NCBI RefSeq assembly: GCF_002850255.1
Contig: NZ_CP022522.1
Span: forward strand, 4,008,501 to 4,072,500
Source of the DNA: Pseudoalteromonas sp. NC201
GTDB taxonomy: Bacteria; Pseudomonadota; Gammaproteobacteria; Enterobacterales; Alteromonadaceae
Length of the DNA stretch: 64,000 bases
Reading direction: 5' to 3'
Shown here piece by piece: positions 1 through 64,000 of the stretch. The position numbers were made by a program, and so were the translations under genes. How positions within the stretch are numbered: the first letter of the stretch is position 1; each line of letters begins with the position of its first letter. The notes below the pieces were generated by a model. That model saw only the letters and a list, made by a program, of their open reading frames with translations. It did no database searches and had not been told where the DNA came from.

Positions 1-513
1 TTTGGTGCAATTGATGTTGATGCTGCAGTAAATATGGCTCGTTTCTATAATGAAGATAGAGGTAATTTCACTATCACACCTTGGCAGCAAGTTAATGCTA
101 ATGTCACCATTCCTGACGGTAGCCTTGCTGGCGCAGAAAGTTCGGTACAAATTGACAACGATGTCACCGTAGAAGCCGTACAGATCCGTGTAACCGGTGA
201 GCATACCAGTACCCGTGACGTTGCAATTGAGCTTATTTCTCCATCAGGTACTCGCAGCGTATTAATGACGCCAAGAACAGGAACTATTTCTGGACGCAAC
301 GGCTTTAATGATATGCAAATGCTATCGCATCACTTCTATGGCGAACCTGCGCAAGGCCAATGGACCATTCGGTTAATTGATACACAAAGTGAGGACGAAG
401 CCTTTATCTTTGATCCAGTAAGTGGCGCACCGGACATTCGTGCTGTACACAGAAATAATGCGCAAGATGGCCAGCTTACCTCTTGGCAAATTCGTTTTAT
501 TGGTCATAACTAA
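1..513 (+). CDS. Subtilisin-like serine protease, C-terminal part with P domain (5' end outside window)
   Basis: The reading frame is open from the first base, so only the last 170 residues are present. The first residues (FGAIDVDAAVNMA) match the final helix of an S8 peptidase catalytic domain, where secreted subtilases commonly have a G-x-(I/V)-D-A-x-x-AV pattern. The rest reads as a proprotein-convertase P domain: a beta-rich jelly-roll with the typical core 'VAIELISPSGTRSVL' and 'GQWTIRLIDT'. P domains stabilise or target exported proteases. The catalytic Asp/His/Ser triad would lie left of the window. Twelve bases separate it from a small exported protein, suggesting co-transcription. 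Assignment to a P-domain S8 protease is confident; substrate is unknown. Confidence 0.85.
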   Translation, partial: FGAIDVDAAVNMARFYNEDRGNFTITPWQQVNANVTIPDGSLAGAESSVQIDNDVTVEAVQIRVTGEHTSTRDVAIELISPSGTRSVLMTPRTGTISGRNGFNDMQMLSHHFYGEPAQGQWTIRLIDTQSEDEAFIFDPVSGAPDIRAVHRNNAQDGQLTSWQIRFIGHN

Positions 514-524
514 GGAGAACCATT

Positions 525-947
525 ATGAAAGCACTCTTTTTATCAGTCATACTACTTAGTGGCCAAGCTCTTGCGACCGACAATGTGTTGATAGAATTAA
601 CTGAGGCGCCACACGGTGCTGAAATAAGTATTAATAACCACGCTTTTGTTTCTCTTGAGGGAGATAACACCACGCTAGTTAAGGGATTGAAACTACAATC
701 TCCTTCTACAGGAGAAATCTACACAGTAACGGGTGAAATCATTGTTGAACACTTGCCTCTCGTCAATGCACATTCTTTTGCTCGCGATAATAGCCTAGTT
801 CTCAGCTATGTTCGTGGTAGTCGTGCTATCTACAGACACACAGACGCACAAACAGATCTCACAACCTTGAATGCACAATTGCGTACACAAGCGGGGGTTT
901 TAAGCACTCAGATAGGCTTACAGCTTGAAGGATTAGAAAGCGAGTAA
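525..947 (+). CDS. Small exported protein downstream of the protease
   Basis: A 140-residue protein with a clear Sec signal peptide: MKA, a hydrophobic core, and cleavage probably after 'GQALA' around residue 17. A strong ribosome binding site (AAGGAG) precedes the ATG. The mature part is beta-rich with a Thr/Gln-rich C-terminus; I recognise no family. It lies immediately behind the P-domain protease and shares its terminator, so it probably acts in the periplasm or outside the cell with that enzyme, as inhibitor, foldase or substrate-binding partner. That role is inference from position only. Confidence 0.7.
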   Translation: MKALFLSVILLSGQALATDNVLIELTEAPHGAEISINNHAFVSLEGDNTTLVKGLKLQSPSTGEIYTVTGEIIVEHLPLVNAHSFARDNSLVLSYVRGSRAIYRHTDAQTDLTTLNAQLRTQAGVLSTQIGLQLEGLESE

Positions 948-954
948 TATTAAC

Positions 955-978
955 GAATGAGAGGCCTACCTCTCATTC
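955..978 (+). terminator. Perfect 10-bp hairpin after the protease operon
   Basis: GAATGAGAGG and CCTCTCATTC form a perfect stem around a 4-base loop a few bases after the stop codon. The tail is pyrimidine-rich (TCCTCT) rather than a clean T-run, so termination strength is uncertain. Confidence 0.6.
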
Positions 979-1400
979 TCCTCTAGACATATAATGCGAT
1001 TCAAGTTGGTTTTGTTACGTCTACGCCAAACCCACTTTCGTTCTGCCCGCCCCAAACTAGCGCCATTTCTTTTATGATTTTATGTTTCTGATAAAGCAGT
1101 GGCAAAAAGGGATATTTAAAGCTTTCTACAGATACACACTTATACACTTTATGAATTCCTCCTATTTAAGGAACATATTACACTTAGATCCCGTGATTCG
1201 ATAACGCGCGACGTCAACATGTTGCAACTGGAGTAATGAGGCTGAATACTATAAAATATTGGGTTTCGAATATTTACTTTATAGTCTTAATAAGAAACCT
1301 TCTTCATATGAACTGTTAAGTAGCTCAACTTTACTCACTTGGAATACCGCATACATCTGAAAGACTCATGTATGTTTCGAACTATTGGTAAACGAACTAG
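979..1400. other. Intergenic region upstream of polysaccharide operon, no gene seen
   Basis: About 420 bases with no credible coding frame, RNA gene or JUMPstart-like element. It is AT-rich, with TATAAA/TATAGT-like stretches around 1250-1290, and presumably holds the promoter and a long leader for the polysaccharide operon. I cannot place a promoter with confidence. Confidence 0.4.
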
Positions 1401-2837
1401 ATGTTAGAGAAAAAGACGCTTTTTAGCGTGATTTATAGTTTTATTGAGCAACTTGCAAGACGAGGGATCACGGTATTAGTCACCTTAGTGTTGGCTTACT
1501 TCCTAACACCTGATGAATATGGCTTGGTTGCCATGATGGCATTGTTTTTAACTTTGGGTCAAACATTGATGGAATCGGGCTTTCGCTCTGCATTGATCCG
1601 AAAAGAAAATCTCTCTCAGGTAGATACCAATACTGCATTTTTTGCCAACATTGCCATCGCTGTTTTAGCCGTCGCTATACTATTTTTCAGTGCTCCTTTT
1701 GTCGCCGACTTTTACCAGCGCGCGGAACTCACACTGATGATTAGAGTGAGCGCTCTGTCTTTGATTTTTAACTCTCTACATGTCGTTCAAATGGCAATGC
1801 TATCACGTGAAATGCAGTTTAATCGGATTTTACGAGCGAACTTTCCAGCAGTTTTTATATCTGGTATCAGCGCGGTTTTTCTCGCCTATCTAGGATTTGG
1901 TGTATGGGCGTTAATTATCCAGATCCAGATTACAGCAATCCTAATTGCAGCATTTCTTTGGTGGCAAAGTGATTGGCGACCTACCCTCAGCGTTTCGATG
2001 GAATCTTTAAAAGAAATCTATAATTATGGCTATAAAATCCTACTTTCGAGTTTCCTAGATACCTTTTATAAAAACTTTACAGTTATGGTAGTCGCAAAAG
2101 TCTTAAGCGCGTCGGTTGCTGGGTTGTATTTTTTTGCGGATCGGATCCGCGAGTTATTGGTTTCACAACTCATAACTTCAATTCAAACGGTTACGTTCCC
2201 TGCACTTTCTTCTATTCAAAGTGATAGTGCGCGGCTTAAAAATGGCTACCAACGTGTGATGTCTATCATGACTTTTTTAGTCTTTCCTGTTCTGATTACA
2301 CTTTGCGCGTTATCTAACCTTATTTTTCAAGCATTACTCCCTGAGAAATGGTTACCAGCGGTACCCTATTTGCAGATTATGTGTCTAACTAGCATGGCTA
2401 TGCCTTTAGCTTCGATCAATATAAATATTATGAAAGTAAAAGGTCGTAGCGATTGGTTTTTGTATTTAGAGCTGTGCAAAGCAGCCTTGGGTCTAATCGC
2501 ATTATTTTTTACCTATGAGCACGGCGTAACCGCAATCCTATTCGGGCAATTAGCCAGCCAATATTTAGTTTACTTTCCGAGTGTTATCTTTGCTAATCGA
2601 CTCGTGGATTATCCACTTAAAGAACAACTTTCAGACTTCATACCGAGTCTACTTATCGCGGCATTCACTGGAATATCAGTGTGGTTGGCGCAACAATACT
2701 TAGCTTTAAATGTTTGGGTCGAGCTAATTTTACTCGGCAGTGTAGCTGTCGCCATGTACCTAGCTCTCGCTTTACTTCTAAAGCTAGAAGCAGGAAAACA
2801 CACTCTTCAAATGCTCAAGAAAGCAAAAAAGAATTAA
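1401..2837 (+). CDS. WzxC-like lipopolysaccharide/exopolysaccharide flippase
   Basis: A 478-residue polytopic membrane protein of the MOP (multidrug/oligosaccharidyl-lipid/polysaccharide) exporter superfamily. The N-terminus, with 'ARRGITVLVTLVLAYFLTPD' followed by 'EYGLVAM', is characteristic of the WzxC branch, and about 12-14 hydrophobic segments run to the end. Such proteins flip undecaprenyl-linked oligosaccharide repeat units across the inner membrane. The length is normal for the family. It opens a co-directional run of pyruvyl transferase, glycosyltransferase and nucleotide-sugar genes, which supports a surface-polysaccharide role. The Shine-Dalgarno sequence before the ATG is weak. 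The repeat-unit structure cannot be read from the sequence. Confidence 0.88.
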   Translation: MLEKKTLFSVIYSFIEQLARRGITVLVTLVLAYFLTPDEYGLVAMMALFLTLGQTLMESGFRSALIRKENLSQVDTNTAFFANIAIAVLAVAILFFSAPFVADFYQRAELTLMIRVSALSLIFNSLHVVQMAMLSREMQFNRILRANFPAVFISGISAVFLAYLGFGVWALIIQIQITAILIAAFLWWQSDWRPTLSVSMESLKEIYNYGYKILLSSFLDTFYKNFTVMVVAKVLSASVAGLYFFADRIRELLVSQLITSIQTVTFPALSSIQSDSARLKNGYQRVMSIMTFLVFPVLITLCALSNLIFQALLPEKWLPAVPYLQIMCLTSMAMPLASININIMKVKGRSDWFLYLELCKAALGLIALFFTYEHGVTAILFGQLASQYLVYFPSVIFANRLVDYPLKEQLSDFIPSLLIAAFTGISVWLAQQYLALNVWVELILLGSVAVAMYLALALLLKLEAGKHTLQMLKKAKKN

Positions 2838-2850
2838 TAGGGGTTATAGA

Positions 2851-3918
2851 TTGAAAACGTTTCTGCTCGTTAATGAGAATGGCTCAGACAATATTGGCGA
2901 TCATGCTATCAATGAAGGCTTAAAAGCACTATTGAGTGAGGCGGGTTGCAACTATGTCAGTGAACCCTACTCTACCACGCATACTGCCCCCGAAGGTAGT
3001 AATGCTGATGAAAGCGTGTCTCCAACATTAAGCCAAAAGTTGCGTAAAACTCTATTTAAATTCAAACCATTTTATCTGCTGATGTGGTTGCTAAAACATA
3101 AAGGCAGAATAAAACAAAGCTGCAGCGGTAATTACGATGGCATAATTATTGGTGGTGGACAGCTCATTTTATCTGGCGCTGCATTTCCGCCAGCGTTGTA
3201 TGCCTGGGCACGTTATGCGAAAAAAAATAAAATCCCACTATATTTATTGGGTGTAGGATGCGGCGAGCATTTTCATCGCAGTGAAACTTGGCTGATCAGC
3301 AAAGCCTTAACAACAACCACCCGAATTTGTGTGAGAGAGCATGAGTCTGTCGTTAAGTTAGATAATTACTTTACCGCTAACGCTGAGTTTTGTCCTGATT
3401 TAGCATTCGGCTTACAGCCGATTGTAGGTCAAGAAACCCGCAAGGGACTCATGGTTGGAATGACAGATTACGCAGTATTTAAACGTTATCGTCATGAAGT
3501 GTCAGCGCCAAAGGTAGAAAGCTACCAAGAATATCTCACGGTCTGGTACGACAAAGTATTAGCAATGCACACGCCTGGTACTCCTATTGTGCTTGCCTCC
3601 ACAACGCATACTGATGCGCAGTGTAACCGTGACTTATATCAGCGATTAAGTGCTAGTGCAGTGAGCGCTGACGTAAGGTTGATTGATGGCGTGTTACCAC
3701 TAGAAGCGTACCGCCGCGAGTTATCGGTTATTGATACCGTTTTTTCGGGTCGAATGCACTCCCTCATACTTGGCAAAATAGAAGGCGCGGCCATACAACC
3801 ATGGGTTATCTCTAAAAAGATTGAAAACTTTTTAGGATTATACGCAGATAAGGACATTATAGAGCTCAAAACGCAGCTACAAGGTATTGTTCGCGAGATT
3901 GGAGCACATGGTGAGTAA
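2851..3918 (+). CDS. Polysaccharide pyruvyl transferase family protein
   Basis: A 355-residue protein predicted to transfer pyruvate from phosphoenolpyruvate onto a sugar as a ketal, or to act on a related acceptor. Visible family marks are the Asn/Gly-rich start (NENGSDNIGDHAINEG), the 'GIIIGGGQLI' loop, and the C-terminal 'FSGRMHSLILG' motif (R-x-H) seen in CsaB/WcaK-type enzymes. The start is TTG, preceded by AGGGG at a suitable distance; there is no better ATG that keeps the conserved N-terminus. It starts 13 bases after the flippase and overlaps the next glycosyltransferase by 11 bases, so the genes are translationally linked. Pyruvylation would add negative charge to the polymer. Confidence 0.8.
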   Translation: MKTFLLVNENGSDNIGDHAINEGLKALLSEAGCNYVSEPYSTTHTAPEGSNADESVSPTLSQKLRKTLFKFKPFYLLMWLLKHKGRIKQSCSGNYDGIIIGGGQLILSGAAFPPALYAWARYAKKNKIPLYLLGVGCGEHFHRSETWLISKALTTTTRICVREHESVVKLDNYFTANAEFCPDLAFGLQPIVGQETRKGLMVGMTDYAVFKRYRHEVSAPKVESYQEYLTVWYDKVLAMHTPGTPIVLASTTHTDAQCNRDLYQRLSASAVSADVRLIDGVLPLEAYRRELSVIDTVFSGRMHSLILGKIEGAAIQPWVISKKIENFLGLYADKDIIELKTQLQGIVREIGAHGE

Positions 3919-4966
3919 ACCTAAAACGGTGTATTTACTCAGCCACGAACAGCCACCAATGCTTGGTGGCGCAGGCGTCGTTGCGCAAACGATATTTACG
4001 GGGTTGCGCGCATTGGGGTTGAACATCACCAAAAGCGTTGCCGCGACACACTTTGCATCCCCTTTTGCTCGCGTTGCTGGCTTCTTTTTTGCTTTTCGCG
4101 CTTTGCTATCAGATGTAATCATTATAAATGACCTGTATTACAAGAAGCTGTGGTTAACGCTTTTTCGCGGCTATTGTTGTAGCCGCTGCATCATCTATTT
4201 ACATGGTTCAGAACCTGAATTTCTTATTCAGGATGCACGCTACCGAGATACCTTTCTAAATATGTGTATCAAGGCACAAAAAGTTGTTGCTGTGTCTGAT
4301 TACATGAAGCAAAAATTATTAGACAGCATAGCTGATGAGAAAATAAAGACACTTGTTGCGCAGAATACTGTCGTAATACGCAATGGCATCGACACCGAGT
4401 GTTTTCAATTGCAGCCGGAAGTTGAGGTAGTCCGTCCTTTAACGCTCGTTACAGCTAGCCGCATTGTAAAAGAAAAAGGGTACATAGAGGTCGCTCAACA
4501 AATAGTGAAAATACGTGAGATATTGGATATACCTATTCGTTGGAATATCGTTGGTGATGGCCCATTTAGGGCTGAACTTGAGAGTTACATCAAAACGCTT
4601 GGGCTATCTGAGCAGGTTCACTTTCTCGGTCGCTTAAATCATCGCCAATTGGCCACAACATATAATCAAGCCGATATCTTTGTCTTACTCTCAAACTTGC
4701 AAGAGTCTCTTGGCTTAGTGTTTATGGAAGCAAGTAGTTGTGGTTGTTGGTCCATTGGCTACAACCGATTCGGTGCCAAAGAAGCCATTATTGCAGGGCA
4801 AACAGGCAATTTCATTGATTCGCCAGAAGCACTACCAAACGCTATCGCGAATTACTATCATGATTCGACTGTCACTAGGACACAAATCAGTGTTTGCGCA
4901 CGTAGTCACTTTTCTGCTGTTCATGCCACTACGCAACTTAAGAACACCATTTTAGGAATAGAATAA
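3908..4966 (+). CDS. Glycosyltransferase family 4 protein
   Basis: A GT-B fold glycosyltransferase of about 352 residues. Near the start is the glycine loop 'MLGGAGVVAQ', and the C-terminal half has the GT4 signatures 'ASRIVKEKGY', 'NIVGDGPFRAELE', 'HFLGRL' and the E-x7-E region 'LQESLGLVFMEASS' that binds the nucleotide-sugar donor. I place the start at the ATG overlapping the end of the pyruvyl transferase gene, after GGAG; the next codon is GTG and has better spacing, so it may be the true start. A longer TTG-initiated frame exists but has no ribosome site. Donor and acceptor are unknown; context points to assembly of a surface-polysaccharide repeat unit at the cytoplasmic membrane. Confidence 0.85.
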   Translation: MVSKPKTVYLLSHEQPPMLGGAGVVAQTIFTGLRALGLNITKSVAATHFASPFARVAGFFFAFRALLSDVIIINDLYYKKLWLTLFRGYCCSRCIIYLHGSEPEFLIQDARYRDTFLNMCIKAQKVVAVSDYMKQKLLDSIADEKIKTLVAQNTVVIRNGIDTECFQLQPEVEVVRPLTLVTASRIVKEKGYIEVAQQIVKIREILDIPIRWNIVGDGPFRAELESYIKTLGLSEQVHFLGRLNHRQLATTYNQADIFVLLSNLQESLGLVFMEASSCGCWSIGYNRFGAKEAIIAGQTGNFIDSPEALPNAIANYYHDSTVTRTQISVCARSHFSAVHATTQLKNTILGIE

Positions 4967-6079
4967 ATGAACGTAGTTTTTTACCTTGATGATTTATTTG
5001 GTGGTGGCGTGCAAAGGCGTACTATGCGCTTATTGCAAGGCATCAAAGATAACGATACAGAAAACGCGCTTAATGTTCACCTCATTGTCAATCAACCTGG
5101 AGGTGAAAATAAAGCCATGGTGCCAAAGCAAGTCACTTATCATACTTTGGGTGGCGTGTCAGGCAAACAACTTAAGAGCGAGTTAGGTGCACAGCTGATA
5201 TCTTTAAATCCAGATATTGTCGTATGTTGTATGGGTCAGCAGTTTATTCAAGCACTAAAACACAGAGCACGTTTACCTAAAGATTGCAGATGGTATGTTA
5301 TTCAAGCAGTGCCAGTAAAGCTTATTGCCTATAGCTGGCTCAAGAACAAGATAAGAACACTGGCTATCAAACTATTCTACCCACAAGCAGATAAAGTTCT
5401 TTGTGTGTCAGATGACGTACGTATCACCGTTGCAAATCTAAGCTCCGCGCTGCAAAAAAAGGCTCATACCATATATAATCCAGTGGTCTCAGAGAACCTC
5501 TTAACTCTTGCACAAGAGCATGTAGAACACCCATTCTTTGATTCCAATAACATTGTGTTAGTAGCAGCAGGTCGCCTAAATGTGCAAAAAGACTACGGTA
5601 CGATGTTGCAAGCATTCGCTTTACTAACACAACAGCATCCCGATAAGCCTTTTAAACTGCTTATTTTAGGAAATGGTGAACTTGAAGAACAATTAAAGAC
5701 CCATATTGATGCACTAGGGATCGCAGATAAAGTAGACTTGTATGGCTTTACTGACAACCCATATAAATTTATTCGTAAAGCAGATCTGTTTGTAATGTCA
5801 TCTTTGTGGGAAGGACTACCAAATGCAATGGTAGAGTCGCTAGCCATAGGTAAACCTGTCGTTTCCTGTGACTGTGTTGCAGGTCCTCGGGAAATTCTAA
5901 AAGATGGTCAATTGGGTACACTTGTACCTATGCAAAACCCACAAGCATTTGCTGACGGGATCATCGCTGAACTACAACAAAACCGAGACACTCAAGCGTT
6001 GCAAGCTCGAGGTTGGGAATTCAGCGTAAATAATGCGGCGAAAAAGTATATTGCACTCTTTAAAAATGCTGAGTTATAA
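4967..6079 (+). CDS. Glycosyltransferase family 4 protein
   Basis: A second GT4 enzyme, 370 residues. The N-terminus (FYLDDLFGGGVQRRTMRL) is the classic glycine-rich acceptor-side loop of GT4 proteins. In the C-terminal half 'VAAGRLNVQKDYGTMLQAF', 'LLILGNGELEEQLK' and 'SSLWEGLPNAMVESLAIG' form the donor-binding Rossmann domain with the E-x7-E motif. The ATG directly follows the stop codon of the preceding gene, with AGGA ahead of it. It probably adds another sugar to the same repeat unit. Sugar specificity cannot be told from sequence alone. Confidence 0.87.
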   Translation: MNVVFYLDDLFGGGVQRRTMRLLQGIKDNDTENALNVHLIVNQPGGENKAMVPKQVTYHTLGGVSGKQLKSELGAQLISLNPDIVVCCMGQQFIQALKHRARLPKDCRWYVIQAVPVKLIAYSWLKNKIRTLAIKLFYPQADKVLCVSDDVRITVANLSSALQKKAHTIYNPVVSENLLTLAQEHVEHPFFDSNNIVLVAAGRLNVQKDYGTMLQAFALLTQQHPDKPFKLLILGNGELEEQLKTHIDALGIADKVDLYGFTDNPYKFIRKADLFVMSSLWEGLPNAMVESLAIGKPVVSCDCVAGPREILKDGQLGTLVPMQNPQAFADGIIAELQQNRDTQALQARGWEFSVNNAAKKYIALFKNAEL

Positions 6080-6136
6080 ATTTTTGAGGCAATCAAAGTC
6101 ACAACCGTCTCATATCAAAAGGTAGAGATATAGATT

Positions 6137-7303
6137 ATGAAAATAACAGTAGTAGGGGCAGGATACGTAGGTATCTCAAATGCTGTGTTACTCGCTCAAC
6201 ACAATGATGTTATCGCTTTTGATGTGGATGAGCACAAAGTATCAATGCTTAACCAGCGCCAGTCACCAATTGAAGATGATTGCGTAACTCAGTTTCTACA
6301 AGAGAGGGAGCTGAGTCTAATCGCGACATCTGATAAGCAAATAGCTTATGAACATGCAGACTACGTAATTATCGCCACTCCCACGGATTACGATCCTCAA
6401 ACTAACTACTTTAATACTCAGACCGTAGAAAGCGTGATTCGCGAGGTTAAAGCCATTAACCCTACAGCAGTCATGGTGATAAAATCAACTGTCCCTGTGG
6501 GTTATACAACTCGAATTTCAGAGCAGCTAGATACTAGTAATCTTATATTTTCACCAGAGTTTTTAAGAGAGGGTAAAGCGCTTTATGACAACCTTCACCC
6601 CTCTCGCATTATTGTTGGTGAGCGCAGTGAACGAGCTGAAAAGTTTGCCCAACTATTAGCAAACGGCGCCGAAAAGCGCGATATTGCAGTACTTTTCACC
6701 GATGCAACCGAAGCCGAAGCTATCAAGCTATTTTCTAACACCTATTTAGCAATGCGTGTTGCCTATTTCAATGAGCTCGATTCTTATGCTGAAATCCATG
6801 GCCTAAACACCAGACAAATCATTGAAGGCGTGGGACTAGATCCTCGTATCGGCGCGCATTACAATAATCCATCCTTTGGTTACGGTGGCTACTGTTTACC
6901 GAAAGACACTAAGCAGCTATTAGCCAACTACAAAGATGTACCAAACAACCTTATCCGAGCCATTGTTGATGCAAATACCACAAGAAAAGACTTTATTTCT
7001 GATGCGATCTTAAGTCGAAATCCTAAAACAGTGGGGATCTATCGTTTAATCATGAAATCAGGATCTGATAACTTTCGAGCATCCTCTATTCAGGGCATCA
7101 TGAAACGCCTCAAAGCGAAAGGCATCACAGTGATAGTTTACGAACCGGTGCTAGAGGAAGCTGAGTTTTTTGGTTCAACGGTTTACCGTGATTTAGGTGA
7201 ATTCAAAGCACATAGTGATGTTGTTGTTGCCAACCGAGTTGTTGATGAGATCAGGGACGTCGCTGAAAAAATTTACACTCGGGATCTATTCGGTTCTGAT
7301 TGA
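6137..7303 (+). CDS. ugd: UDP-glucose 6-dehydrogenase
   Basis: A 388-residue NAD-dependent dehydrogenase that oxidises UDP-glucose twice to UDP-glucuronate. The N-terminal Rossmann loop '[10 protein letters not shown]', the central dimerisation helix, and the catalytic motif '[15 protein letters not shown]' with nucleophilic Cys253 are all present. The length equals that of E. coli Ugd. It sits 57 bases after the second glycosyltransferase and is followed directly by a nucleotide-sugar epimerase that would use its product, so the pair supplies acidic sugars (UDP-GlcA and probably UDP-GalA) to the polysaccharide operon. Confidence 0.95.
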
Positions 7304-7314
7304 GGAGAACAACA

Positions 7315-8319
7315 ATGAACTATTTAGTAACTGGTGCGGCTGGTTTTATCGGTAGTGCAGTGGTGAAAAAGCTAACAAACCAAGGGCACCGAGTTGTTGG
7401 CATTGATAACCTCAATGACTATTACGAAGTTAGTCTTAAAGAAGCGCGTCTTGCACGTATAGAACACCCATTATTTCAGTTTATCAAACTCGATATTAGT
7501 GATCGTGAGCAAACATTAGCGCTCTTTGAAAGCCACCAGTTTCACCGCGTTATTCATCTAGCTGCTCAAGCCGGTGTACGCTATTCGATTGAAAATCCTC
7601 ATGCTTACGCCGACTCAAACTTGGTGGGCCACTTAAACATTTTAGAAGGATGCAGAGCAACTAATGTAGGCCATCTTATCTATGCATCTTCAAGCTCTGT
7701 TTATGGTCTCAACCAGAAAGTGCCTTTTTCGACCTCAGACTCAGTAGATCATCCCATATCGCTTTACGCAGCAACTAAGAAATCTAACGAGTTAATGGCG
7801 CATAGTTACTCTCATCTGTATCAAATTCCCACCACCGGTTTACGCTTTTTTACTGTTTATGGCTCCTGGGGTCGACCGGATATGGCACCGCATATATTCA
7901 CCAAGAAGATTCTCTCAGGTGAGACTATCGACATTAACAATCATGGTGATATGTGGCGAGACTTTACCCATGTTGATGATATAGTCGAAGGGGTCGTTAG
8001 GATTGCCGATGTTTTGCCATCTGCGAATAGCGAATGGACTGTAGAGCAAGGCTCACCAGCTTCCAGCTCAGCGCCTTACGCTGTTTATAACATTGGTCAC
8101 GGACACCCAATTAACTTGATGGAATTTGTACAAGCCATTGAATCTGAATTAGGTATCGAAGCGAAAAAGAATTTCCGTGGCATGCAACCTGGAGATGTCT
8201 ATCGTACATATGCAGACACTGCTGATTTATTTGAAGCCACAGGCTATAAACCGAAAGTATCGGTGGCTGAAGGTGTAAGCGAGCTTGTGAGTTGGTTCAA
8301 GGAATACTACAAGAGGTAA
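7315..8319 (+). CDS. NAD-dependent epimerase, probable UDP-glucuronate 4-epimerase
   Basis: A short-chain dehydrogenase/epimerase of 334 residues. It shows the 'TGAAGFIGSAV' dinucleotide loop at the N-terminus, the Ser of 'ASSSSVYG', the 'YAATK' Tyr-x3-Lys catalytic pair, and the 'GLRFFTVYG' and 'WRDFTHVDD' motifs typical of UDP-glucuronate epimerases (WbnF/Cap1J type). I use the ATG preceded by AGGAG at seven bases; the frame can be extended a few codons upstream to a TTG, but that overlaps the ribosome site. It lies 11 bases after ugd, and the operon ends here with a strong hairpin. Likely converts UDP-GlcA to UDP-GalA. Confidence 0.88.
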   Translation: MNYLVTGAAGFIGSAVVKKLTNQGHRVVGIDNLNDYYEVSLKEARLARIEHPLFQFIKLDISDREQTLALFESHQFHRVIHLAAQAGVRYSIENPHAYADSNLVGHLNILEGCRATNVGHLIYASSSSVYGLNQKVPFSTSDSVDHPISLYAATKKSNELMAHSYSHLYQIPTTGLRFFTVYGSWGRPDMAPHIFTKKILSGETIDINNHGDMWRDFTHVDDIVEGVVRIADVLPSANSEWTVEQGSPASSSAPYAVYNIGHGHPINLMEFVQAIESELGIEAKKNFRGMQPGDVYRTYADTADLFEATGYKPKVSVAEGVSELVSWFKEYYKR

Positions 8320-8433
8320 CAACCCACTAGTACCGAGAATTGCTTAAGTCATTAGACCAGTTCTTTGTAAAATGCGCCTGACGTTTTTATCTGCTATGCT
8401 AAAGGACGTCTAAAGACACTTTTTTCAGTTTCC

Positions 8434-8460
8434 AATGCCCGATAACCATTATCGGGCATT
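8434..8460 (+). terminator. Terminator hairpin of the polysaccharide operon
   Basis: AATGCCCGATAA and TTATCGGGCATT are perfect 12-bp arms around a 3-base loop, followed by TCGTAT. It lies between convergent genes, so it may serve both strands. Confidence 0.75.
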
Positions 8461-8500
8461 TCGTATCAATAACTTATATTCGCGTGATAACTTATCTGGA

Positions 8501-9040
8501 TCATTTAAACGCTTTAAAAGCATCATCCAGTGGAGTATGTGCGATATGATTCACGTAGTTACTCATCACTTTTTGACTTAGTGCTAAGATGATTTCCAGC
8601 AAATTTTGTTTAGTATAACCTGCTGCAAAAAACGCTTTCGTTTGTGCATCACTCAGTTTGCCACGCTCACGCAGCATTTCAAGTGTAGTGGCACGCAGCA
8701 CTTCTAGTTTCTCATCGCCCAGCGGTGCTTGCTCACGCAGTGCTTTGACCAATTCATCACTTACTTTCATTGATTTTGCGATAGCAGAATGAGCCGGTAC
8801 ACAGTAGTGACATTCATGTTCTACATTAATCGCTTGCCACACCACAGTTTTTTCATCGTTATTGAACGAGCTATTTAAAAAAGCCTCATGTAACACTTGA
8901 TAGCCATGCAGATGCTCTGGTGATTCCGCCATTACACCATGAAGGTTCGGAATACGTCCAAACGCTTGCTGGGACTTCTCAAGTAATGGTTTACCTTTTT
9001 GCGGTGCAGATTCTACGGTATGGATTGTAAAGTCAGTCAT
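8501..9040 (-). CDS. Carboxymuconolactone decarboxylase family (AhpD-like) protein
   Basis: A 179-residue protein of the CMD/AhpD superfamily. The signature is Glu76-Cys-His-Tyr-Cys80 with His84 ('ECHYCVPAHSA'), the C-x-x-C redox motif of alkylhydroperoxidase-type members; the rest is helical. Such proteins reduce peroxides through a dithiol or act as uncharacterised peroxidatic enzymes. I chose the ATG preceded by GAGGAG; a frame extension of seven codons upstream would swallow that site. It is a single gene with two palindromes in its upstream region, so it is probably under its own repressor, perhaps responding to organic peroxide or electrophile stress (inference). Confidence 0.85.
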   Translation of the reverse strand: MTDFTIHTVESAPQKGKPLLEKSQQAFGRIPNLHGVMAESPEHLHGYQVLHEAFLNSSFNNDEKTVVWQAINVEHECHYCVPAHSAIAKSMKVSDELVKALREQAPLGDEKLEVLRATTLEMLRERGKLSDAQTKAFFAAGYTKQNLLEIILALSQKVMSNYVNHIAHTPLDDAFKAFK

Positions 9041-9073
9041 CAGTTGCTCCTCTTGGTGCATTTTGTATTGGTA

Positions 9074-9102
9074 TAACCTGAGATCTAACTAACCTCAGGT
9101 TA
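9074..9102. promoter_or_regulatory. Inverted repeat upstream of the AhpD-like gene
   Basis: TAACCTGAG and CTCAGGTTA are perfect 9-bp arms with an 11-base spacer, 34 bases before the start codon of the AhpD-like gene. This placement and symmetry suit an operator or the promoter core region; no protein can be named from the sequence. Confidence 0.5.
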
Positions 9103-9132
9103 ACTACTCATTGGGTGCTAGACTAACTTTAC

Positions 9133-9148
9133 TTGAATGATCATTCAA
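9133..9148. promoter_or_regulatory. 16-bp perfect palindrome, TetR-type operator candidate
   Basis: TTGAATGATCATTCAA is a perfect palindrome about 95 bases upstream of the AhpD-like gene. Palindromes built on TGAATGA-TCATTCA are frequent targets of TetR-family repressors (family knowledge). No TetR gene is present in the window. Confidence 0.55.
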
Positions 9149-9244
9149 ATAACTATTCGCTATAGTAAACACCATAACTGTCTAAATTAATATGAAATTT
9201 AATTAGCTACTGACTGGTCGAGCGTCAAGCCAGCAGCGTTGGGA

Positions 9245-10120
9245 TCAAAAGTAAATTTTGTTCTCAGCGTAGTCGATAACTAGCTTATCGTCGTTGAAAT
9301 TACTTAAACCCAGCAGGATAAACGGCTCATCTTTATATCCAAGCACCTCAAACACAGGCATATCCGATAAGTGACTTTCGGTATTGATGATTTCCTTGTC
9401 ACCTAAGCTAAAACGCAGTGATTCTATGGCCACCTTTTTGGTCGCTAGGTCGTTTAACCCTCGGCTGATGTCTTCTTCGCCCAGCGTTAATGTTAGTTTA
9501 TTGGCCAGGTGTGAGTTGATGTAGTTGGTTGGAGCGCCGGTATCAAGCACGGCGTCCACCTCTTCGCCATTAAAACTTGCAGTTAGCTTGATGAAATTGT
9601 TATCTATTTTAAAACTTTCACTCTCCAAGCCCTGTGTCACGCTACTTGGGCAAGCCCCTTGATACAAACTCAGCTCATTATTTTTAAAATCAAACACATT
9701 ACAATATTGCGACATGTATCCATGCCCCAAAATTCCAGGCAAGATGCCTTCCACATCTAAGCGGGTCATATCTTTAAATACATAAGGAAGCGACTCTGCT
9801 GCTAAGTGGCCGACGCTGGTGTGGTCTATCGTTGCCAATACTAGCTCTGAGCTGCCACTTGCGCCTTGCACGTCCATTTTGCTTAGCTTGTCTTCAGGCA
9901 AGGCAAGTGCTGCTTTCAGATTAACCGGTAAAATACCAACATTCGCAGCACTGTCTAAAATCATAGGATGGGTAACCGTATGGTTAAGCGTTGCCATCAC
10001 ATAGGCATGACCTTTCTCGGTGTACTTCATCGGTAAAGTGAGCGATTGTGGCGCGGTAGACGCGGTGATCCCACAACCAACGGTGGTACATGCTAATGCT
10101 GATAAAATAATTGCTCTCAT
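9245..10120 (-). CDS. Exported retropepsin/pepsin-like aspartic protease
   Basis: A 291-residue protein with an N-terminal signal sequence ending near Cys16 (TTVGC), a weak lipobox, so it may be a lipoprotein. It has two aspartic-protease half-domains: the first around Asp56 ('MILDSAANVGILPV', with D-S-A in place of D-T-G) and the second with canonical Asp193-Thr-Gly ('AVLDTGAPTNYI'). Hydrophobic-hydrophobic-Gly patterns follow each. Two lobes on one chain resemble a bacterial pepsin-like arrangement. Single gene, with no operon partner; it ends about 200 bases upstream of the AhpD-like gene. Substrate unknown. The altered first-lobe motif leaves activity open. Confidence 0.75.
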   Translation of the reverse strand: MRAIILSALACTTVGCGITASTAPQSLTLPMKYTEKGHAYVMATLNHTVTHPMILDSAANVGILPVNLKAALALPEDKLSKMDVQGASGSSELVLATIDHTSVGHLAAESLPYVFKDMTRLDVEGILPGILGHGYMSQYCNVFDFKNNELSLYQGACPSSVTQGLESESFKIDNNFIKLTASFNGEEVDAVLDTGAPTNYINSHLANKLTLTLGEEDISRGLNDLATKKVAIESLRFSLGDKEIINTESHLSDMPVFEVLGYKDEPFILLGLSNFNDDKLVIDYAENKIYF

Positions 10121-10186
10121 AATCTTGCTCTCAAACTGTTGATGTTTTTGTTGAGCTAACTATGCCGAGCAATTGTCAAGCAATTA

Positions 10187-11566
10187 TCAAGTTAGTTGAG
10201 AAAATCTGAGCGAAAAGCTCGCCCCTTGATTTTCAGTACTGGTCGCGGTCAATGTCGCGCCCATCAGCTCGGCAAGTTGACGGCAAATTGGCAAGCCGAG
10301 TCCTAAACTGGATGTATCGTGGCGCGACCCCTGCGCGCGGTAAAAGCGCTCAAACACCTGATCGAGTTGATTAGGCGACATACCTTGGCCACAGTCAGCA
10401 ACCGTAATCACCAGTTCATTATCTTGATAACTGAGCTTTAACGTCACAACGCCACCATCAGCGCCATATTTAAAGGCATTATCTAATAAGTTCACCACTA
10501 TCTGTCTGACTCTTCCGGCATCAAGCGTCACGCTCACACCTTCTTGAATATCTGCGTTCAATTTCACGCCTCGCGCTTCGGCCTGTGCTTGGTAACGCAC
10601 TAAGGTCGATGTTAACAGCTCAGAGAGATTTACTCGTGTTGATGACAAGGTCAGCTGCTTTGACTCGGTTAATGACAACAAACACAGGTCGTCGATAATA
10701 CGGTTAACGTTGTGAAGGTCTTGGGTTATCACCGCTAACTGAGCCTTATCCATTGGCACTATACCGTCTTCCATCGCCTCCAAGCGCGAACGAATGCCGT
10801 TAAGTGGTGTTCTAAGTTCATGAGATAAGTCGGAATTCATTTGTTTATACTGCTGATGCAAACCTTGTAGCCAAGCCGCAAGATTATTAAAACTATTGAT
10901 GATTTCACCTACTTCATCATGGCGTTTTAGCGCTAAGCGGGTGTCTAACTCGCCCGACTCTATCGCCTTGAAGCTACGTTTGAGCTGTTTAAGTGGCGAC
11001 AAAAAGTACCACGACCCCAACCAAGCAAGTAATGCAGCAATAATCGATAAGATGACCAAAGTAAGCATAAAATCATCCAGCATAGCTTGCTGCAGCGCTT
11101 CCTTTTCAAACGACCTATCTAGCAATACCTCAGGTAACCAAAACAACTCACCCTGTGGTGATAACACATATTGCGCCTCATTAAATTGCACCACAAACGC
11201 CGCGACACCGGGGTGATGGATAGAAAATTGATGACCGGATTTGACCTGCTCATAGTCTATGGTGAGATCGGGGTTGAGGATCTTTACATCCGCTGTTGAG
11301 TTAGCATCTCGCCAAATAAATAGCTGCTCAGGAAAGGTTGATGCTAAAAACGTTAACGTCGCTTCTGGGCTCGCAAAGGTTTTACCAGTCAATGCTTCTT
11401 CCACTAAGTCATCATCAAGCAATGAATGACCAAACGTTACCGCACTTTGCTTATTAAATGCTAAAAAAGTGCGCTCGGCTGAGTTTTTAGATAGTTGATA
11501 AAAGCTTCCGAGTAGCGCAAAGGTACAAAGCGCCACGAGTAAGGTAAATTTGGTTTTTAGCTTCAT
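10187..11566 (-). CDS. Sensor histidine kinase, BaeS-like
   Basis: A 459-residue membrane kinase. A transmembrane helix lies at about residues 8-25, a periplasmic sensor region of roughly 140 residues follows, then a second transmembrane helix near 168-190, a HAMP domain (about 190-240), the HisKA domain with phospho-acceptor His249 ('LSHELRTPLNG') and an HATPase domain with 'NLLDNAFKYG', 'VADCGQGM' and 'LGLGLPICRQL'. The stretch after the H-box ('RLEAMEDGIVPM') resembles envelope-stress kinase BaeS, but target genes are not evident here. The start codon overlaps the stop of the response-regulator gene by four bases (ATGA). Confidence 0.88.
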   Translation of the reverse strand: MKLKTKFTLLVALCTFALLGSFYQLSKNSAERTFLAFNKQSAVTFGHSLLDDDLVEEALTGKTFASPEATLTFLASTFPEQLFIWRDANSTADVKILNPDLTIDYEQVKSGHQFSIHHPGVAAFVVQFNEAQYVLSPQGELFWLPEVLLDRSFEKEALQQAMLDDFMLTLVILSIIAALLAWLGSWYFLSPLKQLKRSFKAIESGELDTRLALKRHDEVGEIINSFNNLAAWLQGLHQQYKQMNSDLSHELRTPLNGIRSRLEAMEDGIVPMDKAQLAVITQDLHNVNRIIDDLCLLSLTESKQLTLSSTRVNLSELLTSTLVRYQAQAEARGVKLNADIQEGVSVTLDAGRVRQIVVNLLDNAFKYGADGGVVTLKLSYQDNELVITVADCGQGMSPNQLDQVFERFYRAQGSRHDTSSLGLGLPICRQLAELMGATLTATSTENQGASFSLRFSQLT

Positions 11567-12258
11567 GAAGACACCTTACGCGCGATAAATTGATAGCCTT
11601 GCCCGTAACGAGTGGCGATAAACTTGGGCTCAGCCTTACTGTCACCTAGTTTTTTACGCAAGTTAGCCAAATGAGTATCGACTGCCCGATCCGTAATAGG
11701 CGCATCACTTCCCCATACTTGTTCAATTAATTGCGCGCGGCTAAATACTTGTTGCGGCTGCTTGGCCATGGTCAGTAATAACTCGAACTCCACCGCCGTT
11801 AACGCTGGTGTTTGTTGTGTTACCGTTACGGATTTGCTCTCAAGATTGATACTTAAGCCATCAAACAACAAAGCGGCACTCTGCTGACCACGATAGCTAC
11901 GTTTACATAGTGCTTTTGCTCGTGAGATCACTTCTCGTGGGCTGTAAGGCTTGCACACATAATCGTCCGCACCTAGCTCAAACCCCTCAAGACGGTCGGT
12001 TTCAGACACTTTGGCGGTCACCATAATGGTAGGAATGTTGCGTGCAACGGCTTCTTTAAGTAACTCACGGCCATCACCACCGGGTAGCATGACATCTAAA
12101 ATAGCGAGTTGAAATGTTAGGTTTTGTAGGGCTCGGTGGGCATCTGGGGCGTTATCGAAATGGACAACCTGCATATCCGCTTGTGCCAGATATAAATTTA
12201 ATATCTCAGCACTACTTGGGTCATCTTCTACATATAAAACAGTATATTGGTCAGACAT
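11563..12258 (-). CDS. OmpR-family response regulator
   Basis: A 231-residue two-domain regulator. The receiver has the acidic cluster at residues 11-13, phospho-acceptor Asp55 ('LDVMLPGGDG'), 'VTAK' and 'KPYSPRE'. The winged-helix domain follows from about residue 130 ('LTAVEFELLLTMAKQ', 'VWGSDAPITDRAVDTHLANL'). It is the first gene of an operon with the overlapping kinase, so both are translated together. The upstream 475 bases are shared with the divergent NrtR-like gene. Regulon unknown; the architecture fits an envelope or efflux stress response. Confidence 0.9.
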   Translation of the reverse strand: MSDQYTVLYVEDDPSSAEILNLYLAQADMQVVHFDNAPDAHRALQNLTFQLAILDVMLPGGDGRELLKEAVARNIPTIMVTAKVSETDRLEGFELGADDYVCKPYSPREVISRAKALCKRSYRGQQSAALLFDGLSINLESKSVTVTQQTPALTAVEFELLLTMAKQPQQVFSRAQLIEQVWGSDAPITDRAVDTHLANLRKKLGDSKAEPKFIATRYGQGYQFIARKVSS

Positions 12259-12574
12259 TGTTGAGATTAATTTAACGAGTTAATGCTGAGATTCTTAAAG
12301 CCGCTTTATAACCACAGCACCTCCGCATGACGAGGGATATTTGTAGCCACGTTGCAGGGTGATCTTTCAGCTAATAATTTAAGTGACTTTACTATGCCAC
12401 AGCCTTACTCGTTAAGGAACGTCATACTTACCTCTACTGATACCGCTTTTAACTATCGCATAATAAAACAACATCCGCTTCCATCCCTTCCAGCTACTAT
12501 AACCATTTAAAATAAAAGGACTTTTACATTACTTACAAGCTCAAAATAGCAACCTTTGCAACTCAAAATTGATA

Positions 12575-12589
12575 GTGTCATAAAGACAC
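12575..12589. promoter_or_regulatory. Palindrome A of a TGTC-N5-GACA pair
   Basis: GTGTCATAAAGACAC has 5-bp arms around ATAAA. The same TGTC-NNAAA-GACA pattern recurs 130 bases downstream, directly before the NrtR-like gene. It lies in the 475-base divergent region between the two-component system and that gene, which holds no coding frame that I can support. Confidence 0.5.
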
Positions 12590-12705
12590 AAACTCACAAC
12601 AACACAAATTTTGATCAAACGCCAAGATAGAGTCACAGGGACAATATACTCCGCTTATTAACATTGAAACCTTTGTTTTGCTTTAACCTAAACAATCGTT
12701 TATTG

Positions 12706-12718
12706 TGTCCAAAAGACA
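12706..12718. promoter_or_regulatory. Palindrome B of a TGTC-N5-GACA pair, candidate autoregulatory operator
   Basis: TGTCCAAAAGACA lies 16 bases before the ATG of the NrtR-like regulator, where a bound repressor would block initiation. It shares arms and an A-rich spacer with the upstream copy. That the NrtR-like protein binds it is inference. Confidence 0.5.
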
Positions 12719-12733
12719 TTAACTAAAAAATCA

Positions 12734-13435
12734 ATGAGCTCAGAACACAATTTATCCCAGTTTCACCCGCCTCTTTTTTCAGTAGACAGTGTGTTATTTA
12801 CAATTTGGCAAGGTAGCTTAAAAGTCCTCCTCACCAAACGCCCCCATGCGCCGTTCAAAGGCCGCTGGGGATTACCTGGAGGGTTTGTTGATGTTGAGCT
12901 GGATGACAACACGGATATGAGCGCGCTGCGTAAGATCAAAGAGAAAACCAGTGTTGCCCCACAATACCTTGAACAACTTCAGGCGTTTTCTGGGATCAAC
13001 CGTGATCCGCGAGGCTTTAGTGTCACCTTGGTTTATTACGCATTGATTTCACCTCAGCAAGTGGCAACCCAAATTGACTCGGTAGATGATGTGAGATGGG
13101 TGGATCTTAGCGAGATCCCAGATCTTGCTGTGGCTTTTGATCATAAGCATATTATTGAAAAGGCCAAGGCAAGGCTGCAGCAAAAGGCGTTATATTCCAT
13201 GATCCCGGTTTATTGTTTGGCAGATCAATTTACCATTGGACAACTCAAAACCGCCATCGAAGCCATTATCGCCAAACCCATTCAGCGCAAGAGCTTGGTA
13301 AGACGAATTGAAGCCTCAAACATGTTTGAAGCACTGGATGAAAAGGTCAAGTCAGGCGGACGTTTAGCACAGCTCTATAAACTAAAGCCTGATGTCGATA
13401 TCGTGCATTTTGAGCGCAATCTGAGCTTAGGATAA
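12734..13435 (+). CDS. NrtR-like Nudix-domain transcriptional regulator
   Basis: A 233-residue protein with an N-terminal Nudix-fold domain (about 10-150) and a C-terminal winged helix (about 155-225, 'RKSLVRRIEASNMFEALDE'). This is the layout of NrtR, which senses ADP-ribose and controls NAD-related or sugar genes. The Nudix box is degenerate: after 'WGLPGGFVDVE' the REUXEE segment reads RKIKEKT, so the metal-binding glutamates are largely lost and it is probably a ligand sensor rather than a hydrolase. No NAD-salvage gene is next to it; two similar palindromes upstream are likely operators. There is no obvious Shine-Dalgarno before the ATG, which may indicate a leaderless or weakly translated message. 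Confidence 0.82.
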   Translation: MSSEHNLSQFHPPLFSVDSVLFTIWQGSLKVLLTKRPHAPFKGRWGLPGGFVDVELDDNTDMSALRKIKEKTSVAPQYLEQLQAFSGINRDPRGFSVTLVYYALISPQQVATQIDSVDDVRWVDLSEIPDLAVAFDHKHIIEKAKARLQQKALYSMIPVYCLADQFTIGQLKTAIEAIIAKPIQRKSLVRRIEASNMFEALDEKVKSGGRLAQLYKLKPDVDIVHFERNLSLG

Positions 13436-13456
13436 AATGCGATTGTGCGGTGTTTA

Positions 13457-14314
13457 TTACAGAGCTATCACTGCCCCTTGCAGATAATCAAGCTCCTGAC
13501 ACCGCATTTGCAGTAACTCAATAAAATTTCTGGTGTAAGTCGGTGGAGTTCGTTGATTTGGCCAAAGTGCGTAGATGCTGCGAATAAATTGGTAGTCACC
13601 GATATAGCTAAATGCGGTTTGAGATTGCGCTGCCAACGCTGCAATTTCTGTCATCGGCAATACGCCAGCACCGTTAGCCGAGCCTACTAATTTACGCACT
13701 AAGGTAATATCACCCACATAAGAGACGTGACTAAACTGCGCCAGCAGTGCTCGCCATGCATCGGTTGCGGGCAGTTGCGATGCTTTAAAGGGCAAAAACA
13801 GGGTTTGTGTAGTCGCAATTTCCTTGGCGACCACCACCCTTACCGCGATTTGCCCCAGCCGTTTTTGATAGACGCTTGAATCATCCAGCTCCCCGACTCG
13901 CACGGTTAAATCAAACCGCTTTTGGCTGAGTAAGGCCACACTATTGGCAGGCTCCACATGCAATTGGATCTCTGGATACTGGGCCTGAAACGATTGCAGC
14001 GCATTATACAAAGGACCAATCATTAGGTTTTGCGGGCATAACAGGTGGAAAGTGGACGCTTCTAGTGTTGATAGCGCCTCACTTTGCGCTTGCAAGGCGA
14101 GCAAAGACTCCGCCATTTTATCCACCACCGCCTGACCATGATTCGTTAATGTAAGTCCTCTGGCGCTACGCAGTAAGAGCGGATAACCAAGTTTGTCTTC
14201 CAGCGCTAACATCCGCTTAGATAAGGTCGGCGCGCCTATGCTAAGGTCTTCTGCCGCCTTGGCAAAACTTCCTCGGCGGCTTACCTCAACAAAGAGTCGT
14301 AAGTCATCTAGCAT
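13457..14314 (-). CDS. LysR-family transcriptional regulator
   Basis: A 285-residue LysR-type regulator. The N-terminal winged helix-turn-helix covers about residues 1-60 ('FVEVSRRGSFAKAAEDLSIG', 'APTLSKRMLALEDKLGYPLL'), followed by a linker helix and a substrate-binding domain. It is divergent from the DUF2798 and ABM monooxygenase genes with under 100 bases between them, the standard arrangement for a LysR regulator and its target. Effector unknown. Confidence 0.9.
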   Translation of the reverse strand: MLDDLRLFVEVSRRGSFAKAAEDLSIGAPTLSKRMLALEDKLGYPLLLRSARGLTLTNHGQAVVDKMAESLLALQAQSEALSTLEASTFHLLCPQNLMIGPLYNALQSFQAQYPEIQLHVEPANSVALLSQKRFDLTVRVGELDDSSVYQKRLGQIAVRVVVAKEIATTQTLFLPFKASQLPATDAWRALLAQFSHVSYVGDITLVRKLVGSANGAGVLPMTEIAALAAQSQTAFSYIGDYQFIRSIYALWPNQRTPPTYTRNFIELLQMRCQELDYLQGAVIAL

Positions 14315-14403
14315 GGTTATCTCCGCAATCTTAGCTTTCCATTTTTGCCATTCTGATCGGCTGGCAACTCCCTACAATCATACCAACAGCCAGAGGAGGA
14401 AAC

Positions 14404-14634
14404 ATGCAAAAACTCATTTTTACATTACTGCTGTCATTGTGTCTGTCGTTTATGGTGTCTGGATGGGTTACATACATCAATTTGGGATTAGTGGCAGACT
14501 TTACCACGCGATGGGCGCATGCCTTTGCTAATGCTTGGCCGGCCTCGTTCATCGCCGCCTATGTTTTATCAGCCCCAGTTACCGCCGTTACTAAACGCAT
14601 TATGGAGAAATACCATGGCCAACAGCCACAATAA
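14404..14634 (+). CDS. DUF2798 small membrane protein
   Basis: A 76-residue protein with two transmembrane helices (about residues 5-25 and 42-62) and the DUF2798 features 'W..AFANAWPASFIAAY' and 'APVTAVTKRIM'. The function of the family is not established. It has a strong ribosome site (AGGAGG) and overlaps the following ABM gene by 20 bases. It is probably controlled by the divergent LysR regulator. Confidence 0.85.
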   Translation: MQKLIFTLLLSLCLSFMVSGWVTYINLGLVADFTTRWAHAFANAWPASFIAAYVLSAPVTAVTKRIMEKYHGQQPQ

Positions 14635-14914
14635 CGTCAACTTTATCGCCCATATCACACCTAAAACCGAGCACTATCAAAATTGTATTAACGCAATCCA
14701 AGAGATCTTGCCAGCCACTCGAGCAGAAGTCGGATGTTTACGCTTTGAACTTTATGAAAGTGAAGACCGCACCCAGCTTACCTTAGTCGAACGCTTTGTC
14801 GACCATGCCGCGTTTGATTTTCATCACCAGCAAGCCTACACCAAACAGGTATTTACACTGTATCAAGGATGGCTGGCAAAAGCGGTTGATATTATTGCCA
14901 TCAAACCGCTTTAA
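14615..14914 (+). CDS. ABM-domain protein, putative quinol monooxygenase
   Basis: A 99-residue single-domain antibiotic-biosynthesis-monooxygenase (ABM) fold protein, related to YgiN-type quinol monooxygenases. The pattern 'GCLRFELYESED', 'LVERFVDHAAFDFHHQQAY' and a terminal strand matches the dimeric alpha/beta barrel family. I chose the ATG preceded by GGAG at seven bases; longer frames upstream run through the DUF2798 gene without a ribosome site. Overlap with that gene implies coupled translation. Likely acts on small aromatic or quinone compounds, which would fit LysR control. Confidence 0.82.
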   Translation: MANSHNNVNFIAHITPKTEHYQNCINAIQEILPATRAEVGCLRFELYESEDRTQLTLVERFVDHAAFDFHHQQAYTKQVFTLYQGWLAKAVDIIAIKPL

Positions 14915-14971
14915 TTTGCACTTTTAACAAGTTAAGCGCTTCTTCACAAGCAATGATAGAAGCGCTCAGCG

Positions 14972-15184
14972 TTAACTATGTATTTGACGCCAACTTAAAC
15001 CAAATTTAGCGAGATATTTTTGCAGTCTTGTGGAGTCATTCACCTGTGACTTTTTGGTGCGGCTCACGTTAAACAACTCTCTGCCCGCAGCCGCCATACT
15101 TGAGTGGCGAACACAGATAGTAAGTACATAATTTAACTGGTTTATATCAAACGTATCCAAATCGGCAAGTAAACGAATCCACAA
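14972..15184 (-). pseudogene. rtcR: Remnant of rtcR (3' end only)
   Basis: About 70 codons match the C-terminal end of RtcR, the sigma-54 activator of the rtcBA RNA-repair operon: 'FDINQLNYVLTICVRHSSM', 'AAAGRELFNVSR' and 'NDSTRLQKYLAKFGLSW' correspond to the helix-turn-helix end of that family. The CARF and AAA+ domains (over 400 residues) are missing, and upstream the frame soon hits a stop. Nothing here provides a start codon with a ribosome site. No rtcB or rtcA is in the window. I read it as what is left after deletion of an RNA-repair locus. Confidence 0.7.
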
Positions 15185-15186
15185 CA

Positions 15187-15414
15187 GAATGGCAAGAATC
15201 GGGGGAGTATTTTCTTATCACCTATCAATTTAAGTCCATTTTCGGTGAAGCCAATGCATATTGTGGCGGTTGGGAAGAATATAAAGACAGTTTTACCGAT
15301 GCCTTTATCGAACTAAAGCGCAGTAACTTAGTTACTCAAGTAGAACAACAAGTTATCGATTGCTTAGAAAGAGATGGTCACCATGATCTTGCCCAAGCTT
15401 TTATCACTGCGTAG
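15187..15414 (+). pseudogene. Gene fragment without start codon
   Basis: An open frame of 75 codons ending in TAG encodes a protein-like tail ('EYFLITYQFKSIFGEANAY', 'KDSFTDAFIELKR', 'VIDCLERDGHHDLAQAFITA') with mixed acidic helices typical of real protein. It has no start codon or ribosome site and runs back into the rtcR remnant on the other strand. I do not recognise the family. Most likely the 3' end of a gene lost in the same deletion that removed rtcR. Confidence 0.45.
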
Positions 15415-15442
15415 TCAAGCTAGCTAAATAGAAGTACTTAAA

Positions 15443-15472
15443 GCAATGGAAGGTGCGCACACTTTCCATTGC
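15443..15472 (-). terminator. Hairpin downstream of small exported protein gene
   Basis: GCAATGGAAGG and CTTTCCATTGC form an imperfect 11-bp stem with an 8-base loop just beyond the stop codon of the minus-strand gene. The following T-tract is short, so it is a moderate terminator candidate. Confidence 0.5.
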
Positions 15473-15485
15473 GAAATAGCAAAGC

Positions 15486-15872
15486 TTAGAAGCTTAGCAT
15501 TTTTTTAACATGACAAACTTGAGGTAATACATTTTTTTGCACCTCAAATTGTACTCTGTCGCCTTCAGAGATTGTCGCTGCGATGTTCGTTACTCTTTCA
15601 AGAATAGTAGGATCGCTGTAGCTTACAGTGCCATTCATTACGCAGCGGAACTTACGTCCATTAGAGTCTTGAGCATTTACAGTTAAATGGTTTTCGCTCA
15701 CATTCATAGAGAAAGTGCCTGCTTGGCTGTGGTTTAACACAACATCAGCAGTTTGGATGATCACACTACCATAATCTACTTCTGTGATTTTTACTTCAGC
15801 AGCAGAAGCCGACCCTGCAGATACACCTAACGCTAAAACGGTTGCACCAAAAACTTTGTTCAATACTTTCAT
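15486..15872 (-). CDS. Small exported protein of unknown function
   Basis: A 128-residue protein with a textbook signal peptide (MKVLNKVFGATVLALGVSAG, cleavage near 'ASA-AEV', about residue 24). The mature domain is beta-rich with two cysteines that could form a disulfide (in 'FRCVMNG' and 'PQVCHVKK'). No family recognised. AAGGAATAATAT lies upstream of the ATG. It stands alone between gene remnants. Probably periplasmic or secreted. Confidence 0.7.
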   Translation of the reverse strand: MKVLNKVFGATVLALGVSAGSASAAEVKITEVDYGSVIIQTADVVLNHSQAGTFSMNVSENHLTVNAQDSNGRKFRCVMNGTVSYSDPTILERVTNIAATISEGDRVQFEVQKNVLPQVCHVKKMLSF

Positions 15873-16085
15873 TGTATATTATTCCTTTATACATTTATTA
15901 AGTTCATTTATTAGAAAAGCCCTTGAAATTTAAGGCATTGCAAACCTAACACATAACAAATTTAAATAAAACAAAACAAGTTTAAATATTTTTTAACACT
16001 CCACGTAGTTAGTTTAAGATTCAATTTGAACAAGCACATGCAGACACCATTACCGCATTAATAGCCTAGGGCGCAGTATTCCCCG

Positions 16086-16248
16086 TTGCCGTGCGCGATA
16101 CACTAGTTTTAGTGTCGAGAAATACGTAAACACCAACAGCTACCTTATTTTAGAAGCGCTTTTTATACGAATAATGAACAATTTTGTGCAATGCTAAGTC
16201 GAAACTGTCATAACCATGGTGAGCAGATAACTGTGGATGTCAGTGCTG
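16086..16248 (+). repeat. 163-bp direct repeat, copy 1
   Basis: This segment recurs 837 bases downstream with roughly 85-90% identity by eye. It contains ACACTA-GTTT-TAGTGT, a perfect 6-bp-arm hairpin, near its start, and a shared 'CTAAGTCGAAACTG' block near its end. It borders the truncated transposase on the left. Confidence 0.8.
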
Positions 16249-16257
16249 CTCCTCTGT

Positions 16258-16870
16258 TGATACTCAGTGAATATGTTACCAAATACAGACAAAGACTGGC
16301 TGATATTAGTTGGTTTATGCGGGTACTCACGAGGATATTGCCCGTAGAGCAAATAAAGAGGATGAGTGTACAGGCCGGTTCTGGGAAGGACGATTTAAAT
16401 CTCAGCCCTTGTTGGACGAAGCAGCATTAACCGCTTGTATGGCATACGTTGACTTAAACCCTATTCGAGCTAAATTAGCCCCAACACCTGAAACCTCTGA
16501 CTTTACCAGTATCAAAAAGCGTATCGACCATGCAAGGCAAGGGAAACAACCAAAAAGCCTATTACGGTTTGCAGGAAGCCCCCGAAAACATATGCCAAAA
16601 GGGCTGCCTTTTGAACTCAAGTTTTATATAGAATTAGTTGAGCTTACCGGTCAATGTATTCGCACCGACAAAAGCGGTGCCATCTTTGAGTCTCAACCTA
16701 TTCTGTCTCGACTAAACATCGAACCTGATAACTGGATGAAGCTCACTACACAATTTTCTCGGGTTTTCCACGGCGCGGTGGGTCGAGAACAAGTACTCAC
16801 AGCTTATTGTGGAACCCTTAAAAAACGACGGCGCACAAATCTAGCAAATTGTGCACGTTTGCTGGCTTAA
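16258..16870 (+). pseudogene. Truncated, frameshifted Y1/REP-type transposase
   Basis: The translated product matches the C-terminal two thirds of an Alteromonadales transposase of the IS200-like/Y1 family: 'RQRLADISWFMRVL' in one frame, then 'EDIARRANKEDECTGRFWEG', 'ACMAYVDLNPIRAKLA' and 'DFTSIKKRI' in the next. A +1 shift occurs at about 16326-16330. The N-terminal catalytic part with the HUH motif is absent; the left boundary abuts copy 1 of the direct repeat. The intact C-terminal frame runs to 'ANCARLLA'. It cannot be active. The catalytic-domain loss and flanking repeats suggest recombination within an older, larger insertion. Confidence 0.8.
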
Positions 16871-16922
16871 CCAAATAACGCCTTTAGCGATACCCCCTCA
16901 AGCTGTGCAAATTACAGCGCCC

Positions 16923-17085
16923 TTGTCGTGCGTGATACACTAGTTTTAGTGTCGAAAAATGAGCAAACACCAACAACTACCTTATTTTAGAAGCGCTTTT
17001 GATACGAATAATGAACAACCTTGTACAAAGCTAAGTCGAAACTGCCATAACCATGGTAAGCAAATAGTAGTGGCTGTCAGTATTG
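16923..17085 (+). repeat. 163-bp direct repeat, copy 2
   Basis: Second copy of the repeat that flanks the transposase remnant, again with the ACACTA/TAGTGT hairpin and the CTAAGTCGAAACTG block. Point differences show that the duplication is not recent. Confidence 0.8.
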
Positions 17086-17179
17086 TTTGCTGGACAGAAA
17101 TCATTTTCGTTTTTCGGTTAAGCCAATGCAAATCGTATTAGGTTGTGTATGGATAGTGCAGCTTTGATGACAAATAATT

Positions 17180-17380
17180 ATGGGTGTCTTTATAACCCCC
17201 TTTAAAGAGGATTCATCAAGAATTTGTCTCGATGGTGCGGTGGAAAATATGGCCCTATTCAGGCGCTTTGTAATGAATATGCTCAAGCAGTGTGAATGCG
17301 GCTTACCGAGTCAACGCAGCAAATTGAAAACAGCTGGCTGGAACGACAAATTTAGGGCACAGGTGTTCTTTGGCTTATAA
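17180..17380 (+). pseudogene. ISAs1-family transposase, C-terminal remnant
   Basis: The translation 'FKEDSSRICLDGAVENMALF', then 'RRFVMNMLKQ' and 'KLKTAGWNDKF', matches the end of ISAs1-type DDE transposases (F-x-E-D-x-x-R-I, E-N-x-A-x-x-R, N-x-L-K-Q, K-x-x-A-G-W-D-x-x-F). Only about 65 codons remain and there is no start with a ribosome site. It lies just right of the second 163-bp repeat, in a run of mobile-element debris. Confidence 0.6.
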
Positions 17381-17641
17381 GTAATCAAAGTATGCTCCGC
17401 CCCTGACATAGAAGCCACCCCACCGATTTCATCGATCTCTGTAAACAAACAAAATGTTGTTTATAAAGATCATGCTGATTTCAGAAAAGTAAGCCTTAGC
17501 AATGCTGTTGAAGCAAAACAGTTTGTAGCTTGGTTGCTTACCATGTAACTCGTAAATAAGCATACTCGTTGAACAGTTACGTGTCCTATAGATATTAGTC
17601 AAAAGACGCCAAACGCGCCTTTGTTTGTAAACATAAGATAA
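17381..17641 (+). other. Decayed sequence with a start-less open stretch
   Basis: Codons from about 17381 to the TAA at 17546-17548 form an open frame with protein-like content ('VNKQNVVYKDHADFRK', 'VEAKQFVAWLLTM') but no start codon. I do not recognise it; it is probably the tail of another lost gene. Nothing else is seen before the PD40 lipoprotein gene. Confidence 0.35.
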
Positions 17642-18538
17642 TTAAGTAAACTCACTTTTTAGTTTTAAGTTTTTTATCAGTTGAATATCAACCCAATGCT
17701 GTTTTCCTTCATAAATACGTTTGCCGCTTCCATTCACACGCCAATCACCCCGATTAAAAAAGAAGTATTTTCCATCCGGCGATAATTGAGGAGAGCTTTC
17801 TTGTTTTTCTGTATTAATCGTTACTCCCATGTTTATAACCTTCGACCAAGTGCCATCTTGCTTTTTAAAACTAATGTAGAGATCAGATTGGCCAAAACCC
17901 TCAGCTCGTTGCACACTCCAAATCAAGTAAGATTCGTCAGGCGCTATCATAGAACCTGCTATGTACTCTCCTTGATTCATATCGTCTCTTAGTTTTATAG
18001 GCTCTTCATACTGCCCGTTAATAAGACGCGAATAATACAAAGCGCCGACAACACCCCGCTCTTTGTATCCGGTAAAGTAATAAGTGCCGCTCGCAGACAC
18101 CGACCTGCCATGCGCCATATGTTTTATGAACGCACCTGGGCTTTTAGGCTCTGACCAACCATCACCTTGGCGCTCTCGATACATTTTGCCGATGAACATT
18201 TTGCTGCCATCGTAAGAAAACTGCGGCCAACGTAGATCTGTTTCTGACGCCTTTCCCCACTGATTATTTTCTTTATGGATGACAAAAAAGCCTCGCTTTT
18301 TGTCTTCGCCTATCGCTTTTGTGAAGTAAAAAGACTGCATATCTGGCGTGAATGTACCGCTTTCAAATTCTCCATTTGGTGAAACAATCTTGGGCTCAAA
18401 GATCTTAGGCACTAAACCCGGAGGCTGCTCTCCAAAATACGCACTTCTTTTTACATTCGGTTTGTCTTCAGTATGACTCATAGAGCAACCACTGAGGCTA
18501 AAAAATAATAGGGTAAGTAAAGTTAAATTCGGCTTCAT
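17642..18538 (-). CDS. PD40 (WD40-like) beta-propeller lipoprotein
   Basis: A 298-residue predicted lipoprotein: signal sequence with lipobox 'LSGC' (Cys at residue 18), then repeated WD40-like/TolB-type beta-propeller strands such as 'FTPDMQSFYFTK', 'FSYDGSKMFI', 'IAPDESYLIWSV' and 'LSPDGKYFFFNRGDW'. Such proteins bind partners or ligands in the periplasm; many are annotated only as PD40-domain proteins. Single gene with about 390 bases upstream that hold its promoter and two terminator hairpins of the glmS side. Molecular role unknown. Confidence 0.75.
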   Translation of the reverse strand: MKPNLTLLTLLFFSLSGCSMSHTEDKPNVKRSAYFGEQPPGLVPKIFEPKIVSPNGEFESGTFTPDMQSFYFTKAIGEDKKRGFFVIHKENNQWGKASETDLRWPQFSYDGSKMFIGKMYRERQGDGWSEPKSPGAFIKHMAHGRSVSASGTYYFTGYKERGVVGALYYSRLINGQYEEPIKLRDDMNQGEYIAGSMIAPDESYLIWSVQRAEGFGQSDLYISFKKQDGTWSKVINMGVTINTEKQESSPQLSPDGKYFFFNRGDWRVNGSGKRIYEGKQHWVDIQLIKNLKLKSEFT

Positions 18539-18818
18539 GATTTGTCCTTAATGGTGATTTAAGAACCACTGACATTAACAGTTCAAACACAAAAAACCTG
18601 ATGTCTTGATGAATTGTGCCTGATTGCTGTTAATGAAGCCTTTGTAAGTGCACAGCACCATAAGTTTACAACTCAAGAAAATAGAAAAATAACCGGTAAA
18701 AATTTGTATTTATTGAATAAGTTTTTACTTTTGGTTTTAAGAATGCAAACTTCAGAGTCCATGAGCTGAAGTAGGTTATAAGCTGTTTTAAAAGAAATTA
18801 TTTTGGAATAGTCATAAA

Positions 18819-18839
18819 AAAGGCGCTGAATGCGCCTTT
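18819..18839 (-). terminator. Second hairpin between glmS and the PD40 gene
   Basis: AAAGGCGC and GCGCCTTT form an 8-bp stem around TGAAT; read on the minus strand a T-run follows. It lies about 90 bases beyond the first glmS terminator and may be a backup or belong to an unseen transcript. The rest of the 18539-18931 gap shows no gene. Confidence 0.6.
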
Positions 18840-18905
18840 AGTGTCTTGATTTTTGAGGGGACGAGTTGTGGCCCCGCACTTTATAAGTACATATTCCTAA
18901 GTAAC

Positions 18906-18930
18906 AAAAAAAGCGCTTGCGCGCCTTTTT
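18906..18930 (-). terminator. Intrinsic terminator of glmS
   Basis: A GC-rich hairpin (GCGC-loop-GCGC core with A/T arms) immediately after the glmS stop codon, followed on the minus strand by seven T residues: a classic Rho-independent terminator. Confidence 0.85.
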
Positions 18931-18931
18931 C

Positions 18932-20752
18932 TTATTCCACCGTTACACTCTTTGCGAGATTTCTCGGTTGGTCAACATCGGTGCCTTTGATCACGGCTAC
19001 ATAGTATGAAAGTAGCTGTAGTGGGATGGTGTAAACCACTGGGGCGATGATGTTTTCTACGTGATTGACGTTCATTACTCGCATGGTGTCGTCTGAGGCA
19101 AAGTTTGAGTCTTTGTCCGCGAATACATAGATGATACCGCCGCGTGCACGCACTTCTTCAACGTTTGATTTGAGCTTTTCAAGCAGCTCGTTGTTTGGTG
19201 CAACGACGATGATAGGCATGTCTGCGTCGATAAGCGCTAGCGGGCCGTGTTTTAGCTCGCCTGCCGCATAAGCTTCGGCGTGGATGTAGGAGATTTCTTT
19301 AAGCTTAAGTGCACCTTCCATTGCGATTGGGTATTGTGAACCACGACCTAAGAACAATGAGTGATGTTTGTCGGCAAATTCTTCTGCAAGAAGCTCGATG
19401 CCATCGGCCATCGTTAGCGTTTCTTCAAGCTTGGTTGGCAGAGTTTTAATGGCGTTGACGATTGCACTTTGGTCACGGCCTTTTTCCTGCGCGATCGATG
19501 CCGTTAGCATCAATAAGCCAACTAATTGGGTCGTAAAGGCTTTTGTTGATGCCACACCGATTTCTGCGCCAGCTTTGGTCATAAAGGCAAGATCTGACTC
19601 ACGTACAAGTGATGAGCCAGGTACGTTACAGATGGTCATCGACGCCATATAGCCTTGCTCTTTGGCCAAGCGAAGTGCTGCGAGAGTGTCTGCGGTTTCG
19701 CCCGATTGTGAAATGGTTACCAGTAGGCTGTTTTCGTGAACGAATGAGTCGCGGTAGCGAAACTCTGAGGCGATTTCAACGTTACAGCTTACGCCTGCAA
19801 ATTGCTCCAGCCAGTAGCGTGCCACCATGCCTGAGTGGTAAGACGTACCACATGCGATGATCTGTACGTGTTTTACATCTTTAAAGATTTCATTGGCTTT
19901 GTCGCCAAATGCGTCGATACTGACGCGATCGTTGTCTAAACGGCCTTCAAGTGTGTTACGTACGGCCATTGGCTGCTCGTAGATTTCTTTTAGCATGTAG
20001 TGGCGGTATTCGCCTTTGCCAGACGCATCTTGCGTGATGTTAGACTCAACCACTTCGCGCTCTACAGGATTGCCGTTTATGTCGAAGATTTCTACCGTTT
20101 CGCGAGTAATGCGTGCTACATCGCCTTCTTCTAGGAAGATAAAGCTGCGGGTTACAGGTAATAGCGCGAGTTGATCAGAGGCAATAAAGTTTTCACCAAG
20201 ACCAAGACCGATAACCAATGGGCTGCCTGAGCGTGCCACAATGATTTCATCTTGATTGGCTTTATCAAATAATACCGTACCGTATGCACCTTCGAGCTGT
20301 TTTACCGCTGCTTGCACGGCCGCGAGTAATGTAGTGTGTTGCTGTCTGAGTTGATGGATCAGGTGCACCATCACTTCGGTGTCGGTGTCAGATAAAAACT
20401 CGTAGCCGTCTTCTTTTAATGCCGCGCGCAAGCCTTCGTGGTTTTCAATAATACCGTTGTGTACCAGCGCAATTTCGCTGTTAGAAATATGCGGGTGCGC
20501 GTTAGCTTCTGTTACGCCGCCGTGTGTTGCCCAGCGCGTGTGCGCGATACCGGTAGTACCTTTTACTTCGGCATTTTCAAGCGCAGATTCTAGGTTTACC
20601 ACTTTACCCACGGCTTTCACGCTGTTGAGTGCACCGCCTTCGCAAAGTGCGACACCCGCAGAGTCATAACCACGGTATTCAAGGCGTTTTAGGCCTTCGA
20701 TAAGAATTTTGTTTACTGGACGCTCAGCAACAGCGCCTACGATTCCACACAT
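18932..20752 (-). CDS. glmS: Glutamine--fructose-6-phosphate aminotransferase (isomerizing)
   Basis: A 606-residue enzyme that makes glucosamine-6-phosphate from fructose-6-phosphate and glutamine, the first step of UDP-GlcNAc synthesis. The N-terminal class II amidotransferase begins MCGIVG, with Cys2 as nucleophile after Met removal, and shows '[12 protein letters not shown]' and '[11 protein letters not shown]'. Two SIS domains follow (about residues 280-600; '[14 protein letters not shown]', '[13 protein letters not shown]', ending '[12 protein letters not shown]'). I start at the ATG before CGIVG, preceded by GGAGAG; a longer in-frame extension would destroy the conserved N-terminus. It lies 10 bases downstream of a DeoR-type regulator, so the two form an operon. 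No glmS ribozyme is visible. Confidence 0.97.
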
Positions 20753-20762
20753 AATCTCTCCA

Positions 20763-21545
20763 TTATTTGCACGTTGTGTGTAGTTCAGCACAGATAAGTT
20801 GTATACCACGCGCTTCGATCGCTTGGCGGAGGTCATCGGCCAAGTTGTTGTCGGTGATCAAAGTGGTGATCTGTGCCCAAGGTATTTCTAAATTTGGAAT
20901 TTTACGGCCAATCTTGTCGGATTCGACCATCACAATCACTTCACGGGCTGACTTTGCCATCACACGGCTCAGCCCAATTAATTCGTTGAATGTGGTTGTG
21001 CCGCGCTCTACATCAATGCCATCGGCACCAATAAAAAGCTGATCAAAGTCATAGGATTGCAGTACTTGCTCTGCTACTTGCCCTTGAAAGGATTCTGAGT
21101 GCGGATCCCATGTCCCGCCGGTCATCAATAAGGTTGGCTCATTCTCCAGTGATAACAATCGATTAGCGATATTCATCGCATTGGTCATCACGACTAAGCC
21201 GCGCTTTTGTGCAAGCTCCGGAATTAGGGTTTCAGTGGTTCTGCCGCTATCGATAATGATGCGATTGTGATCTTTAATCAGCTCGGCGGCCGCTTTGGCA
21301 ATGGCCGTTTTACGTACCGAGTCTTGCTCGTCTTTACCTGATGCGGTGATCTCTTTAGGAAGGGCTATCGCACCGCCATAGCGGCGTAGTAACAGGCCGC
21401 TTTTTTCTAGTGCCGTTAAATCCTTACGAATCGTAACTTCTGACGTTTCAAACTCAGCGGCGAGTGATTCTACGCTTACTTCACCGTATTCATTCACCCA
21501 TGAAAGAATGGTATGTCTGCGCTGTTGAGTGTTTCGTTTAGTCAT
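20763..21545 (-). CDS. DeoR-family transcriptional regulator in operon with glmS
   Basis: A 260-residue DeoR-type repressor. The N-terminal helix-turn-helix ('[20 protein letters not shown]', then '[18 protein letters not shown]') is diagnostic, followed by the phosphosugar-sensing DeoRC domain ('[12 protein letters not shown]', '[13 protein letters not shown]', 'VESDKIGR'). It precedes glmS by 10 bases and probably controls amino-sugar synthesis in response to a sugar phosphate such as GlcN6P. A TTTCG-rich repeated element lies just upstream of its start, a likely autoregulatory operator. Confidence 0.9.
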
Positions 21546-21552
21546 AAAGTAA

Positions 21553-21589
21553 GTTTCGTTTCGAAATTTAAGGCGATTATAGTCGAAAC
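21553..21589. promoter_or_regulatory. TTTCG-repeat operator candidate for the DeoR-type regulator
   Basis: GTTTCGTTTCGAAATTT is followed 13 bases later by GTCGAAAC, giving several TTTCG/CGAAA half-sites within 37 bases, eight bases before the regulator's ATG. DeoR-family repressors commonly recognise repeated TTTCG-type half-sites (family knowledge). Binding here is inference. Confidence 0.6.
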
Positions 21590-21694
21590 TTCAAAACCTA
21601 AACAAGTTAAATTTTGCACTGAACAAATTTTAACTGGAAATATTATGAACATCAGGATACATTTCCGGATTGAGGTACTTAAAAGGATAATTAA

Positions 21695-23617
21695 ATGAAC
21701 AAAAACTTAATAACATCAATACTTTGTTGTTCACTATTACTAGCAGGATGCGGCGGTTCAGGCGGTGACACTACACCAGTCAATCAAGATAGCGGCAAAA
21801 ATGGAAATAATGGCAACACGGATTCAAATAACGGCAGCACAGATTCAAATAACAGCAACACAGACTCAAATAACGATAATACAGATTCTGGAACGGATAC
21901 CACGACTAAGCCAGTCGCTAAAATTCAGGCAAGTGCCTTTGGGGAGACTGGCAACGTCATTCAGCTTAGCACTACGGGAAGTACGATCCCTGAAAATGCC
22001 GAAATAACATGGCAGTGGCAAGCCAAACCCCAAGGCAGTAACGCTCAGTTTTCTAACCCCAACGCTAAGCAAACGCACTTTACCGCTGACGTTGCAGGTA
22101 TTTACATTCTAGGGCTAACAATCAAGTCAGGTAGTAACGAATCGACAACACAGTTTGAGATCCGTATAAAAGAAAAAACTACACCAAGTGTGAACACACC
22201 TCCTGTCGCCGACTTCACACTCACCAAACAGGCAATTGCCATCAACGAGCATCTACAGTTAGATGCGAGCAACAGCTCAGACTCAGACGGCGATAATCTC
22301 AGTTATAAATGGCAAGTTACTGCACCTGCTAATGTTGATGAATACACATTGGTAAGCCCTAACAATAACGTTGCCTCTTTCGCCTCTAAATTTGCGGGTG
22401 AATACACCATTACTTTAACCGTTTATGATGGTAAATCGTCACATAGCAAATCAGAAAAAGTCATCGTTATAGATAACCAGCCAGCTCTTAAAGCGGTTAT
22501 TTCTGCGCCTTCAGAGGTTACATTAAGCTCCATGACTTTTGTTGAGCTGAAAAGCGATGGTAGTCAGTATCAAGGCGCTGTAACACCGCTTTGGAGTTTT
22601 GACAGCAAACCGAGCGGCAGCCAAGCCGCAATGGCAACACCAAATGGATTTCTCACCTCGCTTCAATTAGATAAGGCAGGGCAATATAAAATCCGCTTTA
22701 GCCTTAAAGACAGACAAGGTCGTTTAAGTGAGGCAACCCATACCTTAACGGCCAAATTAGGCGAAGCAAACAAACCGCTTGTATTCGTCGACGTGCCAGA
22801 GTCAACCAAAATCAATGAAGCCATCAAGCTTAGTGCCAAGCGAAGTAAAGATACAAGCGGAAGACCACTCTCCTTTAGTTGGACGTTTGAGCCATTTGAA
22901 GCCGGTTTGACCTATTCCGTTACGAATGAAGATACCGATACGGTGATTTTTACGCCTCACGGAGAGGGAAGTTACCGTTATTTTGTGGAGGTAAGTAACG
23001 GTGAGCTAAGCCAAACCGCCAGTGGCGTGATAAAGAGCCACCCTGAAAATTATGGACCCACAGCGTCTATGAGTCCACAAATGTCTACAGCTACGGAAGG
23101 GGAAACCAAAGTCTTTGTGGTATCCGCAGAAGATAAAGACGGCGATCCGCTCACTTATCGCTGGTCACTTGAAACGAAGCCTGAGAATAGCACTGCAGTG
23201 GTCAACAATGCTGATAATCGCGCGTCTATTACCTTCGATGAAGCTGGTAACTATGTGCTGAAATGCATCGTGTCTGATGGCAAGGTTGAACTAGTCGTCG
23301 CGGCATTCATCAAAGTAAGTGCTGCTCAAAATAGCGCTCCAGTAATTACGGCGCTGGACTATCAAGGAGTACTGAAAACAGATGCAGCGCTTTGGATAAC
23401 TCCAACGGTTATAGATAGCGACAGCAATGCAGGCAATTTGACCTATTTTTGGAAGGTGGTTGCTCCAACAGGCGAAGTGATTGACAGTACCACAGCTCAT
23501 GACTCGAACCTACAATTCACTCCTATAGCATCAGGCGACTATCAGGTAAGTTTAAGTGTTGTAGATGAAAAGTCCGCTTCCGTTGCAACTAAAACGATAA
23601 CACTTTCAGTAGAATAA
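21695..23617 (+). CDS. Large Ig/PKD-domain lipoprotein with low-complexity linker
   Basis: A 640-residue surface lipoprotein. The lipobox is 'LLAGC' (Cys at residue 19). A flexible linker of Asn/Ser/Asp/Thr/Gly runs from about residue 25 to 70, built from a seven-residue unit (T-D-S-N-N-x-x). It is followed by four to six PKD/cadherin-like beta-sandwich repeats, with 'NTPPVADFTL', 'LDASNSSDSDGDNLSYKWQV', 'VSAEDKDGDPLTYRWSLE' and 'FDEAGNYVLKCIVSDGK' as typical elements. Such proteins act as surface adhesins or spacers. AAAGGA precedes the ATG and a strong terminator follows. It is monocistronic. Ligand unknown; calcium may bind the DxDGD loops (family knowledge). Confidence 0.8.
   Translation: MNKNLITSILCCSLLLAGCGGSGGDTTPVNQDSGKNGNNGNTDSNNGSTDSNNSNTDSNNDNTDSGTDTTTKPVAKIQASAFGETGNVIQLSTTGSTIPENAEITWQWQAKPQGSNAQFSNPNAKQTHFTADVAGIYILGLTIKSGSNESTTQFEIRIKEKTTPSVNTPPVADFTLTKQAIAINEHLQLDASNSSDSDGDNLSYKWQVTAPANVDEYTLVSPNNNVASFASKFAGEYTITLTVYDGKSSHSKSEKVIVIDNQPALKAVISAPSEVTLSSMTFVELKSDGSQYQGAVTPLWSFDSKPSGSQAAMATPNGFLTSLQLDKAGQYKIRFSLKDRQGRLSEATHTLTAKLGEANKPLVFVDVPESTKINEAIKLSAKRSKDTSGRPLSFSWTFEPFEAGLTYSVTNEDTDTVIFTPHGEGSYRYFVEVSNGELSQTASGVIKSHPENYGPTASMSPQMSTATEGETKVFVVSAEDKDGDPLTYRWSLETKPENSTAVVNNADNRASITFDEAGNYVLKCIVSDGKVELVVAAFIKVSAAQNSAPVITALDYQGVLKTDAALWITPTVIDSDSNAGNLTYFWKVVAPTGEVIDSTTAHDSNLQFTPIASGDYQVSLSVVDEKSASVATKTITLSVE
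21818..21889 (+). repeat. 21-bp in-frame tandem repeat in lipoprotein linker
   Basis: Three full units of ACRGAYTCAAATAAC plus six variable bases, and the start of a fourth, encode T-D-S-N-N-x-x. The third-position changes show divergence, but unit number could vary between strains by slippage. Confidence 0.8.
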
Positions 23618-23640
23618 GAGATCTCTACTCGTTGACTTTT

Positions 23641-23679
23641 AAGGCTTAAGCGCTCACTTGTGGGCGCTTAAGCCTTTTT
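23641..23679 (+). terminator. Intrinsic terminator after the Ig/PKD lipoprotein
   Basis: AAGGCTTAAGCGC and GCGCTTAAGCCTT are perfect 13-bp arms with a 10-base loop, followed by TTT. It lies three bases from the convergent DUF6482-like gene and may serve both. Confidence 0.88.
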
Positions 23680-23681
23680 GT

Positions 23682-24002
23682 TTAAACGGTTATGTCGGAT
23701 GGAGTTAAGTGACGGATCTCCATATTGCTGATATGCGTTCCCGAAGAGTCCTCTGGGCCAATTTCATCATAGGCGGACTCAACTCTGAGGTAGGCTTGAG
23801 TTGCGCCGAGTTCCGCCAGCTTTGTCTCGGCCTCTCGCAGCGAGTTAAACGGCGTTAGTTTACCCTCGGCATGCATTAAGATATGCAAGTTCCCATCACT
23901 ATCTTGACCACCCGCAAGATAGTGATTTGAATCCGCGTAGCTAAGCACGATGGCATGGAGTTCTTTATTAGCGATTTTTTCTTTGAGTGTGGCAGCAAGC
24001 AT
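23682..24002 (-). CDS. DUF6482-like small cytoplasmic protein
   Basis: A 106-residue soluble protein. Features are 'LHAIVLSYADSNHYLAGGQD', 'LREAETKLAELG' and 'LRVESAYDEIG', which resemble small DUF6482-type proteins of Pseudomonas and Vibrio; family assignment is from memory of the pattern and moderate. I chose the ATG preceded by GAGGAG; a 29-codon upstream extension has no ribosome site. Single gene, function unknown. Confidence 0.65.
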   Translation of the reverse strand: MLAATLKEKIANKELHAIVLSYADSNHYLAGGQDSDGNLHILMHAEGKLTPFNSLREAETKLAELGATQAYLRVESAYDEIGPEDSSGTHISNMEIRHLTPSDITV

Positions 24003-24110
24003 AATGCTCTCCTCGTTTAACCGATTAATAATTAAACGACCCTTGTGCGTGTTTGGTTCACCTTGATAGTCATGAATGTTTTGTCGCAAACCTATTGTCG
24101 TGATAAATCA

Positions 24111-24149
24111 CGACCTACCATCCATCACGTAGGTCGAGGTGTACCTCGA
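24111..24149 (+). repeat. REP-like element beside the RAYT remnant
   Basis: GTAG is followed by TCGAGG-TGTA-CCTCGA, the tetranucleotide-plus-hairpin form of REP sequences mobilised by REP-associated tyrosine transposases; an inverted CGACCTAC copy of the first bases lies 10 bases to the left. It stands just upstream of the transposase remnant, the normal association. Confidence 0.65.
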
Positions 24150-24206
24150 TAGATTTAATCGAAGGACTTATCTTTAAAACTTATCTCTCAATTGCAAGGC
24201 ATGCAC

Positions 24207-24796
24207 ATGAGCTGGAATAACCTGAGAAAAGGCAGGATATCAATCCCGTACGCAGAATACTTCATTACGTTTAACTGCCATAAACGCACGCTCTATTTTA
24301 CGGATTATCAGCTGGCACGATTGTTTTGCCAATCTATCTCACATAATGAAAAAAGTTTGAGTGCCGCTGGCAAACATGGGTGTTATACCAGTTGTATTAA
24401 GTAAATGATCTATCTTGAAGCGGGGAAATAGCTTTAGTAGCAAGGCAAAAATTTTGCTATTTAGTTGTTCTAAATGAGAAATTTTTAACGAAGCTAATAT
24501 GCTATTTCACCCTTCAAATTGATTAGAGAATTAATTCAATTGGTATTAATGCCTGATCACTTTCATGGCTTACTGACGCTTGGCAATACACAACTTGGTA
24601 AGATTGTTGGAGAATTAAAAGGCGGAACAGCTTAACTGCTAAACACAGAATTTGGCAAAGCGCGTATTACTATCATCAGCTCAGATCCACAGAAGATAGG
24701 CATACCATTGCCCAGCATATTGCTGTAAACCCACTAAGAACCAAGCTAGTAAGCCGCATTGGTGATTACCTTTATTGGAACTCACACTTTCTGTGA
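24207..24796 (+). pseudogene. REP-associated tyrosine transposase (RAYT), interrupted
   Basis: The pieces add up to one RAYT of about 150 residues. The N-terminus is 'MSWNNLRKGRISIPYAEYFI'; after a one-base shift near 24355 comes 'WQTWVLMPDHFHGLLTLG' (split by a MITE inside 'WV-LMP'), carrying the HUH motif His-Phe-His; the C-terminus is 'YYYHQLRSTEDRHTIAQHIA', 'VNPLRTKLVSRIGDYLYWN', 'SHFL'. A stop and a small deletion between two TTTGGCAAA copies lie near 24640-24655. Its last bases overlap the end of the convergent glycosyltransferase gene. Dead, but its REP target is still next to it. Confidence 0.85.
24386..24545. mobile_element. 160-bp MITE inserted in the RAYT gene
   Basis: Ends are TACCAGTTGTATTAA and the near-exact inverse TTAATTCAATTGGTA. 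Both sides carry TTA, consistent with a 3-base target duplication. Removing the element and one TTA restores the coding sequence W-V-L-M-P-D-H-F-H of the transposase, which fixes the boundaries. It has no coding capacity and must have been moved by a transposase elsewhere. Confidence 0.85.
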
Positions 24797-25906
24797 TTGG
24801 CTAGTTAAAGGGTCTCTTCCCAACTCAGTTAACACGCTTAGATACACCGACAAGTTACCTTCCGCCATCACCTCAATGGCAAATTCACTGCACATTTTAG
24901 CGCGACCTTTACGGCCCATTTGCTCTCGTAAAATCGGGTCCTGCAATAAGCGATTAAGATCTTGAGTAAACTGAGCTTGATTACCAATCGGAGCAAGTAG
25001 TCCGGTTTCATTGTGCGCAACCGCTTCGGGAATGCCACCGGCAGCAAAGCCCACGACAGGCACGCCAGATGCGCTACTTTGTAATAACGCTACGCCTAGC
25101 CCTTCCATCGATGCTGGATGTGCAACAATATCAACCGCCGGTAAAATACGCGCTACGTCTTGTCGAAATCCCACCAGCTGGACAATTTTTTGCAGCCCCA
25201 GCTCATCTATACGCGCTTGATACTGTTGCAGCTTTGGCCCTCGGCCAAACAGTAATACACGTAAATTAGGATGCTCAGCAATGAGTTGTTTGGCTGCACG
25301 CATGATCACATCCTGCCCTTTGCGCTCTATCAGTTGCGCAAAATTAGCCACAACCAAGGCATTTTGTGGCAGCTCAAACTCATCAAGCAACCATTGCCGC
25401 TCCGCGCTACTTGGTGCAAAGCGCTGGGTATCGACTGCACTGTGGACTAACTTTACTTGCTCAGAGGCAACACCTTGTGAGAGTAATACTTGGCGGATCC
25501 CCTCTGAGATAGCGATAACTTTATCGTAGGCTGGGTATTTTAATTTTGACCACCAGCGTGGCTCGGTGTTGTCGACTCGTCTCGATAAAATAACAGGAAC
25601 ATTAAGCGACTTCGCGGCAAGTAATCCCCAAGTATCAACCCCTCGGCGGCTGTGAATATGAACACAATCAGGCCGATGATGGGCAATAGCCTTTCGTAAA
25701 CGCAAACATTGCATGACATCGAGATCGCCTGTCATTTTCACAGGATCCACAACAACTTGCTTATCAACGGCTGCAATCATTTCACTATTAGGCGGGCAAA
25801 CCAGTACGTTCTCAATGCCCTTTTGCTGTAACGCTTGGGTTAAATACACCACTTGCTGTGCGCCGCCATATAAGTGACGACCCGCTTCAATATGCAGAAC
25901 TTTCAT
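24782..25906 (-). CDS. Glycosyltransferase family 4, LPS core block
   Basis: A GT-B enzyme of 374 residues from the ATG with AGGAGA upstream ('MKVLHIEAGRHLYGGAQQVV'). C-terminal motifs are 'VANFAQLIERKGQDVIMRAA', 'LLFGRGPKLQQY' and 'HPASMEGLGVALLQSSASG' (donor-binding E-x7-E type). The ATG overlaps the TGA of the GT9 gene upstream by four bases, so it is translated with the heptosyltransferase and waaA and probably extends the LPS core. Its 3' end overlaps the RAYT remnant, whose arrival may have replaced the original C-terminal residues and terminator. Confidence 0.87.
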   Translation of the reverse strand: MKVLHIEAGRHLYGGAQQVVYLTQALQQKGIENVLVCPPNSEMIAAVDKQVVVDPVKMTGDLDVMQCLRLRKAIAHHRPDCVHIHSRRGVDTWGLLAAKSLNVPVILSRRVDNTEPRWWSKLKYPAYDKVIAISEGIRQVLLSQGVASEQVKLVHSAVDTQRFAPSSAERQWLLDEFELPQNALVVANFAQLIERKGQDVIMRAAKQLIAEHPNLRVLLFGRGPKLQQYQARIDELGLQKIVQLVGFRQDVARILPAVDIVAHPASMEGLGVALLQSSASGVPVVGFAAGGIPEAVAHNETGLLAPIGNQAQFTQDLNRLLQDPILREQMGRKGRAKMCSEFAIEVMAEGNLSVYLSVLTELGRDPLTSQSQKV

Positions 25907-26931
25907 AGCACTTCTCCTAGTGCGCTCGACACTCTTTGTGGCGTGAGCCCCACCATACAATCAAAACGAGCCTCACAGGTTGGCCGGCGTTTGCATGGTG
26001 AGCAAGCAAGTTTATCGCTCAACACGCGACCATTTGGATTAAAGGTGTTTTCATACGGTAAGGTTGAACCAAACAATGCAATAACCGGGGTATGATGCGC
26101 CATCGCCATGTGAGTTAGCCCTGTATCAACGCCAATCACACCTTTTGCCCCCCGAATGATCTCGCTGCACTCAAGTAATGTCGTTTTCCCAGTTAGATTA
26201 ATGATCCCCGGCATCTGTTTTTCTAAGCGCTCGCTATGAGCGATATCACTTGGTCCACCCAATATAATAATATGCGCACAAATAGACTGATTTACTTGTT
26301 TATACAACTCACGCCAATGCCCATCTACCCAGTGTTTCTGTGCTCTCGTTGTAAACGGGCAAAACACCACATAAGGTTGGCCTTGAGTATGCTCCAATAG
26401 CAGTGCCTCTGTATGTTGTTGTGTCTCATTCGAGGCAATGAGCGAGTATTGAAACGCCGCTTCAGGCGCACCAAAAAATTTTGCTGCAGCTCTGTATTCC
26501 GAGCTGATATCAGCAGACCAAGGCGAGGTCACTACCTTATTCATAAGCCACTGACTGCCCTCGCGACTATTGATCCCAACCTTATATTGAGCGCCACTTA
26601 GCCAAGCTAGCACGCCACTTTTAAGGAGTCCTTGGGCGTCGAGCACTAAGTCAAATTGTCGACTAGCCAACTGCTTTTTAAAGCTATTAACTAGCTTCAG
26701 TAGCGCTATGATCCCTTTTGCTTTTCGCACTTTTTGCCACTCATTGCGAGGCCACAGGATCACCTCATCTAGCAATGGATTTTGTTGCAGCAAGGTCGCG
26801 CCAGCAGGCTCTGCTAACCAGCTCAGTTTTGCTTCTGGATAACGTGCCTTTAGTGCAGAAATAAGGCCTGACGCCATCACGATATCACCAATGGCACTGA
26901 GCCGGACAATAAGGATATTGTTGTATTGCAT
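25903..26931 (-). CDS. Glycosyltransferase family 9 (heptosyltransferase-like)
   Basis: A 342-residue GT9 enzyme of the LPS heptosyltransferase family. The N-terminus 'ILIVRLSAIGDIVMASGLIS' is diagnostic, as are the C-terminal 'LTGKTTLLECSEIIRGAKGV' and 'GVDTGLTHMAMAHHTPVIAL', followed by 'FGST' (binding the ADP-heptose phosphates). It probably adds a heptose to the Kdo-lipid A inner core. It starts two bases after the waaA stop and overlaps the next GT4 gene, forming one transcript. WaaC versus WaaF subtype is not resolved. Confidence 0.88.
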   Translation of the reverse strand: MQYNNILIVRLSAIGDIVMASGLISALKARYPEAKLSWLAEPAGATLLQQNPLLDEVILWPRNEWQKVRKAKGIIALLKLVNSFKKQLASRQFDLVLDAQGLLKSGVLAWLSGAQYKVGINSREGSQWLMNKVVTSPWSADISSEYRAAAKFFGAPEAAFQYSLIASNETQQHTEALLLEHTQGQPYVVFCPFTTRAQKHWVDGHWRELYKQVNQSICAHIIILGGPSDIAHSERLEKQMPGIINLTGKTTLLECSEIIRGAKGVIGVDTGLTHMAMAHHTPVIALFGSTLPYENTFNPNGRVLSDKLACSPCKRRPTCEARFDCMVGLTPQRVSSALGEVL

Positions 26932-26933
26932 TG

Positions 26934-28280
26934 TTATCTGATCACCATTGGATGTAATCGGGTACTATGAACTGGCCGTTGCGCTTGTTTTAACTGATAT
27001 AAAACTTGCAATGTGGTTGTGTGTAGTGCGCCATTATGCTTTGCGATTGCAGCTTGCCCAGCCTGTATTTGTTGTGTTGTTGCAGCACTATTTTGCCAAA
27101 AGCCGATGACTTCTCTGGCTATTTGCTGTGGCTCGTTACCCTCAACAAGTGCGCCAGCTTGACTCAGCGGCGCACATATATCTTCACAATTTCGTCGACT
27201 ACTTCCCATTACGACGGCAGCCCCTTGGACAATGGCTTCGGCAGGGTTGTGACCACCGAGCTTAACTAACGAGCCACCGATAAAGGCAACATGGGCATCA
27301 CGATAAAACGCAAATAGTTTGCCCATCGTATCGAGCAGATACACTTGCGTATTTGCCGTTAGTGTTGGCGCGTGCGAGTAACGCTGACAGCTCAGCCCGC
27401 TTGCTTGCAGCAGCTGCCATACCTCATCAAATCTTTCAGGATGACGCGGTGCGATAATTAGCTGAGCTGCTGGATTTTGCTGTAACAACTGTTTGTGCGC
27501 TGCGACCACCGCTATTTCTTCAGTGTCATGCGTGCTCCCCGCAATCCATGTCAACTGAGAGGGTTTTTGCGTTGGGTCGGCATGTTTAAGCTCTGGCCAA
27601 TCGTACTTGATATTACCGCACATCATCAGTTTTTCTGGTGGTACACCCAACTCGCGAAAAGCTTGATAACTTAGCTCACTTTGCGGCAGAATTTTATGCA
27701 CCTTGGACACCATAAAGGTAAAAAGACCTAACATGTTGGCATAACGATTTTTTGATCTGTCGGTCATGCGAGCATTTACCAGCATCACTCGACTGCCTTG
27801 GTTGCGCGACTGGCGAATAAGGTTCGGCCACCACTCCATCTCAACCGACATGGTCAATACCGGATTAAAATGCGTCAAGAACGCACCAACCGTCAATTGA
27901 AAGTCCAGTGGCAAATAAGTATGAATGACTTGCTCCCCCCAGTTGCGCTCAATATAGTTGGAACCCGCAACCGTGGTACAAGTAAAAACAATGGGTAAAT
28001 GAGGATGCTGTTTACGCAGCTCAGGAATAAGTTTAGCAATGGCGGCACATTCACCAACGGAGACGCCATGTAAATGAATACAGGCGGGTAAACGCTTACA
28101 ATCGTAGACACCTAAGCGCTGTAAAAAGTGCCTTTTATAACCCGGTTTACGTAGCCATTTTTTTAATAAGATCAGCGCAATCAAAGGTAAACACAACAAC
28201 AGGATACTGTTATAAACACCAATCCAAAGTGAATTAGCTGATCTTCTACGAAGACGAGAGGTTGTCTTAACCTTAGCCAT
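26934..28280 (-). CDS. waaA: 3-deoxy-D-manno-octulosonic acid (Kdo) transferase
   Basis: A 448-residue inner-membrane glycosyltransferase (KdtA/WaaA) that attaches Kdo to the lipid A precursor. A membrane anchor (about residues 18-42) is followed by 'HLHGVSVGECAA' (the conserved H-x-x-S-x-G-E), 'TVAGSNYIER', 'SVEMEWWPNLI' and 'ARMTDRS' in the acceptor half, and 'AGSTHDTEE', 'RHPERFDEV' and 'GGHNPAEAI' in the donor half. About 20 residues (rich in Lys/Arg) precede the membrane anchor, slightly more than in E. coli. First gene of the core operon with the GT9 and GT4 genes. Confidence 0.93.
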   Translation of the reverse strand: MAKVKTTSRLRRRSANSLWIGVYNSILLLCLPLIALILLKKWLRKPGYKRHFLQRLGVYDCKRLPACIHLHGVSVGECAAIAKLIPELRKQHPHLPIVFTCTTVAGSNYIERNWGEQVIHTYLPLDFQLTVGAFLTHFNPVLTMSVEMEWWPNLIRQSRNQGSRVMLVNARMTDRSKNRYANMLGLFTFMVSKVHKILPQSELSYQAFRELGVPPEKLMMCGNIKYDWPELKHADPTQKPSQLTWIAGSTHDTEEIAVVAAHKQLLQQNPAAQLIIAPRHPERFDEVWQLLQASGLSCQRYSHAPTLTANTQVYLLDTMGKLFAFYRDAHVAFIGGSLVKLGGHNPAEAIVQGAAVVMGSSRRNCEDICAPLSQAGALVEGNEPQQIAREVIGFWQNSAATTQQIQAGQAAIAKHNGALHTTTLQVLYQLKQAQRPVHSTRLHPMVIR

Positions 28281-28355
28281 AGCTACACCTTGTTATTCAA
28301 GCCTGAATTAACCCCAGTGTAACTATGGTTTTTGACACTAAATTGACAGCGAGTC

Positions 28356-28390
28356 ATACCAACTTGCTTTATTAAGTGGTCTATTTTAAA
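28356..28390. repeat. Possible partial MITE end
   Basis: ATACCAACTTG...ATTAAGT-GGTCTATTTT resembles the left end of the 160-bp MITE (ATACCAGTTGTATTAAGT...GATCTATCTT). No matching opposite end is found, so it is either a solo end or chance. Confidence 0.35.
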
Positions 28391-28402
28391 AATTGCTATC
28401 AG

Positions 28403-30817
28403 CTACTCGTAGCGCAGCGCTGATGAGGGGCGCCGGCTTGCAACCTTGTAGGTAACGAGCACAACGGTAAGCCAAGTAAGCAAGATCACAAGTAGGCCTG
28501 CGACTCCATAAATCCATATAGATTGATTTATCCGCTCATTAAAGCGACTAAGCCACTCACCAACTAGCCAATACGTCAGCGGGACTGCAAGTACCATACT
28601 CAATGCAGATAACCACAAATACTCTTTAGCAACCAAGCTAATTAATCCAAGACGTGAAGCGCCTAACACTTTGCGAATAGCTAATTCCTTTTCTTTACGC
28701 AAGGTAGTAAATGACGCTAACCCAAATGTTCCGAGTAAGGTCAGGAATATAGCTAAAGGACTAAAGATAGATAGCATGGTAAGCGTATAGAGTTCATTCT
28801 TGTGGGCCGCCAAGAACTCATCATTGAGAGACTGAACTTCTATATCACGACGATTGAGATGTGCAGCAAGAACTTGTTCAATTTCAGTGATCACGTTATC
28901 TGGATCAAAGCCTTCAGCGATCTTTAATACCACATTTGCAGTTTCACCATCAACATGACCAAGCATCAATGAAGTAGGTTGTACTGCATTATTCACAGAG
29001 CCAATTCTGATATCCTCAACTACGCCCACAACCTTGGCTGTCAACTTTCGCCTTGGTACGGTAACAGTGACGCCGATTACCTCATCAAGCTTCTCATATC
29101 CCGCTAAATGAGCCATTTTTTTGGTTATCAGGATAGCGACATGCGCTTCTCCATTTTGCTGTTCACGATACCAATCTCCAGTGTAATCGCGACTAAAGCC
29201 TCGCCCAGTAATCAACTTTAACCCGAGTACATCAATCACGTCATAACCCGTATTGATTACTGCTAACATGCCGTCATAGGTTTCGCCATTTGGCCAAGTG
29301 TAATGCATCCCACCGTTAATGGCGGTTGCATAATTGGTATCGCTCAATGTCCAACCAGCCACACCTGAGATCTGGCCTAACTCATCAAGCAATGCGTTTC
29401 CTTGTTGCTGATAGATCAGCTCTGAGGGCAATTCTCGAATGATAATTCGCTGTGCTTTTTCGTAACCTACATCCAACTGTTTTACCAGCATCATTTGTTG
29501 ATAGAGCATGCTGATAGCTGCTATCAGCCCTACGCCAATCGCACCTTGTAAGCATAAGGTTATTTTGCGGATCCTTGCTGATGAACGCCCTCGACTAAAA
29601 TCGCCACTTAACACTTTTTTCGCGCCAAATGACGAGATAAATAAAGCTGGATATAGCCCAGAAAATAAACCAACCACTGTCAATGTAATTACAAGACCGA
29701 GCATAAATAGAGAGTTGTATACCAATGTCAGGGGCTGCGCGATTAACTGATTAAAGTGCGGCAATGCCAACTCAACGATTACAACCCCTAAAAACCCTGA
29801 AAACAGCACAATCAGTAACGATTCTGACAGGAATTGTGTGACGAGTTGCGACTTACTGGCACCTAGCGCTTTACGTATGCCGACTTCTTTAGCACGCTTT
29901 GCAGCACTGGCAATATTGAAGTTAATAAAATTAGCGCTGGCTATGATCACAAGTAAAGTACTCAGCACAACGCTCACTTGCAGTGCCAAATAAGACCCGC
30001 CTTGCTTCATCTCTACGGTGCCATTGGTGTGAAAATGCAACTGGGTCAATGGAATAAACTGAAACTGGATGTCTTTGAAGTTCGGGTTTTTAGCTCTTTT
30101 TTGCATCTCGCGCGTCATCTCTTGCGCTAACGCGTTGAAGTCAGCTTCTGGCTGCAACTTTAAATACACATGACTACTAAAAGGACCGCGCTGCAATTTG
30201 GGTAAGTACATCAGCACATCAAAATCAAAGTGTGTATTTGCTTCTAAATCCGCAAAAACAGCAGCCACTTCATAGCTTCCCCCATCGTATTCAAGTTGCC
30301 TGCCGATAACATCTGTGTCGCCAAACAAGCGCTTTGATTCTGTCTGACTAAGGGCGATAAGATTGGGCTGAGAAAGGGCCTGAGTTAAGTCTCCATGTAA
30401 TACTGAGATATTCACAAACTCAGCCAAATTTGGCGTCGCAACATACGCCTTTTTGAGCTTAAAGCGCTGATCTTTAACCTTCACGATATCCGCCATTGGT
30501 TCGCCACTATATTGTAACGATTCAATCCGACTAATAATCAACAGTTCCTTTATTTGACTGTGCTTTTGCATCAGCAGCGGCATTCTAGGGTCAATCGCAC
30601 CGCGCACGCCCACACCGACAGAACGCAAATCTAAATGTACTCGATAAACATTATTTGCATCAGGCTGATGTTTATCAACAATCAACTGACTTTGGGCAAA
30701 TAAAGCCACGATAATTGCAGCAGCAATTCCAATGCTGAAACCGATGACATTGAGCAGTGTGTGTAGCTTTTGTTTTTTACTTACCCGAATTGCCGTACTC
30801 AAATATGAAGTGAGCAT
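28403..30817 (-). CDS. MacB/FtsX-type ABC transporter permease (separate unit)
   Basis: An 804-residue permease with the duplicated MacB_PCD-FtsX layout: N-terminal helix ('LLNVIGFSIGIAAAIIVALF'), periplasmic domain, three helices around residues 280-390 ('AAKRAKEVGIRKALGASKSQ', 'LVTQFLSESLL'), a second N-terminal-type helix and periplasmic domain, and three C-terminal helices with 'LRKEKELAIRKVLGASRLG' and the end 'ASRRPSSALRYE'. The ATPase is not fused. It is a paralogue of the next permease upstream but is cut off from that operon by a terminator, so it must have its own promoter in the 227-base gap or depend on read-through. It likely exports a peptide, lipid or drug. Confidence 0.85.
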   Translation of the reverse strand: MLTSYLSTAIRVSKKQKLHTLLNVIGFSIGIAAAIIVALFAQSQLIVDKHQPDANNVYRVHLDLRSVGVGVRGAIDPRMPLLMQKHSQIKELLIISRIESLQYSGEPMADIVKVKDQRFKLKKAYVATPNLAEFVNISVLHGDLTQALSQPNLIALSQTESKRLFGDTDVIGRQLEYDGGSYEVAAVFADLEANTHFDFDVLMYLPKLQRGPFSSHVYLKLQPEADFNALAQEMTREMQKRAKNPNFKDIQFQFIPLTQLHFHTNGTVEMKQGGSYLALQVSVVLSTLLVIIASANFINFNIASAAKRAKEVGIRKALGASKSQLVTQFLSESLLIVLFSGFLGVVIVELALPHFNQLIAQPLTLVYNSLFMLGLVITLTVVGLFSGLYPALFISSFGAKKVLSGDFSRGRSSARIRKITLCLQGAIGVGLIAAISMLYQQMMLVKQLDVGYEKAQRIIIRELPSELIYQQQGNALLDELGQISGVAGWTLSDTNYATAINGGMHYTWPNGETYDGMLAVINTGYDVIDVLGLKLITGRGFSRDYTGDWYREQQNGEAHVAILITKKMAHLAGYEKLDEVIGVTVTVPRRKLTAKVVGVVEDIRIGSVNNAVQPTSLMLGHVDGETANVVLKIAEGFDPDNVITEIEQVLAAHLNRRDIEVQSLNDEFLAAHKNELYTLTMLSIFSPLAIFLTLLGTFGLASFTTLRKEKELAIRKVLGASRLGLISLVAKEYLWLSALSMVLAVPLTYWLVGEWLSRFNERINQSIWIYGVAGLLVILLTWLTVVLVTYKVASRRPSSALRYE

Positions 30818-30998
30818 AGAAGATCCTTTTTAGTTATTTTTTATAAAGATATCCAGTACGAAGTCACTTGATTTTTTAACTCGCGATTGTGACTCACTTT
30901 TAAAAATGACTGCTTGTAGCAACATATTCACACCATTCAAAAGCAGAAATGGTCGTGCCGATATTGGCGATGAAAACACCAAAGAACAAATGATAAAA

Positions 30999-31017
30999 GC
31001 GGCCTAAATTAGGCCGC
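30999..31017 (-). terminator. Terminator between the two permease genes
   Basis: GCGGCCTA and TAGGCCGC form a perfect 8-bp GC-rich stem around AAT; on the minus strand TTTTAT follows. It ends the operon of adaptor, ATPase and first permease. Confidence 0.85.
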
Positions 31018-31044
31018 AATTTCTTGAGTGATTACCAATTTAAT

Positions 31045-33441
31045 TTACTCATATCGCAAGATCAGCGACGGACGCGTACTCGCGGCTTTAAAGGCAAGGG
31101 TCGCCACAGTCAACCAAGTGATACCGGCAACCACCAAGGCTGCTGCGCCATAAACCCACATTGCTTGCTCAATGCGGTCATTAAAGTTTGCAAGCCAATC
31201 ACCAACGAGCCAATAAGTTACCGGATAAGCAATGGCGATACTGACTCCCACCAAAATCAGGAACTCTTTTGCTAAGATATTCACAATGCTTAGCCGTGAT
31301 GCCCCCAAGACTTTGCGTACAGCTACTTCTTTTTGACGGCGAACCGTTGCAAAGGATGCCAATCCAAAAGTGCCTAAACAGGTTAAGAATACAGCTAGCG
31401 CGGTGAAGATAAGTACTACCTTAGAGATACGCTCATCACCACTAAGTACCGCCCTATAACTGTCTGAAAGTAGATTTATCTCTGGTTCATACACGTTTGC
31501 GGTTTTTGCCAACACACTAATCAAGTCTTGTCGAATCTGTGCTAAATACTGCGGGTTAATCGTTAAGATCACTTCAGATGTTGGATTAAAATAAGTAAAC
31601 CCTAATAAAAACATAATATTAGAACTTGCTTCTTGTGCATTCCCCACTTTGACGTCAGCGACGACGCCAACCACTCGCATCTCTACGTTGCGGCCAGTAT
31701 CTTTGATAGTTTTGCCAATAATATCTGCAACATTACTGTAGCCAGCTTGCTTAGCGACCGACTCGGTAATAATGGTGCCTATTGTGGTTACGCCGTTAAC
31801 TCGATTTGACCAATCACCGGCAAACTCTCGGCTAAAGTCTCGACCTGCAAGTAGCGTTAACCCCAACCCTTTGACTACCTCGTAGCTTGTGCCAATAACT
31901 GGCGTTAAGGATTGCGACTGTTCACCATTTGGCCACGTTGGTACTAGGGTGTTATTAATCGAGCGAGTCAGCTGCGTATCTATCACACTGATATGTTCAA
32001 CGCCCTCAATAGCCGCGAACTGTTTAACTAATGACGTTGGCGCTTTTGTAAAAGCCGCTTTAACGGGCACTTCTGAGACCACCAAACGCTGTGTGGTTTC
32101 GTAACCAAGCGGTAAATTTTGCAAATGTGCCAACTGGTACTGTAGCGTTATCGAAGCAATAATTAACCCAACCGCAAGTGCTGCTTGTACAGTTAAAAGA
32201 CTTTTGCGCACCCAAATCGCGGTACTCCCACGCTGTAAATCTCCGCTTAGTACGCGTTTAGCACTAAAAGATGAGATAAAAAATGCAGGATAGAGACCCG
32301 CCAACAAACCCACGATGACGGCAACCGCGACTACTACGACACTAAACATAGATGCATAATCAATACTTAATTCACGGCCAACTAGATTGTTGAAACTTGG
32401 CAATAGTAGCTCGACCAAAACACAGGCTATTGTCATTGCAAGCAATGACACGAGTACAGACTCAGATAAAAACTGTGCAACTAATTGCGACTTGCTGGCA
32501 CCAAGTGCCTTGCGTACACCCACTTCTTTTGCACGTTTGGTCGACTGTGCAACCGTCATATTAATAAAGTTAAAGCCAGCGATAAGGATCAGCAGCACGC
32601 TTAAACCAACACAGATCATCACCACTTGTTTCGCACCACCCACTTTCATTTCAAACGGCGACTTTGCAGTAAAGTGAAGCTCCGTTAAGGGGTGTAATTG
32701 CAGCGATAAGCGACCCTTAAAATCACCGAAATAATATTTCTCAGTCAGTATGCTTTCCAAAGCAATAACATCTGTTTGCGGCGCCAATCTTAAATAAACA
32801 TAGCTAGAAGTTATATCCGTATTGACTGGATCATGCTCTACAGACACTAGGTTTTTAAAGCCAAAATGCGTGTTTTCAGGTAAATCTGTAAATACTGCAC
32901 CTACCGTATATTGGCCGTTTTTATGCTGTAGAGTCTCGCCAACCACGTTTGTGCGACCAAAAATACGCTGAGCTTCTGAACTACTCAATGCAATGCTATT
33001 CGGTACACTCATGGCGCGACTTAGACTACCTGCCACCGTTTCCATATCGATAAAATTCTCGATATTTGCAGTTGCGCCATAAAGGTCATTCAGTTTAAAA
33101 CCTTGATTTTTTACTGTCACATCTACTTCAGCTTCGCGAGTAAACTCCACCATCGTCAGCGCAAAAACCTCTTCAACTTGGCTATATTCAAGTGCTCGAG
33201 TGCCATTGATGTAATTAAAAATAGGAACGACCCCAAGCCCTAATTGCGAATAGTCTTGTGCAATTCGATACACACGCTCAGCATGAGGTTGCTGGCTATC
33301 GTAAGATAGTTCATTTTTTGCAAACAGTGCGACCAAAATTGCCGCGGCTAAGCCCACACTAAGCCCAAGTACATTTAAAATAAAATGCTGTTTTTGCTGC
33401 TTAAAAGCACGCAATGCTGTTATTAGATAATTCACTATCAT
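31045..33441 (-). CDS. MacB/FtsX-type ABC transporter permease
   Basis: A 798-residue permease built like its downstream paralogue: N-terminal helix ('ILNVLGLSVGLAAAILVALF'), MacB-type periplasmic domain, FtsX core with 'TKRAKEVGVRKALGASKSQL', a second half with 'RRQKEVAVRKVLGASRLSI' and end 'KAASTRPSLILRYE'. It follows the ATPase gene by two bases and ends before a strong terminator, so adaptor, ATPase and this permease form one operon: a MacAB-type tripartite export pump needing an outer-membrane TolC. Substrate unknown. Confidence 0.88.
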   Translation of the reverse strand: MIVNYLITALRAFKQQKQHFILNVLGLSVGLAAAILVALFAKNELSYDSQQPHAERVYRIAQDYSQLGLGVVPIFNYINGTRALEYSQVEEVFALTMVEFTREAEVDVTVKNQGFKLNDLYGATANIENFIDMETVAGSLSRAMSVPNSIALSSSEAQRIFGRTNVVGETLQHKNGQYTVGAVFTDLPENTHFGFKNLVSVEHDPVNTDITSSYVYLRLAPQTDVIALESILTEKYYFGDFKGRLSLQLHPLTELHFTAKSPFEMKVGGAKQVVMICVGLSVLLILIAGFNFINMTVAQSTKRAKEVGVRKALGASKSQLVAQFLSESVLVSLLAMTIACVLVELLLPSFNNLVGRELSIDYASMFSVVVVAVAVIVGLLAGLYPAFFISSFSAKRVLSGDLQRGSTAIWVRKSLLTVQAALAVGLIIASITLQYQLAHLQNLPLGYETTQRLVVSEVPVKAAFTKAPTSLVKQFAAIEGVEHISVIDTQLTRSINNTLVPTWPNGEQSQSLTPVIGTSYEVVKGLGLTLLAGRDFSREFAGDWSNRVNGVTTIGTIITESVAKQAGYSNVADIIGKTIKDTGRNVEMRVVGVVADVKVGNAQEASSNIMFLLGFTYFNPTSEVILTINPQYLAQIRQDLISVLAKTANVYEPEINLLSDSYRAVLSGDERISKVVLIFTALAVFLTCLGTFGLASFATVRRQKEVAVRKVLGASRLSIVNILAKEFLILVGVSIAIAYPVTYWLVGDWLANFNDRIEQAMWVYGAAALVVAGITWLTVATLAFKAASTRPSLILRYE

Positions 33442-33443
33442 CG

Positions 33444-34151
33444 TTATGCCACCTCTGATTTTTGTGGTTGCACCACCGTGTTGGCTTTGTCTAACATCAC
33501 TTGGCCATCGAGAAGGCGTACAAGTCTATCCGCGTATGACCCCTCTTTTTCTGAGTGCGTTACCATGATCACGGTTGTGCCTTCGCGGTTTAGCTCGCGT
33601 AACATCGCCATGACTTCTTCACCGTTTTTGGAGTCCAAGTTACCCGTTGGCTCATCCGCTAAGATAAGTTTAGGGTTAATAACCAGCGCTCTTGCAACCG
33701 CCACACGCTGCTGCTGACCACCAGAAAGTTGCTGTGGTAGGTGATCAGCGCGGTGGTCGATGGCAACGCGTTTTAAAATCTGCTCTACACGCTGCTTACG
33801 TTCACTTTTTGAGATATTTTGGTATTGCAGCGGTAGCTCGACATTTTCAAACACAGTCAGCTCATCAATCAGGTTAAAGCTTTGAAATACAAAACCAATA
33901 GACGCTTTACGTAGCTGTGAGAGCTGCTTTTCGCTATAGCCCGCAATGTCCGTACCCGCAAACTCAAATTGCCCAGATGACGGTGAATCCAACATCCCTA
34001 GGATGGACAATAAAGTAGACTTACCACACCCAGACGGGCCCATGATGGCGACAAACTCACCTTCATTAACAGTTAGGTTAATATCGTTTAGCGCAGTCGT
34101 TTCAACGTCTTGAGTACAAAATACACGGTTTAGGTTAGTTAGTTTTATCAT
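33444..34151 (-). CDS. ABC transporter ATP-binding protein (MacB/LolD type)
   Basis: A 235-residue ATPase with Walker A 'GPSGCGKST', Q-loop 'FVFQSFNL', signature 'LSGGQQQRVAVARAL', Walker B 'LILADEPTGNLDS' and the switch His in 'VMVTHSEKEG'. The 'DEPTGNLD' form marks the LolD/MacB/FtsE branch that powers FtsX-like permeases. It lies 10 bases after the adaptor gene and two bases before the permease gene, so the three are made together. Confidence 0.95.
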   Translation of the reverse strand: MIKLTNLNRVFCTQDVETTALNDINLTVNEGEFVAIMGPSGCGKSTLLSILGMLDSPSSGQFEFAGTDIAGYSEKQLSQLRKASIGFVFQSFNLIDELTVFENVELPLQYQNISKSERKQRVEQILKRVAIDHRADHLPQQLSGGQQQRVAVARALVINPKLILADEPTGNLDSKNGEEVMAMLRELNREGTTVIMVTHSEKEGSYADRLVRLLDGQVMLDKANTVVQPQKSEVA

Positions 34152-34161
34152 TGTTATATCC

Positions 34162-35415
34162 TTAGAAATTGAGTTGTTGCGCTTTGTCGAAGTTGCTATA
34201 GCTTGAGGTGATCACTTGCTCACCTTGTGATAAGCCATCTAACACTTCGTAATAATCTTGATTCTTTTTACCTAAGCGAATGTCACGACGCTCGGCGGTT
34301 TTGCCATCACTTGCCAACACGTATACCCAATTACCGCCAGAGCTTGTAAAGAAGGCACCGCGTTTTAGCAATAAGGCATTTTCTTTGTTACCGCCAAGCA
34401 TCAGTTCTACATCTATGCTTTGGCCGCGTTTAATGTCGCTTTGGCCGCTTGGTAATGCCACTTCAACCTGAAATTGTGATTGCGTTACACGGCTATCAAT
34501 TTTGCTCACCTTGGCACTGACTAAGCCACTGTCTAACATCACATTCACTGCCATATCCGGTTGTACTTGATTTAAATAAAACTCATCAAGGCGGACAACC
34601 AACTTGTATTCATTCGGAATGTCAATTTGGCCTAACCTTGCCCCTTTACTCTTTGACTCACCGATTTCAACATCCAGCTCACTCAAGTAACCTGATACCG
34701 GCGCTTTGATCAGTAGGTTTTCGAGATTTTGACGGGCAAATTGCAAATTCTTCTGTAACATCTCAGCACTGTCTTCTAGCTGTTCGACTTGTACTTTACG
34801 AATGGAATTTTCCTGCGTTTGGCGCTCTAACGTCAGCTCCTTTCGGGCCTTGTAATACTGTAAATCGTCCTCAATTTCAGACAATCTGTCGGTTGCCAGC
34901 ACGCCTTTTTCAACGAGTGGCTTGGATTGCTTATAACGGCGTTCTAAATGGCTAATTTGTAAGTCAATTTCCAGCAAGTCACGGCGTAAATTAAGGCGAC
35001 TGGTTTCCATGGTCATTTGGGTGTTTCTTAGGAAGTTAAGCTGCTCTGTTACTTGTGCTTCGCGACTCATCACGTCTAGCTGTAAACTGGTATTGCTCAA
35101 TCTCACTAATGGCTGACCCGCCTCAACAAACTCACCCTGCTCCACCAAACGCTCTTCTACTTGACCACCCGCGATGGTATCTAAGTAAATCGTGGTTTTT
35201 GGTACGACTTGACCACGTAAGCTTAGCGCGTCCACAAACGCCCCTTTGCTTACGGTACTCACCGTAAGGCTACTCAGTGCGAGATTTTGACTACGACCTG
35301 AAGAGGCTGTGTTATTGAATGCCAGTGCCGCTGCTGCAATGCTCAGTAGTACACCACCTGCCACCGCTTTCTTAAGATGTTTTTGCAATCCTGAACGCTC
35401 TATTTTCTTATCCAT
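34162..35415 (-). CDS. Periplasmic adaptor (membrane-fusion) subunit, HlyD/MacA family
   Basis: A 417-residue adaptor: cytoplasmic start rich in Lys, one transmembrane anchor (about residues 15-35, 'AVAGGVLLSIAAAALAF'), split lipoyl domain ('GGQVEERLVEQGEFVEAGQP' on one side, 'LLIKAPVSGYLSELDVEIGE' on the other), a long alpha-helical hairpin between them, a beta-barrel and membrane-proximal domain. I use the ATG preceded by GAGG; a 22-codon upstream frame has no ribosome site. First gene of the pump operon and preceded by a -24/-12-like element, so it is probably turned on by the divergent sigma-54 response regulator. Confidence 0.88.
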   Translation of the reverse strand: MDKKIERSGLQKHLKKAVAGGVLLSIAAAALAFNNTASSGRSQNLALSSLTVSTVSKGAFVDALSLRGQVVPKTTIYLDTIAGGQVEERLVEQGEFVEAGQPLVRLSNTSLQLDVMSREAQVTEQLNFLRNTQMTMETSRLNLRRDLLEIDLQISHLERRYKQSKPLVEKGVLATDRLSEIEDDLQYYKARKELTLERQTQENSIRKVQVEQLEDSAEMLQKNLQFARQNLENLLIKAPVSGYLSELDVEIGESKSKGARLGQIDIPNEYKLVVRLDEFYLNQVQPDMAVNVMLDSGLVSAKVSKIDSRVTQSQFQVEVALPSGQSDIKRGQSIDVELMLGGNKENALLLKRGAFFTSSGGNWVYVLASDGKTAERRDIRLGKKNQDYYEVLDGLSQGEQVITSSYSNFDKAQQLNF

Positions 35416-35472
35416 AATCACGCCTCTTGTTCTTAGTCGGTTAAATCGTTTTATCGAATATGTATGACTAAT

Positions 35473-35488
35473 ATCAAGCACCGTGCCA
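35473..35488 (-). promoter_or_regulatory. Sigma-54 (-24/-12)-like promoter of the export operon
   Basis: On the minus strand TGGCACGGTGCTTGAT matches the sigma-54 consensus TGGCAC-N5-TTGCW except for A in place of C in the -12 element. It lies about 60 bases before the adaptor ATG. A divergent sigma-54-activator gene and paired upstream palindromes make it plausible. Confidence 0.6.
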
Positions 35489-35551
35489 AGCTTGATTTTA
35501 TTATAAATTACAAAATGTTAGGCATTTACCCTTATATTCTAAGAATAATAA

Positions 35552-35570
35552 GTGTCCGGAAATAGAACAC
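35552..35570. promoter_or_regulatory. Upstream activator site 1 (GTGTCC...GAACAC)
   Basis: GTGTCCGGAAATAGAACAC is an imperfect palindrome about 70-80 bases upstream of the -24/-12 element, the usual place for an NtrC-type enhancer site. A near-identical copy lies 33 bases further. Confidence 0.6.
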
Positions 35571-35585
35571 ATCAAAAATAACAAA

Positions 35586-35603
35586 GTGTCCATAAATGAA
35601 CAC
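35586..35603. promoter_or_regulatory. Upstream activator site 2 (GTGTCC...GAACAC)
   Basis: GTGTCCATAAATGAACAC repeats site 1 with a spacer one base shorter; centres are about 33 bases (three helical turns) apart, so bound dimers would sit on the same DNA face. It lies about 60 bases before the response-regulator gene and may also set its expression. Confidence 0.6.
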
Positions 35604-35664
35604 TTTTCGTAGACGAGATCTAAATGATTGCGGTACGCTAAAAGAAAAATAAAGCGATCAGGAT

Positions 35665-37077
35665 ATGAAGCAGGAAGGCACCATATTAATTGTCGACGAC
35701 AACAGCGATATATTAATTGCAGCAAAGCTTTTGCTAAAAAAGCATTACCAAACCATCATCACCACAGATAGCCCCTTTGATATAGAAGCGCAAATTGCAT
35801 CACAGCAAATAGATGTGATCTTGCTCGACATGAACTTTAGCCAAGATGCCATTAGTGGCAAAGAGGGCTTCTATTGGTTAAAGAAAATTGTCGAGCAAGA
35901 CCCAAGCATCGTGGTGTTGTTAATGACCGCCTATGGTGACATTCAACTTGCCGTCGATGCGATAAAAGCAGGTGCCGCCGATTTTATCGCTAAGCCTTGG
36001 CAAAACGACCAACTATTGGGTGCGGTTGCCGCCGCATTTGCGCATGCCAAAGACAAACAGCAGGTTGGTAAGCTCACTCGTCAGACGCAAGGGTTAAATC
36101 AGGCACTCAATCAATCCAGTGGTAGCCATCAATTTGCTTTTTTAGGCCAAAGCTCGGCCATGCAAAAGGTATTTAGTACCATCGAACGCGCGGCACTCAC
36201 CGATGCCAACATTTTGATCACCGGCGAAAGTGGCACGGGCAAAGAGCTTGCCGCCCACGCCATTCATCAGGCGAGTATGCGTCGCGACAATACCTTTATC
36301 AGCCTAGACATGGGTGCTATCTCCGAAAGTTTGTTTGAAAGCGAATTGTTTGGTCATAAAAAAGGGGCGTTTACCGATGCGAAAAGCGATAAGGTCGGTC
36401 GCTTTGAACTCGCACACGAGGGGAGCTTGTTTTTGGACGAATTGGGCAACCTGCCGATGGGCCAACAAACAACGCTACTTGCAGCGCTACAAAATCGACA
36501 AGTCACTCCTGTAGGCGGCAATAAGCCTATTTCAGTGGACATACGGCTTATCTGTGCCACCAACGATAATCTGCAACAAGCGGTTGATGAAGGTCGTTTT
36601 AGGCAAGATTTATTATATCGGATCAATACCATAGAGATCCGTCTGCCACCGCTTCGCGAGCGTGTCGATGATATTCCACTGCTCGTAAACTACTACCTTG
36701 AACACTTTTGCCACAAGTATAAAAGGCAGCTTGAGGTAAATAGCAGCGACATGCAATGTCTACAAACCTACCCGTGGCCCGGTAATGTCAGAGAGCTCGC
36801 ACATGCTATCGAACGTGCGGTGATCTTAAGTGAAACCGAGTTTTTGGATATCAGTACCGTGATTGGCACTAATCCCACGGCGGCACAAGCAAGTATGGAA
36901 GATACCTCGGACACCAATACACTCACTTTTGAAGGCACTTTCAACCTTGAAGAAATTGAACAACGTACGGTGCGTGCAGCGCTCAAGCATTATCAAGGCA
37001 ATGTCTCAAACGCAGCCAAAGCGCTCGGGTTAACCCGAGGGGCAATGTATCGTCGCTTAGAAAAGTACGATTTGTAG
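35665..37077 (+). CDS. Sigma-54-dependent NtrC-family response regulator
   Basis: A 470-residue three-domain activator: receiver with phospho-acceptor Asp55 ('VILLDMNF') and 'LLMTAYGDIQLAVDAIKAGA', AAA+ domain (about 145-380) with Walker A 'GESGTGKE', the sigma-54-contacting 'GAFTDAK' loop, Walker B 'LFLDELGNL' and 'RFRQDLLYRIN', and a Fis-type helix-turn-helix at the end ('GNVSNAAKALGLTRGAMYRR'). The GAFTDAK loop has the canonical GAFTGA form altered at position five (G to D), as in some other functional members. It precedes its kinase by 11 bases and is divergent from the ABC pump operon, whose promoter it likely activates. Confidence 0.92.
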   Translation: MKQEGTILIVDDNSDILIAAKLLLKKHYQTIITTDSPFDIEAQIASQQIDVILLDMNFSQDAISGKEGFYWLKKIVEQDPSIVVLLMTAYGDIQLAVDAIKAGAADFIAKPWQNDQLLGAVAAAFAHAKDKQQVGKLTRQTQGLNQALNQSSGSHQFAFLGQSSAMQKVFSTIERAALTDANILITGESGTGKELAAHAIHQASMRRDNTFISLDMGAISESLFESELFGHKKGAFTDAKSDKVGRFELAHEGSLFLDELGNLPMGQQTTLLAALQNRQVTPVGGNKPISVDIRLICATNDNLQQAVDEGRFRQDLLYRINTIEIRLPPLRERVDDIPLLVNYYLEHFCHKYKRQLEVNSSDMQCLQTYPWPGNVRELAHAIERAVILSETEFLDISTVIGTNPTAAQASMEDTSDTNTLTFEGTFNLEEIEQRTVRAALKHYQGNVSNAAKALGLTRGAMYRRLEKYDL

Positions 37078-37088
37078 GAAGAAAAGAA

Positions 37089-38414
37089 ATGACACGCGTT
37101 GCTCACCATCCCATCCTTGTTTTTTTCTTTACTATCATTGGTCTAGTAATTTCCAGTGGGCTCTCGCTATATTTGTATATACAAGGTGGCTTTTCGGCAA
37201 CTTGGCTGTTGATCACCCTTATTACCATCACGTTTATTTCAACCTTATACTTTCAATTTAACAAGCAAAACAAGCACATGGGTTTTGTACTTAAGTCTTT
37301 AGCCAATGGCGATAGCTCCTTGGGATTAAGCCAACATCACCCAATGCGGCAACACTTAGAAGAGATCAAGACACGGATCCAAAGCGCGCGGTTGAGCGCC
37401 GAGCAGCAAGCTCACTTTTTACAAACCTTGCTAGTGCATATCGACTTAGCGGTTTTGGTGTTCGACAGCGAGGGGAAGGTTATTGAATCAAACCCAGCGG
37501 TAACCCGCCTACTCGGTAAACCCATTAATCACAGCAAAGATTTAGAAGATATCGCACCACTGGTTAATGAATGCGATAAGAGCTTGAAAACGATAGCAAA
37601 TTGGCAATATGGCGAGCAACAAGATAACTTGTCTATACAAATAACATCAGCGCAGATCCAAGGGCAAATTCGTAAAATTGTCACCTTACAATCCATTCGT
37701 GATGCATTACAAAACAAAGAGCAGCAAGCCTATAAACGCCTCACCAAAGTGCTTACGCACGAGGTAGCTAACTCTATTACACCTCTGGCATCCATTGCAC
37801 AAACCTGTGGGGGACTCTTGCCCGACACATTGAGTTTTGACGATGAAGAAGATAAACAAGACCTCGCCTTAGCGTTGCAAACACTGGCAAAACGCACTGA
37901 GTATCTGGGCGCTTTTATCGCCCGTTTTAGAACGGTGAGTAATTTACCCAGCCCAGCGCTGCAACCTGCCCAGCTAGCGCCGCTGGTAGAGGGCATCTAT
38001 CAGTTACATCAACAAAGCTGTCATCAAGCGAACATAGACTTACAGCTTGATGTTAGCCACTCCCAACTGGTGATGTTAGACACAGCTCAAATTGAGCAAG
38101 TACTTATTAACTTAACCAAAAATGCCATAGACGCGGTGCAGCAGCGCAATGAAGAAGACCTGCGAAACACCCGCCAAGTGGTATTAAAGACCGGAGCAAA
38201 TAACGCAGGTCAGCACTATATAGAAATAAGCGATAATGGGCCCGGCATCGCAGAGCATGTCATTGACATGATTTTCGTGCCGTTTTTTACCACTAAACAA
38301 CAAGGCTCGGGGATCGGCTTAAGCCTCTCAAGACAAATTATGATTAATCATGGCGGCGACTTAATTTATCTTAGGCGCGAACAAGGCGCATGCTTCAGAT
38401 GCGTATTTGGTTAG
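37089..38414 (+). CDS. Sensor histidine kinase partner of the NtrC-type regulator
   Basis: A 441-residue membrane kinase. Two closely spaced transmembrane helices (about residues 10-30 and 38-56) leave almost no periplasmic loop, so the signal is probably sensed within the membrane or cytoplasm. A PAS-like domain follows (about 115-200, 'VLVFDSEGKVIESNPAVTRL'), then the H-box 'LTHEVANSITPL', N-box 'NLTKNAIDAV', 'ISDNGPGIAE', and the F/G boxes 'FVPFFTTKQQGSGIGLSLSR'. Operon with the upstream response regulator. The NtrY/AtoS-like H-box fits a sigma-54 partner. Confidence 0.88.
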   Translation: MTRVAHHPILVFFFTIIGLVISSGLSLYLYIQGGFSATWLLITLITITFISTLYFQFNKQNKHMGFVLKSLANGDSSLGLSQHHPMRQHLEEIKTRIQSARLSAEQQAHFLQTLLVHIDLAVLVFDSEGKVIESNPAVTRLLGKPINHSKDLEDIAPLVNECDKSLKTIANWQYGEQQDNLSIQITSAQIQGQIRKIVTLQSIRDALQNKEQQAYKRLTKVLTHEVANSITPLASIAQTCGGLLPDTLSFDDEEDKQDLALALQTLAKRTEYLGAFIARFRTVSNLPSPALQPAQLAPLVEGIYQLHQQSCHQANIDLQLDVSHSQLVMLDTAQIEQVLINLTKNAIDAVQQRNEEDLRNTRQVVLKTGANNAGQHYIEISDNGPGIAEHVIDMIFVPFFTTKQQGSGIGLSLSRQIMINHGGDLIYLRREQGACFRCVFG

Positions 38415-38587
38415 TAATCAACGCAATCTAGGTGAAGCAAAACATATTCGTTTGGTAATATGGGAGCCCTTGTTATTTGAGATCCTTCGTTGTCATTTAG
38501 TGCTACATTAAAGCTAAGGTAAAACTATCCAAAAGTGTGTAGTACTTAAATTGGCAGTCATAGTTGGCCGCAATCGTAAAACCACGG

Positions 38588-41500
38588 CTAATATCGCTCT
38601 AAATGATTGAGAATATGAGGAAAAACATCTACATCAGCCTGACGCCCAAAGATACAATCTATATGCGCGTAATTGGGGATCACTTTACGCGTAAACTTAG
38701 CCTCACCAAAGGCAAGACAAAGACGTTCATAGGTTTTTTTCGTGCTCTCGGGTAAATAACATTCGTTATCTGCCCCGCTAATAAATAGCGTCGGTACGTT
38801 TAACCGGTTGATGTGTGGCATGTAAACGTCCTTGCCATCTGCATCGACCAGTTTTCCTGCGCGACAAATTGCAGCAAGGTGCTCAAGGGTTTGAATATTG
38901 GCTTCGGCAAATAGTTCATCAATATGCTCATGCAGCAAATCGGTTAACTGGTCATGACGGTATAAGGAGGCGTACATAAAAGTCACGCGATGGCAGCTGT
39001 CATTGTTGCATCGCCCCTGTGCTTCAGCAAGCGCGTACAAGCCTAACGCCTTATCATACAAAGAGGCAAGCCCATTGCTCTGCTGTGGTACTCGCGCCGT
39101 TAGCGAGTCTACGCCCAGCCTTTCTAAAAATGAGGGGAGATGTAAACCTGTCTTCATTTTCGTTGCCATCGGCACCACCACGTCCGCCGCAATTTGTGAT
39201 GCAACAACACTTCGAACCCCTGAAAGGCCGCTAAGCATAGACATAAAGAAGGTCGTAGCACCATAACAATGCACCACCGCCTGGATACTATCTGCTCCCG
39301 TGATGGTTCGGATCTTGTTCACTGCAGCAGGGTAATCGTATTTCGCTACCTGATCGCCATTTGATTGCTTTGCGGCAGCAGGCAACAAAATACTGACTCG
39401 ATAATCCAATAGCCACACGTCATATTGGTTAGCGACTAGGTACTCGACTAAGTTGGTATCTATCATATCGGTGGAAAAGATACTCGAAGCAACTCCCAGT
39501 CCATGCACTAACATAACCGGGCCCTTGTCACCGCCACGATAACGAGTCAGCGATAGCTGCACATGATCAGCTGTATCAAACAAGTATACTTCAGGTGTTG
39601 GAGCCCTTAGCGGCCGTTTTTTGCGCACCAATTCACCACTGTGCGTTTTTTCTTGGTAAAAAATACTGCCGTAACTTTGATATAGAGTGCCCGCAAAAAA
39701 TTGCCCAAAGCGTGCGATGGCTTTTAAGCGAGCCGCTTTACTCTCGGCATGACTTACACGAATAGTGGCAAGCTGCGTCACAAAATCAATCGGCGCTATC
39801 TTCATAATACCGTGACCACATACGGCCCCTTGAGTATCTTCTCCTTCATGAATATCAACAAATAAGGTTGTAGTATCATCCCAAAGATCGAGAGAGTGAG
39901 GGTCGTCTTTGATTAACTTAAAGGCATTAAAGAAGTACTGCTTGCCATCCTCCGCCATTAAATTCATTTTATAGATCATCTTCCGAGTATTTGGAGGAAA
40001 GGCCTGACGCTCAAACAAACGAAACTCACCATTGCGAACGATCAGTGGTTTATCAGAAAGCACATTACACTCAACGCGACCCGAAATATGCGCTTTATGT
40101 TGTGGGTCGGTCAACATCACCTCTAGATCCATCGAGGTGACCGTCAATACAAAAGACAGCGTTTGGTTTGTTTCTTGGCCCAGCTGATAGGCAGCCAAGT
40201 AGGTTTGTAAAGAGGTAGTACTTGGCTCTACCACGCGGCTAAAATAGCCCTGCATTCGCTCTGTAAACGCCAACCCTGTTGTAGTCGGCTCAGCGGTACG
40301 GGAGCGGCTTGACGGCAATTGATAGTCAATTTGCCAATCACGGTCCTTGGCGATAAGCGCACAGCAGCGCTCTGTCAATGCACTTATCGTAAGCAGCGGA
40401 TTGACCGCAAGCGACGTTGGAATGATGGCACCATCTGACACATAGAGCGAGTCGTAACAGGCATCACTCTCTCCCGTAAACACTTGCCCTTTATGATTCA
40501 CCACCCCTTCGGAACCCGTCTCAGCAAGCCGACAGCCACCTAAAGGATGAACTGTAACCAAGCGATTATTCAACCACGGTGACCAAATTGGGTTTTTAAC
40601 ATAGGTGCCACCGAGCGCTGCTGTCGCTTGAAGCAGCTTTTCACTCGCATGATGAAAATTAGGCTGAGCTCCTAACTCAGGCCAACGGATGTTCAACTTG
40701 TCTTGCTCTAAAGTTATGACACCTTGGCTATCGTCATGGCTCATTACTAAGTAGGTCTGAGTATGTTTTACCGCACCATGATAAGCGCCTCGCCATTGGC
40801 TTTGCCATACTCTCGCTTGCTCCTCCAAAGCGTCATAAAAACCATGATCCGTGTCGAGTCCAACTACACCCGCTGCACTTGCAAGCGCAGTTGGTAACAC
40901 TCCTGCCATGGCGCCAGGTAAACTACCCTCTTCAATAATCATTTGTTGTGCGCGTTCGCTCGCTTCACGGAGATCGATTGCACTGGTGATACAAGGTCCT
41001 GTAGGCGCTTTGCCTTCTGGTTCTAGATTGCCAACCCCAACACCACCGATTTCGCTGTCGCAGTTATAGCCAAAACCCAACATATCGCCATTACCGGTAA
41101 AATGCTGACCAAGTTGCGAAGAGATAGCCAAACCGCGACTTTGGCTACGCAATAGAATTTCATTACTACCCAGCGTGCCAGCGGCCAAGATCACAATATC
41201 CGCCTCAACAAATAACGGGGCTGCAGAAAAGCATTCTGCGCCGGTTCCCATGTCTTGGTAAAACACCCGCCAACCAGAGTCGATTTTCTCAAGGTAGCGT
41301 ACACTGGCCTGACAATAAATTTCTGCGCCATGATTCCAAGCATCCGGTAAGTAATTCATTCGGGTGGTATTTTTGGCATTGAAATTACAGCCAGACACAC
41401 AGTCTCCGCAGTTATTACATGCTTGCTGCTCAACACCCACATGGTTAATGCCATCTTCTGGGGTCGCAAAACATACATTGATTGGTACTTTATTAAAGGG

Positions 41501-42013
41501 AGCTTCTAATGCATTTGCCGACTGCTGGTGAGCCTTAAGTTTATTCAAAGTTGGGTAATGTTCAGGGTATAAGGCAGGCTTCAGCATCTCTCGAGCCCGC
41601 GAGAATCCCTCTTCCAACAAACCATCCTCATCATCTCGGATCGCGTGTGGCCATACTGGATCTCTCAGTACTGCATCTACTGGGGGCAAAGCAACATTGG
41701 CATTGATAAGAGAAGTACCACCTAAGCCACAACCGACGACGACATTCTGTTCACGGTGCATATGAATATCAAATAATCCCAAATGAGAGCCCTTGTGCCC
41801 TGTTTGGCTATTAAACTGCAACTCACCAGCGGCCTCCAACTCGGTATCCGGAAATTCTCCCGTTAAAAACTCGCGCCCTCGCTCAAGTAGGCAGACTGAT
41901 TTTCCGGCTCTCGCCATGCGTGACGCAGCGATAGAGCCACCATAACCACTACCAATAACAAGTACATCGTAATGCGGCTGAATTGCCGCCAGAGGTGAAG
42001 AAATTGGTTTCAT
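38588..42013 (-). CDS. GMC oxidoreductase fused to an alpha/beta-hydrolase
   Basis: A 1141-residue two-part protein. Residues 15-560 are a cholesterol-oxidase-type GMC flavoenzyme: FAD loop 'VIGSGYGGSIAA' (21-26), 'GCGLGGTSLINANV' near 95, and the C-terminal 'TVHPLGGCRLAE' and 'NPLLTISALTERC'. Inserted is a four-Cys motif C-x2-C-x2-C-x3-C (Cys199/202/205/209). A middle segment (about 590-800) is beta-rich. Residues 831-1141 are an alpha/beta-hydrolase with oxyanion 'LVHGLG', nucleophile elbow 'VVHCYGA' with Cys916 in place of Ser, Asp in 'SGADNECYLPE' and His in 'NYAHIDC'. There is no signal peptide. It probably oxidises a sterol, lipid or hydroxy-acid ester and then cleaves it; the substrate is unknown. 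Confidence 0.85.
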   Translation of the reverse strand: MKPISSPLAAIQPHYDVLVIGSGYGGSIAASRMARAGKSVCLLERGREFLTGEFPDTELEAAGELQFNSQTGHKGSHLGLFDIHMHREQNVVVGCGLGGTSLINANVALPPVDAVLRDPVWPHAIRDDEDGLLEEGFSRAREMLKPALYPEHYPTLNKLKAHQQSANALEAPFNKVPINVCFATPEDGINHVGVEQQACNNCGDCVSGCNFNAKNTTRMNYLPDAWNHGAEIYCQASVRYLEKIDSGWRVFYQDMGTGAECFSAAPLFVEADIVILAAGTLGSNEILLRSQSRGLAISSQLGQHFTGNGDMLGFGYNCDSEIGGVGVGNLEPEGKAPTGPCITSAIDLREASERAQQMIIEEGSLPGAMAGVLPTALASAAGVVGLDTDHGFYDALEEQARVWQSQWRGAYHGAVKHTQTYLVMSHDDSQGVITLEQDKLNIRWPELGAQPNFHHASEKLLQATAALGGTYVKNPIWSPWLNNRLVTVHPLGGCRLAETGSEGVVNHKGQVFTGESDACYDSLYVSDGAIIPTSLAVNPLLTISALTERCCALIAKDRDWQIDYQLPSSRSRTAEPTTTGLAFTERMQGYFSRVVEPSTTSLQTYLAAYQLGQETNQTLSFVLTVTSMDLEVMLTDPQHKAHISGRVECNVLSDKPLIVRNGEFRLFERQAFPPNTRKMIYKMNLMAEDGKQYFFNAFKLIKDDPHSLDLWDDTTTLFVDIHEGEDTQGAVCGHGIMKIAPIDFVTQLATIRVSHAESKAARLKAIARFGQFFAGTLYQSYGSIFYQEKTHSGELVRKKRPLRAPTPEVYLFDTADHVQLSLTRYRGGDKGPVMLVHGLGVASSIFSTDMIDTNLVEYLVANQYDVWLLDYRVSILLPAAAKQSNGDQVAKYDYPAAVNKIRTITGADSIQAVVHCYGATTFFMSMLSGLSGVRSVVASQIAADVVVPMATKMKTGLHLPSFLERLGVDSLTARVPQQSNGLASLYDKALGLYALAEAQGRCNNDSCHRVTFMYASLYRHDQLTDLLHEHIDELFAEANIQTLEHLAAICRAGKLVDADGKDVYMPHINRLNVPTLFISGADNECYLPESTKKTYERLCLAFGEAKFTRKVIPNYAHIDCIFGRQADVDVFPHILNHLERY

Positions 42014-42150
42014 TTGCTTGATTCCCTCTTCTTATTTTCGCTCACCACCTTGCCCGTGGCGATGCTATCCGTGAAGTATCCTCCATCGGAGGCATACTGA
42101 CCCTAGCAATAAGAGTAGAGCATTTATTGCACAATGGTGCAGTACACTGG

Positions 42151-43353
42151 TTAAATAATCCGGAGGATCAGCGGCAACAATAACAAACACCCCACCCCCC
42201 AAAGAATTTTATTGTTTGTCAGCAAGGCTGCGCGATACCCCACCATCAACCCAAGGGAGCCCAGCTTTGGCACCAGCCAAAACAACAATCCAGAAAATAG
42301 CAGTGTTCCTGTGATCACCAACAGGCCCTCAAGCACACCACCGAGTTGATAACGGCTCAGCCAAAGCGCCAAGGCAATAATCACGCTTTGATGCCAGAGA
42401 TAGATGGGAAACACCACTTTATTGAGCCTCGTAAGCAGCGGATGAGGACGGTTAAGATAACGCGCTGCTAATGCCAATATCAACAACACTGCGCACACAC
42501 GCTGCAACACCAACACAAGACTCCCACCCCAAGTAATGAAGGTAGTGCGCGTGTCTTGCTGCAACCAGTAAAAATGATATAAAAGCAAAATAATCATGGC
42601 GTTGACGGCACAAACCCACAGCAGCACTTTACCTTGTCGAGCAAGCCAAGCCCAAAACCGATTATGCTTAGCAAGCAGATAACCTGCGAGCAGAAAAACA
42701 AACCCCTGAAATTCTCTTTTGCTATCACCTTCCAATGCCAACTGAGCCCAGAGTAAGCTTGCAAAAGCCAGCACGCTTAGTAGATAAGTTAACCAGCGCA
42801 AAGTGATACAATGCCGGAGCATTACTTGAAGCTTAGAATTAAAGACGATATGCAGTACAGCAAGGAGCAAAGTAAAACGCCATAATTCTCGCAAATACCA
42901 CAAGTGATTGACATCGACATGGGGCCAAATACCGCTTTGATATTGACTAAATAAAGGACTGTTAAAATCAATAAACTGTTTGTAAAAATCAACATACCCG
43001 AGCGTTAATCCAGCATTTTGCTGCATTTCTGCGTACAGTTGCACTGGCACAACAACCCATATGCCAAATAATAGTGGGAGCAATAACAAAGGAGTACGAA
43101 AGAGCATGGCTGTGCATGCTCCTTGTTTATCAAAAATATATCTAAGCGCAACTCCCGAGATAAACCAGATAAGCAACATGCGCCATGGTGAGATCACTAA
43201 CATCAGATATTCTAGCCAAACCGAAGTATAAGCACTTTTGTAGTGAAAACCCCAGTTAGGTACATATAACATAGCGGTGTGATAAAAAATGAGTATTGTA
43301 AATGCAATAACACGCAGCCAGTCTAGCTCTACTCGCCGATTTAAATGATCCAT
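42151..43353 (-). CDS. Acyltransferase 3-family membrane protein
   Basis: A 400-residue integral membrane protein with about ten helices and the acyltransferase-3 start 'ELDWLRVIAFTILIFYHTAM' (Arg-x10-His: R19 region and the conserved His), followed by 'WFISGVALRYIFDKQG' and the C-terminal 'PIYLWHQSVIIALALWL'. Members add acyl groups to surface sugars, glucans or other molecules at the inner membrane; a few are of unknown function. Divergent from the LytTR regulator with 167 bases between them, so that regulator may control it. Confidence 0.8.
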   Translation of the reverse strand: MDHLNRRVELDWLRVIAFTILIFYHTAMLYVPNWGFHYKSAYTSVWLEYLMLVISPWRMLLIWFISGVALRYIFDKQGACTAMLFRTPLLLLPLLFGIWVVVPVQLYAEMQQNAGLTLGYVDFYKQFIDFNSPLFSQYQSGIWPHVDVNHLWYLRELWRFTLLLAVLHIVFNSKLQVMLRHCITLRWLTYLLSVLAFASLLWAQLALEGDSKREFQGFVFLLAGYLLAKHNRFWAWLARQGKVLLWVCAVNAMIILLLYHFYWLQQDTRTTFITWGGSLVLVLQRVCAVLLILALAARYLNRPHPLLTRLNKVVFPIYLWHQSVIIALALWLSRYQLGGVLEGLLVITGTLLFSGLLFWLVPKLGSLGLMVGYRAALLTNNKILWGVGCLLLLPLILRII

Positions 43354-43440
43354 GTTATTTTCTTTTTGAAAGTAAACTTACCCCTACAGTGCGCCAATAC
43401 AGCGTACAAACAAACGAAATTTGCTTAAATAACAATAGCT

Positions 43441-43469
43441 AGGGATAAACCGTGGAATAGAGGGATAAA
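43441..43469 (+). promoter_or_regulatory. Direct repeat pair, LytTR-type site candidate
   Basis: AGGGATAAA occurs twice exactly 20 bases apart (two helical turns), 50-80 bases upstream of the LytTR gene and within the divergent region with the acyltransferase. LytTR proteins typically bind two direct repeats about 21 bases apart (family knowledge); the sequence itself is not the classic consensus. Confidence 0.45.
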
Positions 43470-43520
43470 ATAAGTGACCGCTTTGCGTCCAGTTGCTAGA
43501 GTAAAAGAAAAACTCAAACC

Positions 43521-44384
43521 ATGATGTTTTCACGTACCTTTATTCAGCAATACCACCCTTTGATGGCAATGGCATTACTCGCCCTCTTTCTGGCGATTAA
43601 TAGCACCTTAAATGCCATTACTCTGATCATGGATGCCAACCGAGATGCGCAGCTCGATTTTGCGCTGTGGGAACCTTTCGTGTGGGAATATACCAGTGCA
43701 GCTGCCAGCTTAGCCTTAATTCCCGTCATATCTTGGTATTTAAACGCATTTCCTTGGCAGTGGCATAAACCTGTTAACGTCGCTTTTAGCTTTTTTATGG
43801 CCTCACTGTTATTTTGTTTTGGCCATGTTGGCATCATGGTGTTATTACGTGAAACGATTTATTTTAGTTTGCAACTAGATTACAACTTTCACCTTTCTTG
43901 GTTTGAGCTTATCTATGAATATCAAAAAGATGCATGGAGTTTGGTGTTCTTTATTGCACTCATAAAAGGTTATCAATTTAGTGTCTCCCATATGCTTGGT
44001 GAAGCATCTCCGATAAAACAAGAAAGCGATGAAGGTGAAACACTCCACAAACCTATTCATCACTTATTGGTACGTAAGCTTGGTAAAGAATTTATCGTTA
44101 AAGTTGAAGAGGTTGAGTGGTTACAGTCGTCTGGAAATTACGTCAATCTACACGTAAATGGCCGCATTTATCCGCTACGCTCGACGCTTGCTACTTTATG
44201 TCAGCGCTTAGACCCCGTTGGCTTCGTGCGTATTCATCGCTCTTTTGCTATTAATGTGTCTAAAGTGGTAAGTATTACGCCGCTTGCCAGCGGTGACAGT
44301 GAAATCGCATTGCAAAGTGGGAAAGTATTAACGCTCTCGCGAACCTATAAAACACAATTTAAGCACCAACTACGCATTGAATAA
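43521..44384 (+). CDS. LytTR-domain transcriptional regulator with membrane domain
   Basis: A 287-residue protein with four predicted transmembrane helices (about residues 12-35, 55-75, 85-108, 130-150) and a C-terminal LytTR DNA-binding domain (about 180-285; 'KVEEVEWLQSSGNYVNLHV', 'RSTLATLCQRL', 'GFVRIHRSFAINVSKV'). There is no receiver or kinase, so the membrane part is likely the sensor. A pair of direct repeats upstream suggests autoregulation or control of the divergent acyltransferase. Confidence 0.85.
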   Translation: MMFSRTFIQQYHPLMAMALLALFLAINSTLNAITLIMDANRDAQLDFALWEPFVWEYTSAAASLALIPVISWYLNAFPWQWHKPVNVAFSFFMASLLFCFGHVGIMVLLRETIYFSLQLDYNFHLSWFELIYEYQKDAWSLVFFIALIKGYQFSVSHMLGEASPIKQESDEGETLHKPIHHLLVRKLGKEFIVKVEEVEWLQSSGNYVNLHVNGRIYPLRSTLATLCQRLDPVGFVRIHRSFAINVSKVVSITPLASGDSEIALQSGKVLTLSRTYKTQFKHQLRIE

Positions 44385-44388
44385 ATGG

Positions 44389-44424
44389 GCAATACACGAT
44401 CAGTGAGCAATCGCGTGTTATTGC
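44389..44424 (+). terminator. Imperfect hairpin after the LytTR gene
   Basis: GCAATA-CACG-AT pairs with AT-CGCGTG-TTATTGC across a short loop, with small bulges, directly after the stop codon. There is no T-run, so it is a weak candidate. Confidence 0.4.
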
Positions 44425-44614
44425 GTTAATTCCATTAATCAATGATAAATGCTGTAACGCTAAAGTTCATTTTGTATCCATTTCATCGCTCTACACTACA
44501 CAGCCGCAACAGGTAAGGTGCCTATTTTTGCATTTGCACCGAATTTATATACAATCTTATGCGGTTCAGATGCCTCATTGGACTGCATAATAAAAGGATA
44601 ATAAAAAAGGCTCT

Positions 44615-45901
44615 ATGAAAAACCTCATCACTCCATTACTCGCAGCAATCCTGCTCCTAAATGGCTGTAGCCAAATACAGCAACCTCAACAGGATGAACC
44701 AACGCCAGATAACTCCGTGCGAACTGGTGTAAATAAACCAAAAAATACAGTCAAAGACGAAGCTAAAACGGTGGTTAAAACGCCATATGATCCGCTCGCA
44801 ATTGATGATTTATGGCTCCGCATTAAAGATCAGCTCAGCTTTGCCGATTCCGATGATAAGCGTGTAAAACAACGGATTGATTGGTATCTCAGGCATCCAA
44901 ACTATATGGATACCATCAGTGAACGTGCAGCGCCGCTACTTTATTACTTAGTAGAAGAAGTCGAAAAGCGCGATATGCCAATAGAGCTTGCATTGATGCC
45001 GCTAATTGAAAGCGACTTTAATACCCAGGCCTACTCTCACAAGCATGCTTCGGGTTTGTGGCAACTCACACCGCTGATTGCAAAACATTATGATGCCAAG
45101 ATCAACGCTTGGTATGACGGCCGCCAAGATATCGTAGACTCGACCCGTGTCGCATTGGACTTTTTGCAATACCTCCACAAACGTTTTGATGGTGATTGGT
45201 ATCATGCCATTGCCGCCTATAACACAGGTGAAGGTAGAGTGCTTGCAGCCATTGAACGAAATAAAAAAGCAGGTAAACCAACTGACTTTTTCCATTTGAA
45301 GCTACCGCGCCAAACAAGTCACTACGTACCAAAGCTACTTGCGGCATCACAACTGCTAAAGCATGACTTAATGAAGTTTCCTAAGATCCCTAATCGTTCG
45401 TTAATCAGCGTTATAAAACTCGAACAACAAGCTATTTTATCTGATCTTAAAGGTTGGAAAGAAGTCGAGGTATTAAATCCAGGCTATGCACGTTTTCCTG
45501 CATTACTCGGCGGCCCTGAGCATATTGTAGTCCCCACAGCGCGCGTATCAGAGTGGCAAACCATGCTCACACACTTACCAAAAATGCCCGCGAATACATG
45601 GCAACATTATACTATCCGACGTGGAGACTCTCTTAGCACCATTGCAAAGCGCTACTCGCTAACTGTCGCCGAATTAAAAGCCTTTAATCAGTTAAAGAGT
45701 GACCGTATTCGTGCAGGAAAAAAGCTAATTTTGCCCATTTTGGCAGACAAACAACTGGACTATCAGATCAAACACGGCGATAGTTTATGGCGCATTGCGA
45801 AACAATTTAATGTCAGTGTCGCTAAGCTAAAGCAATGGAATCAGCTTTCGACAGATAGACTGAAAATTGGCGATACGTTACTCGTATTTCTGTCGCCCTA
45901 G
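44615..45901 (+). CDS. mltD: Membrane-bound lytic murein transglycosylase D
   Basis: A 428-residue lipoprotein (lipobox 'LLNGC', Cys at residue 18). The SLT/GH23 catalytic domain (about 110-230) has the catalytic Glu in 'LMPLIESDFNTQAYSHKHAS' and 'GLWQLTP', plus 'AIAAYNTGEGRV'. Two LysM modules at the C-terminus ('YTIRRGDSLSTIAKRYSL' and 'YQIKHGDSLWRIAKQFNV') bind peptidoglycan. It cleaves glycan strands to 1,6-anhydro-muropeptides in the periplasm. Length and layout are as in E. coli MltD. A membrane protein and a muramidase follow closely. Confidence 0.93.
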   Translation: MKNLITPLLAAILLLNGCSQIQQPQQDEPTPDNSVRTGVNKPKNTVKDEAKTVVKTPYDPLAIDDLWLRIKDQLSFADSDDKRVKQRIDWYLRHPNYMDTISERAAPLLYYLVEEVEKRDMPIELALMPLIESDFNTQAYSHKHASGLWQLTPLIAKHYDAKINAWYDGRQDIVDSTRVALDFLQYLHKRFDGDWYHAIAAYNTGEGRVLAAIERNKKAGKPTDFFHLKLPRQTSHYVPKLLAASQLLKHDLMKFPKIPNRSLISVIKLEQQAILSDLKGWKEVEVLNPGYARFPALLGGPEHIVVPTARVSEWQTMLTHLPKMPANTWQHYTIRRGDSLSTIAKRYSLTVAELKAFNQLKSDRIRAGKKLILPILADKQLDYQIKHGDSLWRIAKQFNVSVAKLKQWNQLSTDRLKIGDTLLVFLSP

Positions 45902-45924
45902 GGCGTAATATCAGTTGGATAAAT

Positions 45925-46671
45925 ATGTCAGAACATAATAATAACTCACACTCTGAAGATTTGACCGAAGAGAAACGCACTGAGCGCCTAAACCCATCTC
46001 CACATAATTCAAGACAAGCGAGAGGGACATTTAAACTCTCTCGCTCTAAAATGAACACCATTTTAGCCCTGTGTGCGATGTTTATTTCCGCAGCGTCGTT
46101 TTACGCCACCTACCTGCAAGCAAAGGCTGCTCAGGAGCAAGTTTCCGCAGCCGAAAAGCAGCTAAAAACTGAAACCTGGCCATGGCTACAATTCAGCTAT
46201 AGCAACTTTGATTTAGACTCCACTCAAGCAACGATTAGAGTCGATATTCGCAATTCAGGAACCGGACCTGCCATAATCCACTACATTAAGTACGAGTTTG
46301 ATGGCGAAAATTACTTTGATGTTACCGAACTGATGGACGCTTGTTGCAACCTTAACGCCTATCAAGCAGCGCTTAGTGATGCTCAAGACGAAGAATCAAA
46401 TATCAATTATCTAAAAAAGTTTGGCTGGTATGTTTCCAGTGCGCCACAAAAGATTTTGCTGGCAGATGGCGACACTTTCAACATTTTTACCATGCCAAAA
46501 AGCAATTTTAATCGTGGATTATGGGACAAAATTGATGCCCATAAGTCGGTTTTTAAGGCAGAGGCCTGCTACTGTTCTATACTAAAACAGTGCTATACCA
46601 CGAACGAAAAAGCAGTGATCACTGAGGTACCTAGTTGTTCAACGACACCGATAAATTCTACCAAAGAGTAA
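45925..46671 (+). CDS. Bitopic membrane protein of unknown function
   Basis: A 248-residue protein: a charged, probably cytoplasmic N-terminus (about 40 residues), one transmembrane helix (about residues 48-68), a short helix ('KAAQEQVSAAEKQLK') and a beta-rich periplasmic domain with several Cys ('DACCNLN', 'EACYCSILKQCYTT') that could form disulfides. I recognise no family. The gene lies 23 bases after mltD and overlaps the following muramidase gene by 37 bases, so translation is coupled. It could regulate, anchor or neutralise that enzyme; this is inference. Confidence 0.65.
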   Translation: MSEHNNNSHSEDLTEEKRTERLNPSPHNSRQARGTFKLSRSKMNTILALCAMFISAASFYATYLQAKAAQEQVSAAEKQLKTETWPWLQFSYSNFDLDSTQATIRVDIRNSGTGPAIIHYIKYEFDGENYFDVTELMDACCNLNAYQAALSDAQDEESNINYLKKFGWYVSSAPQKILLADGDTFNIFTMPKSNFNRGLWDKIDAHKSVFKAEACYCSILKQCYTTNEKAVITEVPSCSTTPINSTKE

Positions 46672-47291
46672 TACAGCACTTATTGCAATTTGAGGGTGAG
46701 GTACTGCACTTGTACTTAGATGTGAATGCCAATCCGACGATTGGTGTTGGTTTTCATATGCAAAGTGTTGAACAATTTTGCCAATTACCGATGCGAGATA
46801 GGCGTTCCAAACGCTCTGCCACCCTACAACAAAAGCGCGATGAATACCGTAACATTAAGGGAAAACCCAGCGGCTATAAAGCTTCTTGGTATGCGCAATA
46901 TACCGAGCTTACCTTGCCACCAAAGGCATCTAAAAAATACCTTGTAGAGCAAATCAAAGAGTTTGAACAGTACCTCATTCATTTTCTCGCCAAACAAGAA
47001 ACTGGCAGCATCCCTTATCAGCTATTACCAACACCCGCTAAGATTGCGCTGTTGGATATGGCTTATAACCTTGGTACCAGTAAGTTATTTTTGGCCTTTC
47101 CTAATTTAATTAAAGCCGTCAGCGCACAAGATTGGCACAACGCAAGTAAAGAGTGTAGCCGTCTACATATTAGCCCAGCACGAAACGAAGCCACCAAAAA
47201 GCTATTCCTCAAGTGCGAGAAATACAAACGCTATCAACTGACTTGGTTTGAAACTTTGGTTAAAAAGCTAAAGCGTTGGCTACATAGCTAA
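46635..47291 (+). CDS. Phage-type lysozyme (GH24 muramidase)
   Basis: A 218-residue enzyme resembling T4-type lysozymes: 'LLQFEGEVLHLYLDVNANPT' with the catalytic Glu and Asp, then 'IGVGFHMQ', and 'ALLDMAYNLGTSKLFLAFPN' in the C-terminal lobe. It would cut MurNAc-GlcNAc bonds. No signal peptide or holin is seen, so export needs explanation. I use a TTG start with GAGG seven bases upstream; there is no ATG before the conserved region. It overlaps the membrane-protein gene by 37 bases. No other phage genes are near, so it is a domesticated muramidase or part of a toxin or secretion module. Confidence 0.78.
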   Translation: MFNDTDKFYQRVIQHLLQFEGEVLHLYLDVNANPTIGVGFHMQSVEQFCQLPMRDRRSKRSATLQQKRDEYRNIKGKPSGYKASWYAQYTELTLPPKASKKYLVEQIKEFEQYLIHFLAKQETGSIPYQLLPTPAKIALLDMAYNLGTSKLFLAFPNLIKAVSAQDWHNASKECSRLHISPARNEATKKLFLKCEKYKRYQLTWFETLVKKLKRWLHS

Positions 47292-47610
47292 CAAACAATT
47301 ATAACGATTGGCAAACTGAGTTGTTATCCCTCTATAACATATAAACATAATACACTAATATTATTGAATAAATTTTATTTTCTTGGTTTTTGAACTTGTG
47401 AGTTTTTATGCTAACTTGACCAAGTCACATCTAGGATATGTTGGTTTATTGAGTGAGTCTCTGGCGAATACGGATGGCAGTCATAACTACACCTCTTGTA
47501 TTTCCAGCAAGACCTCTCTGTCATGACGCTCTAGTCGCTACAGATACAGTCTGGTAACAGACCAAGTTAATGGCGCTGGATTTGTTGCTGCCTTTCTAGT
47601 TGGCGCAGCT
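47292..47610. other. Gene-free stretch before a small membrane protein
   Basis: About 320 AT-rich bases without a complete coding frame. In its last 80 bases the frame of the following gene is already open ('VNGAGFVAAFLVGAA') but without a start codon. There is no RNA gene or terminator that I can support. Confidence 0.4.
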
Positions 47611-47994
47611 TTGGGTGGATTAGCGAAGAAGCTTTACAATAAATACGCTTCACCTATCGGTCAGCTCCGTGTTCTGGATCTGACCTACTTAGTAGGACAC
47701 GAAATCATGTTTGAGTTTATTGAGTCTCTGTTACCTGTGTTTTTCGTTTTTATTTACGTAGTACTGCAAGAGAGATGGAAGGAAAAGTGCGACTTACCTT
47801 TGAAGCAGCATATATTAATTGTGCTCGCAAAGATAACAATATGCCTAGTTTCTGTTGTGTCATTGGTGTTTATTTTTGGCAGTTGGCTTGGTGCTAGTGA
47901 AATACAAATGCTACCAATTGTTGCTATCGGATTCGGCTGCGCCTATGGATTAGCCAGTTATCTACTCGAACCCTTTTACTCTAAGAAAAGCTAA
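47611..47994 (+). CDS. Small integral membrane protein, start uncertain
   Basis: About 127 residues from a TTG codon, with three hydrophobic helices (about 37-57, 72-95, 100-118). The frame continues upstream for over 20 protein-like codons, including a glycine-rich helix, but meets a stop before any ATG or ribosome site. Either the true start is a rare codon or the 5' end has been lost or shifted. No family recognised. A decayed gene is a real alternative. Confidence 0.45.
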   Translation: MGGLAKKLYNKYASPIGQLRVLDLTYLVGHEIMFEFIESLLPVFFVFIYVVLQERWKEKCDLPLKQHILIVLAKITICLVSVVSLVFIFGSWLGASEIQMLPIVAIGFGCAYGLASYLLEPFYSKKS

Positions 47995-48077
47995 GGCCTG
48001 CTACAAACGGGCATAACAGGGGATGTATCAAACATTAGTTCTCAATAAAGCTTTGAAGAATATAGGAACTAAACTGA

Positions 48078-48224
48078 ATGAAGTACATTGCATTATTACT
48101 ATTATTAGCAACTAACCTCTCGTTATATCTTTATAACGGCGTGCCAAATTATATCTTTGTCTTGCTATTTAGCTGTTTACTTAGCAGTACACTCTATTCT
48201 ATTTGGAAAAAGCATTCAAAATAG
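48078..48224 (+). CDS. 48-residue two-helix membrane peptide
   Basis: MKYIALLLLLATNLSLYLYN, a short turn, a second helix ('IFVLLFSCLLSSTLYSIW') and a basic end (KKHSK): two membrane helices with a positive-inside tail. AGGA lies 11 bases before the ATG, a little far. It ends five bases from the convergent thpR gene. It might be a small membrane protein or a type I toxin-like peptide; no antisense RNA can be shown. Hydrophobic pattern and start support a real gene only moderately. Confidence 0.45.
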   Translation: MKYIALLLLLATNLSLYLYNGVPNYIFVLLFSCLLSSTLYSIWKKHSK

Positions 48225-48229
48225 ACATT

Positions 48230-48748
48230 TCAGCTCAAGAAGAAAGACGCTATTGGCTCATAAATCAGGCCATTTTCATTGCGGTGAGAGTGGTATAAGT
48301 AGAACTTCTTTACCGTGAGTGAGAAAGGCGCAATTGGCTTATCGATAGTCGGTTCTGGCTTACAATTTCGAAATAGCGTGATATGTGGTGAGAATGGATG
48401 CGGATTGTGATAGAGGTCACATTTTTCTCCAAAAGCACGCAATGGATTGGCTAAATCAAGCAAAGCTTGTGGTTTGTGTTCGGGCTTTAAGTAAAAAATG
48501 CCATTGTGCTGCCAGTAGCCATAGTCACCAAAGGTGAGTGTAAATTTAGGCACCGATAAACTACTAGCAAAATCACAAAGCTCAGCTACTTGTGACTCCT
48601 CCACCATAGCAAGAAACGCCAGTGTAAGATGCCAATTATTCGGCTGAGTATTGGCTTTACTCGCGCTCACACTATCCACCAGCCATTGGCCAATATGCGC
48701 TCGAGTGTCGTCATCCATGCCAATACCAAAAAATAATCGTTTTTGCAT
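48230..48748 (-). CDS. thpR: RNA 2',3'-cyclic phosphodiesterase (2H family)
   Basis: A 172-residue 2H phosphoesterase of the LigT/ThpR family. The two catalytic H-x-T-x motifs are 'NWHLTLAFL' (around residue 44) and 'SPHITLFRN' (around residue 125). Such enzymes open 2',3'-cyclic phosphates on RNA ends and can join 2'-5' linked tRNA halves in vitro. The size is normal. The start 'MQKRLFFGI' is the usual family N-terminus. It lies 20 bases downstream of the XRE regulator gene and may share its transcript. Confidence 0.9.
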   Translation of the reverse strand: MQKRLFFGIGMDDDTRAHIGQWLVDSVSASKANTQPNNWHLTLAFLAMVEESQVAELCDFASSLSVPKFTLTFGDYGYWQHNGIFYLKPEHKPQALLDLANPLRAFGEKCDLYHNPHPFSPHITLFRNCKPEPTIDKPIAPFSLTVKKFYLYHSHRNENGLIYEPIASFFLS

Positions 48749-48768
48749 CTTACACCTATATTGATAAT

Positions 48769-49491
48769 CTAAGGTTTAACTAACCGCTTACCTACTAAAG
48801 TTAGCATAACCCCAGCGGAGAGACACAATAAGCCAACAAATTGCAGCCAGGCGTTTTCTACACGCTCACTAAATTTAGGGCCTTGAAAACGATAATGCCT
48901 TCTACCATCGGTTACCGATTCGGTATAAGCGCTCCCTTTATAGTCTGAAAAAAATACCGTTTTTTTGTCTAAACGTTTCGCCATGGCAAGCTTAACTTGC
49001 TCCACAAATCCAATATCGCTATTCCTACTATGAGGGACAAGGAGAAAGCGCCACTTTCTATATAACTCAACGGGCTCACCGGCTTGCAATACACCTTGAG
49101 ATTCATATTCAAACAGTTTTTCACTAAAAAATATCTGTTTGTAGCCACTCCAAAATAACCCGACACCGAGAGATACTAGCAAAATAGCTAATATCGCAAG
49201 TTGCTTATATTGCTTTTGTTTTGATTGTTGATGTTGCTTATACCAATATTCGATGTCCGGTATTTGGCTTAGTTCTTCACGCTTTCCTTGTGTTGAAAGG
49301 GTTTGCATACACTCATCTAAGGATAAATTCAGCGCCGTCAGTAACTTTCTAAATACCTCGTTAGAAGGCACGGATTTGTCGTTTTCTAGTTTAGATAAAT
49401 AGCTTTGCTCAACACACATTTGCTCAGCTAGCTGGGGTTGGCTTAAGCCTTTTTGTGTGCGGATCTGTTTAATAAAGTGTCCTAGTGTCAT
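48769..49491 (-). CDS. XRE-type membrane-anchored regulator
   Basis: A 240-residue protein. The N-terminal helix-turn-helix (about 1-60, 'LGHFIKQIRTQKGLSQPQLA', 'YLSKLENDKSVPSNEVFRKL') is followed by a helical linker, a transmembrane helix near 95-115 ('LAILAILLVSLGVGLFWSG'), an extracytoplasmic loop and a second helix near the C-terminus. I use the second ATG, since GAGG is nine bases before it and abuts the first ATG. It is followed by thpR. The membrane link suggests surface sensing; the target is unknown. Confidence 0.8.
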   Translation of the reverse strand: MTLGHFIKQIRTQKGLSQPQLAEQMCVEQSYLSKLENDKSVPSNEVFRKLLTALNLSLDECMQTLSTQGKREELSQIPDIEYWYKQHQQSKQKQYKQLAILAILLVSLGVGLFWSGYKQIFFSEKLFEYESQGVLQAGEPVELYRKWRFLLVPHSRNSDIGFVEQVKLAMAKRLDKKTVFFSDYKGSAYTESVTDGRRHYRFQGPKFSERVENAWLQFVGLLCLSAGVMLTLVGKRLVKP

Positions 49492-49662
49492 CACCGTCAT
49501 CCTCGTTTATTGTTGTTGCGACCCGGCACATTCTTGGCAATTCTTTGATAAATACCAAGTTGAATATTTAGGAATAAGCATGAATATCATAGCATTACGA
49601 AATATTCACTGTTTGAATTGAAGTTTTGATTAAAAAGCACAATAAACAGGCTCACGTCCAGA

Positions 49663-50529
49663 TCAATACAATGCCTTTTGGTGCAGCCGTGCGCGAAACT
49701 CACTGGGCGTACACGCCTTCAATGCTTGAAAACGACGATTAAAATTAGAAATATTATTAAAACCACATTGATCCGATATCACACTAATGGGAGAGGCAGA
49801 GCTAATTAATAGTTTACAGGCCTTGGCAATACGCAGCTGATTGATAAATTCCGTCACAGTTCGCTCCGTGCGCTTTTTAAAGAAACGGTGAAAGTGATTG
49901 GTGCTCATGTGCACTTGCTGTGCAAGCTCATCGGCGCTTAATTTGTCGGTGTAATTATCATAGATATAGGCAATAACCCGGTCGAACTTGTCTTTCGCGG
50001 GGTCATGGCGGGCGTCAAAGCGAAAGCCGTTACTGGCTAAATGTTGATAGTTCGATGTCGTCATCCGCGTTAACATTTCAAGCAAAAGCACAAAGCGCAT
50101 TAACGGCTCGGCATCCGCGATTTGCTCAAACCACTTTTTCGCTTGCCGTGCGACTTCCACAGGAAATTTGACGCCTCGGCGCGCTGCATTTAACAATTCA
50201 GATAAGCCGTGTAATTCAGGATGCTGAGCCACTAAAGATTCCAACCAGTGCGCAGGTATTTGTGCAACATGGACAACGTGAGCGGAGTGATCCGGATTCG
50301 GTTTTGACTGCCAAGTATGTGGTAAGTCAGGGCCTAGGATAACCAAATCTAAGTCTTCGTAAGGGGCGATATGATCACCCACGTGACATACACCGACACT
50401 GTTGAGCGTCAAACAGATCTCATATTCCGGATGATAGTGCCAATTAAAGGGAATTTCGGGCAATTGATACAGGCAATAACGCCATGAACATCCAGGAGAT
50501 GGTAGTACTTTCTCGTACATCGCGCGCAT
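49663..50529 (-). CDS. AraC-family regulator of the GlcNAc locus
   Basis: A 288-residue AraC/XylS regulator: N-terminal cupin ('FNWHYHPEYEICLTLNSVG'), then a double helix-turn-helix (about 185-285, 'LSADELAQQVHMSTNHFHRF', 'ISVISDQCGFNNISNFNRRF'). AGGA lies seven bases before the first ATG. It is divergent from the TonB receptor gene, separated by 272 bases, so it most likely activates the chitooligosaccharide/GlcNAc operon in response to a sugar bound in the cupin. Confidence 0.88.
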   Translation of the reverse strand: MRAMYEKVLPSPGCSWRYCLYQLPEIPFNWHYHPEYEICLTLNSVGVCHVGDHIAPYEDLDLVILGPDLPHTWQSKPNPDHSAHVVHVAQIPAHWLESLVAQHPELHGLSELLNAARRGVKFPVEVARQAKKWFEQIADAEPLMRFVLLLEMLTRMTTSNYQHLASNGFRFDARHDPAKDKFDRVIAYIYDNYTDKLSADELAQQVHMSTNHFHRFFKKRTERTVTEFINQLRIAKACKLLISSASPISVISDQCGFNNISNFNRRFQALKACTPSEFRARLHQKALY

Positions 50530-50801
50530 AGCAATTTCCTTTTACATTAATAAACTTATTTAAAATCGGCATGTTATAAACTTTAAAACAACTACTCGTT
50601 ACACCTAGTTGCATATCATGCAAATTCAATCACCAACCAATATTAATCTATCGAAATATAGCGACAGCCTGAAGTGCAGTGAAGTATTTTTGTCAAATTA
50701 CTCTCATTTAAGCGTGAAAAGTATCATTAGTAGATAGAAATATACCGCTTAAAAAACACCCAAGGCGATACCCTAGCTTCTGCCAACAACAAATAGGAAC
50801 A

Positions 50802-53468
50802 ATGGGCAGAACAATGAAAACAACTAAGTTGAAGCAATTTAAATTGAATAAACTTGCCGCCATCGTGACAGCAAGTACCTTATCACCCCTTTTACTCACC
50901 GCTGCACCATCAGCATTAGCCGAAGAACAAAGCGCAAAAGAAAATGTCGAAGTAATTGAAGTAAGAGGCATTCGCCGCTCGCTTGAAGCTTCAATGAACA
51001 CCAAGCGCTTTGCAGATGGTATTGTTGATGCTATCACCTCGGAAGATATTGGTAAGTTTCCCGACAAAAACATTGGTGATGCGCTACAGCGTATTTCTGG
51101 GGTTACAGTCGACCGTAAATATGGTGAAGTAAGTGGTGTTACAATCCGTGGTACCGCGCCCGAGCAATCGCGCATCTTATTGAATGGCCAATCGGTCGCC
51201 AGTACCGATTGGTATGATTTGGGTCCATCGACGCGTACTTTTAACATGGAGCTGTTATCAGCAGAGCAAGTATCGGCAGTTAACGTCTACAAAACGCCTG
51301 AAGCAAACCTTGAAGAAGGTGCGCTGGGTGGTACAGTGAATCTTGTCACGCGTAAACCACTGGACTTAGATGCACACACTTACATGGTGTCGGCAGAAAT
51401 GGGCCGCTCTACCTTGTATGATGAAAATGACTTAAGCGGATCGTTTTTAGGTAGTTGGAAGAGTGACGATGAAAAATTTGGTGTGCTCGCAGCATATTCT
51501 GTTGAGAACCTGACTTCAGGCCGTCACGTTATTGAGTCCATTGGTGGCTACTATGAATATTTTGCGGCGGATCAAGACACGGGACAAGCATCTACAGTGG
51601 GCGCTTGGGCTATCGGCTCGCAAGCATTCAGAGCTGAGCGCGAGCGCACCAGCGCGCAACTTACCGCGCAATTTGCACCAAGCGATAACACCGAGTTTAC
51701 AGTAGACTACTTTCGCTTTGAGTTTGACAATCCACATGTAAACCATAACTTTCTTACCGTAAGTGCCCGTGGTGCAGGTGCTGTTGATGTACAAAACAAC
51801 GCAGCGGGCGGTACACAGCGTGCGCGTATTTTGCCAGCTTACGCGAACATTATATACAACCCCACTGTTCGTAACGCCGTAAACATGAAAGTCGATGCCT
51901 TAAACTTCAGTGGTAAATACGTCGGTGATACTTTCGAGATTAGCGGTGTTATTGGTCGCTCAACATCTGATGGTGGTACACAGTTTGGTTCCTCAAGTTG
52001 GTGGATCCCGGCAACGGATGAGGGTGGAAAAATTGGGGATCCTGCCTTCCCTAATGGTCAAAATAGTACTGATGGCGGCTTTACTTACGATGCCACAGGT
52101 CCTTATCAAATTTGGTTTGATTCGCTAGACCCAACCGATGCCTCACAGCTCAAATTTGCTCAGGAATCAAACTTCCAAACTACGGTCCAAGAGCATGAAG
52201 TGAGTTATGCACAAGCCGATATCAAGTGGATGCTAGAGCATGATTACTTCAAGAATATCAAAGCGGGTGTGAAGGTTAATAAAAACGAATTTGCACGTAT
52301 CGCAATACAAAGAAATCCAGCGGATGTTGTTGGTTTTGTCCCTGATGGTAATAGCTTAGCTAACTGGAGTGATGGTATTTTTACCAATCTTCATTCGCAA
52401 ACGGGCGGGCATATTCTTAATTCATACGCCAAGCTAGATGAAGATAAGTGGTGGGATTTTATCACTGGCAAATATGAGGCGGGTGAATTAATCGAGCAGC
52501 AAGATTTTGGTAAAACCTACAATGTCGAAGAAGATATGCTCGCTATCTATGTGCAAAGTGAATTCAGCGGTGAAAACTTCCGCGGTAATATCGGCTTACG
52601 CTATGTGGATACAGAACAACAGTCCAGCGGCTATGTTGATAACACGGCCTTCGATGAAACGGTTGACTACGACAACTGGCTACCGAGCATCAACTTCGCT
52701 TATGACTACAGCGACGATATTATCATCCGTGCGGCCGCATCTAGCGTTATGTCTCGAGTTAATTATAACGACTTAAAACCAGGTCTAGCGATTGATGCCA
52801 ACTTTGGTTCTGCCACCGGTGGTAACCCGAATCTTAAACCATATGAAGCTGACCAAGCAGATATTGGTGTCGAATATTACTTTACCGAAGCTTCCTTGTT
52901 CTCAGCAGCCGTTTTTGTGAAGAAAATTGACAACGTTGTCTTTTCTACTGAAGCGATTGAATATGTAGACGGATGCGGTACCGACCCTTCTAAGTATGAT
53001 CAATGCCGAGTCACACGCCCACGTAGTAACGGAGACGGTGACGTAACAGGGATAGAACTGCAGCTTCAACATAGCTTTGATAATGGCTTTGGCTTTATTA
53101 CTAACTACACCTACGTGGATAGTGAAACCACCACACCAGATAATGCAAAAGAAATGGTGCCGGGAGTATCTGAAAACTCATTCAATGGCTCGCTATTTTT
53201 CGAAAACGAGCAGTTCAGTGCACGTATCGCTTATAACTGGCGTAGTGAATGGATTGGCGTCGGTGCAGCACAAGCGGTGCGCAACGATAGCTACCAACAA
53301 TGGGATGCATCTTTGGTGTGGCATGCAATGGAAAATCTGGATGTCAGCTTAGAGGGTGTAAACCTGACCAATGAGGTTATTCAATCTTACGACACCAACT
53401 ACAACTTAACGCAGAACACCATTGAATTTGGTACGCGTTATTACCTTGGCGTCAGCTATAAGTTCTAA
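50802..53468 (+). CDS. TonB-dependent receptor, chitooligosaccharide uptake candidate
   Basis: An 888-residue outer-membrane receptor: signal peptide cleaved near 'SALA-EEQ' (about residue 40), TonB-box-like 'VEVIEVRGIRRSLE', plug domain ('IGDALQRISGVTVDRKYGEV', 'SGVTIRGTAP'), and a 22-strand barrel ending in aromatic 'GVSYKF'. It belongs to the Caulobacter-type large TonB receptors that import oligosaccharides. The ATG used is the first in frame; a second four codons on is as likely. Downstream sugar genes (MFS, ROK kinase, GH20) point to GlcNAc oligomers as cargo. Confidence 0.9.
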   Translation: MGRTMKTTKLKQFKLNKLAAIVTASTLSPLLLTAAPSALAEEQSAKENVEVIEVRGIRRSLEASMNTKRFADGIVDAITSEDIGKFPDKNIGDALQRISGVTVDRKYGEVSGVTIRGTAPEQSRILLNGQSVASTDWYDLGPSTRTFNMELLSAEQVSAVNVYKTPEANLEEGALGGTVNLVTRKPLDLDAHTYMVSAEMGRSTLYDENDLSGSFLGSWKSDDEKFGVLAAYSVENLTSGRHVIESIGGYYEYFAADQDTGQASTVGAWAIGSQAFRAERERTSAQLTAQFAPSDNTEFTVDYFRFEFDNPHVNHNFLTVSARGAGAVDVQNNAAGGTQRARILPAYANIIYNPTVRNAVNMKVDALNFSGKYVGDTFEISGVIGRSTSDGGTQFGSSSWWIPATDEGGKIGDPAFPNGQNSTDGGFTYDATGPYQIWFDSLDPTDASQLKFAQESNFQTTVQEHEVSYAQADIKWMLEHDYFKNIKAGVKVNKNEFARIAIQRNPADVVGFVPDGNSLANWSDGIFTNLHSQTGGHILNSYAKLDEDKWWDFITGKYEAGELIEQQDFGKTYNVEEDMLAIYVQSEFSGENFRGNIGLRYVDTEQQSSGYVDNTAFDETVDYDNWLPSINFAYDYSDDIIIRAAASSVMSRVNYNDLKPGLAIDANFGSATGGNPNLKPYEADQADIGVEYYFTEASLFSAAVFVKKIDNVVFSTEAIEYVDGCGTDPSKYDQCRVTRPRSNGDGDVTGIELQLQHSFDNGFGFITNYTYVDSETTTPDNAKEMVPGVSENSFNGSLFFENEQFSARIAYNWRSEWIGVGAAQAVRNDSYQQWDASLVWHAMENLDVSLEGVNLTNEVIQSYDTNYNLTQNTIEFGTRYYLGVSYKF

Positions 53469-53476
53469 CCTCGGAG

Positions 53477-53498
53477 CCCCAGTCGCTTGCGGCTGGGG
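53477..53498 (+). terminator. GC-rich hairpin between receptor and halogenase genes
   Basis: CCCCAG-TCGC pairs with GCGG-CTGGGG, a long stem with one wobble and almost no loop, right after the receptor stop codon. With no T-run it is more likely an attenuator or mRNA-stability element that lowers expression of downstream genes relative to the receptor. Confidence 0.55.
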
Positions 53499-53534
53499 TC
53501 ATTTGCCTATGAAAACTCATTTGCCTATGAAAAC
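53499..53534 (+). repeat. Exact 18-bp tandem duplication over the halogenase start
   Basis: TCATTTGCCTATGAAAAC occurs twice head to tail. Each copy includes an in-frame ATG, so the gene has two start codons six codons apart. Confidence 0.95.
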
Positions 53535-55014
53535 AATACAGTCACTCACCATCCTTGGTGGCGGTACCGCCGGTTGGATGTGCGCAGCCTACCTTGCTAA
53601 GCATCAACCCAATTTATCGGTCACGGTGATTGAGTCATCGAGTATTGGCAGAATTGGCGTTGGCGAAGGCTCAACGCCACATTTGCAGCTTTTTATGCAA
53701 AGCCTTGGTGTGAAAGAACGCGATTGGATGCCCGCATGCCAAGCAAGCTATAAAACCGGGATCTATTTTGATAACTGGAATGGCGACAATGGCAGCTATT
53801 TCCATCCCTTCTTCTCTGAAATGGATGCAAAAACAGCGGAAGTTTACTTTGTCAACGCCAACGCCAGACGTCGTGGTAGCGAATATATAGATAAGCCCGA
53901 ACATTACTTCTTAGCCGCAGTGCTGGCCGACAAGCAACAAGCACCTCAGCCACAGCGTCCATTACCAAGGGCGCTTGAGTACGGCTATCACTTTGATGCG
54001 CAAAAACTCGCGGATTGGTTAAGGGCATATAGCTTAGCGCGAGGCGTAAAACATATTCAAAGTACGGTAAGTAGCGTACAGCATCACGCCAAAGAAATTA
54101 TTGCACTGACACTTGAGTCAGGTGAGCAGGTGAAAAGCGATTTTTACGTCGATGCCTCAGGGTTTAACGCCCTACTGATAGAGAAAACGCTCGAAGTGCC
54201 CTTTATTTCCTTTGCAGATCAGTTACTCAATGATTCAGCTGTCGCGATTGCCGGCGCTAAAATCAACCCGCTACCTTCAAGTACTTCTGCTATCGCGATG
54301 CCGTGCGGCTGGCGCTGGCAGATCCCGCTACAAGGCAGAACCGGACATGGTTACGTGTACAGCAGCGCACATACCACTCCCGAAGAGGCTGAAGCTCAAC
54401 TGCGCCAAGCCGCGCAACTCGATAAAGGACAAGCCAAACATCTCACCATGAAAGTGGGCATGATGGCACGCAGTGTTGAAGGCAATGTGTTTGCTATTGG
54501 CCTCGCACAGAGCTTTATTGAACCACTCGAAGCCACTGCGCTGATGGTCACAGGTTATAGCATTGAGTTATTAAATAGGCTGCTTTCGCAACAGCTCGAG
54601 GCACAAGCCATCAATCAACAACTGTCAGAGCTGGTGCTCGGTATTAAAGAGTATGTACTGGCACATTACGCCACCAGCAAGCGCGCAGATTCACCGTATT
54701 GGCAAGATGCAAAAGTCGCGGCACTGAGCTTAAACGAGCTCGATGAGCTGCTCACACACTGGCGTAGCGGTGGTGATTTTGATGCTTGGCTCAACCAACA
54801 CAGGAAGCACTCACCCTACATTCGTCCCAGTTGGTATTGTTTACTTGGCGGCATGGATCATCGCGATAGCACCTGCCAAATGCCCTTTGATCAAGCACCA
54901 CAGCATATCGAACAGGCGGCCAAGGCCTATCTAACGAAGCTTAGTGATGAGCATTTTACTGCCCATACAACGGTACTGGAACAATTACAGCGAGCACAAG
55001 CGTTCCGTGCATAA
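53509..55014 (+). CDS. Flavin-dependent tryptophan halogenase-like protein
   Basis: A 501-residue (or 495 from the second ATG) flavoprotein of the tryptophan halogenase family. It has the FAD loop 'LGGGTAGWMCAAYLA', 'IGVGEGSTPHL', the conserved Lys in 'ASYKTGIYFDNW' (position of the catalytic Lys of PrnA-type enzymes), the halogenase mark W-x-W-x-I-P as 'GWRWQIPL', and 'FIEPLEATALMVTG'. Genes of this type recur next to TonB receptors in marine bacteria with no obvious halogenated product. It is the second gene of the GlcNAc operon. Substrate unknown; halogenation of a surface or signalling molecule is only inference. Confidence 0.87.
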   Translation: MKTHLPMKTIQSLTILGGGTAGWMCAAYLAKHQPNLSVTVIESSSIGRIGVGEGSTPHLQLFMQSLGVKERDWMPACQASYKTGIYFDNWNGDNGSYFHPFFSEMDAKTAEVYFVNANARRRGSEYIDKPEHYFLAAVLADKQQAPQPQRPLPRALEYGYHFDAQKLADWLRAYSLARGVKHIQSTVSSVQHHAKEIIALTLESGEQVKSDFYVDASGFNALLIEKTLEVPFISFADQLLNDSAVAIAGAKINPLPSSTSAIAMPCGWRWQIPLQGRTGHGYVYSSAHTTPEEAEAQLRQAAQLDKGQAKHLTMKVGMMARSVEGNVFAIGLAQSFIEPLEATALMVTGYSIELLNRLLSQQLEAQAINQQLSELVLGIKEYVLAHYATSKRADSPYWQDAKVAALSLNELDELLTHWRSGGDFDAWLNQHRKHSPYIRPSWYCLLGGMDHRDSTCQMPFDQAPQHIEQAAKAYLTKLSDEHFTAHTTVLEQLQRAQAFRA

Positions 55015-55120
55015 CCCAATTGCGGGTGGTGGTGAGATTCCCCTTGATCTTTTTGTTTGTCTGCCCACAAGCGAGATCGCCACGCCATCACCCGCTCTCT
55101 AATGAAGGTGGAAATACAAC

Positions 55121-56386
55121 ATGAAAAAAAGCTACCTAGTGATTGCCTTAGTATTGGCAACCTTTTTTACGGTGTCCTTTATCACCAATATTTTAGGCGC
55201 GATTTTTCCAGCATTAATAGAAAGTTACAACATAGGTCTAACGCTTGCGGGGTTTTTCCCGTTCGCCTTTTTTATCGCTTACGGTGTGATGTCCATTCCG
55301 GCGGGACTGCTAGTTCAGCGTTTTGGAGAAAAAACCGTTATGCAGCTCGCATTTACCCTTGCTGCAATTGGCGCAACGACCTTTGTGCTAATGCCAACGT
55401 TTGCCATTGCCATGGTTGCGTTGTTTATGCTCGGCTGTGCCATGGCACTACTGCAAGTGGCTATCAATCCACTATTACGCGCTAGCGGTGGTTCAGAACA
55501 CTTTGCCGTGCTTTCGGTGTTTGCGCAGTTGATGTTTGGTGCTGCAGCAACACTCGCGCCTCTGGTGTATAGCAAACTACAGTCTCAAGTCACCACCGCA
55601 GAGGGATTTGGCGGAGCGCTGTCTGGTGTTATCCCAGCAGATAAAACCTGGCTAAGTATCTATGCGGTATTCGCAATCCTAAGCGTCGTGATGCTATTAC
55701 TCTCGCAATTTACACCATTTAACGCGGTACCGGAGCAGAAAAAGCAGCAGCTGAGCTGGTCACAAAGTATCGGTTTTTTTAAAGATAGAACCGTATTGAA
55801 ATTTTTTGCCGCCATCGCCGCTTATGTTGCGCTAGAACAAGGCGTCGCAAACCTTATTTCCGTGTTTTTACAGCAATATCATGGCCTAGACCCAGCCACC
55901 GAAGGCGCAAAAGTGGTGAGCGAATTCTGGTTATGCCTAACCTTAGGCTGTTTACTTGGACTGGCACTACTTAAACTCATTGATGCGCAAAAGCTTCTGA
56001 TTTTATTCAGCTCCGGCGCCGCTATCGCGCTCCTAAGTGCGTTATTCGGTAGCACTACGGTGGCGCTTATTGCTTTTCCAATTGTGGGATTCTTCCTCTC
56101 CATTATGTGGTCGGTCATCTTTGCTCTGGCATTAAATTCATTCAAAACCGGCCATGGCGCAATCACAGGGATTTTATGTACCGGGATCATTGGCGGTGCT
56201 TTTATGTCTCCCATCATAGGTTTTGCGGCTGAATTGAGTAACAACTTACAACTTGCTGCCCTGCTGTTACTACTGCCACTTAGCTATATTCTGAGTGTTG
56301 GTGTATGGGCTAATCCTTTGATTAAAAATAAAACTTTTGGCAATAGTCAAAAGACGCTGTCTCAACCTCTAAATGAAAATAGTTAA
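55121..56386 (+). CDS. FucP-family MFS sugar transporter, probable GlcNAc permease
   Basis: A 421-residue, 12-helix major facilitator of the FucP/glucose-galactose branch. It starts 'YLVIALVLATFFTVSFITNI', with 'MSIPAGLLVQRFGEK' between helices 2 and 3, and 'LNSFKTGHGAITGILCTGII' in the C-half. In related bacteria the member next to hexosaminidase and kinase genes is NagP, which imports GlcNAc with protons (established family role). It is six bases upstream of the ROK kinase and thus in the same operon. Inner membrane. Confidence 0.87.
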   Translation: MKKSYLVIALVLATFFTVSFITNILGAIFPALIESYNIGLTLAGFFPFAFFIAYGVMSIPAGLLVQRFGEKTVMQLAFTLAAIGATTFVLMPTFAIAMVALFMLGCAMALLQVAINPLLRASGGSEHFAVLSVFAQLMFGAAATLAPLVYSKLQSQVTTAEGFGGALSGVIPADKTWLSIYAVFAILSVVMLLLSQFTPFNAVPEQKKQQLSWSQSIGFFKDRTVLKFFAAIAAYVALEQGVANLISVFLQQYHGLDPATEGAKVVSEFWLCLTLGCLLGLALLKLIDAQKLLILFSSGAAIALLSALFGSTTVALIAFPIVGFFLSIMWSVIFALALNSFKTGHGAITGILCTGIIGGAFMSPIIGFAAELSNNLQLAALLLLLPLSYILSVGVWANPLIKNKTFGNSQKTLSQPLNENS

Positions 56387-56392
56387 ATTACG

Positions 56393-57268
56393 ATGAATCA
56401 CTCTTTGTTATGTATTGACTTGGGAGGCACCAAAGCGCTTGTAGCTTCGGTTGTGCACACTCAGGTCGAGCAGGTACGCCAGTATGCGGTGCCTAGTCAG
56501 GCCAACTTAGACCAAGTTAATGCCTTTGTTATCCGTTTAATCGAAGAAAACCTAACGACCGAAACAACTGGTATTGCGATTGGCGTACCAAGCACACTAG
56601 ATGTGTGCAGCGGCACCGTGCTGACAACACAAAATATTCCTCATTGGCAAAATGTGCCTCTGAAACGGTTGTTAGAACAGCACTTTTCATTGCCCGTTGT
56701 TGTCCATAATGACGCAAACTGCTTTGCATTTGGTGAATACTTATATGGTGGCCACCATGCCAACAACCTAATTGGCGTATGCCTTGGCACAGGCATTGGT
56801 GCCGGTTTTGTGTTTAACGGTAATTTATATACGGGTAACCATAGTGCTGCAGGAGAGCTAGGAAATTTAAGCTATCTTGATGGAATTATTGAAGATTATG
56901 CGTCAGGACAGTTCTTTGGGCGACAAGGAATTGAAGGGAGGTGGTTGGCCGAACAAGCACGCAGTGGCGACCCATTTGCACTACAACAATTTGAGACTTT
57001 TGGCAGTCACGTTGGTCATGCACTCGCGCAAGTAGTCATGGTGCTGAATCCAGATGTCATTGTACTTGGCGGCTCCGTGACGCATTCATATGACTATTTT
57101 AACGCTGCACTTGAAGCCAAGATGCAGCAGTTGCTTGGCAATGCTTTATATCAATCCGTTCGTGTCATTCCAAGCACCTTAAATCACGCGCCACTTTTAG
57201 GGGCATACGGATTGTTTCAACACAATAAAATTAACCATGATAACAAGGAACTAGCCAATGAAGTTTAA
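56393..57268 (+). CDS. ROK-family sugar kinase, probable GlcNAc kinase
   Basis: A 291-residue ROK kinase: phosphate loop 'IDLGGTKALVASV', catalytic Asp in 'VVHNDANCFAFGEY', adenosine loop 'CLGTGIGAGFVFNGNLYTG', 'AAGELGNLSYLDG'. The usual zinc motif C-x-C-G-x-x-G-C-x-E after the GELG segment is absent, as in a subset of ROK enzymes. Position between a FucP-type transporter and a hexosaminidase makes GlcNAc the likely substrate, giving GlcNAc-6-phosphate. Its last 11 bases overlap the hexosaminidase start. Confidence 0.85.
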   Translation: MNHSLLCIDLGGTKALVASVVHTQVEQVRQYAVPSQANLDQVNAFVIRLIEENLTTETTGIAIGVPSTLDVCSGTVLTTQNIPHWQNVPLKRLLEQHFSLPVVVHNDANCFAFGEYLYGGHHANNLIGVCLGTGIGAGFVFNGNLYTGNHSAAGELGNLSYLDGIIEDYASGQFFGRQGIEGRWLAEQARSGDPFALQQFETFGSHVGHALAQVVMVLNPDVIVLGGSVTHSYDYFNAALEAKMQQLLGNALYQSVRVIPSTLNHAPLLGAYGLFQHNKINHDNKELANEV

Positions 57269-59804
57269 TCGGCTTATGGCCCTACTTTTTGGGGTGTCGT
57301 CACCCCTTTATGCGCTCGACCAAACCGCTGTAAACTGGTTGGGCCAAAATCTTGATGTAAAGTACACCTTGCTTGATAGCAAGCCAAGCACCTGCCCCAA
57401 GGCACAGCAAAAGTGTTATTACTCAGAGCTGAGTTTTAGCGTAGCTACAGAAAATACCAAGGCAAATAATGACTTTGCTATCTTTTTTAGCCAACTGATG
57501 CCGATTTACCATGTTGAGGGCGATAACTTTGCCATCACCCATATCAATGGTGATATTCACAAAATCACGCCTGCAGCAGGGTTTAGTGGGTTTTCAAGTA
57601 CTCCCACTACCGTGCGCTTTTATACCAAGGACTCTCAGGTTACACGCTCGGAGTTTATGCCAAATTATGTTGTAACGGACGCGCAGCTTAAGCTCACCCC
57701 ACAAGTGATCAAAAGCACGCAAACCCAGCGCGATAACGACACAGGACTTGAGCTACAACCTTATCTGACGCCATTTGATACGCTCAACCAGCTGCAAACC
57801 AGCAGTAAAGATGACACCCCGTGGATGGGCAGCGAATACTTATATCAACATCAAGTGCAGCCAACACTTGATGCTGCAATTGGGCTGATACCAAAACCTA
57901 AACAACTGACAGTGCTGTCCGATAAACGACTCAATCTAGCAGCCGGTATTAATCTGCAACTTTCAGGTATTTCAGCTGATGCTATCGCCATGGCACAACA
58001 GCGACTCAATACCCTTGGGGTAAAAAGCACCAAGGACGGGCTTGTAGTTAATGTCGCTGTAAAGTCAAATAAGCAATCAAGTCCACATTATCAACTGACG
58101 GTCGCCGAAAATAATATCTCAATCCAAGCCAATAACAGCGCCGCTGCATTTTATGCGCTACAAAGCCTTGCAGGACTGTTGGATATTAATGATTTGAGTA
58201 TTCCCATGGTGGATATTATTGATACACCAAGGTATGACTTTCGTGGTTTACACGTCGATGTTGCCCGCAACTTCCGCTCCAAAGCCTTTATTTTACAAAC
58301 CATTGAACAGATGGCAGCGTATAAACTAAATAAATTGCACCTCCATTTAGCGGATGATGAAGGTTGGCGCTTAGCCATCGACGGTCTTGATGAACTCACC
58401 TCAGTCGGTGCTTATCGCTGCTTTGATTTGACCGAAACTCGCTGCCTATTGCCGCAATTAGGCGCTGGGAATGATAAAAACGCGCAAGTGAATGGCTTTT
58501 ACTCTGCAGAGGATTATATTGAGATCCTGCGCTATGGCAAGGCGCATCATATCGAGGTGTTACCCTCATTAGATATGCCTGGTCACTCACGCGCTGCAAT
58601 CATCGCCATGGAGGCGCGATATAAAAAGCTGATGGCACAAGGCAAACCAGAGGATGCGCAGCAATATCGATTAGTAGAAGCTGCTGACAAGACGCGTTAC
58701 AGCTCCATTCAGCATTACAACGACAACACGCTAAATGTCTGTATTGCAAACACTTATACCTTTATCGACAAAGTATTAAGCGAAGTAAAAGTGCTGCATG
58801 ACCGTGCAGGTGTACCACTCAACACTTACCATATAGGTGCAGATGAAACCGCAGGTGCTTGGCTAGAATCGCCGGCTTGTAAAAAATTGCGCTCAAGCGT
58901 GAAAGATTTTACCAACTTTAACGGTTACTTCATTGAACGGATCGCAAAGCTGCTAGATAAGAAAGGAATACAGGTTGCAGGGTGGAGCGACGGTTTAGGT
59001 GATGTACGTGCTGCAAATATGCCAGCAAACGTACAGAGCAATGCTTGGGCGACATTAAGCGAAAACGGGCACGCGGTCGCGCATCGCTTCGCCAATCAGG
59101 GCTGGCAGGTGGTCTTGTCTAGCCCTGATGTAACCTACTTTGACTTTCCATATCAATCTCACCCAGAAGAGCGTGGTAATCACTGGGCAAGCCGTGCTAT
59201 CGAAAGCAAGAAGATGTTTGAATTTATGCCAGACAACCTTCCTGCGCATGCAGAGATCTGGAAAAATACCAATAACCACGCCTACATAGCCAACGACAGC
59301 GACTCATCACTAAACAAAGGGGTTAAGTTTGCCGGGCTCCAAGGGCACTTATGGAGTGAAATGCTGCGCAGTGATGCACAAGCCGAATACATGCTTTATC
59401 CAAGGCTATTGGCCCTTGCAGAGCGTGCATGGCACCATGCCGAGTGGGAATTACCCTACCAAGCCGGTCGTATATACAGCCAGTCTAGCGGATATTTTAC
59501 GGCTAAGTTACAAGCGCAACGTGAAGCTGATTGGCAACGATTCGTGGCTATTTTGGGCAATCAAGAGCTACCTAAATTAGCACAAGCCGGAATTGAATTT
59601 CGCATTCCCGTCGTTGCCGCAAAACAGCTATCTGGAGCAAAGCTCGACGCTTTTACCGCCATTCCGGGTTTTGTTATCGAAGCACAGCTTGAAAACGGCA
59701 ATTGGGTGACCTTCAATACTTCACTAAGCAACGTACTTGCACTTAGGGCAGCTCGGTTAGGCTCCGAGCGCAAGGGAAGATCGCTAAGTTTAGACAAAAA
59801 GTAG
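57258..59804 (+). CDS. Beta-N-acetylhexosaminidase (GH20, chitobiase type)
   Basis: An 848-residue exported enzyme. A signal peptide (cleavage near 'LYA-LDQ', residue 20) is followed by an N-terminal carbohydrate-binding domain of the chitobiase kind (to about 180), a GH20 N-domain, the catalytic barrel with 'YDFRGLHVDVARNFR', 'KLHLHLADDEGWRL', the Asp529-Glu530 catalytic pair in 'IGADETAGAW', and 'FAGLQGHLWSEMLR', then a C-terminal beta domain. It releases GlcNAc from chitobiose and other chitooligosaccharides in the periplasm or outside. Last gene of the operon; a terminator follows. Confidence 0.95.
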   Translation: MKFNRLMALLFGVSSPLYALDQTAVNWLGQNLDVKYTLLDSKPSTCPKAQQKCYYSELSFSVATENTKANNDFAIFFSQLMPIYHVEGDNFAITHINGDIHKITPAAGFSGFSSTPTTVRFYTKDSQVTRSEFMPNYVVTDAQLKLTPQVIKSTQTQRDNDTGLELQPYLTPFDTLNQLQTSSKDDTPWMGSEYLYQHQVQPTLDAAIGLIPKPKQLTVLSDKRLNLAAGINLQLSGISADAIAMAQQRLNTLGVKSTKDGLVVNVAVKSNKQSSPHYQLTVAENNISIQANNSAAAFYALQSLAGLLDINDLSIPMVDIIDTPRYDFRGLHVDVARNFRSKAFILQTIEQMAAYKLNKLHLHLADDEGWRLAIDGLDELTSVGAYRCFDLTETRCLLPQLGAGNDKNAQVNGFYSAEDYIEILRYGKAHHIEVLPSLDMPGHSRAAIIAMEARYKKLMAQGKPEDAQQYRLVEAADKTRYSSIQHYNDNTLNVCIANTYTFIDKVLSEVKVLHDRAGVPLNTYHIGADETAGAWLESPACKKLRSSVKDFTNFNGYFIERIAKLLDKKGIQVAGWSDGLGDVRAANMPANVQSNAWATLSENGHAVAHRFANQGWQVVLSSPDVTYFDFPYQSHPEERGNHWASRAIESKKMFEFMPDNLPAHAEIWKNTNNHAYIANDSDSSLNKGVKFAGLQGHLWSEMLRSDAQAEYMLYPRLLALAERAWHHAEWELPYQAGRIYSQSSGYFTAKLQAQREADWQRFVAILGNQELPKLAQAGIEFRIPVVAAKQLSGAKLDAFTAIPGFVIEAQLENGNWVTFNTSLSNVLALRAARLGSERKGRSLSLDKK

Positions 59805-59819
59805 GCCTAACTGGTTTTT

Positions 59820-59854
59820 AACGCTGAGTACTTTATTAGGTACTTGGCGTTTTC
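59820..59854 (+). terminator. Terminator after the GH20 gene
   Basis: AACGC-TG-AGTAC pairs with GTACT-TG-GCGTT around a 10-base loop, followed by TTTC. It closes the GlcNAc operon. From here to the lanthipeptide precursor there is no gene; the AT-rich stretch includes the inverted TTCGA-AAAAA-TCGAA at 59952-59966. Confidence 0.7.
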
Positions 59855-60032
59855 ATTGTTGCCAAATATCCCATCACATAATCATTCGAAAGCAAAATGT
59901 TGAAAAAGTAAGCAATATGTTTTAGCTTGGCAATTGTGTTTCTTTTTTGTTCGAAAAAATCGAAACAAATTAGTTCGCGTTAATCCACTTTTGTAGCTCA
60001 ATCTGAGCATCTAGTTTAGAAGGAATACTGAA

Positions 60033-60206
60033 ATGAAATTATCGTTAAACAAAAAGAAAATCAAAGCCCTATCTGCTGACAAACAAACAGTACCTGCAGT
60101 AATGACTCCACAAATTGCAGGCGGCGCGCTTCGCTTCAGCCAAGACAGGCTAACGCATTGTGTTGCCAATACGTGTGGTCGCCACACTTGCCCTGATATT
60201 TACTAA
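60033..60206 (+). CDS. Lanthipeptide-type precursor peptide (GG leader)
   Basis: A 57-residue peptide. Leader: 'MKLSLNKKKIKALSADKQTV', with the Leu/Asn/Lys-rich start ('LNKKKIKAL') found in class I lanthipeptide leaders, ending in Gly30-Gly31 ('TPQIAGG'), a double-glycine site for a C39-type protease-transporter. Core (residues 32-57): four dehydratable residues (Ser36, Thr41, Thr47, Thr52) and three Cys (43, 48, 53), with Thr-His-Cys, Thr-Cys and Thr-Cys in sequence and an aromatic end (PDIY). AGGA is nine bases before the ATG and a hairpin follows. A LanB-type dehydratase gene lies 2.4 kb away on the other strand. Precursor identity is strong inference; the product is unknown. Confidence 0.8.
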   Translation: MKLSLNKKKIKALSADKQTVPAVMTPQIAGGALRFSQDRLTHCVANTCGRHTCPDIY

Positions 60207-60228
60207 TCAAGAGTAAATATCACAGTTC

Positions 60229-60248
60229 AGTGCCTCATTGGAGGCACT
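60229..60248 (+). terminator. Hairpin after the precursor peptide gene
   Basis: AGTGCCTC and GAGGCACT are perfect 8-bp arms with a 4-base loop, followed by TTAAGG. It lies between the peptide gene and the convergent next gene. Confidence 0.7.
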
Positions 60249-60255
60249 TTAAGGC

Positions 60256-60774
60256 TTACTTAAATTTAACCTCTTTCTCACTTTTCGTGTAAACACGCGA
60301 CTCAGGTTGAGTCCACTCGCCGTTTTTCAAATATTGTGTTGACACCGTAAATTGACCACTCTCAAATTTACTGGTTGATTTCACCTTTGTAATGCCATCT
60401 TTGTTATTAATGACATCTTCGTATGCCACAAACTCGGTCTGGCTCAGGACTTCCATCGTTCCTTGGGTGTAAAACCCTGCCGTCGTAAAATAGTAAAACA
60501 CTAGACTGTTTTTACTTTTATCCCAGAAAATTAATGACTCTCCGCCGTACATGCCATCGTTGATTGAATGTAAGGTACGAACAGCCGTGCCATTTAAAGC
60601 CCGCTCCCAGTGACTCACATCCTGCATCTTTGGTTTACCTGTAGCTACATCAAAGTCCGATTGCCAAGTACCGAGATAAGGTGTAAACACCGAGAGTTCT
60701 TCATTTAATTTTTCATTAGCCCAAGATAGCGTGCTGAATACCGCCAATATGGCGAGCCCGAATTTTTTCATCAT
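60256..60774 (-). CDS. Exported DUF1579-like beta-barrel protein
   Basis: A 172-residue protein with a signal peptide (MMKKFGLAILAVFSTLSWA, cleavage before NEK). The mature part is an up-and-down beta fold: 'LGTWQSDFDVATGKPK', 'SHWERALNGTAVRTLH', 'LIFWDKSKNSLVFYYFTTAG' and later strands, like the lipocalin-type DUF1579 domain; the family call is by pattern only. GGAA precedes the first ATG. It is convergent with the lanthipeptide precursor and sits between it and the flavoprotein, but a link to peptide maturation is not shown. Confidence 0.65.
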   Translation of the reverse strand: MMKKFGLAILAVFSTLSWANEKLNEELSVFTPYLGTWQSDFDVATGKPKMQDVSHWERALNGTAVRTLHSINDGMYGGESLIFWDKSKNSLVFYYFTTAGFYTQGTMEVLSQTEFVAYEDVINNKDGITKVKSTSKFESGQFTVSTQYLKNGEWTQPESRVYTKSEKEVKFK

Positions 60775-61010
60775 TTTTATTTCCGTTGATTGTGTCTCAG
60801 TCAGTATAAATCTTCATGCACAGGTTGCGTACTTAAGGTGAACCAGTCATCCCACCATTGGTAAAAAAACATTGCAAATACACAATTAATACACATTTTA
60901 AAACAACAATTACACAACAAATTAATATCATAACTGCAATAGGGAAAGCGGGGAACCTTACCCTGTCAGAGTAGTTGTTGCAGCACCAACACCAACAAGG
61001 AACAACGAAC

Positions 61011-62576
61011 ATGCTTGATTATCTTATTATTGGCGCAGGCCCTGCGGGGGTCCAAACTGCTTATCATCTAAAACAAAATGACTTGTCCTACCTTATGTTG
61101 GAGTCAGGCCAGCGCGCAGGATGTTTTTTCGAAACATTCCCAATTCACCGAAAACTGATTTCAATTAATAAAGTATATACTGGTTCGACAAACCCTGAGT
61201 TCAACTTACGACACGACTGGAACTCAATTTTAACTGATGACTACAGCCTAAACTTTTCAAGCTTTGACCAAAACTTTTTCCCAAGTGCAGATAATTTAGT
61301 CAAATATCTCAATCATTATGTCGACCAAAATCAGCTAAATGTTGCTTATAACCAACATGTTAAGTCCATCGAAAAAATTGCTGGGCACTTTGTAGTAACT
61401 ACAACAAGTAATGATCAATATGAAGCGTCTCGCGTTATCGTTAGTACAGGCGTCCCTAAACCTTATATTCCAAAGATCGAGGGAATTGAGTTAGTGACGC
61501 AATACTCTGACTTAAATATTGATTTGGCCCCGTTTGCAAACAAGCGCGTACTTATTCTCGGTAAAGGAAACTCCGCTTTCGAAACGGCTGATCACCTTAT
61601 TCCTGCTACAAGTCTAATCCATGTTTGTAGTCCAAATCCTTTAGATATGGCATGGAAGACGCACTATGTTGGCGACCTACGTGCCGTAAACAATAATATT
61701 TTAGATACTTATCAGCTTAAATCTCAAAATGCTATCTTAGACGCCGACATTAAGTTAATTGAGAAACGAGACGACCGCTTTATCGTGCACTTTAGTTATG
61801 CCCACGCAAATGGAGAGCAAGAAACCATAGAGTATGACGAGATCATTTGTTGTACAGGGTTTGCCATGGATAGCAGCGTTTTTGCCGATAGCGCAAAACC
61901 CGATTTAATGATTGAGGGCCGCTTCCCGTCTCTAGATTGCAGCTTTGAATCCATTAATGTGAAAGGTCTTTACTTTGCAGGCACGCTCACTCAATCCACC
62001 AAATATCGTAAGTCAACTTCAGGCTTTATTCATGGTTTTAGATACAATAGCCGCGCTTTAGTCGAGATGTTAAAGCAAAAACATCACGATACCGCGCTTG
62101 CATGCGATCAACACCTTGGCACACCAGAAGCAATTAGCAGCGCAATCCTCAGCCGTATCAATGAGACTAGCGCGCTATGGCAGCAACATGGCTTTATGGT
62201 GGATGCCGTCACAGTATCTGAGACCGGTATGGCCCAGTATTACAAGCACCTACCGAGTCCATACCTCCATGCTCACCTAGGTGATCACTATCATTTGCAG
62301 ATAGCATTAGATTTTGGTGCGCCAATTGAAGGTGACCCGTTCAACCAGGTTCGGGTGCATAAAGACAACGCGACTGACGCGGAATTAAGTAAATTCTTAC
62401 ACCCCATCATTGAACTTTGCTATCAAGGTGAGGTGATAGAAACTCATCATATTATTGAGGACTTAGAAGCGGATTGGACTGACATAGAAGCGCACGTTAA
62501 ACCACTTCAACAATTCATTGAGCGAGTACTGCCACAGCTTGCTGGTGAAAAAATGCAAAATAAAGCATCAGCATAG
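61011..62576 (+). CDS. ERFAD/FOXRED2-like FAD-dependent oxidoreductase
   Basis: A 521-residue flavoprotein. FAD loop 'LIIGAGPAGVQTAYHL' (8-13), a region 'FPIHRKLISINKVYTGS', 'NPEFNLRHDWNSIL' (45-73) that closely matches the pattern of eukaryotic FOXRED2 (ERFAD), 'STGVPKPYIP', the NAD(P) loop 'LILGKGNSAFETADHL' (184-191), 'IICCTGFAMD' and 'GLYFAGTL', then a long C-terminal tail (about 365-521). I chose the ATG that begins MLDYLIIG, with AAGGA upstream; a 12-codon extension lacks support. Convergent with the LanB gene across a shared terminator. It may oxidise or reduce a thiol or amine; possible tailoring of the lanthipeptide is inference. Confidence 0.8.
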   Translation: MLDYLIIGAGPAGVQTAYHLKQNDLSYLMLESGQRAGCFFETFPIHRKLISINKVYTGSTNPEFNLRHDWNSILTDDYSLNFSSFDQNFFPSADNLVKYLNHYVDQNQLNVAYNQHVKSIEKIAGHFVVTTTSNDQYEASRVIVSTGVPKPYIPKIEGIELVTQYSDLNIDLAPFANKRVLILGKGNSAFETADHLIPATSLIHVCSPNPLDMAWKTHYVGDLRAVNNNILDTYQLKSQNAILDADIKLIEKRDDRFIVHFSYAHANGEQETIEYDEIICCTGFAMDSSVFADSAKPDLMIEGRFPSLDCSFESINVKGLYFAGTLTQSTKYRKSTSGFIHGFRYNSRALVEMLKQKHHDTALACDQHLGTPEAISSAILSRINETSALWQQHGFMVDAVTVSETGMAQYYKHLPSPYLHAHLGDHYHLQIALDFGAPIEGDPFNQVRVHKDNATDAELSKFLHPIIELCYQGEVIETHHIIEDLEADWTDIEAHVKPLQQFIERVLPQLAGEKMQNKASA

Positions 62577-62587
62577 CTCATAAATGA

Positions 62588-62615
62588 AAAAGGTTGGCAA
62601 TCAAGCCAACCTTTT
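62588..62615. terminator. Bidirectional terminator between flavoprotein and LanB genes
   Basis: AAAAGGTTGGC and GCCAACCTTTT are perfect 11-bp arms with a 6-base loop and A/T-rich ends in both directions, between two convergent stop codons. Confidence 0.88.
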
Positions 62616-62621
62616 CATACT

Positions 62622-64000
62622 CTACAAGGCTTTAGATTCAGAAAAGTATTTTCGTCTCAACATATCATGAATAACAAATTCTTGCTCTCGACCATAGGCT
62701 TTAAACATACGGTTGTTATGCATGTGTAAAAGAGAGCCCAGCAATGATTGTGTACTCAGGTTAAGCGAACCTGACTTTTCTAACGTCAGAATTTCCTTCA
62801 CCACTGGCTCAGCCTGCATTTGCCAACCTTCTAACAGTGCAAGTATAGCTTGCTGAGCCTCATCACATTGCGCTAAGCTCGCAATATTAAGCTTGGTAAA
62901 GTCATCATCGAGCTGAGTTTGGTGATCGCGATAACGATTGCCGAGCTGCTTTCTCAGCGCACTACTCTCATTAAATTCTTTACCAAACCCTGCGCGCAAT
63001 GAAGAGATTAGCGATAGCTTTTGTTCAGCATCATAGCTAAATAACGTTAGCAATCGATTAGTAAAAGCTAACGCGACGCGCCAACGGACATCTTCACCAA
63101 ACTCTGCGACAAGCTGGCAACTTTTTGCAATAAGCTCACTGTCAAACATAAATAAGCTTTCAATCAAAGCCATAGACTGCGGACCGCCGTAACGCTCAAC
63201 CTCTCGCTCATAAGTCATTAATTCAACTTTATGTAGCTGAGAGCTCTCTATCATAGGTGACAACAGCTGATTAAGTTTCGGCAATAGCTCTCCACAAAGT
63301 ACTTCTGGCTTGCCTTGGAAGCGTAAGCGTAGATGCCAGTCAGGATCGCCATAACGAATAAAGAACCACTTATCGAATAATGCGCTATTTTCCTCAATAA
63401 GCGGCAATAACTGCTCATAAAGCAGCTGCTCAACAATAGTATTACCTGAATATATTTTTAAGCTAAGCCACTCGGAACCAGCACTAAAACGCCGAGAGAT
63501 TGGTGTAGCCGTAATATTTTCTAACGGCTTTTCAATGTAGTGCGTGTGAGAAGCTGCACTCTCATTAAGTAAAGGAACAATGATTTCATTAGTATAATGA
63601 CGACCCTGTGTATCTGTTACTCGTGGTGCAAATTGAGATGCCAACACTTCACTGAGCTCAACCGTATGACGGCCTTTGGTTTCCATCAACAAAACTTCTA
63701 CCATCGCACTTTGGCTCAAACTCAAAGTTAGCACATTATCACCTGCAGCAAAGCTCACCCAATCGTCTAACAAATACTTATCTTTGAGTTGTTGAAGCTT
63801 ATTTTCTTCGATGCTCTGATTAACCAGCAACGCCTCAAGCTCTTTGCGCTCAATACGCCATGTTTTCTCATGCAGAATCAGGTTATCTAACATGATACGT
63901 GGTACATAGGTTGCGTTTCTTAAGCTCGAGGGCAGTGAAAACTTGGGCGTTTCACTTTCTTGATGTTGCAACATACAAAGGAATTTATAAGCACTCAAGC
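62622..64000 (-). CDS. Lanthipeptide dehydratase LanB, C-terminal part (5' end outside window)
   Basis: 459 residues are visible and the frame is open at the right edge. The first part matches the end of a lantibiotic dehydratase glutamylation domain ('WRIERKELEALLVNQS', 'LLDDWVSFAAGDNVLTLSLS'). The second is the SpaB_C/thiopeptide-type elimination domain: 'WLSLKIYSGNTIVEQLLYEQ', 'WFFIRYGDPDWHLRLRFQGK', 'ELMTYEREVERYGGPQSM' and 'FTNRLLTLFSYDAEQ'. LanB adds glutamyl from tRNA-Glu to Ser/Thr of a precursor and then eliminates it to dehydro residues. A full LanB is about 900-1050 residues, so roughly half is missing. LanC cyclase and transporter would lie beyond the window. Confidence 0.88.
   Translation of the reverse strand, partial: LSAYKFLCMLQHQESETPKFSLPSSLRNATYVPRIMLDNLILHEKTWRIERKELEALLVNQSIEENKLQQLKDKYLLDDWVSFAAGDNVLTLSLSQSAMVEVLLMETKGRHTVELSEVLASQFAPRVTDTQGRHYTNEIIVPLLNESAASHTHYIEKPLENITATPISRRFSAGSEWLSLKIYSGNTIVEQLLYEQLLPLIEENSALFDKWFFIRYGDPDWHLRLRFQGKPEVLCGELLPKLNQLLSPMIESSQLHKVELMTYEREVERYGGPQSMALIESLFMFDSELIAKSCQLVAEFGEDVRWRVALAFTNRLLTLFSYDAEQKLSLISSLRAGFGKEFNESSALRKQLGNRYRDHQTQLDDDFTKLNIASLAQCDEAQQAILALLEGWQMQAEPVVKEILTLEKSGSLNLSTQSLLGSLLHMHNNRMFKAYGREQEFVIHDMLRRKYFSESKAL

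What the first reader, a model, noticed from the sequence alone, without database searches (positions are those of the whole stretch)
60033..64000. Candidate new class I lanthipeptide locus with a three-Cys core
Seen: a 57-residue peptide with a Gly-Gly leader and a 26-residue core holding Ser36, Thr41, Thr47, Thr52 and Cys43, Cys48, Cys53, in the same neighbourhood as a gene encoding a LanB glutamylation/elimination C-terminus. Known: LanB enzymes of class I dehydrate Ser/Thr and LanC adds Cys to form lanthionine; double-Gly leaders are cut by C39 transporters. Inference: three thioether rings are possible, with Thr-Cys neighbours that would give unusually small or overlapping rings. I do not recognise the core as a described lanthipeptide. 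LanC and the exporter should lie just right of the window.
Basis: partly seen in the sequence, partly recalled or inferred. Interest (0 to 1): 0.85.

Follow-up and report, generated by a model that had tools for sequence, protein, structure and literature searches.

The report
Scattered peptide precursors, one modifying enzyme
The small peptide gene is real and belongs to a near-known lanthipeptide cluster, but it is only one of about twenty similar genes strewn over this marine bacterium's genome that probably all feed one pair of ring-making enzymes, an arrangement best known from a different enzyme class in cyanobacteria.

Summary
In detail: 60033-60206 encodes a 57-aa peptide (31-aa leader, 26-aa core, three Cys), 2.4 kb from the 3' part of a class I LanB gene. 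Past the window edge lie LanC, a second precursor, a C39 ABC exporter and HlyD. The genome is a Pseudoalteromonas; its LanB is 92-93% identical to that of P. flavipulchra, the species that yielded pseudorosins A-C, and the peptide's core is identical there. The local locus is therefore very probably of pseudorosin type, not new. In 99 genomes of the genus, the 47 with LanB are exactly the 47 with such peptides: 1 to 65 per genome, median 23. Twenty-six LanB-less genomes have a C39 domain but no such peptide. Orthologous cores are under purifying selection and keep every Cys; paralogous cores are unrelated. This looks like prochlorosin-style substrate fan-out run by class I enzymes. My searches found no report of that, but the key paper could not be read.

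The parts
60020..60024 (+). Shine-Dalgarno-like AAGGA of the precursor
   Evidence: Read directly. AAGGA or AGGAA precedes 18 of the 20 precursors of this genome against 1.5% of 20,000 random stretches.
60033..60125 (+). Leader peptide (31 aa) with LxLxKx5L motif and TPQIAGG end
   Evidence: Shared with 17 other peptides of the genome in alignment A1; motif as described for Bacteroidetes class I leaders in PMC7268733 (passage).
60126..60203 (+). Core peptide ALRFSQDRLTHCVANTCGRHTCPDIY; candidate ring residues S36, T41, T47, T52 with C43, C48, C53
   Evidence: all seven residues kept in seven of ten homologues aligned.
62622..64000 (-). 3' part of lanB (full gene, 1044 aa, runs past the window edge: L010 4623-7757)
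   Evidence: Lant_dehydr_N 433.7 bits and Lant_dehydr_C 211.5 bits on the full protein; conserved Arg/His aligned with NisB.
60256..60774 (-). 172-aa putative secreted protein of unknown function between precursor and lanB; neighbour, role unproven
   Evidence: Homologue near lanB in 28 of 38 loci; no Pfam hit above its cut-off.
60975..62576 (+). FAD/NAD(P) oxidoreductase; probably not part of the system
   Evidence: Pyr_redox_3; seen at only 2 of 38 related lanB loci.

Best explanation
The peptide is one substrate of a class I lanthipeptide system with one LanB dehydratase, one LanC cyclase and a C39 peptidase/ABC exporter with its HlyD partner, encoded together beside a glmU-like gene. Besides the two precursors at this cluster, the genome carries 17 or 18 more, singly or in pairs at other sites, nearly all with their own ribosome-binding site. 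They share a leader (M-K-L-x-L-x-K-K-x4-L ... T-P-x-I-A-G-G). Inferred mechanism: LanB binds the leader through its LxLxKx5L motif and dehydrates core Ser/Thr using Glu-tRNA, LanC closes thioether rings with core Cys, and the C39 exporter cuts after Gly-Gly and secretes the product. Because recognition sits in the leader, cores can differ freely, so a new peptide costs one small gene. Shown here: the genes, the shared leader, the enzyme counts, the co-occurrence, the selection. Inferred: that each dispersed peptide is modified by this LanB/LanC, that rings form, export, and the biological role (most likely a varied arsenal of antimicrobial or signalling peptides).
For: One LanB and one LanC in G000; 19 leader matches at E<=0.001, 20 at E<=10. 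LanB and precursors occur in the same 47 of 99 genus genomes and in none of the other 52. 26 of those 52 have a C39 domain (12 at E 2e-30 or better, 14 weaker), yet none has a precursor, so the peptides follow LanB, not the exporter alone. Counts 1-64 per LanB+ genome (at most 64 candidates scored per genome), 65 in the two-contig genome G061; median 23. 20 orthologue pairs: dN/dS 0.08 leader, 0.13 core; Cys kept 79 of 79, Ser/Thr 94 of 100, other core residues 401 of 431. Paralogue leaders 45.9% identical, cores 16.3% against 14.9% shuffled; cores 12.5% Cys, leaders 0.2%. 9 of 35 related clusters show no precursor in the fetched flanks, among them P. rubra S2676, which has 44 in its genome. 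LanB, LanC and C39 domains complete, key residues present.
Against: No product, transcript or mass is available here. Co-occurrence could partly reflect common descent of clades with and without the system; the genomes are not independent. In close relatives other core residues are kept almost as well as Ser/Thr, so only the 79 of 79 Cys stands out, and modestly. Some leader-bearing peptides have no Cys (3 of 23 in G056, 5 of the 36 read in G061) and cannot make lanthionine. A second C39 exporter exists in the genome. Position -7 is Thr in 18 of 20, where LahT recognises a hydrophobic residue (PMC10885120, passage). No curated NCBIfam leader family covers the peptides.
Confidence: 0.78

Rival explanations
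1. LanB/LanC modify only the local precursors; the dispersed peptides are disulfide-bonded double-glycine bacteriocins that merely share leader and exporter.
For: A C39 exporter is present; some cores have even Cys numbers; some leader peptides lack Cys.
Against: Precursors are absent from all 52 LanB-less genomes of the sample, 26 of which have a C39 domain, though 14 of these only a weakly matching one. Cys counts per core are mixed odd and even: 2 twice, 3 seven times, 4 five times, 5 four times, 7 and 8 once each in G000. Nine of 35 LanB clusters show no local precursor in the fetched flanks.
Confidence: 0.13
2. The dispersed copies are decaying relics or selfish duplicates without product.
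For: Copy number varies widely between species; presence at one site differs among close relatives; one G056 copy looks truncated.
Against: dN/dS 0.08 and 0.13 with all Cys kept; 18 of 20 have an AAGGA/AGGAA ribosome site against 1.5% background; 5 of 20 cores are recognisable in the distant G061 with z 9.9-25.7.
Confidence: 0.05
3. Ordinary stand-alone class I lanthipeptide cluster (pseudorosin type), the genome-wide matches being chance leader look-alikes.
For: The local cluster matches P. flavipulchra at 92-93% in LanB.
Against: The same profile finds no match in 52 genus genomes without LanB, and only 4 of 295 order genomes match, two of them from this genus (at most 21 candidates scored per genome).
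Confidence: 0.02

Closest known systems
Pseudorosins A-C / PsfB (Pseudoalteromonas flavipulchra S16)
   Same: Genus and class I LanB; P. flavipulchra NCIMB 2033 has LanB 92-93% identical to the window's and an identical core.
   Different: The S16 paper (pmid 37162177) is not held, so its precursors, structures and any remark on distant genes are unknown to me; I saw one passage citing it and reference entries.
PciA/PciC, Pseudoalteromonas citrea DSM 8771
   Same: Class I lanthipeptide of the genus, modified in E. coli (PMC9993889: outline, passages and section 8 seen).
   Different: Shown there as one cluster; no mention of distant precursors in what I read.
Prochlorosins / ProcM and SyncM
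   Same: One enzyme, many precursors with similar leaders and diverse cores, many prochlorosin genes lying far from the enzyme gene (PMC7268733 and PMC12328550, passages).
   Different: Class II LanM and Nif11-type leaders in cyanobacteria; here class I LanB plus LanC and an LxLxKx5L leader.
Bacteroidetes class I lanthipeptides with LxLxKx5L and GG leaders
   Same: Same leader motif and C39 processing (PMC7268733, passage).
   Different: Mined there within seven genes of LanC; here most precursors are far away, in a gammaproteobacterium.

Membership tests
Class I lanthipeptide | Full-length LanB with glutamylation and elimination domains | tested here: met
   PF04738 at residues 42-689 and PF14028 at 763-1037 of 1044 aa; Arg and His positions aligned with NisB, the His in a weak second stretch (residue roles recalled).
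Class I lanthipeptide | Separate LanC with zinc ligands | tested here: met
   PF05147 139 bits; WCYG and CHG aligned to the solved LanC-like 8byk (ligand role recalled).
Class I lanthipeptide | Precursor with leader and Ser/Thr/Cys core | tested here: met
Class I lanthipeptide | (Methyl)lanthionine in the product | not testable with these tools
   Needs mass spectrometry.
Double-glycine/C39 processed peptide | GG or GA cleavage site and C39 peptidase-ABC exporter | tested here: met
   GG or GA at the expected place in 19 of 20 (the cut itself was placed at GG/GA by the script); PF03412 at residues 21-148 of the transporter. Cleavage itself not testable.
Prochlorosin (class II, ProcM-type) | Many dispersed precursors for one enzyme, conserved leader, variable core | tested here: met
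   (gene content; enzyme action on them not tested).
Prochlorosin (class II, ProcM-type) | LanM synthetase | tested here: not met
   The only LanC-like domain of the genome is in a 401-aa stand-alone LanC beside LanB.
Prochlorosin (class II, ProcM-type) | Nif11-type leader | tested here: not met
   No Pfam family for the window peptide at E<=0.1; the other precursors were not scanned against Pfam.
NCBIfam NF038153 lant_leader_L1a | Score above curated cut-off 22 | tested here: not met
   12.2 bits, E 0.16; no NF038153 hit among the 18 members at E<=0.1.
Pseudorosin system | Same precursor and enzymes as P. flavipulchra S16 | tested here: inconclusive

The most novel reading that the evidence does not exclude
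About half of the sampled Pseudoalteromonas genomes run a class I counterpart of the prochlorosin system: one leader-guided LanB/LanC pair modifies up to 65 mostly unlinked peptide genes per cell, each core kept by selection within its lineage while genes come and go at fixed intergenic sites, so that the genome itself is the combinatorial library and the 'gene cluster' may hold no precursor at all.
Probability: 0.7. Interest if true: 0.84.

Novelty: new variant of a known kind. Interest (0 to 1): 0.7.

Why it matters
Large natural substrate fan-out is known to me as a hallmark of class II LanM enzymes. A tRNA-dependent class I pair that accepts dozens of unrelated natural cores would give a large natural data set for how LanB/LanC choose residues and ring patterns, and a gammaproteobacterial platform for leader-guided peptide libraries. 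It also means that mining limited to the neighbourhood of LanC misses most products: the 47 LanB-positive genomes of the sample yielded about 1,250 precursor matches (sums), in the four genomes I mapped (G000, G028, G056, G061) most lie far from LanB, and nearly all homologues for which a source gives a name are 'hypothetical' or 'uncharacterized'.

Tried and rejected
Chance ORF: rejected, homologues with identical core. FAD oxidoreductase 60975-62576 as a tailoring enzyme: rejected for now, seen at only 2 of 38 related loci. Peptides tracking the C39 exporter rather than LanB: not supported. Shared promoter: upstream sequences were only looked at by eye for the 20 genes of G000; beyond the ribosome site I saw no common motif and made no statistical search. 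Literature: the ten searches gave no listing whose title or abstract start reports dispersed precursors for a class I LanB; 30 of 58 papers were listed, and most listed papers were not opened. Structure prediction and fold search were not used. No class-wide survey was made: the order sample scored at most 21 candidates per genome, so weak holders may be missed.

A reading I dropped on re-checking: G077's precursor on its contig C1 lies about 1.2 kb beyond the far end of the probed stretch, not at the 1.72-Mb site, so G077 says nothing on that site. Rows dropped: three of 23 syntenic pairs were left out (the G028 copy of the window peptide, for which the script found no ATG start; a truncated-looking G056 copy; the only G061 pair). 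Of 65 G061 matches I read stretches holding 36 leader hits. For named counts I gave 10 of the 38 loci.

Full report
What is there. The window peptide 60033-60206 (+) reads MKLSLNKKKIKALSADKQTVPAVMTPQIAGG | ALRFSQDRLTHCVANTCGRHTCPDIY. The window lies at C1:4008501-4072500 of a 5.38-Mb, two-contig genome. I fetched the right-hand continuation (L010). Read from there: lanB 4623-7757 (-), lanC 7761-8966 (-), a second precursor on the opposite strand between lanC and the exporter (genome 4075699-4075887, +), a C39 peptidase/ABC exporter 9424-11568 (-), HlyD 11587-12831 (-), then a GlmU-like gene (named from recall of its sequence). Pfam agrees for enzymes and exporter.

Enzymes look active. LanB has both Lant_dehydr domains in full. 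Against NisB the alignment keeps the two Arg of the RxxxRxTPFG stretch, the two Arg of H(I/L)RLR, the Arg of EVERYGG and, in a weak second stretch, the His of H(V/M)HNNR; their catalytic roles are recalled. LanC keeps WCYG and CHG; their role as zinc ligands is recalled.

Which organism. The closest named LanB are in Pseudoalteromonas: 93% in P. flavipulchra NCIMB 2033 and strain HM-SA03 (92-93%), 87% strain S2755, 82% P. piscicida, 81% P. peptidolytica, about 60-64% for most others, 52-57% in P. denitrificans and two Colwellia MAGs. In P. flavipulchra the two local precursors flank the same cluster and the window core is identical (L084). Pseudorosins A-C, class I lanthipeptides, were obtained from P. 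flavipulchra S16 (PMC12819058, passage only); PsfB is named in the title of the original paper (reference entry), which is not held. So the local locus is most likely the counterpart of a described one. Whether this very peptide is a pseudorosin I could not check.

The wider set. Searching the genome with the peptide gave 19 places at E<=1; a profile of 18 of them gave 20 at E<=10, 19 of these at E<=0.001. One of the 19 places (C1:1726046) did not return. With the leader alone I count 20 peptides in the fetched stretches, at 17 sites if genes less than 10 kb apart are one site: about 0.12, 0.23, 0.26, 0.52, 0.54, 1.10, 1.12, 1.14, 1.16 (two), 1.26 (two), 1.39, 1.72, 2.61, 3.78, 4.07-4.08 (two) and 4.10 Mb of C1 and 0.28 Mb of C2. 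In a mechanical ORF scan 18 of 20 stand tail to tail with the next larger ORF downstream. An AAGGA or AGGAA stands before 18 of 20 (background 1.5% of 20,000 random stretches). The 4.10-Mb member is weak (E 0.024) and may belong to a separate system. There is one LanB, one LanC and two C39 domains.

Genus test. In 99 genomes of the genus, LanB was found in 47 and the precursor profile in 47; I compared the handle lists and they are the same 47. Under random placement of 47 among 99 that has a probability of about 10^-28.7, an overstatement because relatives are not independent. C39 domains occur in 73 of 99: all 47 plus 26 others, and none of these 26 has a precursor; 12 of the 26 match at E 2e-30 or better, the other 14 only at 2e-16 to 2e-8. 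Precursor counts range from 1 to 64 (at most 64 candidates scored per genome), median 23; 37 of 47 genomes have ten or more, 18 thirty or more. With 136 candidates scored, the two-contig genome G061 has 65. Named genomes (10 chosen, all LanB-positive): P. flavipulchra 21, P. piscicida 8, P. peptidolytica 11, P. luteoviolacea DSM 6061 36, P. rubra S2676 44, P. phenolica S3663 23, P. denitrificans 44, P. amylolytica 9, two Colwellia MAGs 3 each. Outside the genus the profile is rare: 4 of 295 order genomes, two of them of this genus (at most 21 candidates scored each). Thalassomonas proteins also match.

Cluster without precursor. Among 35 related loci where LanB, LanC and exporter were all seen, nine show no leader match (E<=1e-4) in the fetched flanks (up to 10 kb a side, less where contigs end). 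P. rubra S2676 (L096, full flanks) is one, with 44 matches in its genome.

Selection and turnover. Twenty syntenic pairs between this genome and G028 or G056 (several genes used twice): leader dN 0.015, dS 0.182; core dN 0.031, dS 0.245; 79 of 79 Cys kept, 94 of 100 Ser/Thr, 401 of 431 other residues. Within the genome the cores are 16.3% identical on average against 14.9% after shuffling, the leaders 45.9%. Five of 20 cores still find a clear partner among the 36 read from distant G061 (z 9.9 to 25.7; the other 15 have z 2.7 or less). For the peptide at 1.72 Mb, between an adenylate-kinase-like and a CmoB-like methyltransferase gene (both names recalled), six relatives were probed: G014 has the gene; G028, G056 and G091 have both flanks and no leader match between them; G048 has a different precursor and a TonB-type receptor gene (named from recall) there; G077 has its two flanks on different contigs and is uninformative. 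So at this one site genes come and go, while orthologues that stay are conserved.

The window core itself. THC-VANTCG-xHTC is kept in close relatives and in one P. phenolica copy; S36, T41, C43, T47, C48, T52 and C53 are all kept in seven of ten homologues aligned (P0016, P0018, P0045, P0048, P0050, the L085 copy, which equals P0050, and one P. phenolica copy, which has an insertion before them); the three others differ. Adjacent Thr-Cys pairs cannot plausibly close on each other, so rings such as S36-C43, T41-C48, T47-C53 are more likely (inference).

How it compares. Prochlorosins show the same logic with a class II enzyme: many genes are located distantly from their LanM and were missed by neighbourhood mining (PMC7268733, passage); SyncM serves 79 precursors (PMC12328550, passage). 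In the passages I saw of that review (12 of 14 places) no such class I set is mentioned, and the word Pseudoalteromonas does not occur in it. The leader motif LxLxKx5L with GG was described for class I peptides of Bacteroidetes; here a strict form (L or F at the second hydrophobic place) is in 15 of 20 and a looser hydrophobic form in 19 of 20. It works like prochlorosin biosynthesis; by membership it is class I and not a prochlorosin.

Verdict. Observation confirmed; interpretation partly supported; the local locus is near-known; the genome-wide, genus-wide dispersed substrate set for one class I enzyme pair is, as far as my ten paper searches and the six papers opened in part show, undescribed, with the unread pseudorosin paper as the main risk.

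Noticed in passing
L166 (G000:C1:4100834-4106977): A second C39 ABC/HlyD exporter pair, a weak leader-bearing peptide and a ToxR-like regulator gene (HlyD and regulator named from recall of the sequence) lie about 25 kb past the lanthipeptide cluster; maybe a separate bacteriocin system.
   Followed up: partly
L088 301, L103 418, L097 1657-2206, L092 2340-2767, L120 2455-2857; L161 and L178: Peptides with the same kind of leader but no Cys, often in tandem, several with Thr/Ser stretches such as NTDTVTQ or SSDTSV; they cannot form lanthionine and might be dehydrated only, or only exported.
   Followed up: no
60256-60774: A putative secreted 172-aa protein of unknown function lies near lanB in 28 of 38 related loci; it could be a mere neighbour or an immunity or accessory protein.
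   Followed up: partly
G048:C1:2105500-2112600 (L200): At the site where this genome has a precursor, a relative carries a TonB-type receptor gene and a different precursor, pointing to a turnover hot spot.
   Followed up: partly
P0013, P0078: A few homologues are named 'Class I lanthipeptide' or 'Lantibiotic' by a source, while nearly all other named ones are 'hypothetical' or 'uncharacterized'.
   Followed up: no
G023:C8:136479-137261 and G041:C10:139718-140575: Two genomes also have a short stand-alone protein with the LanB C-terminal domain (open frames of 284 and 308 aa).
   Followed up: no
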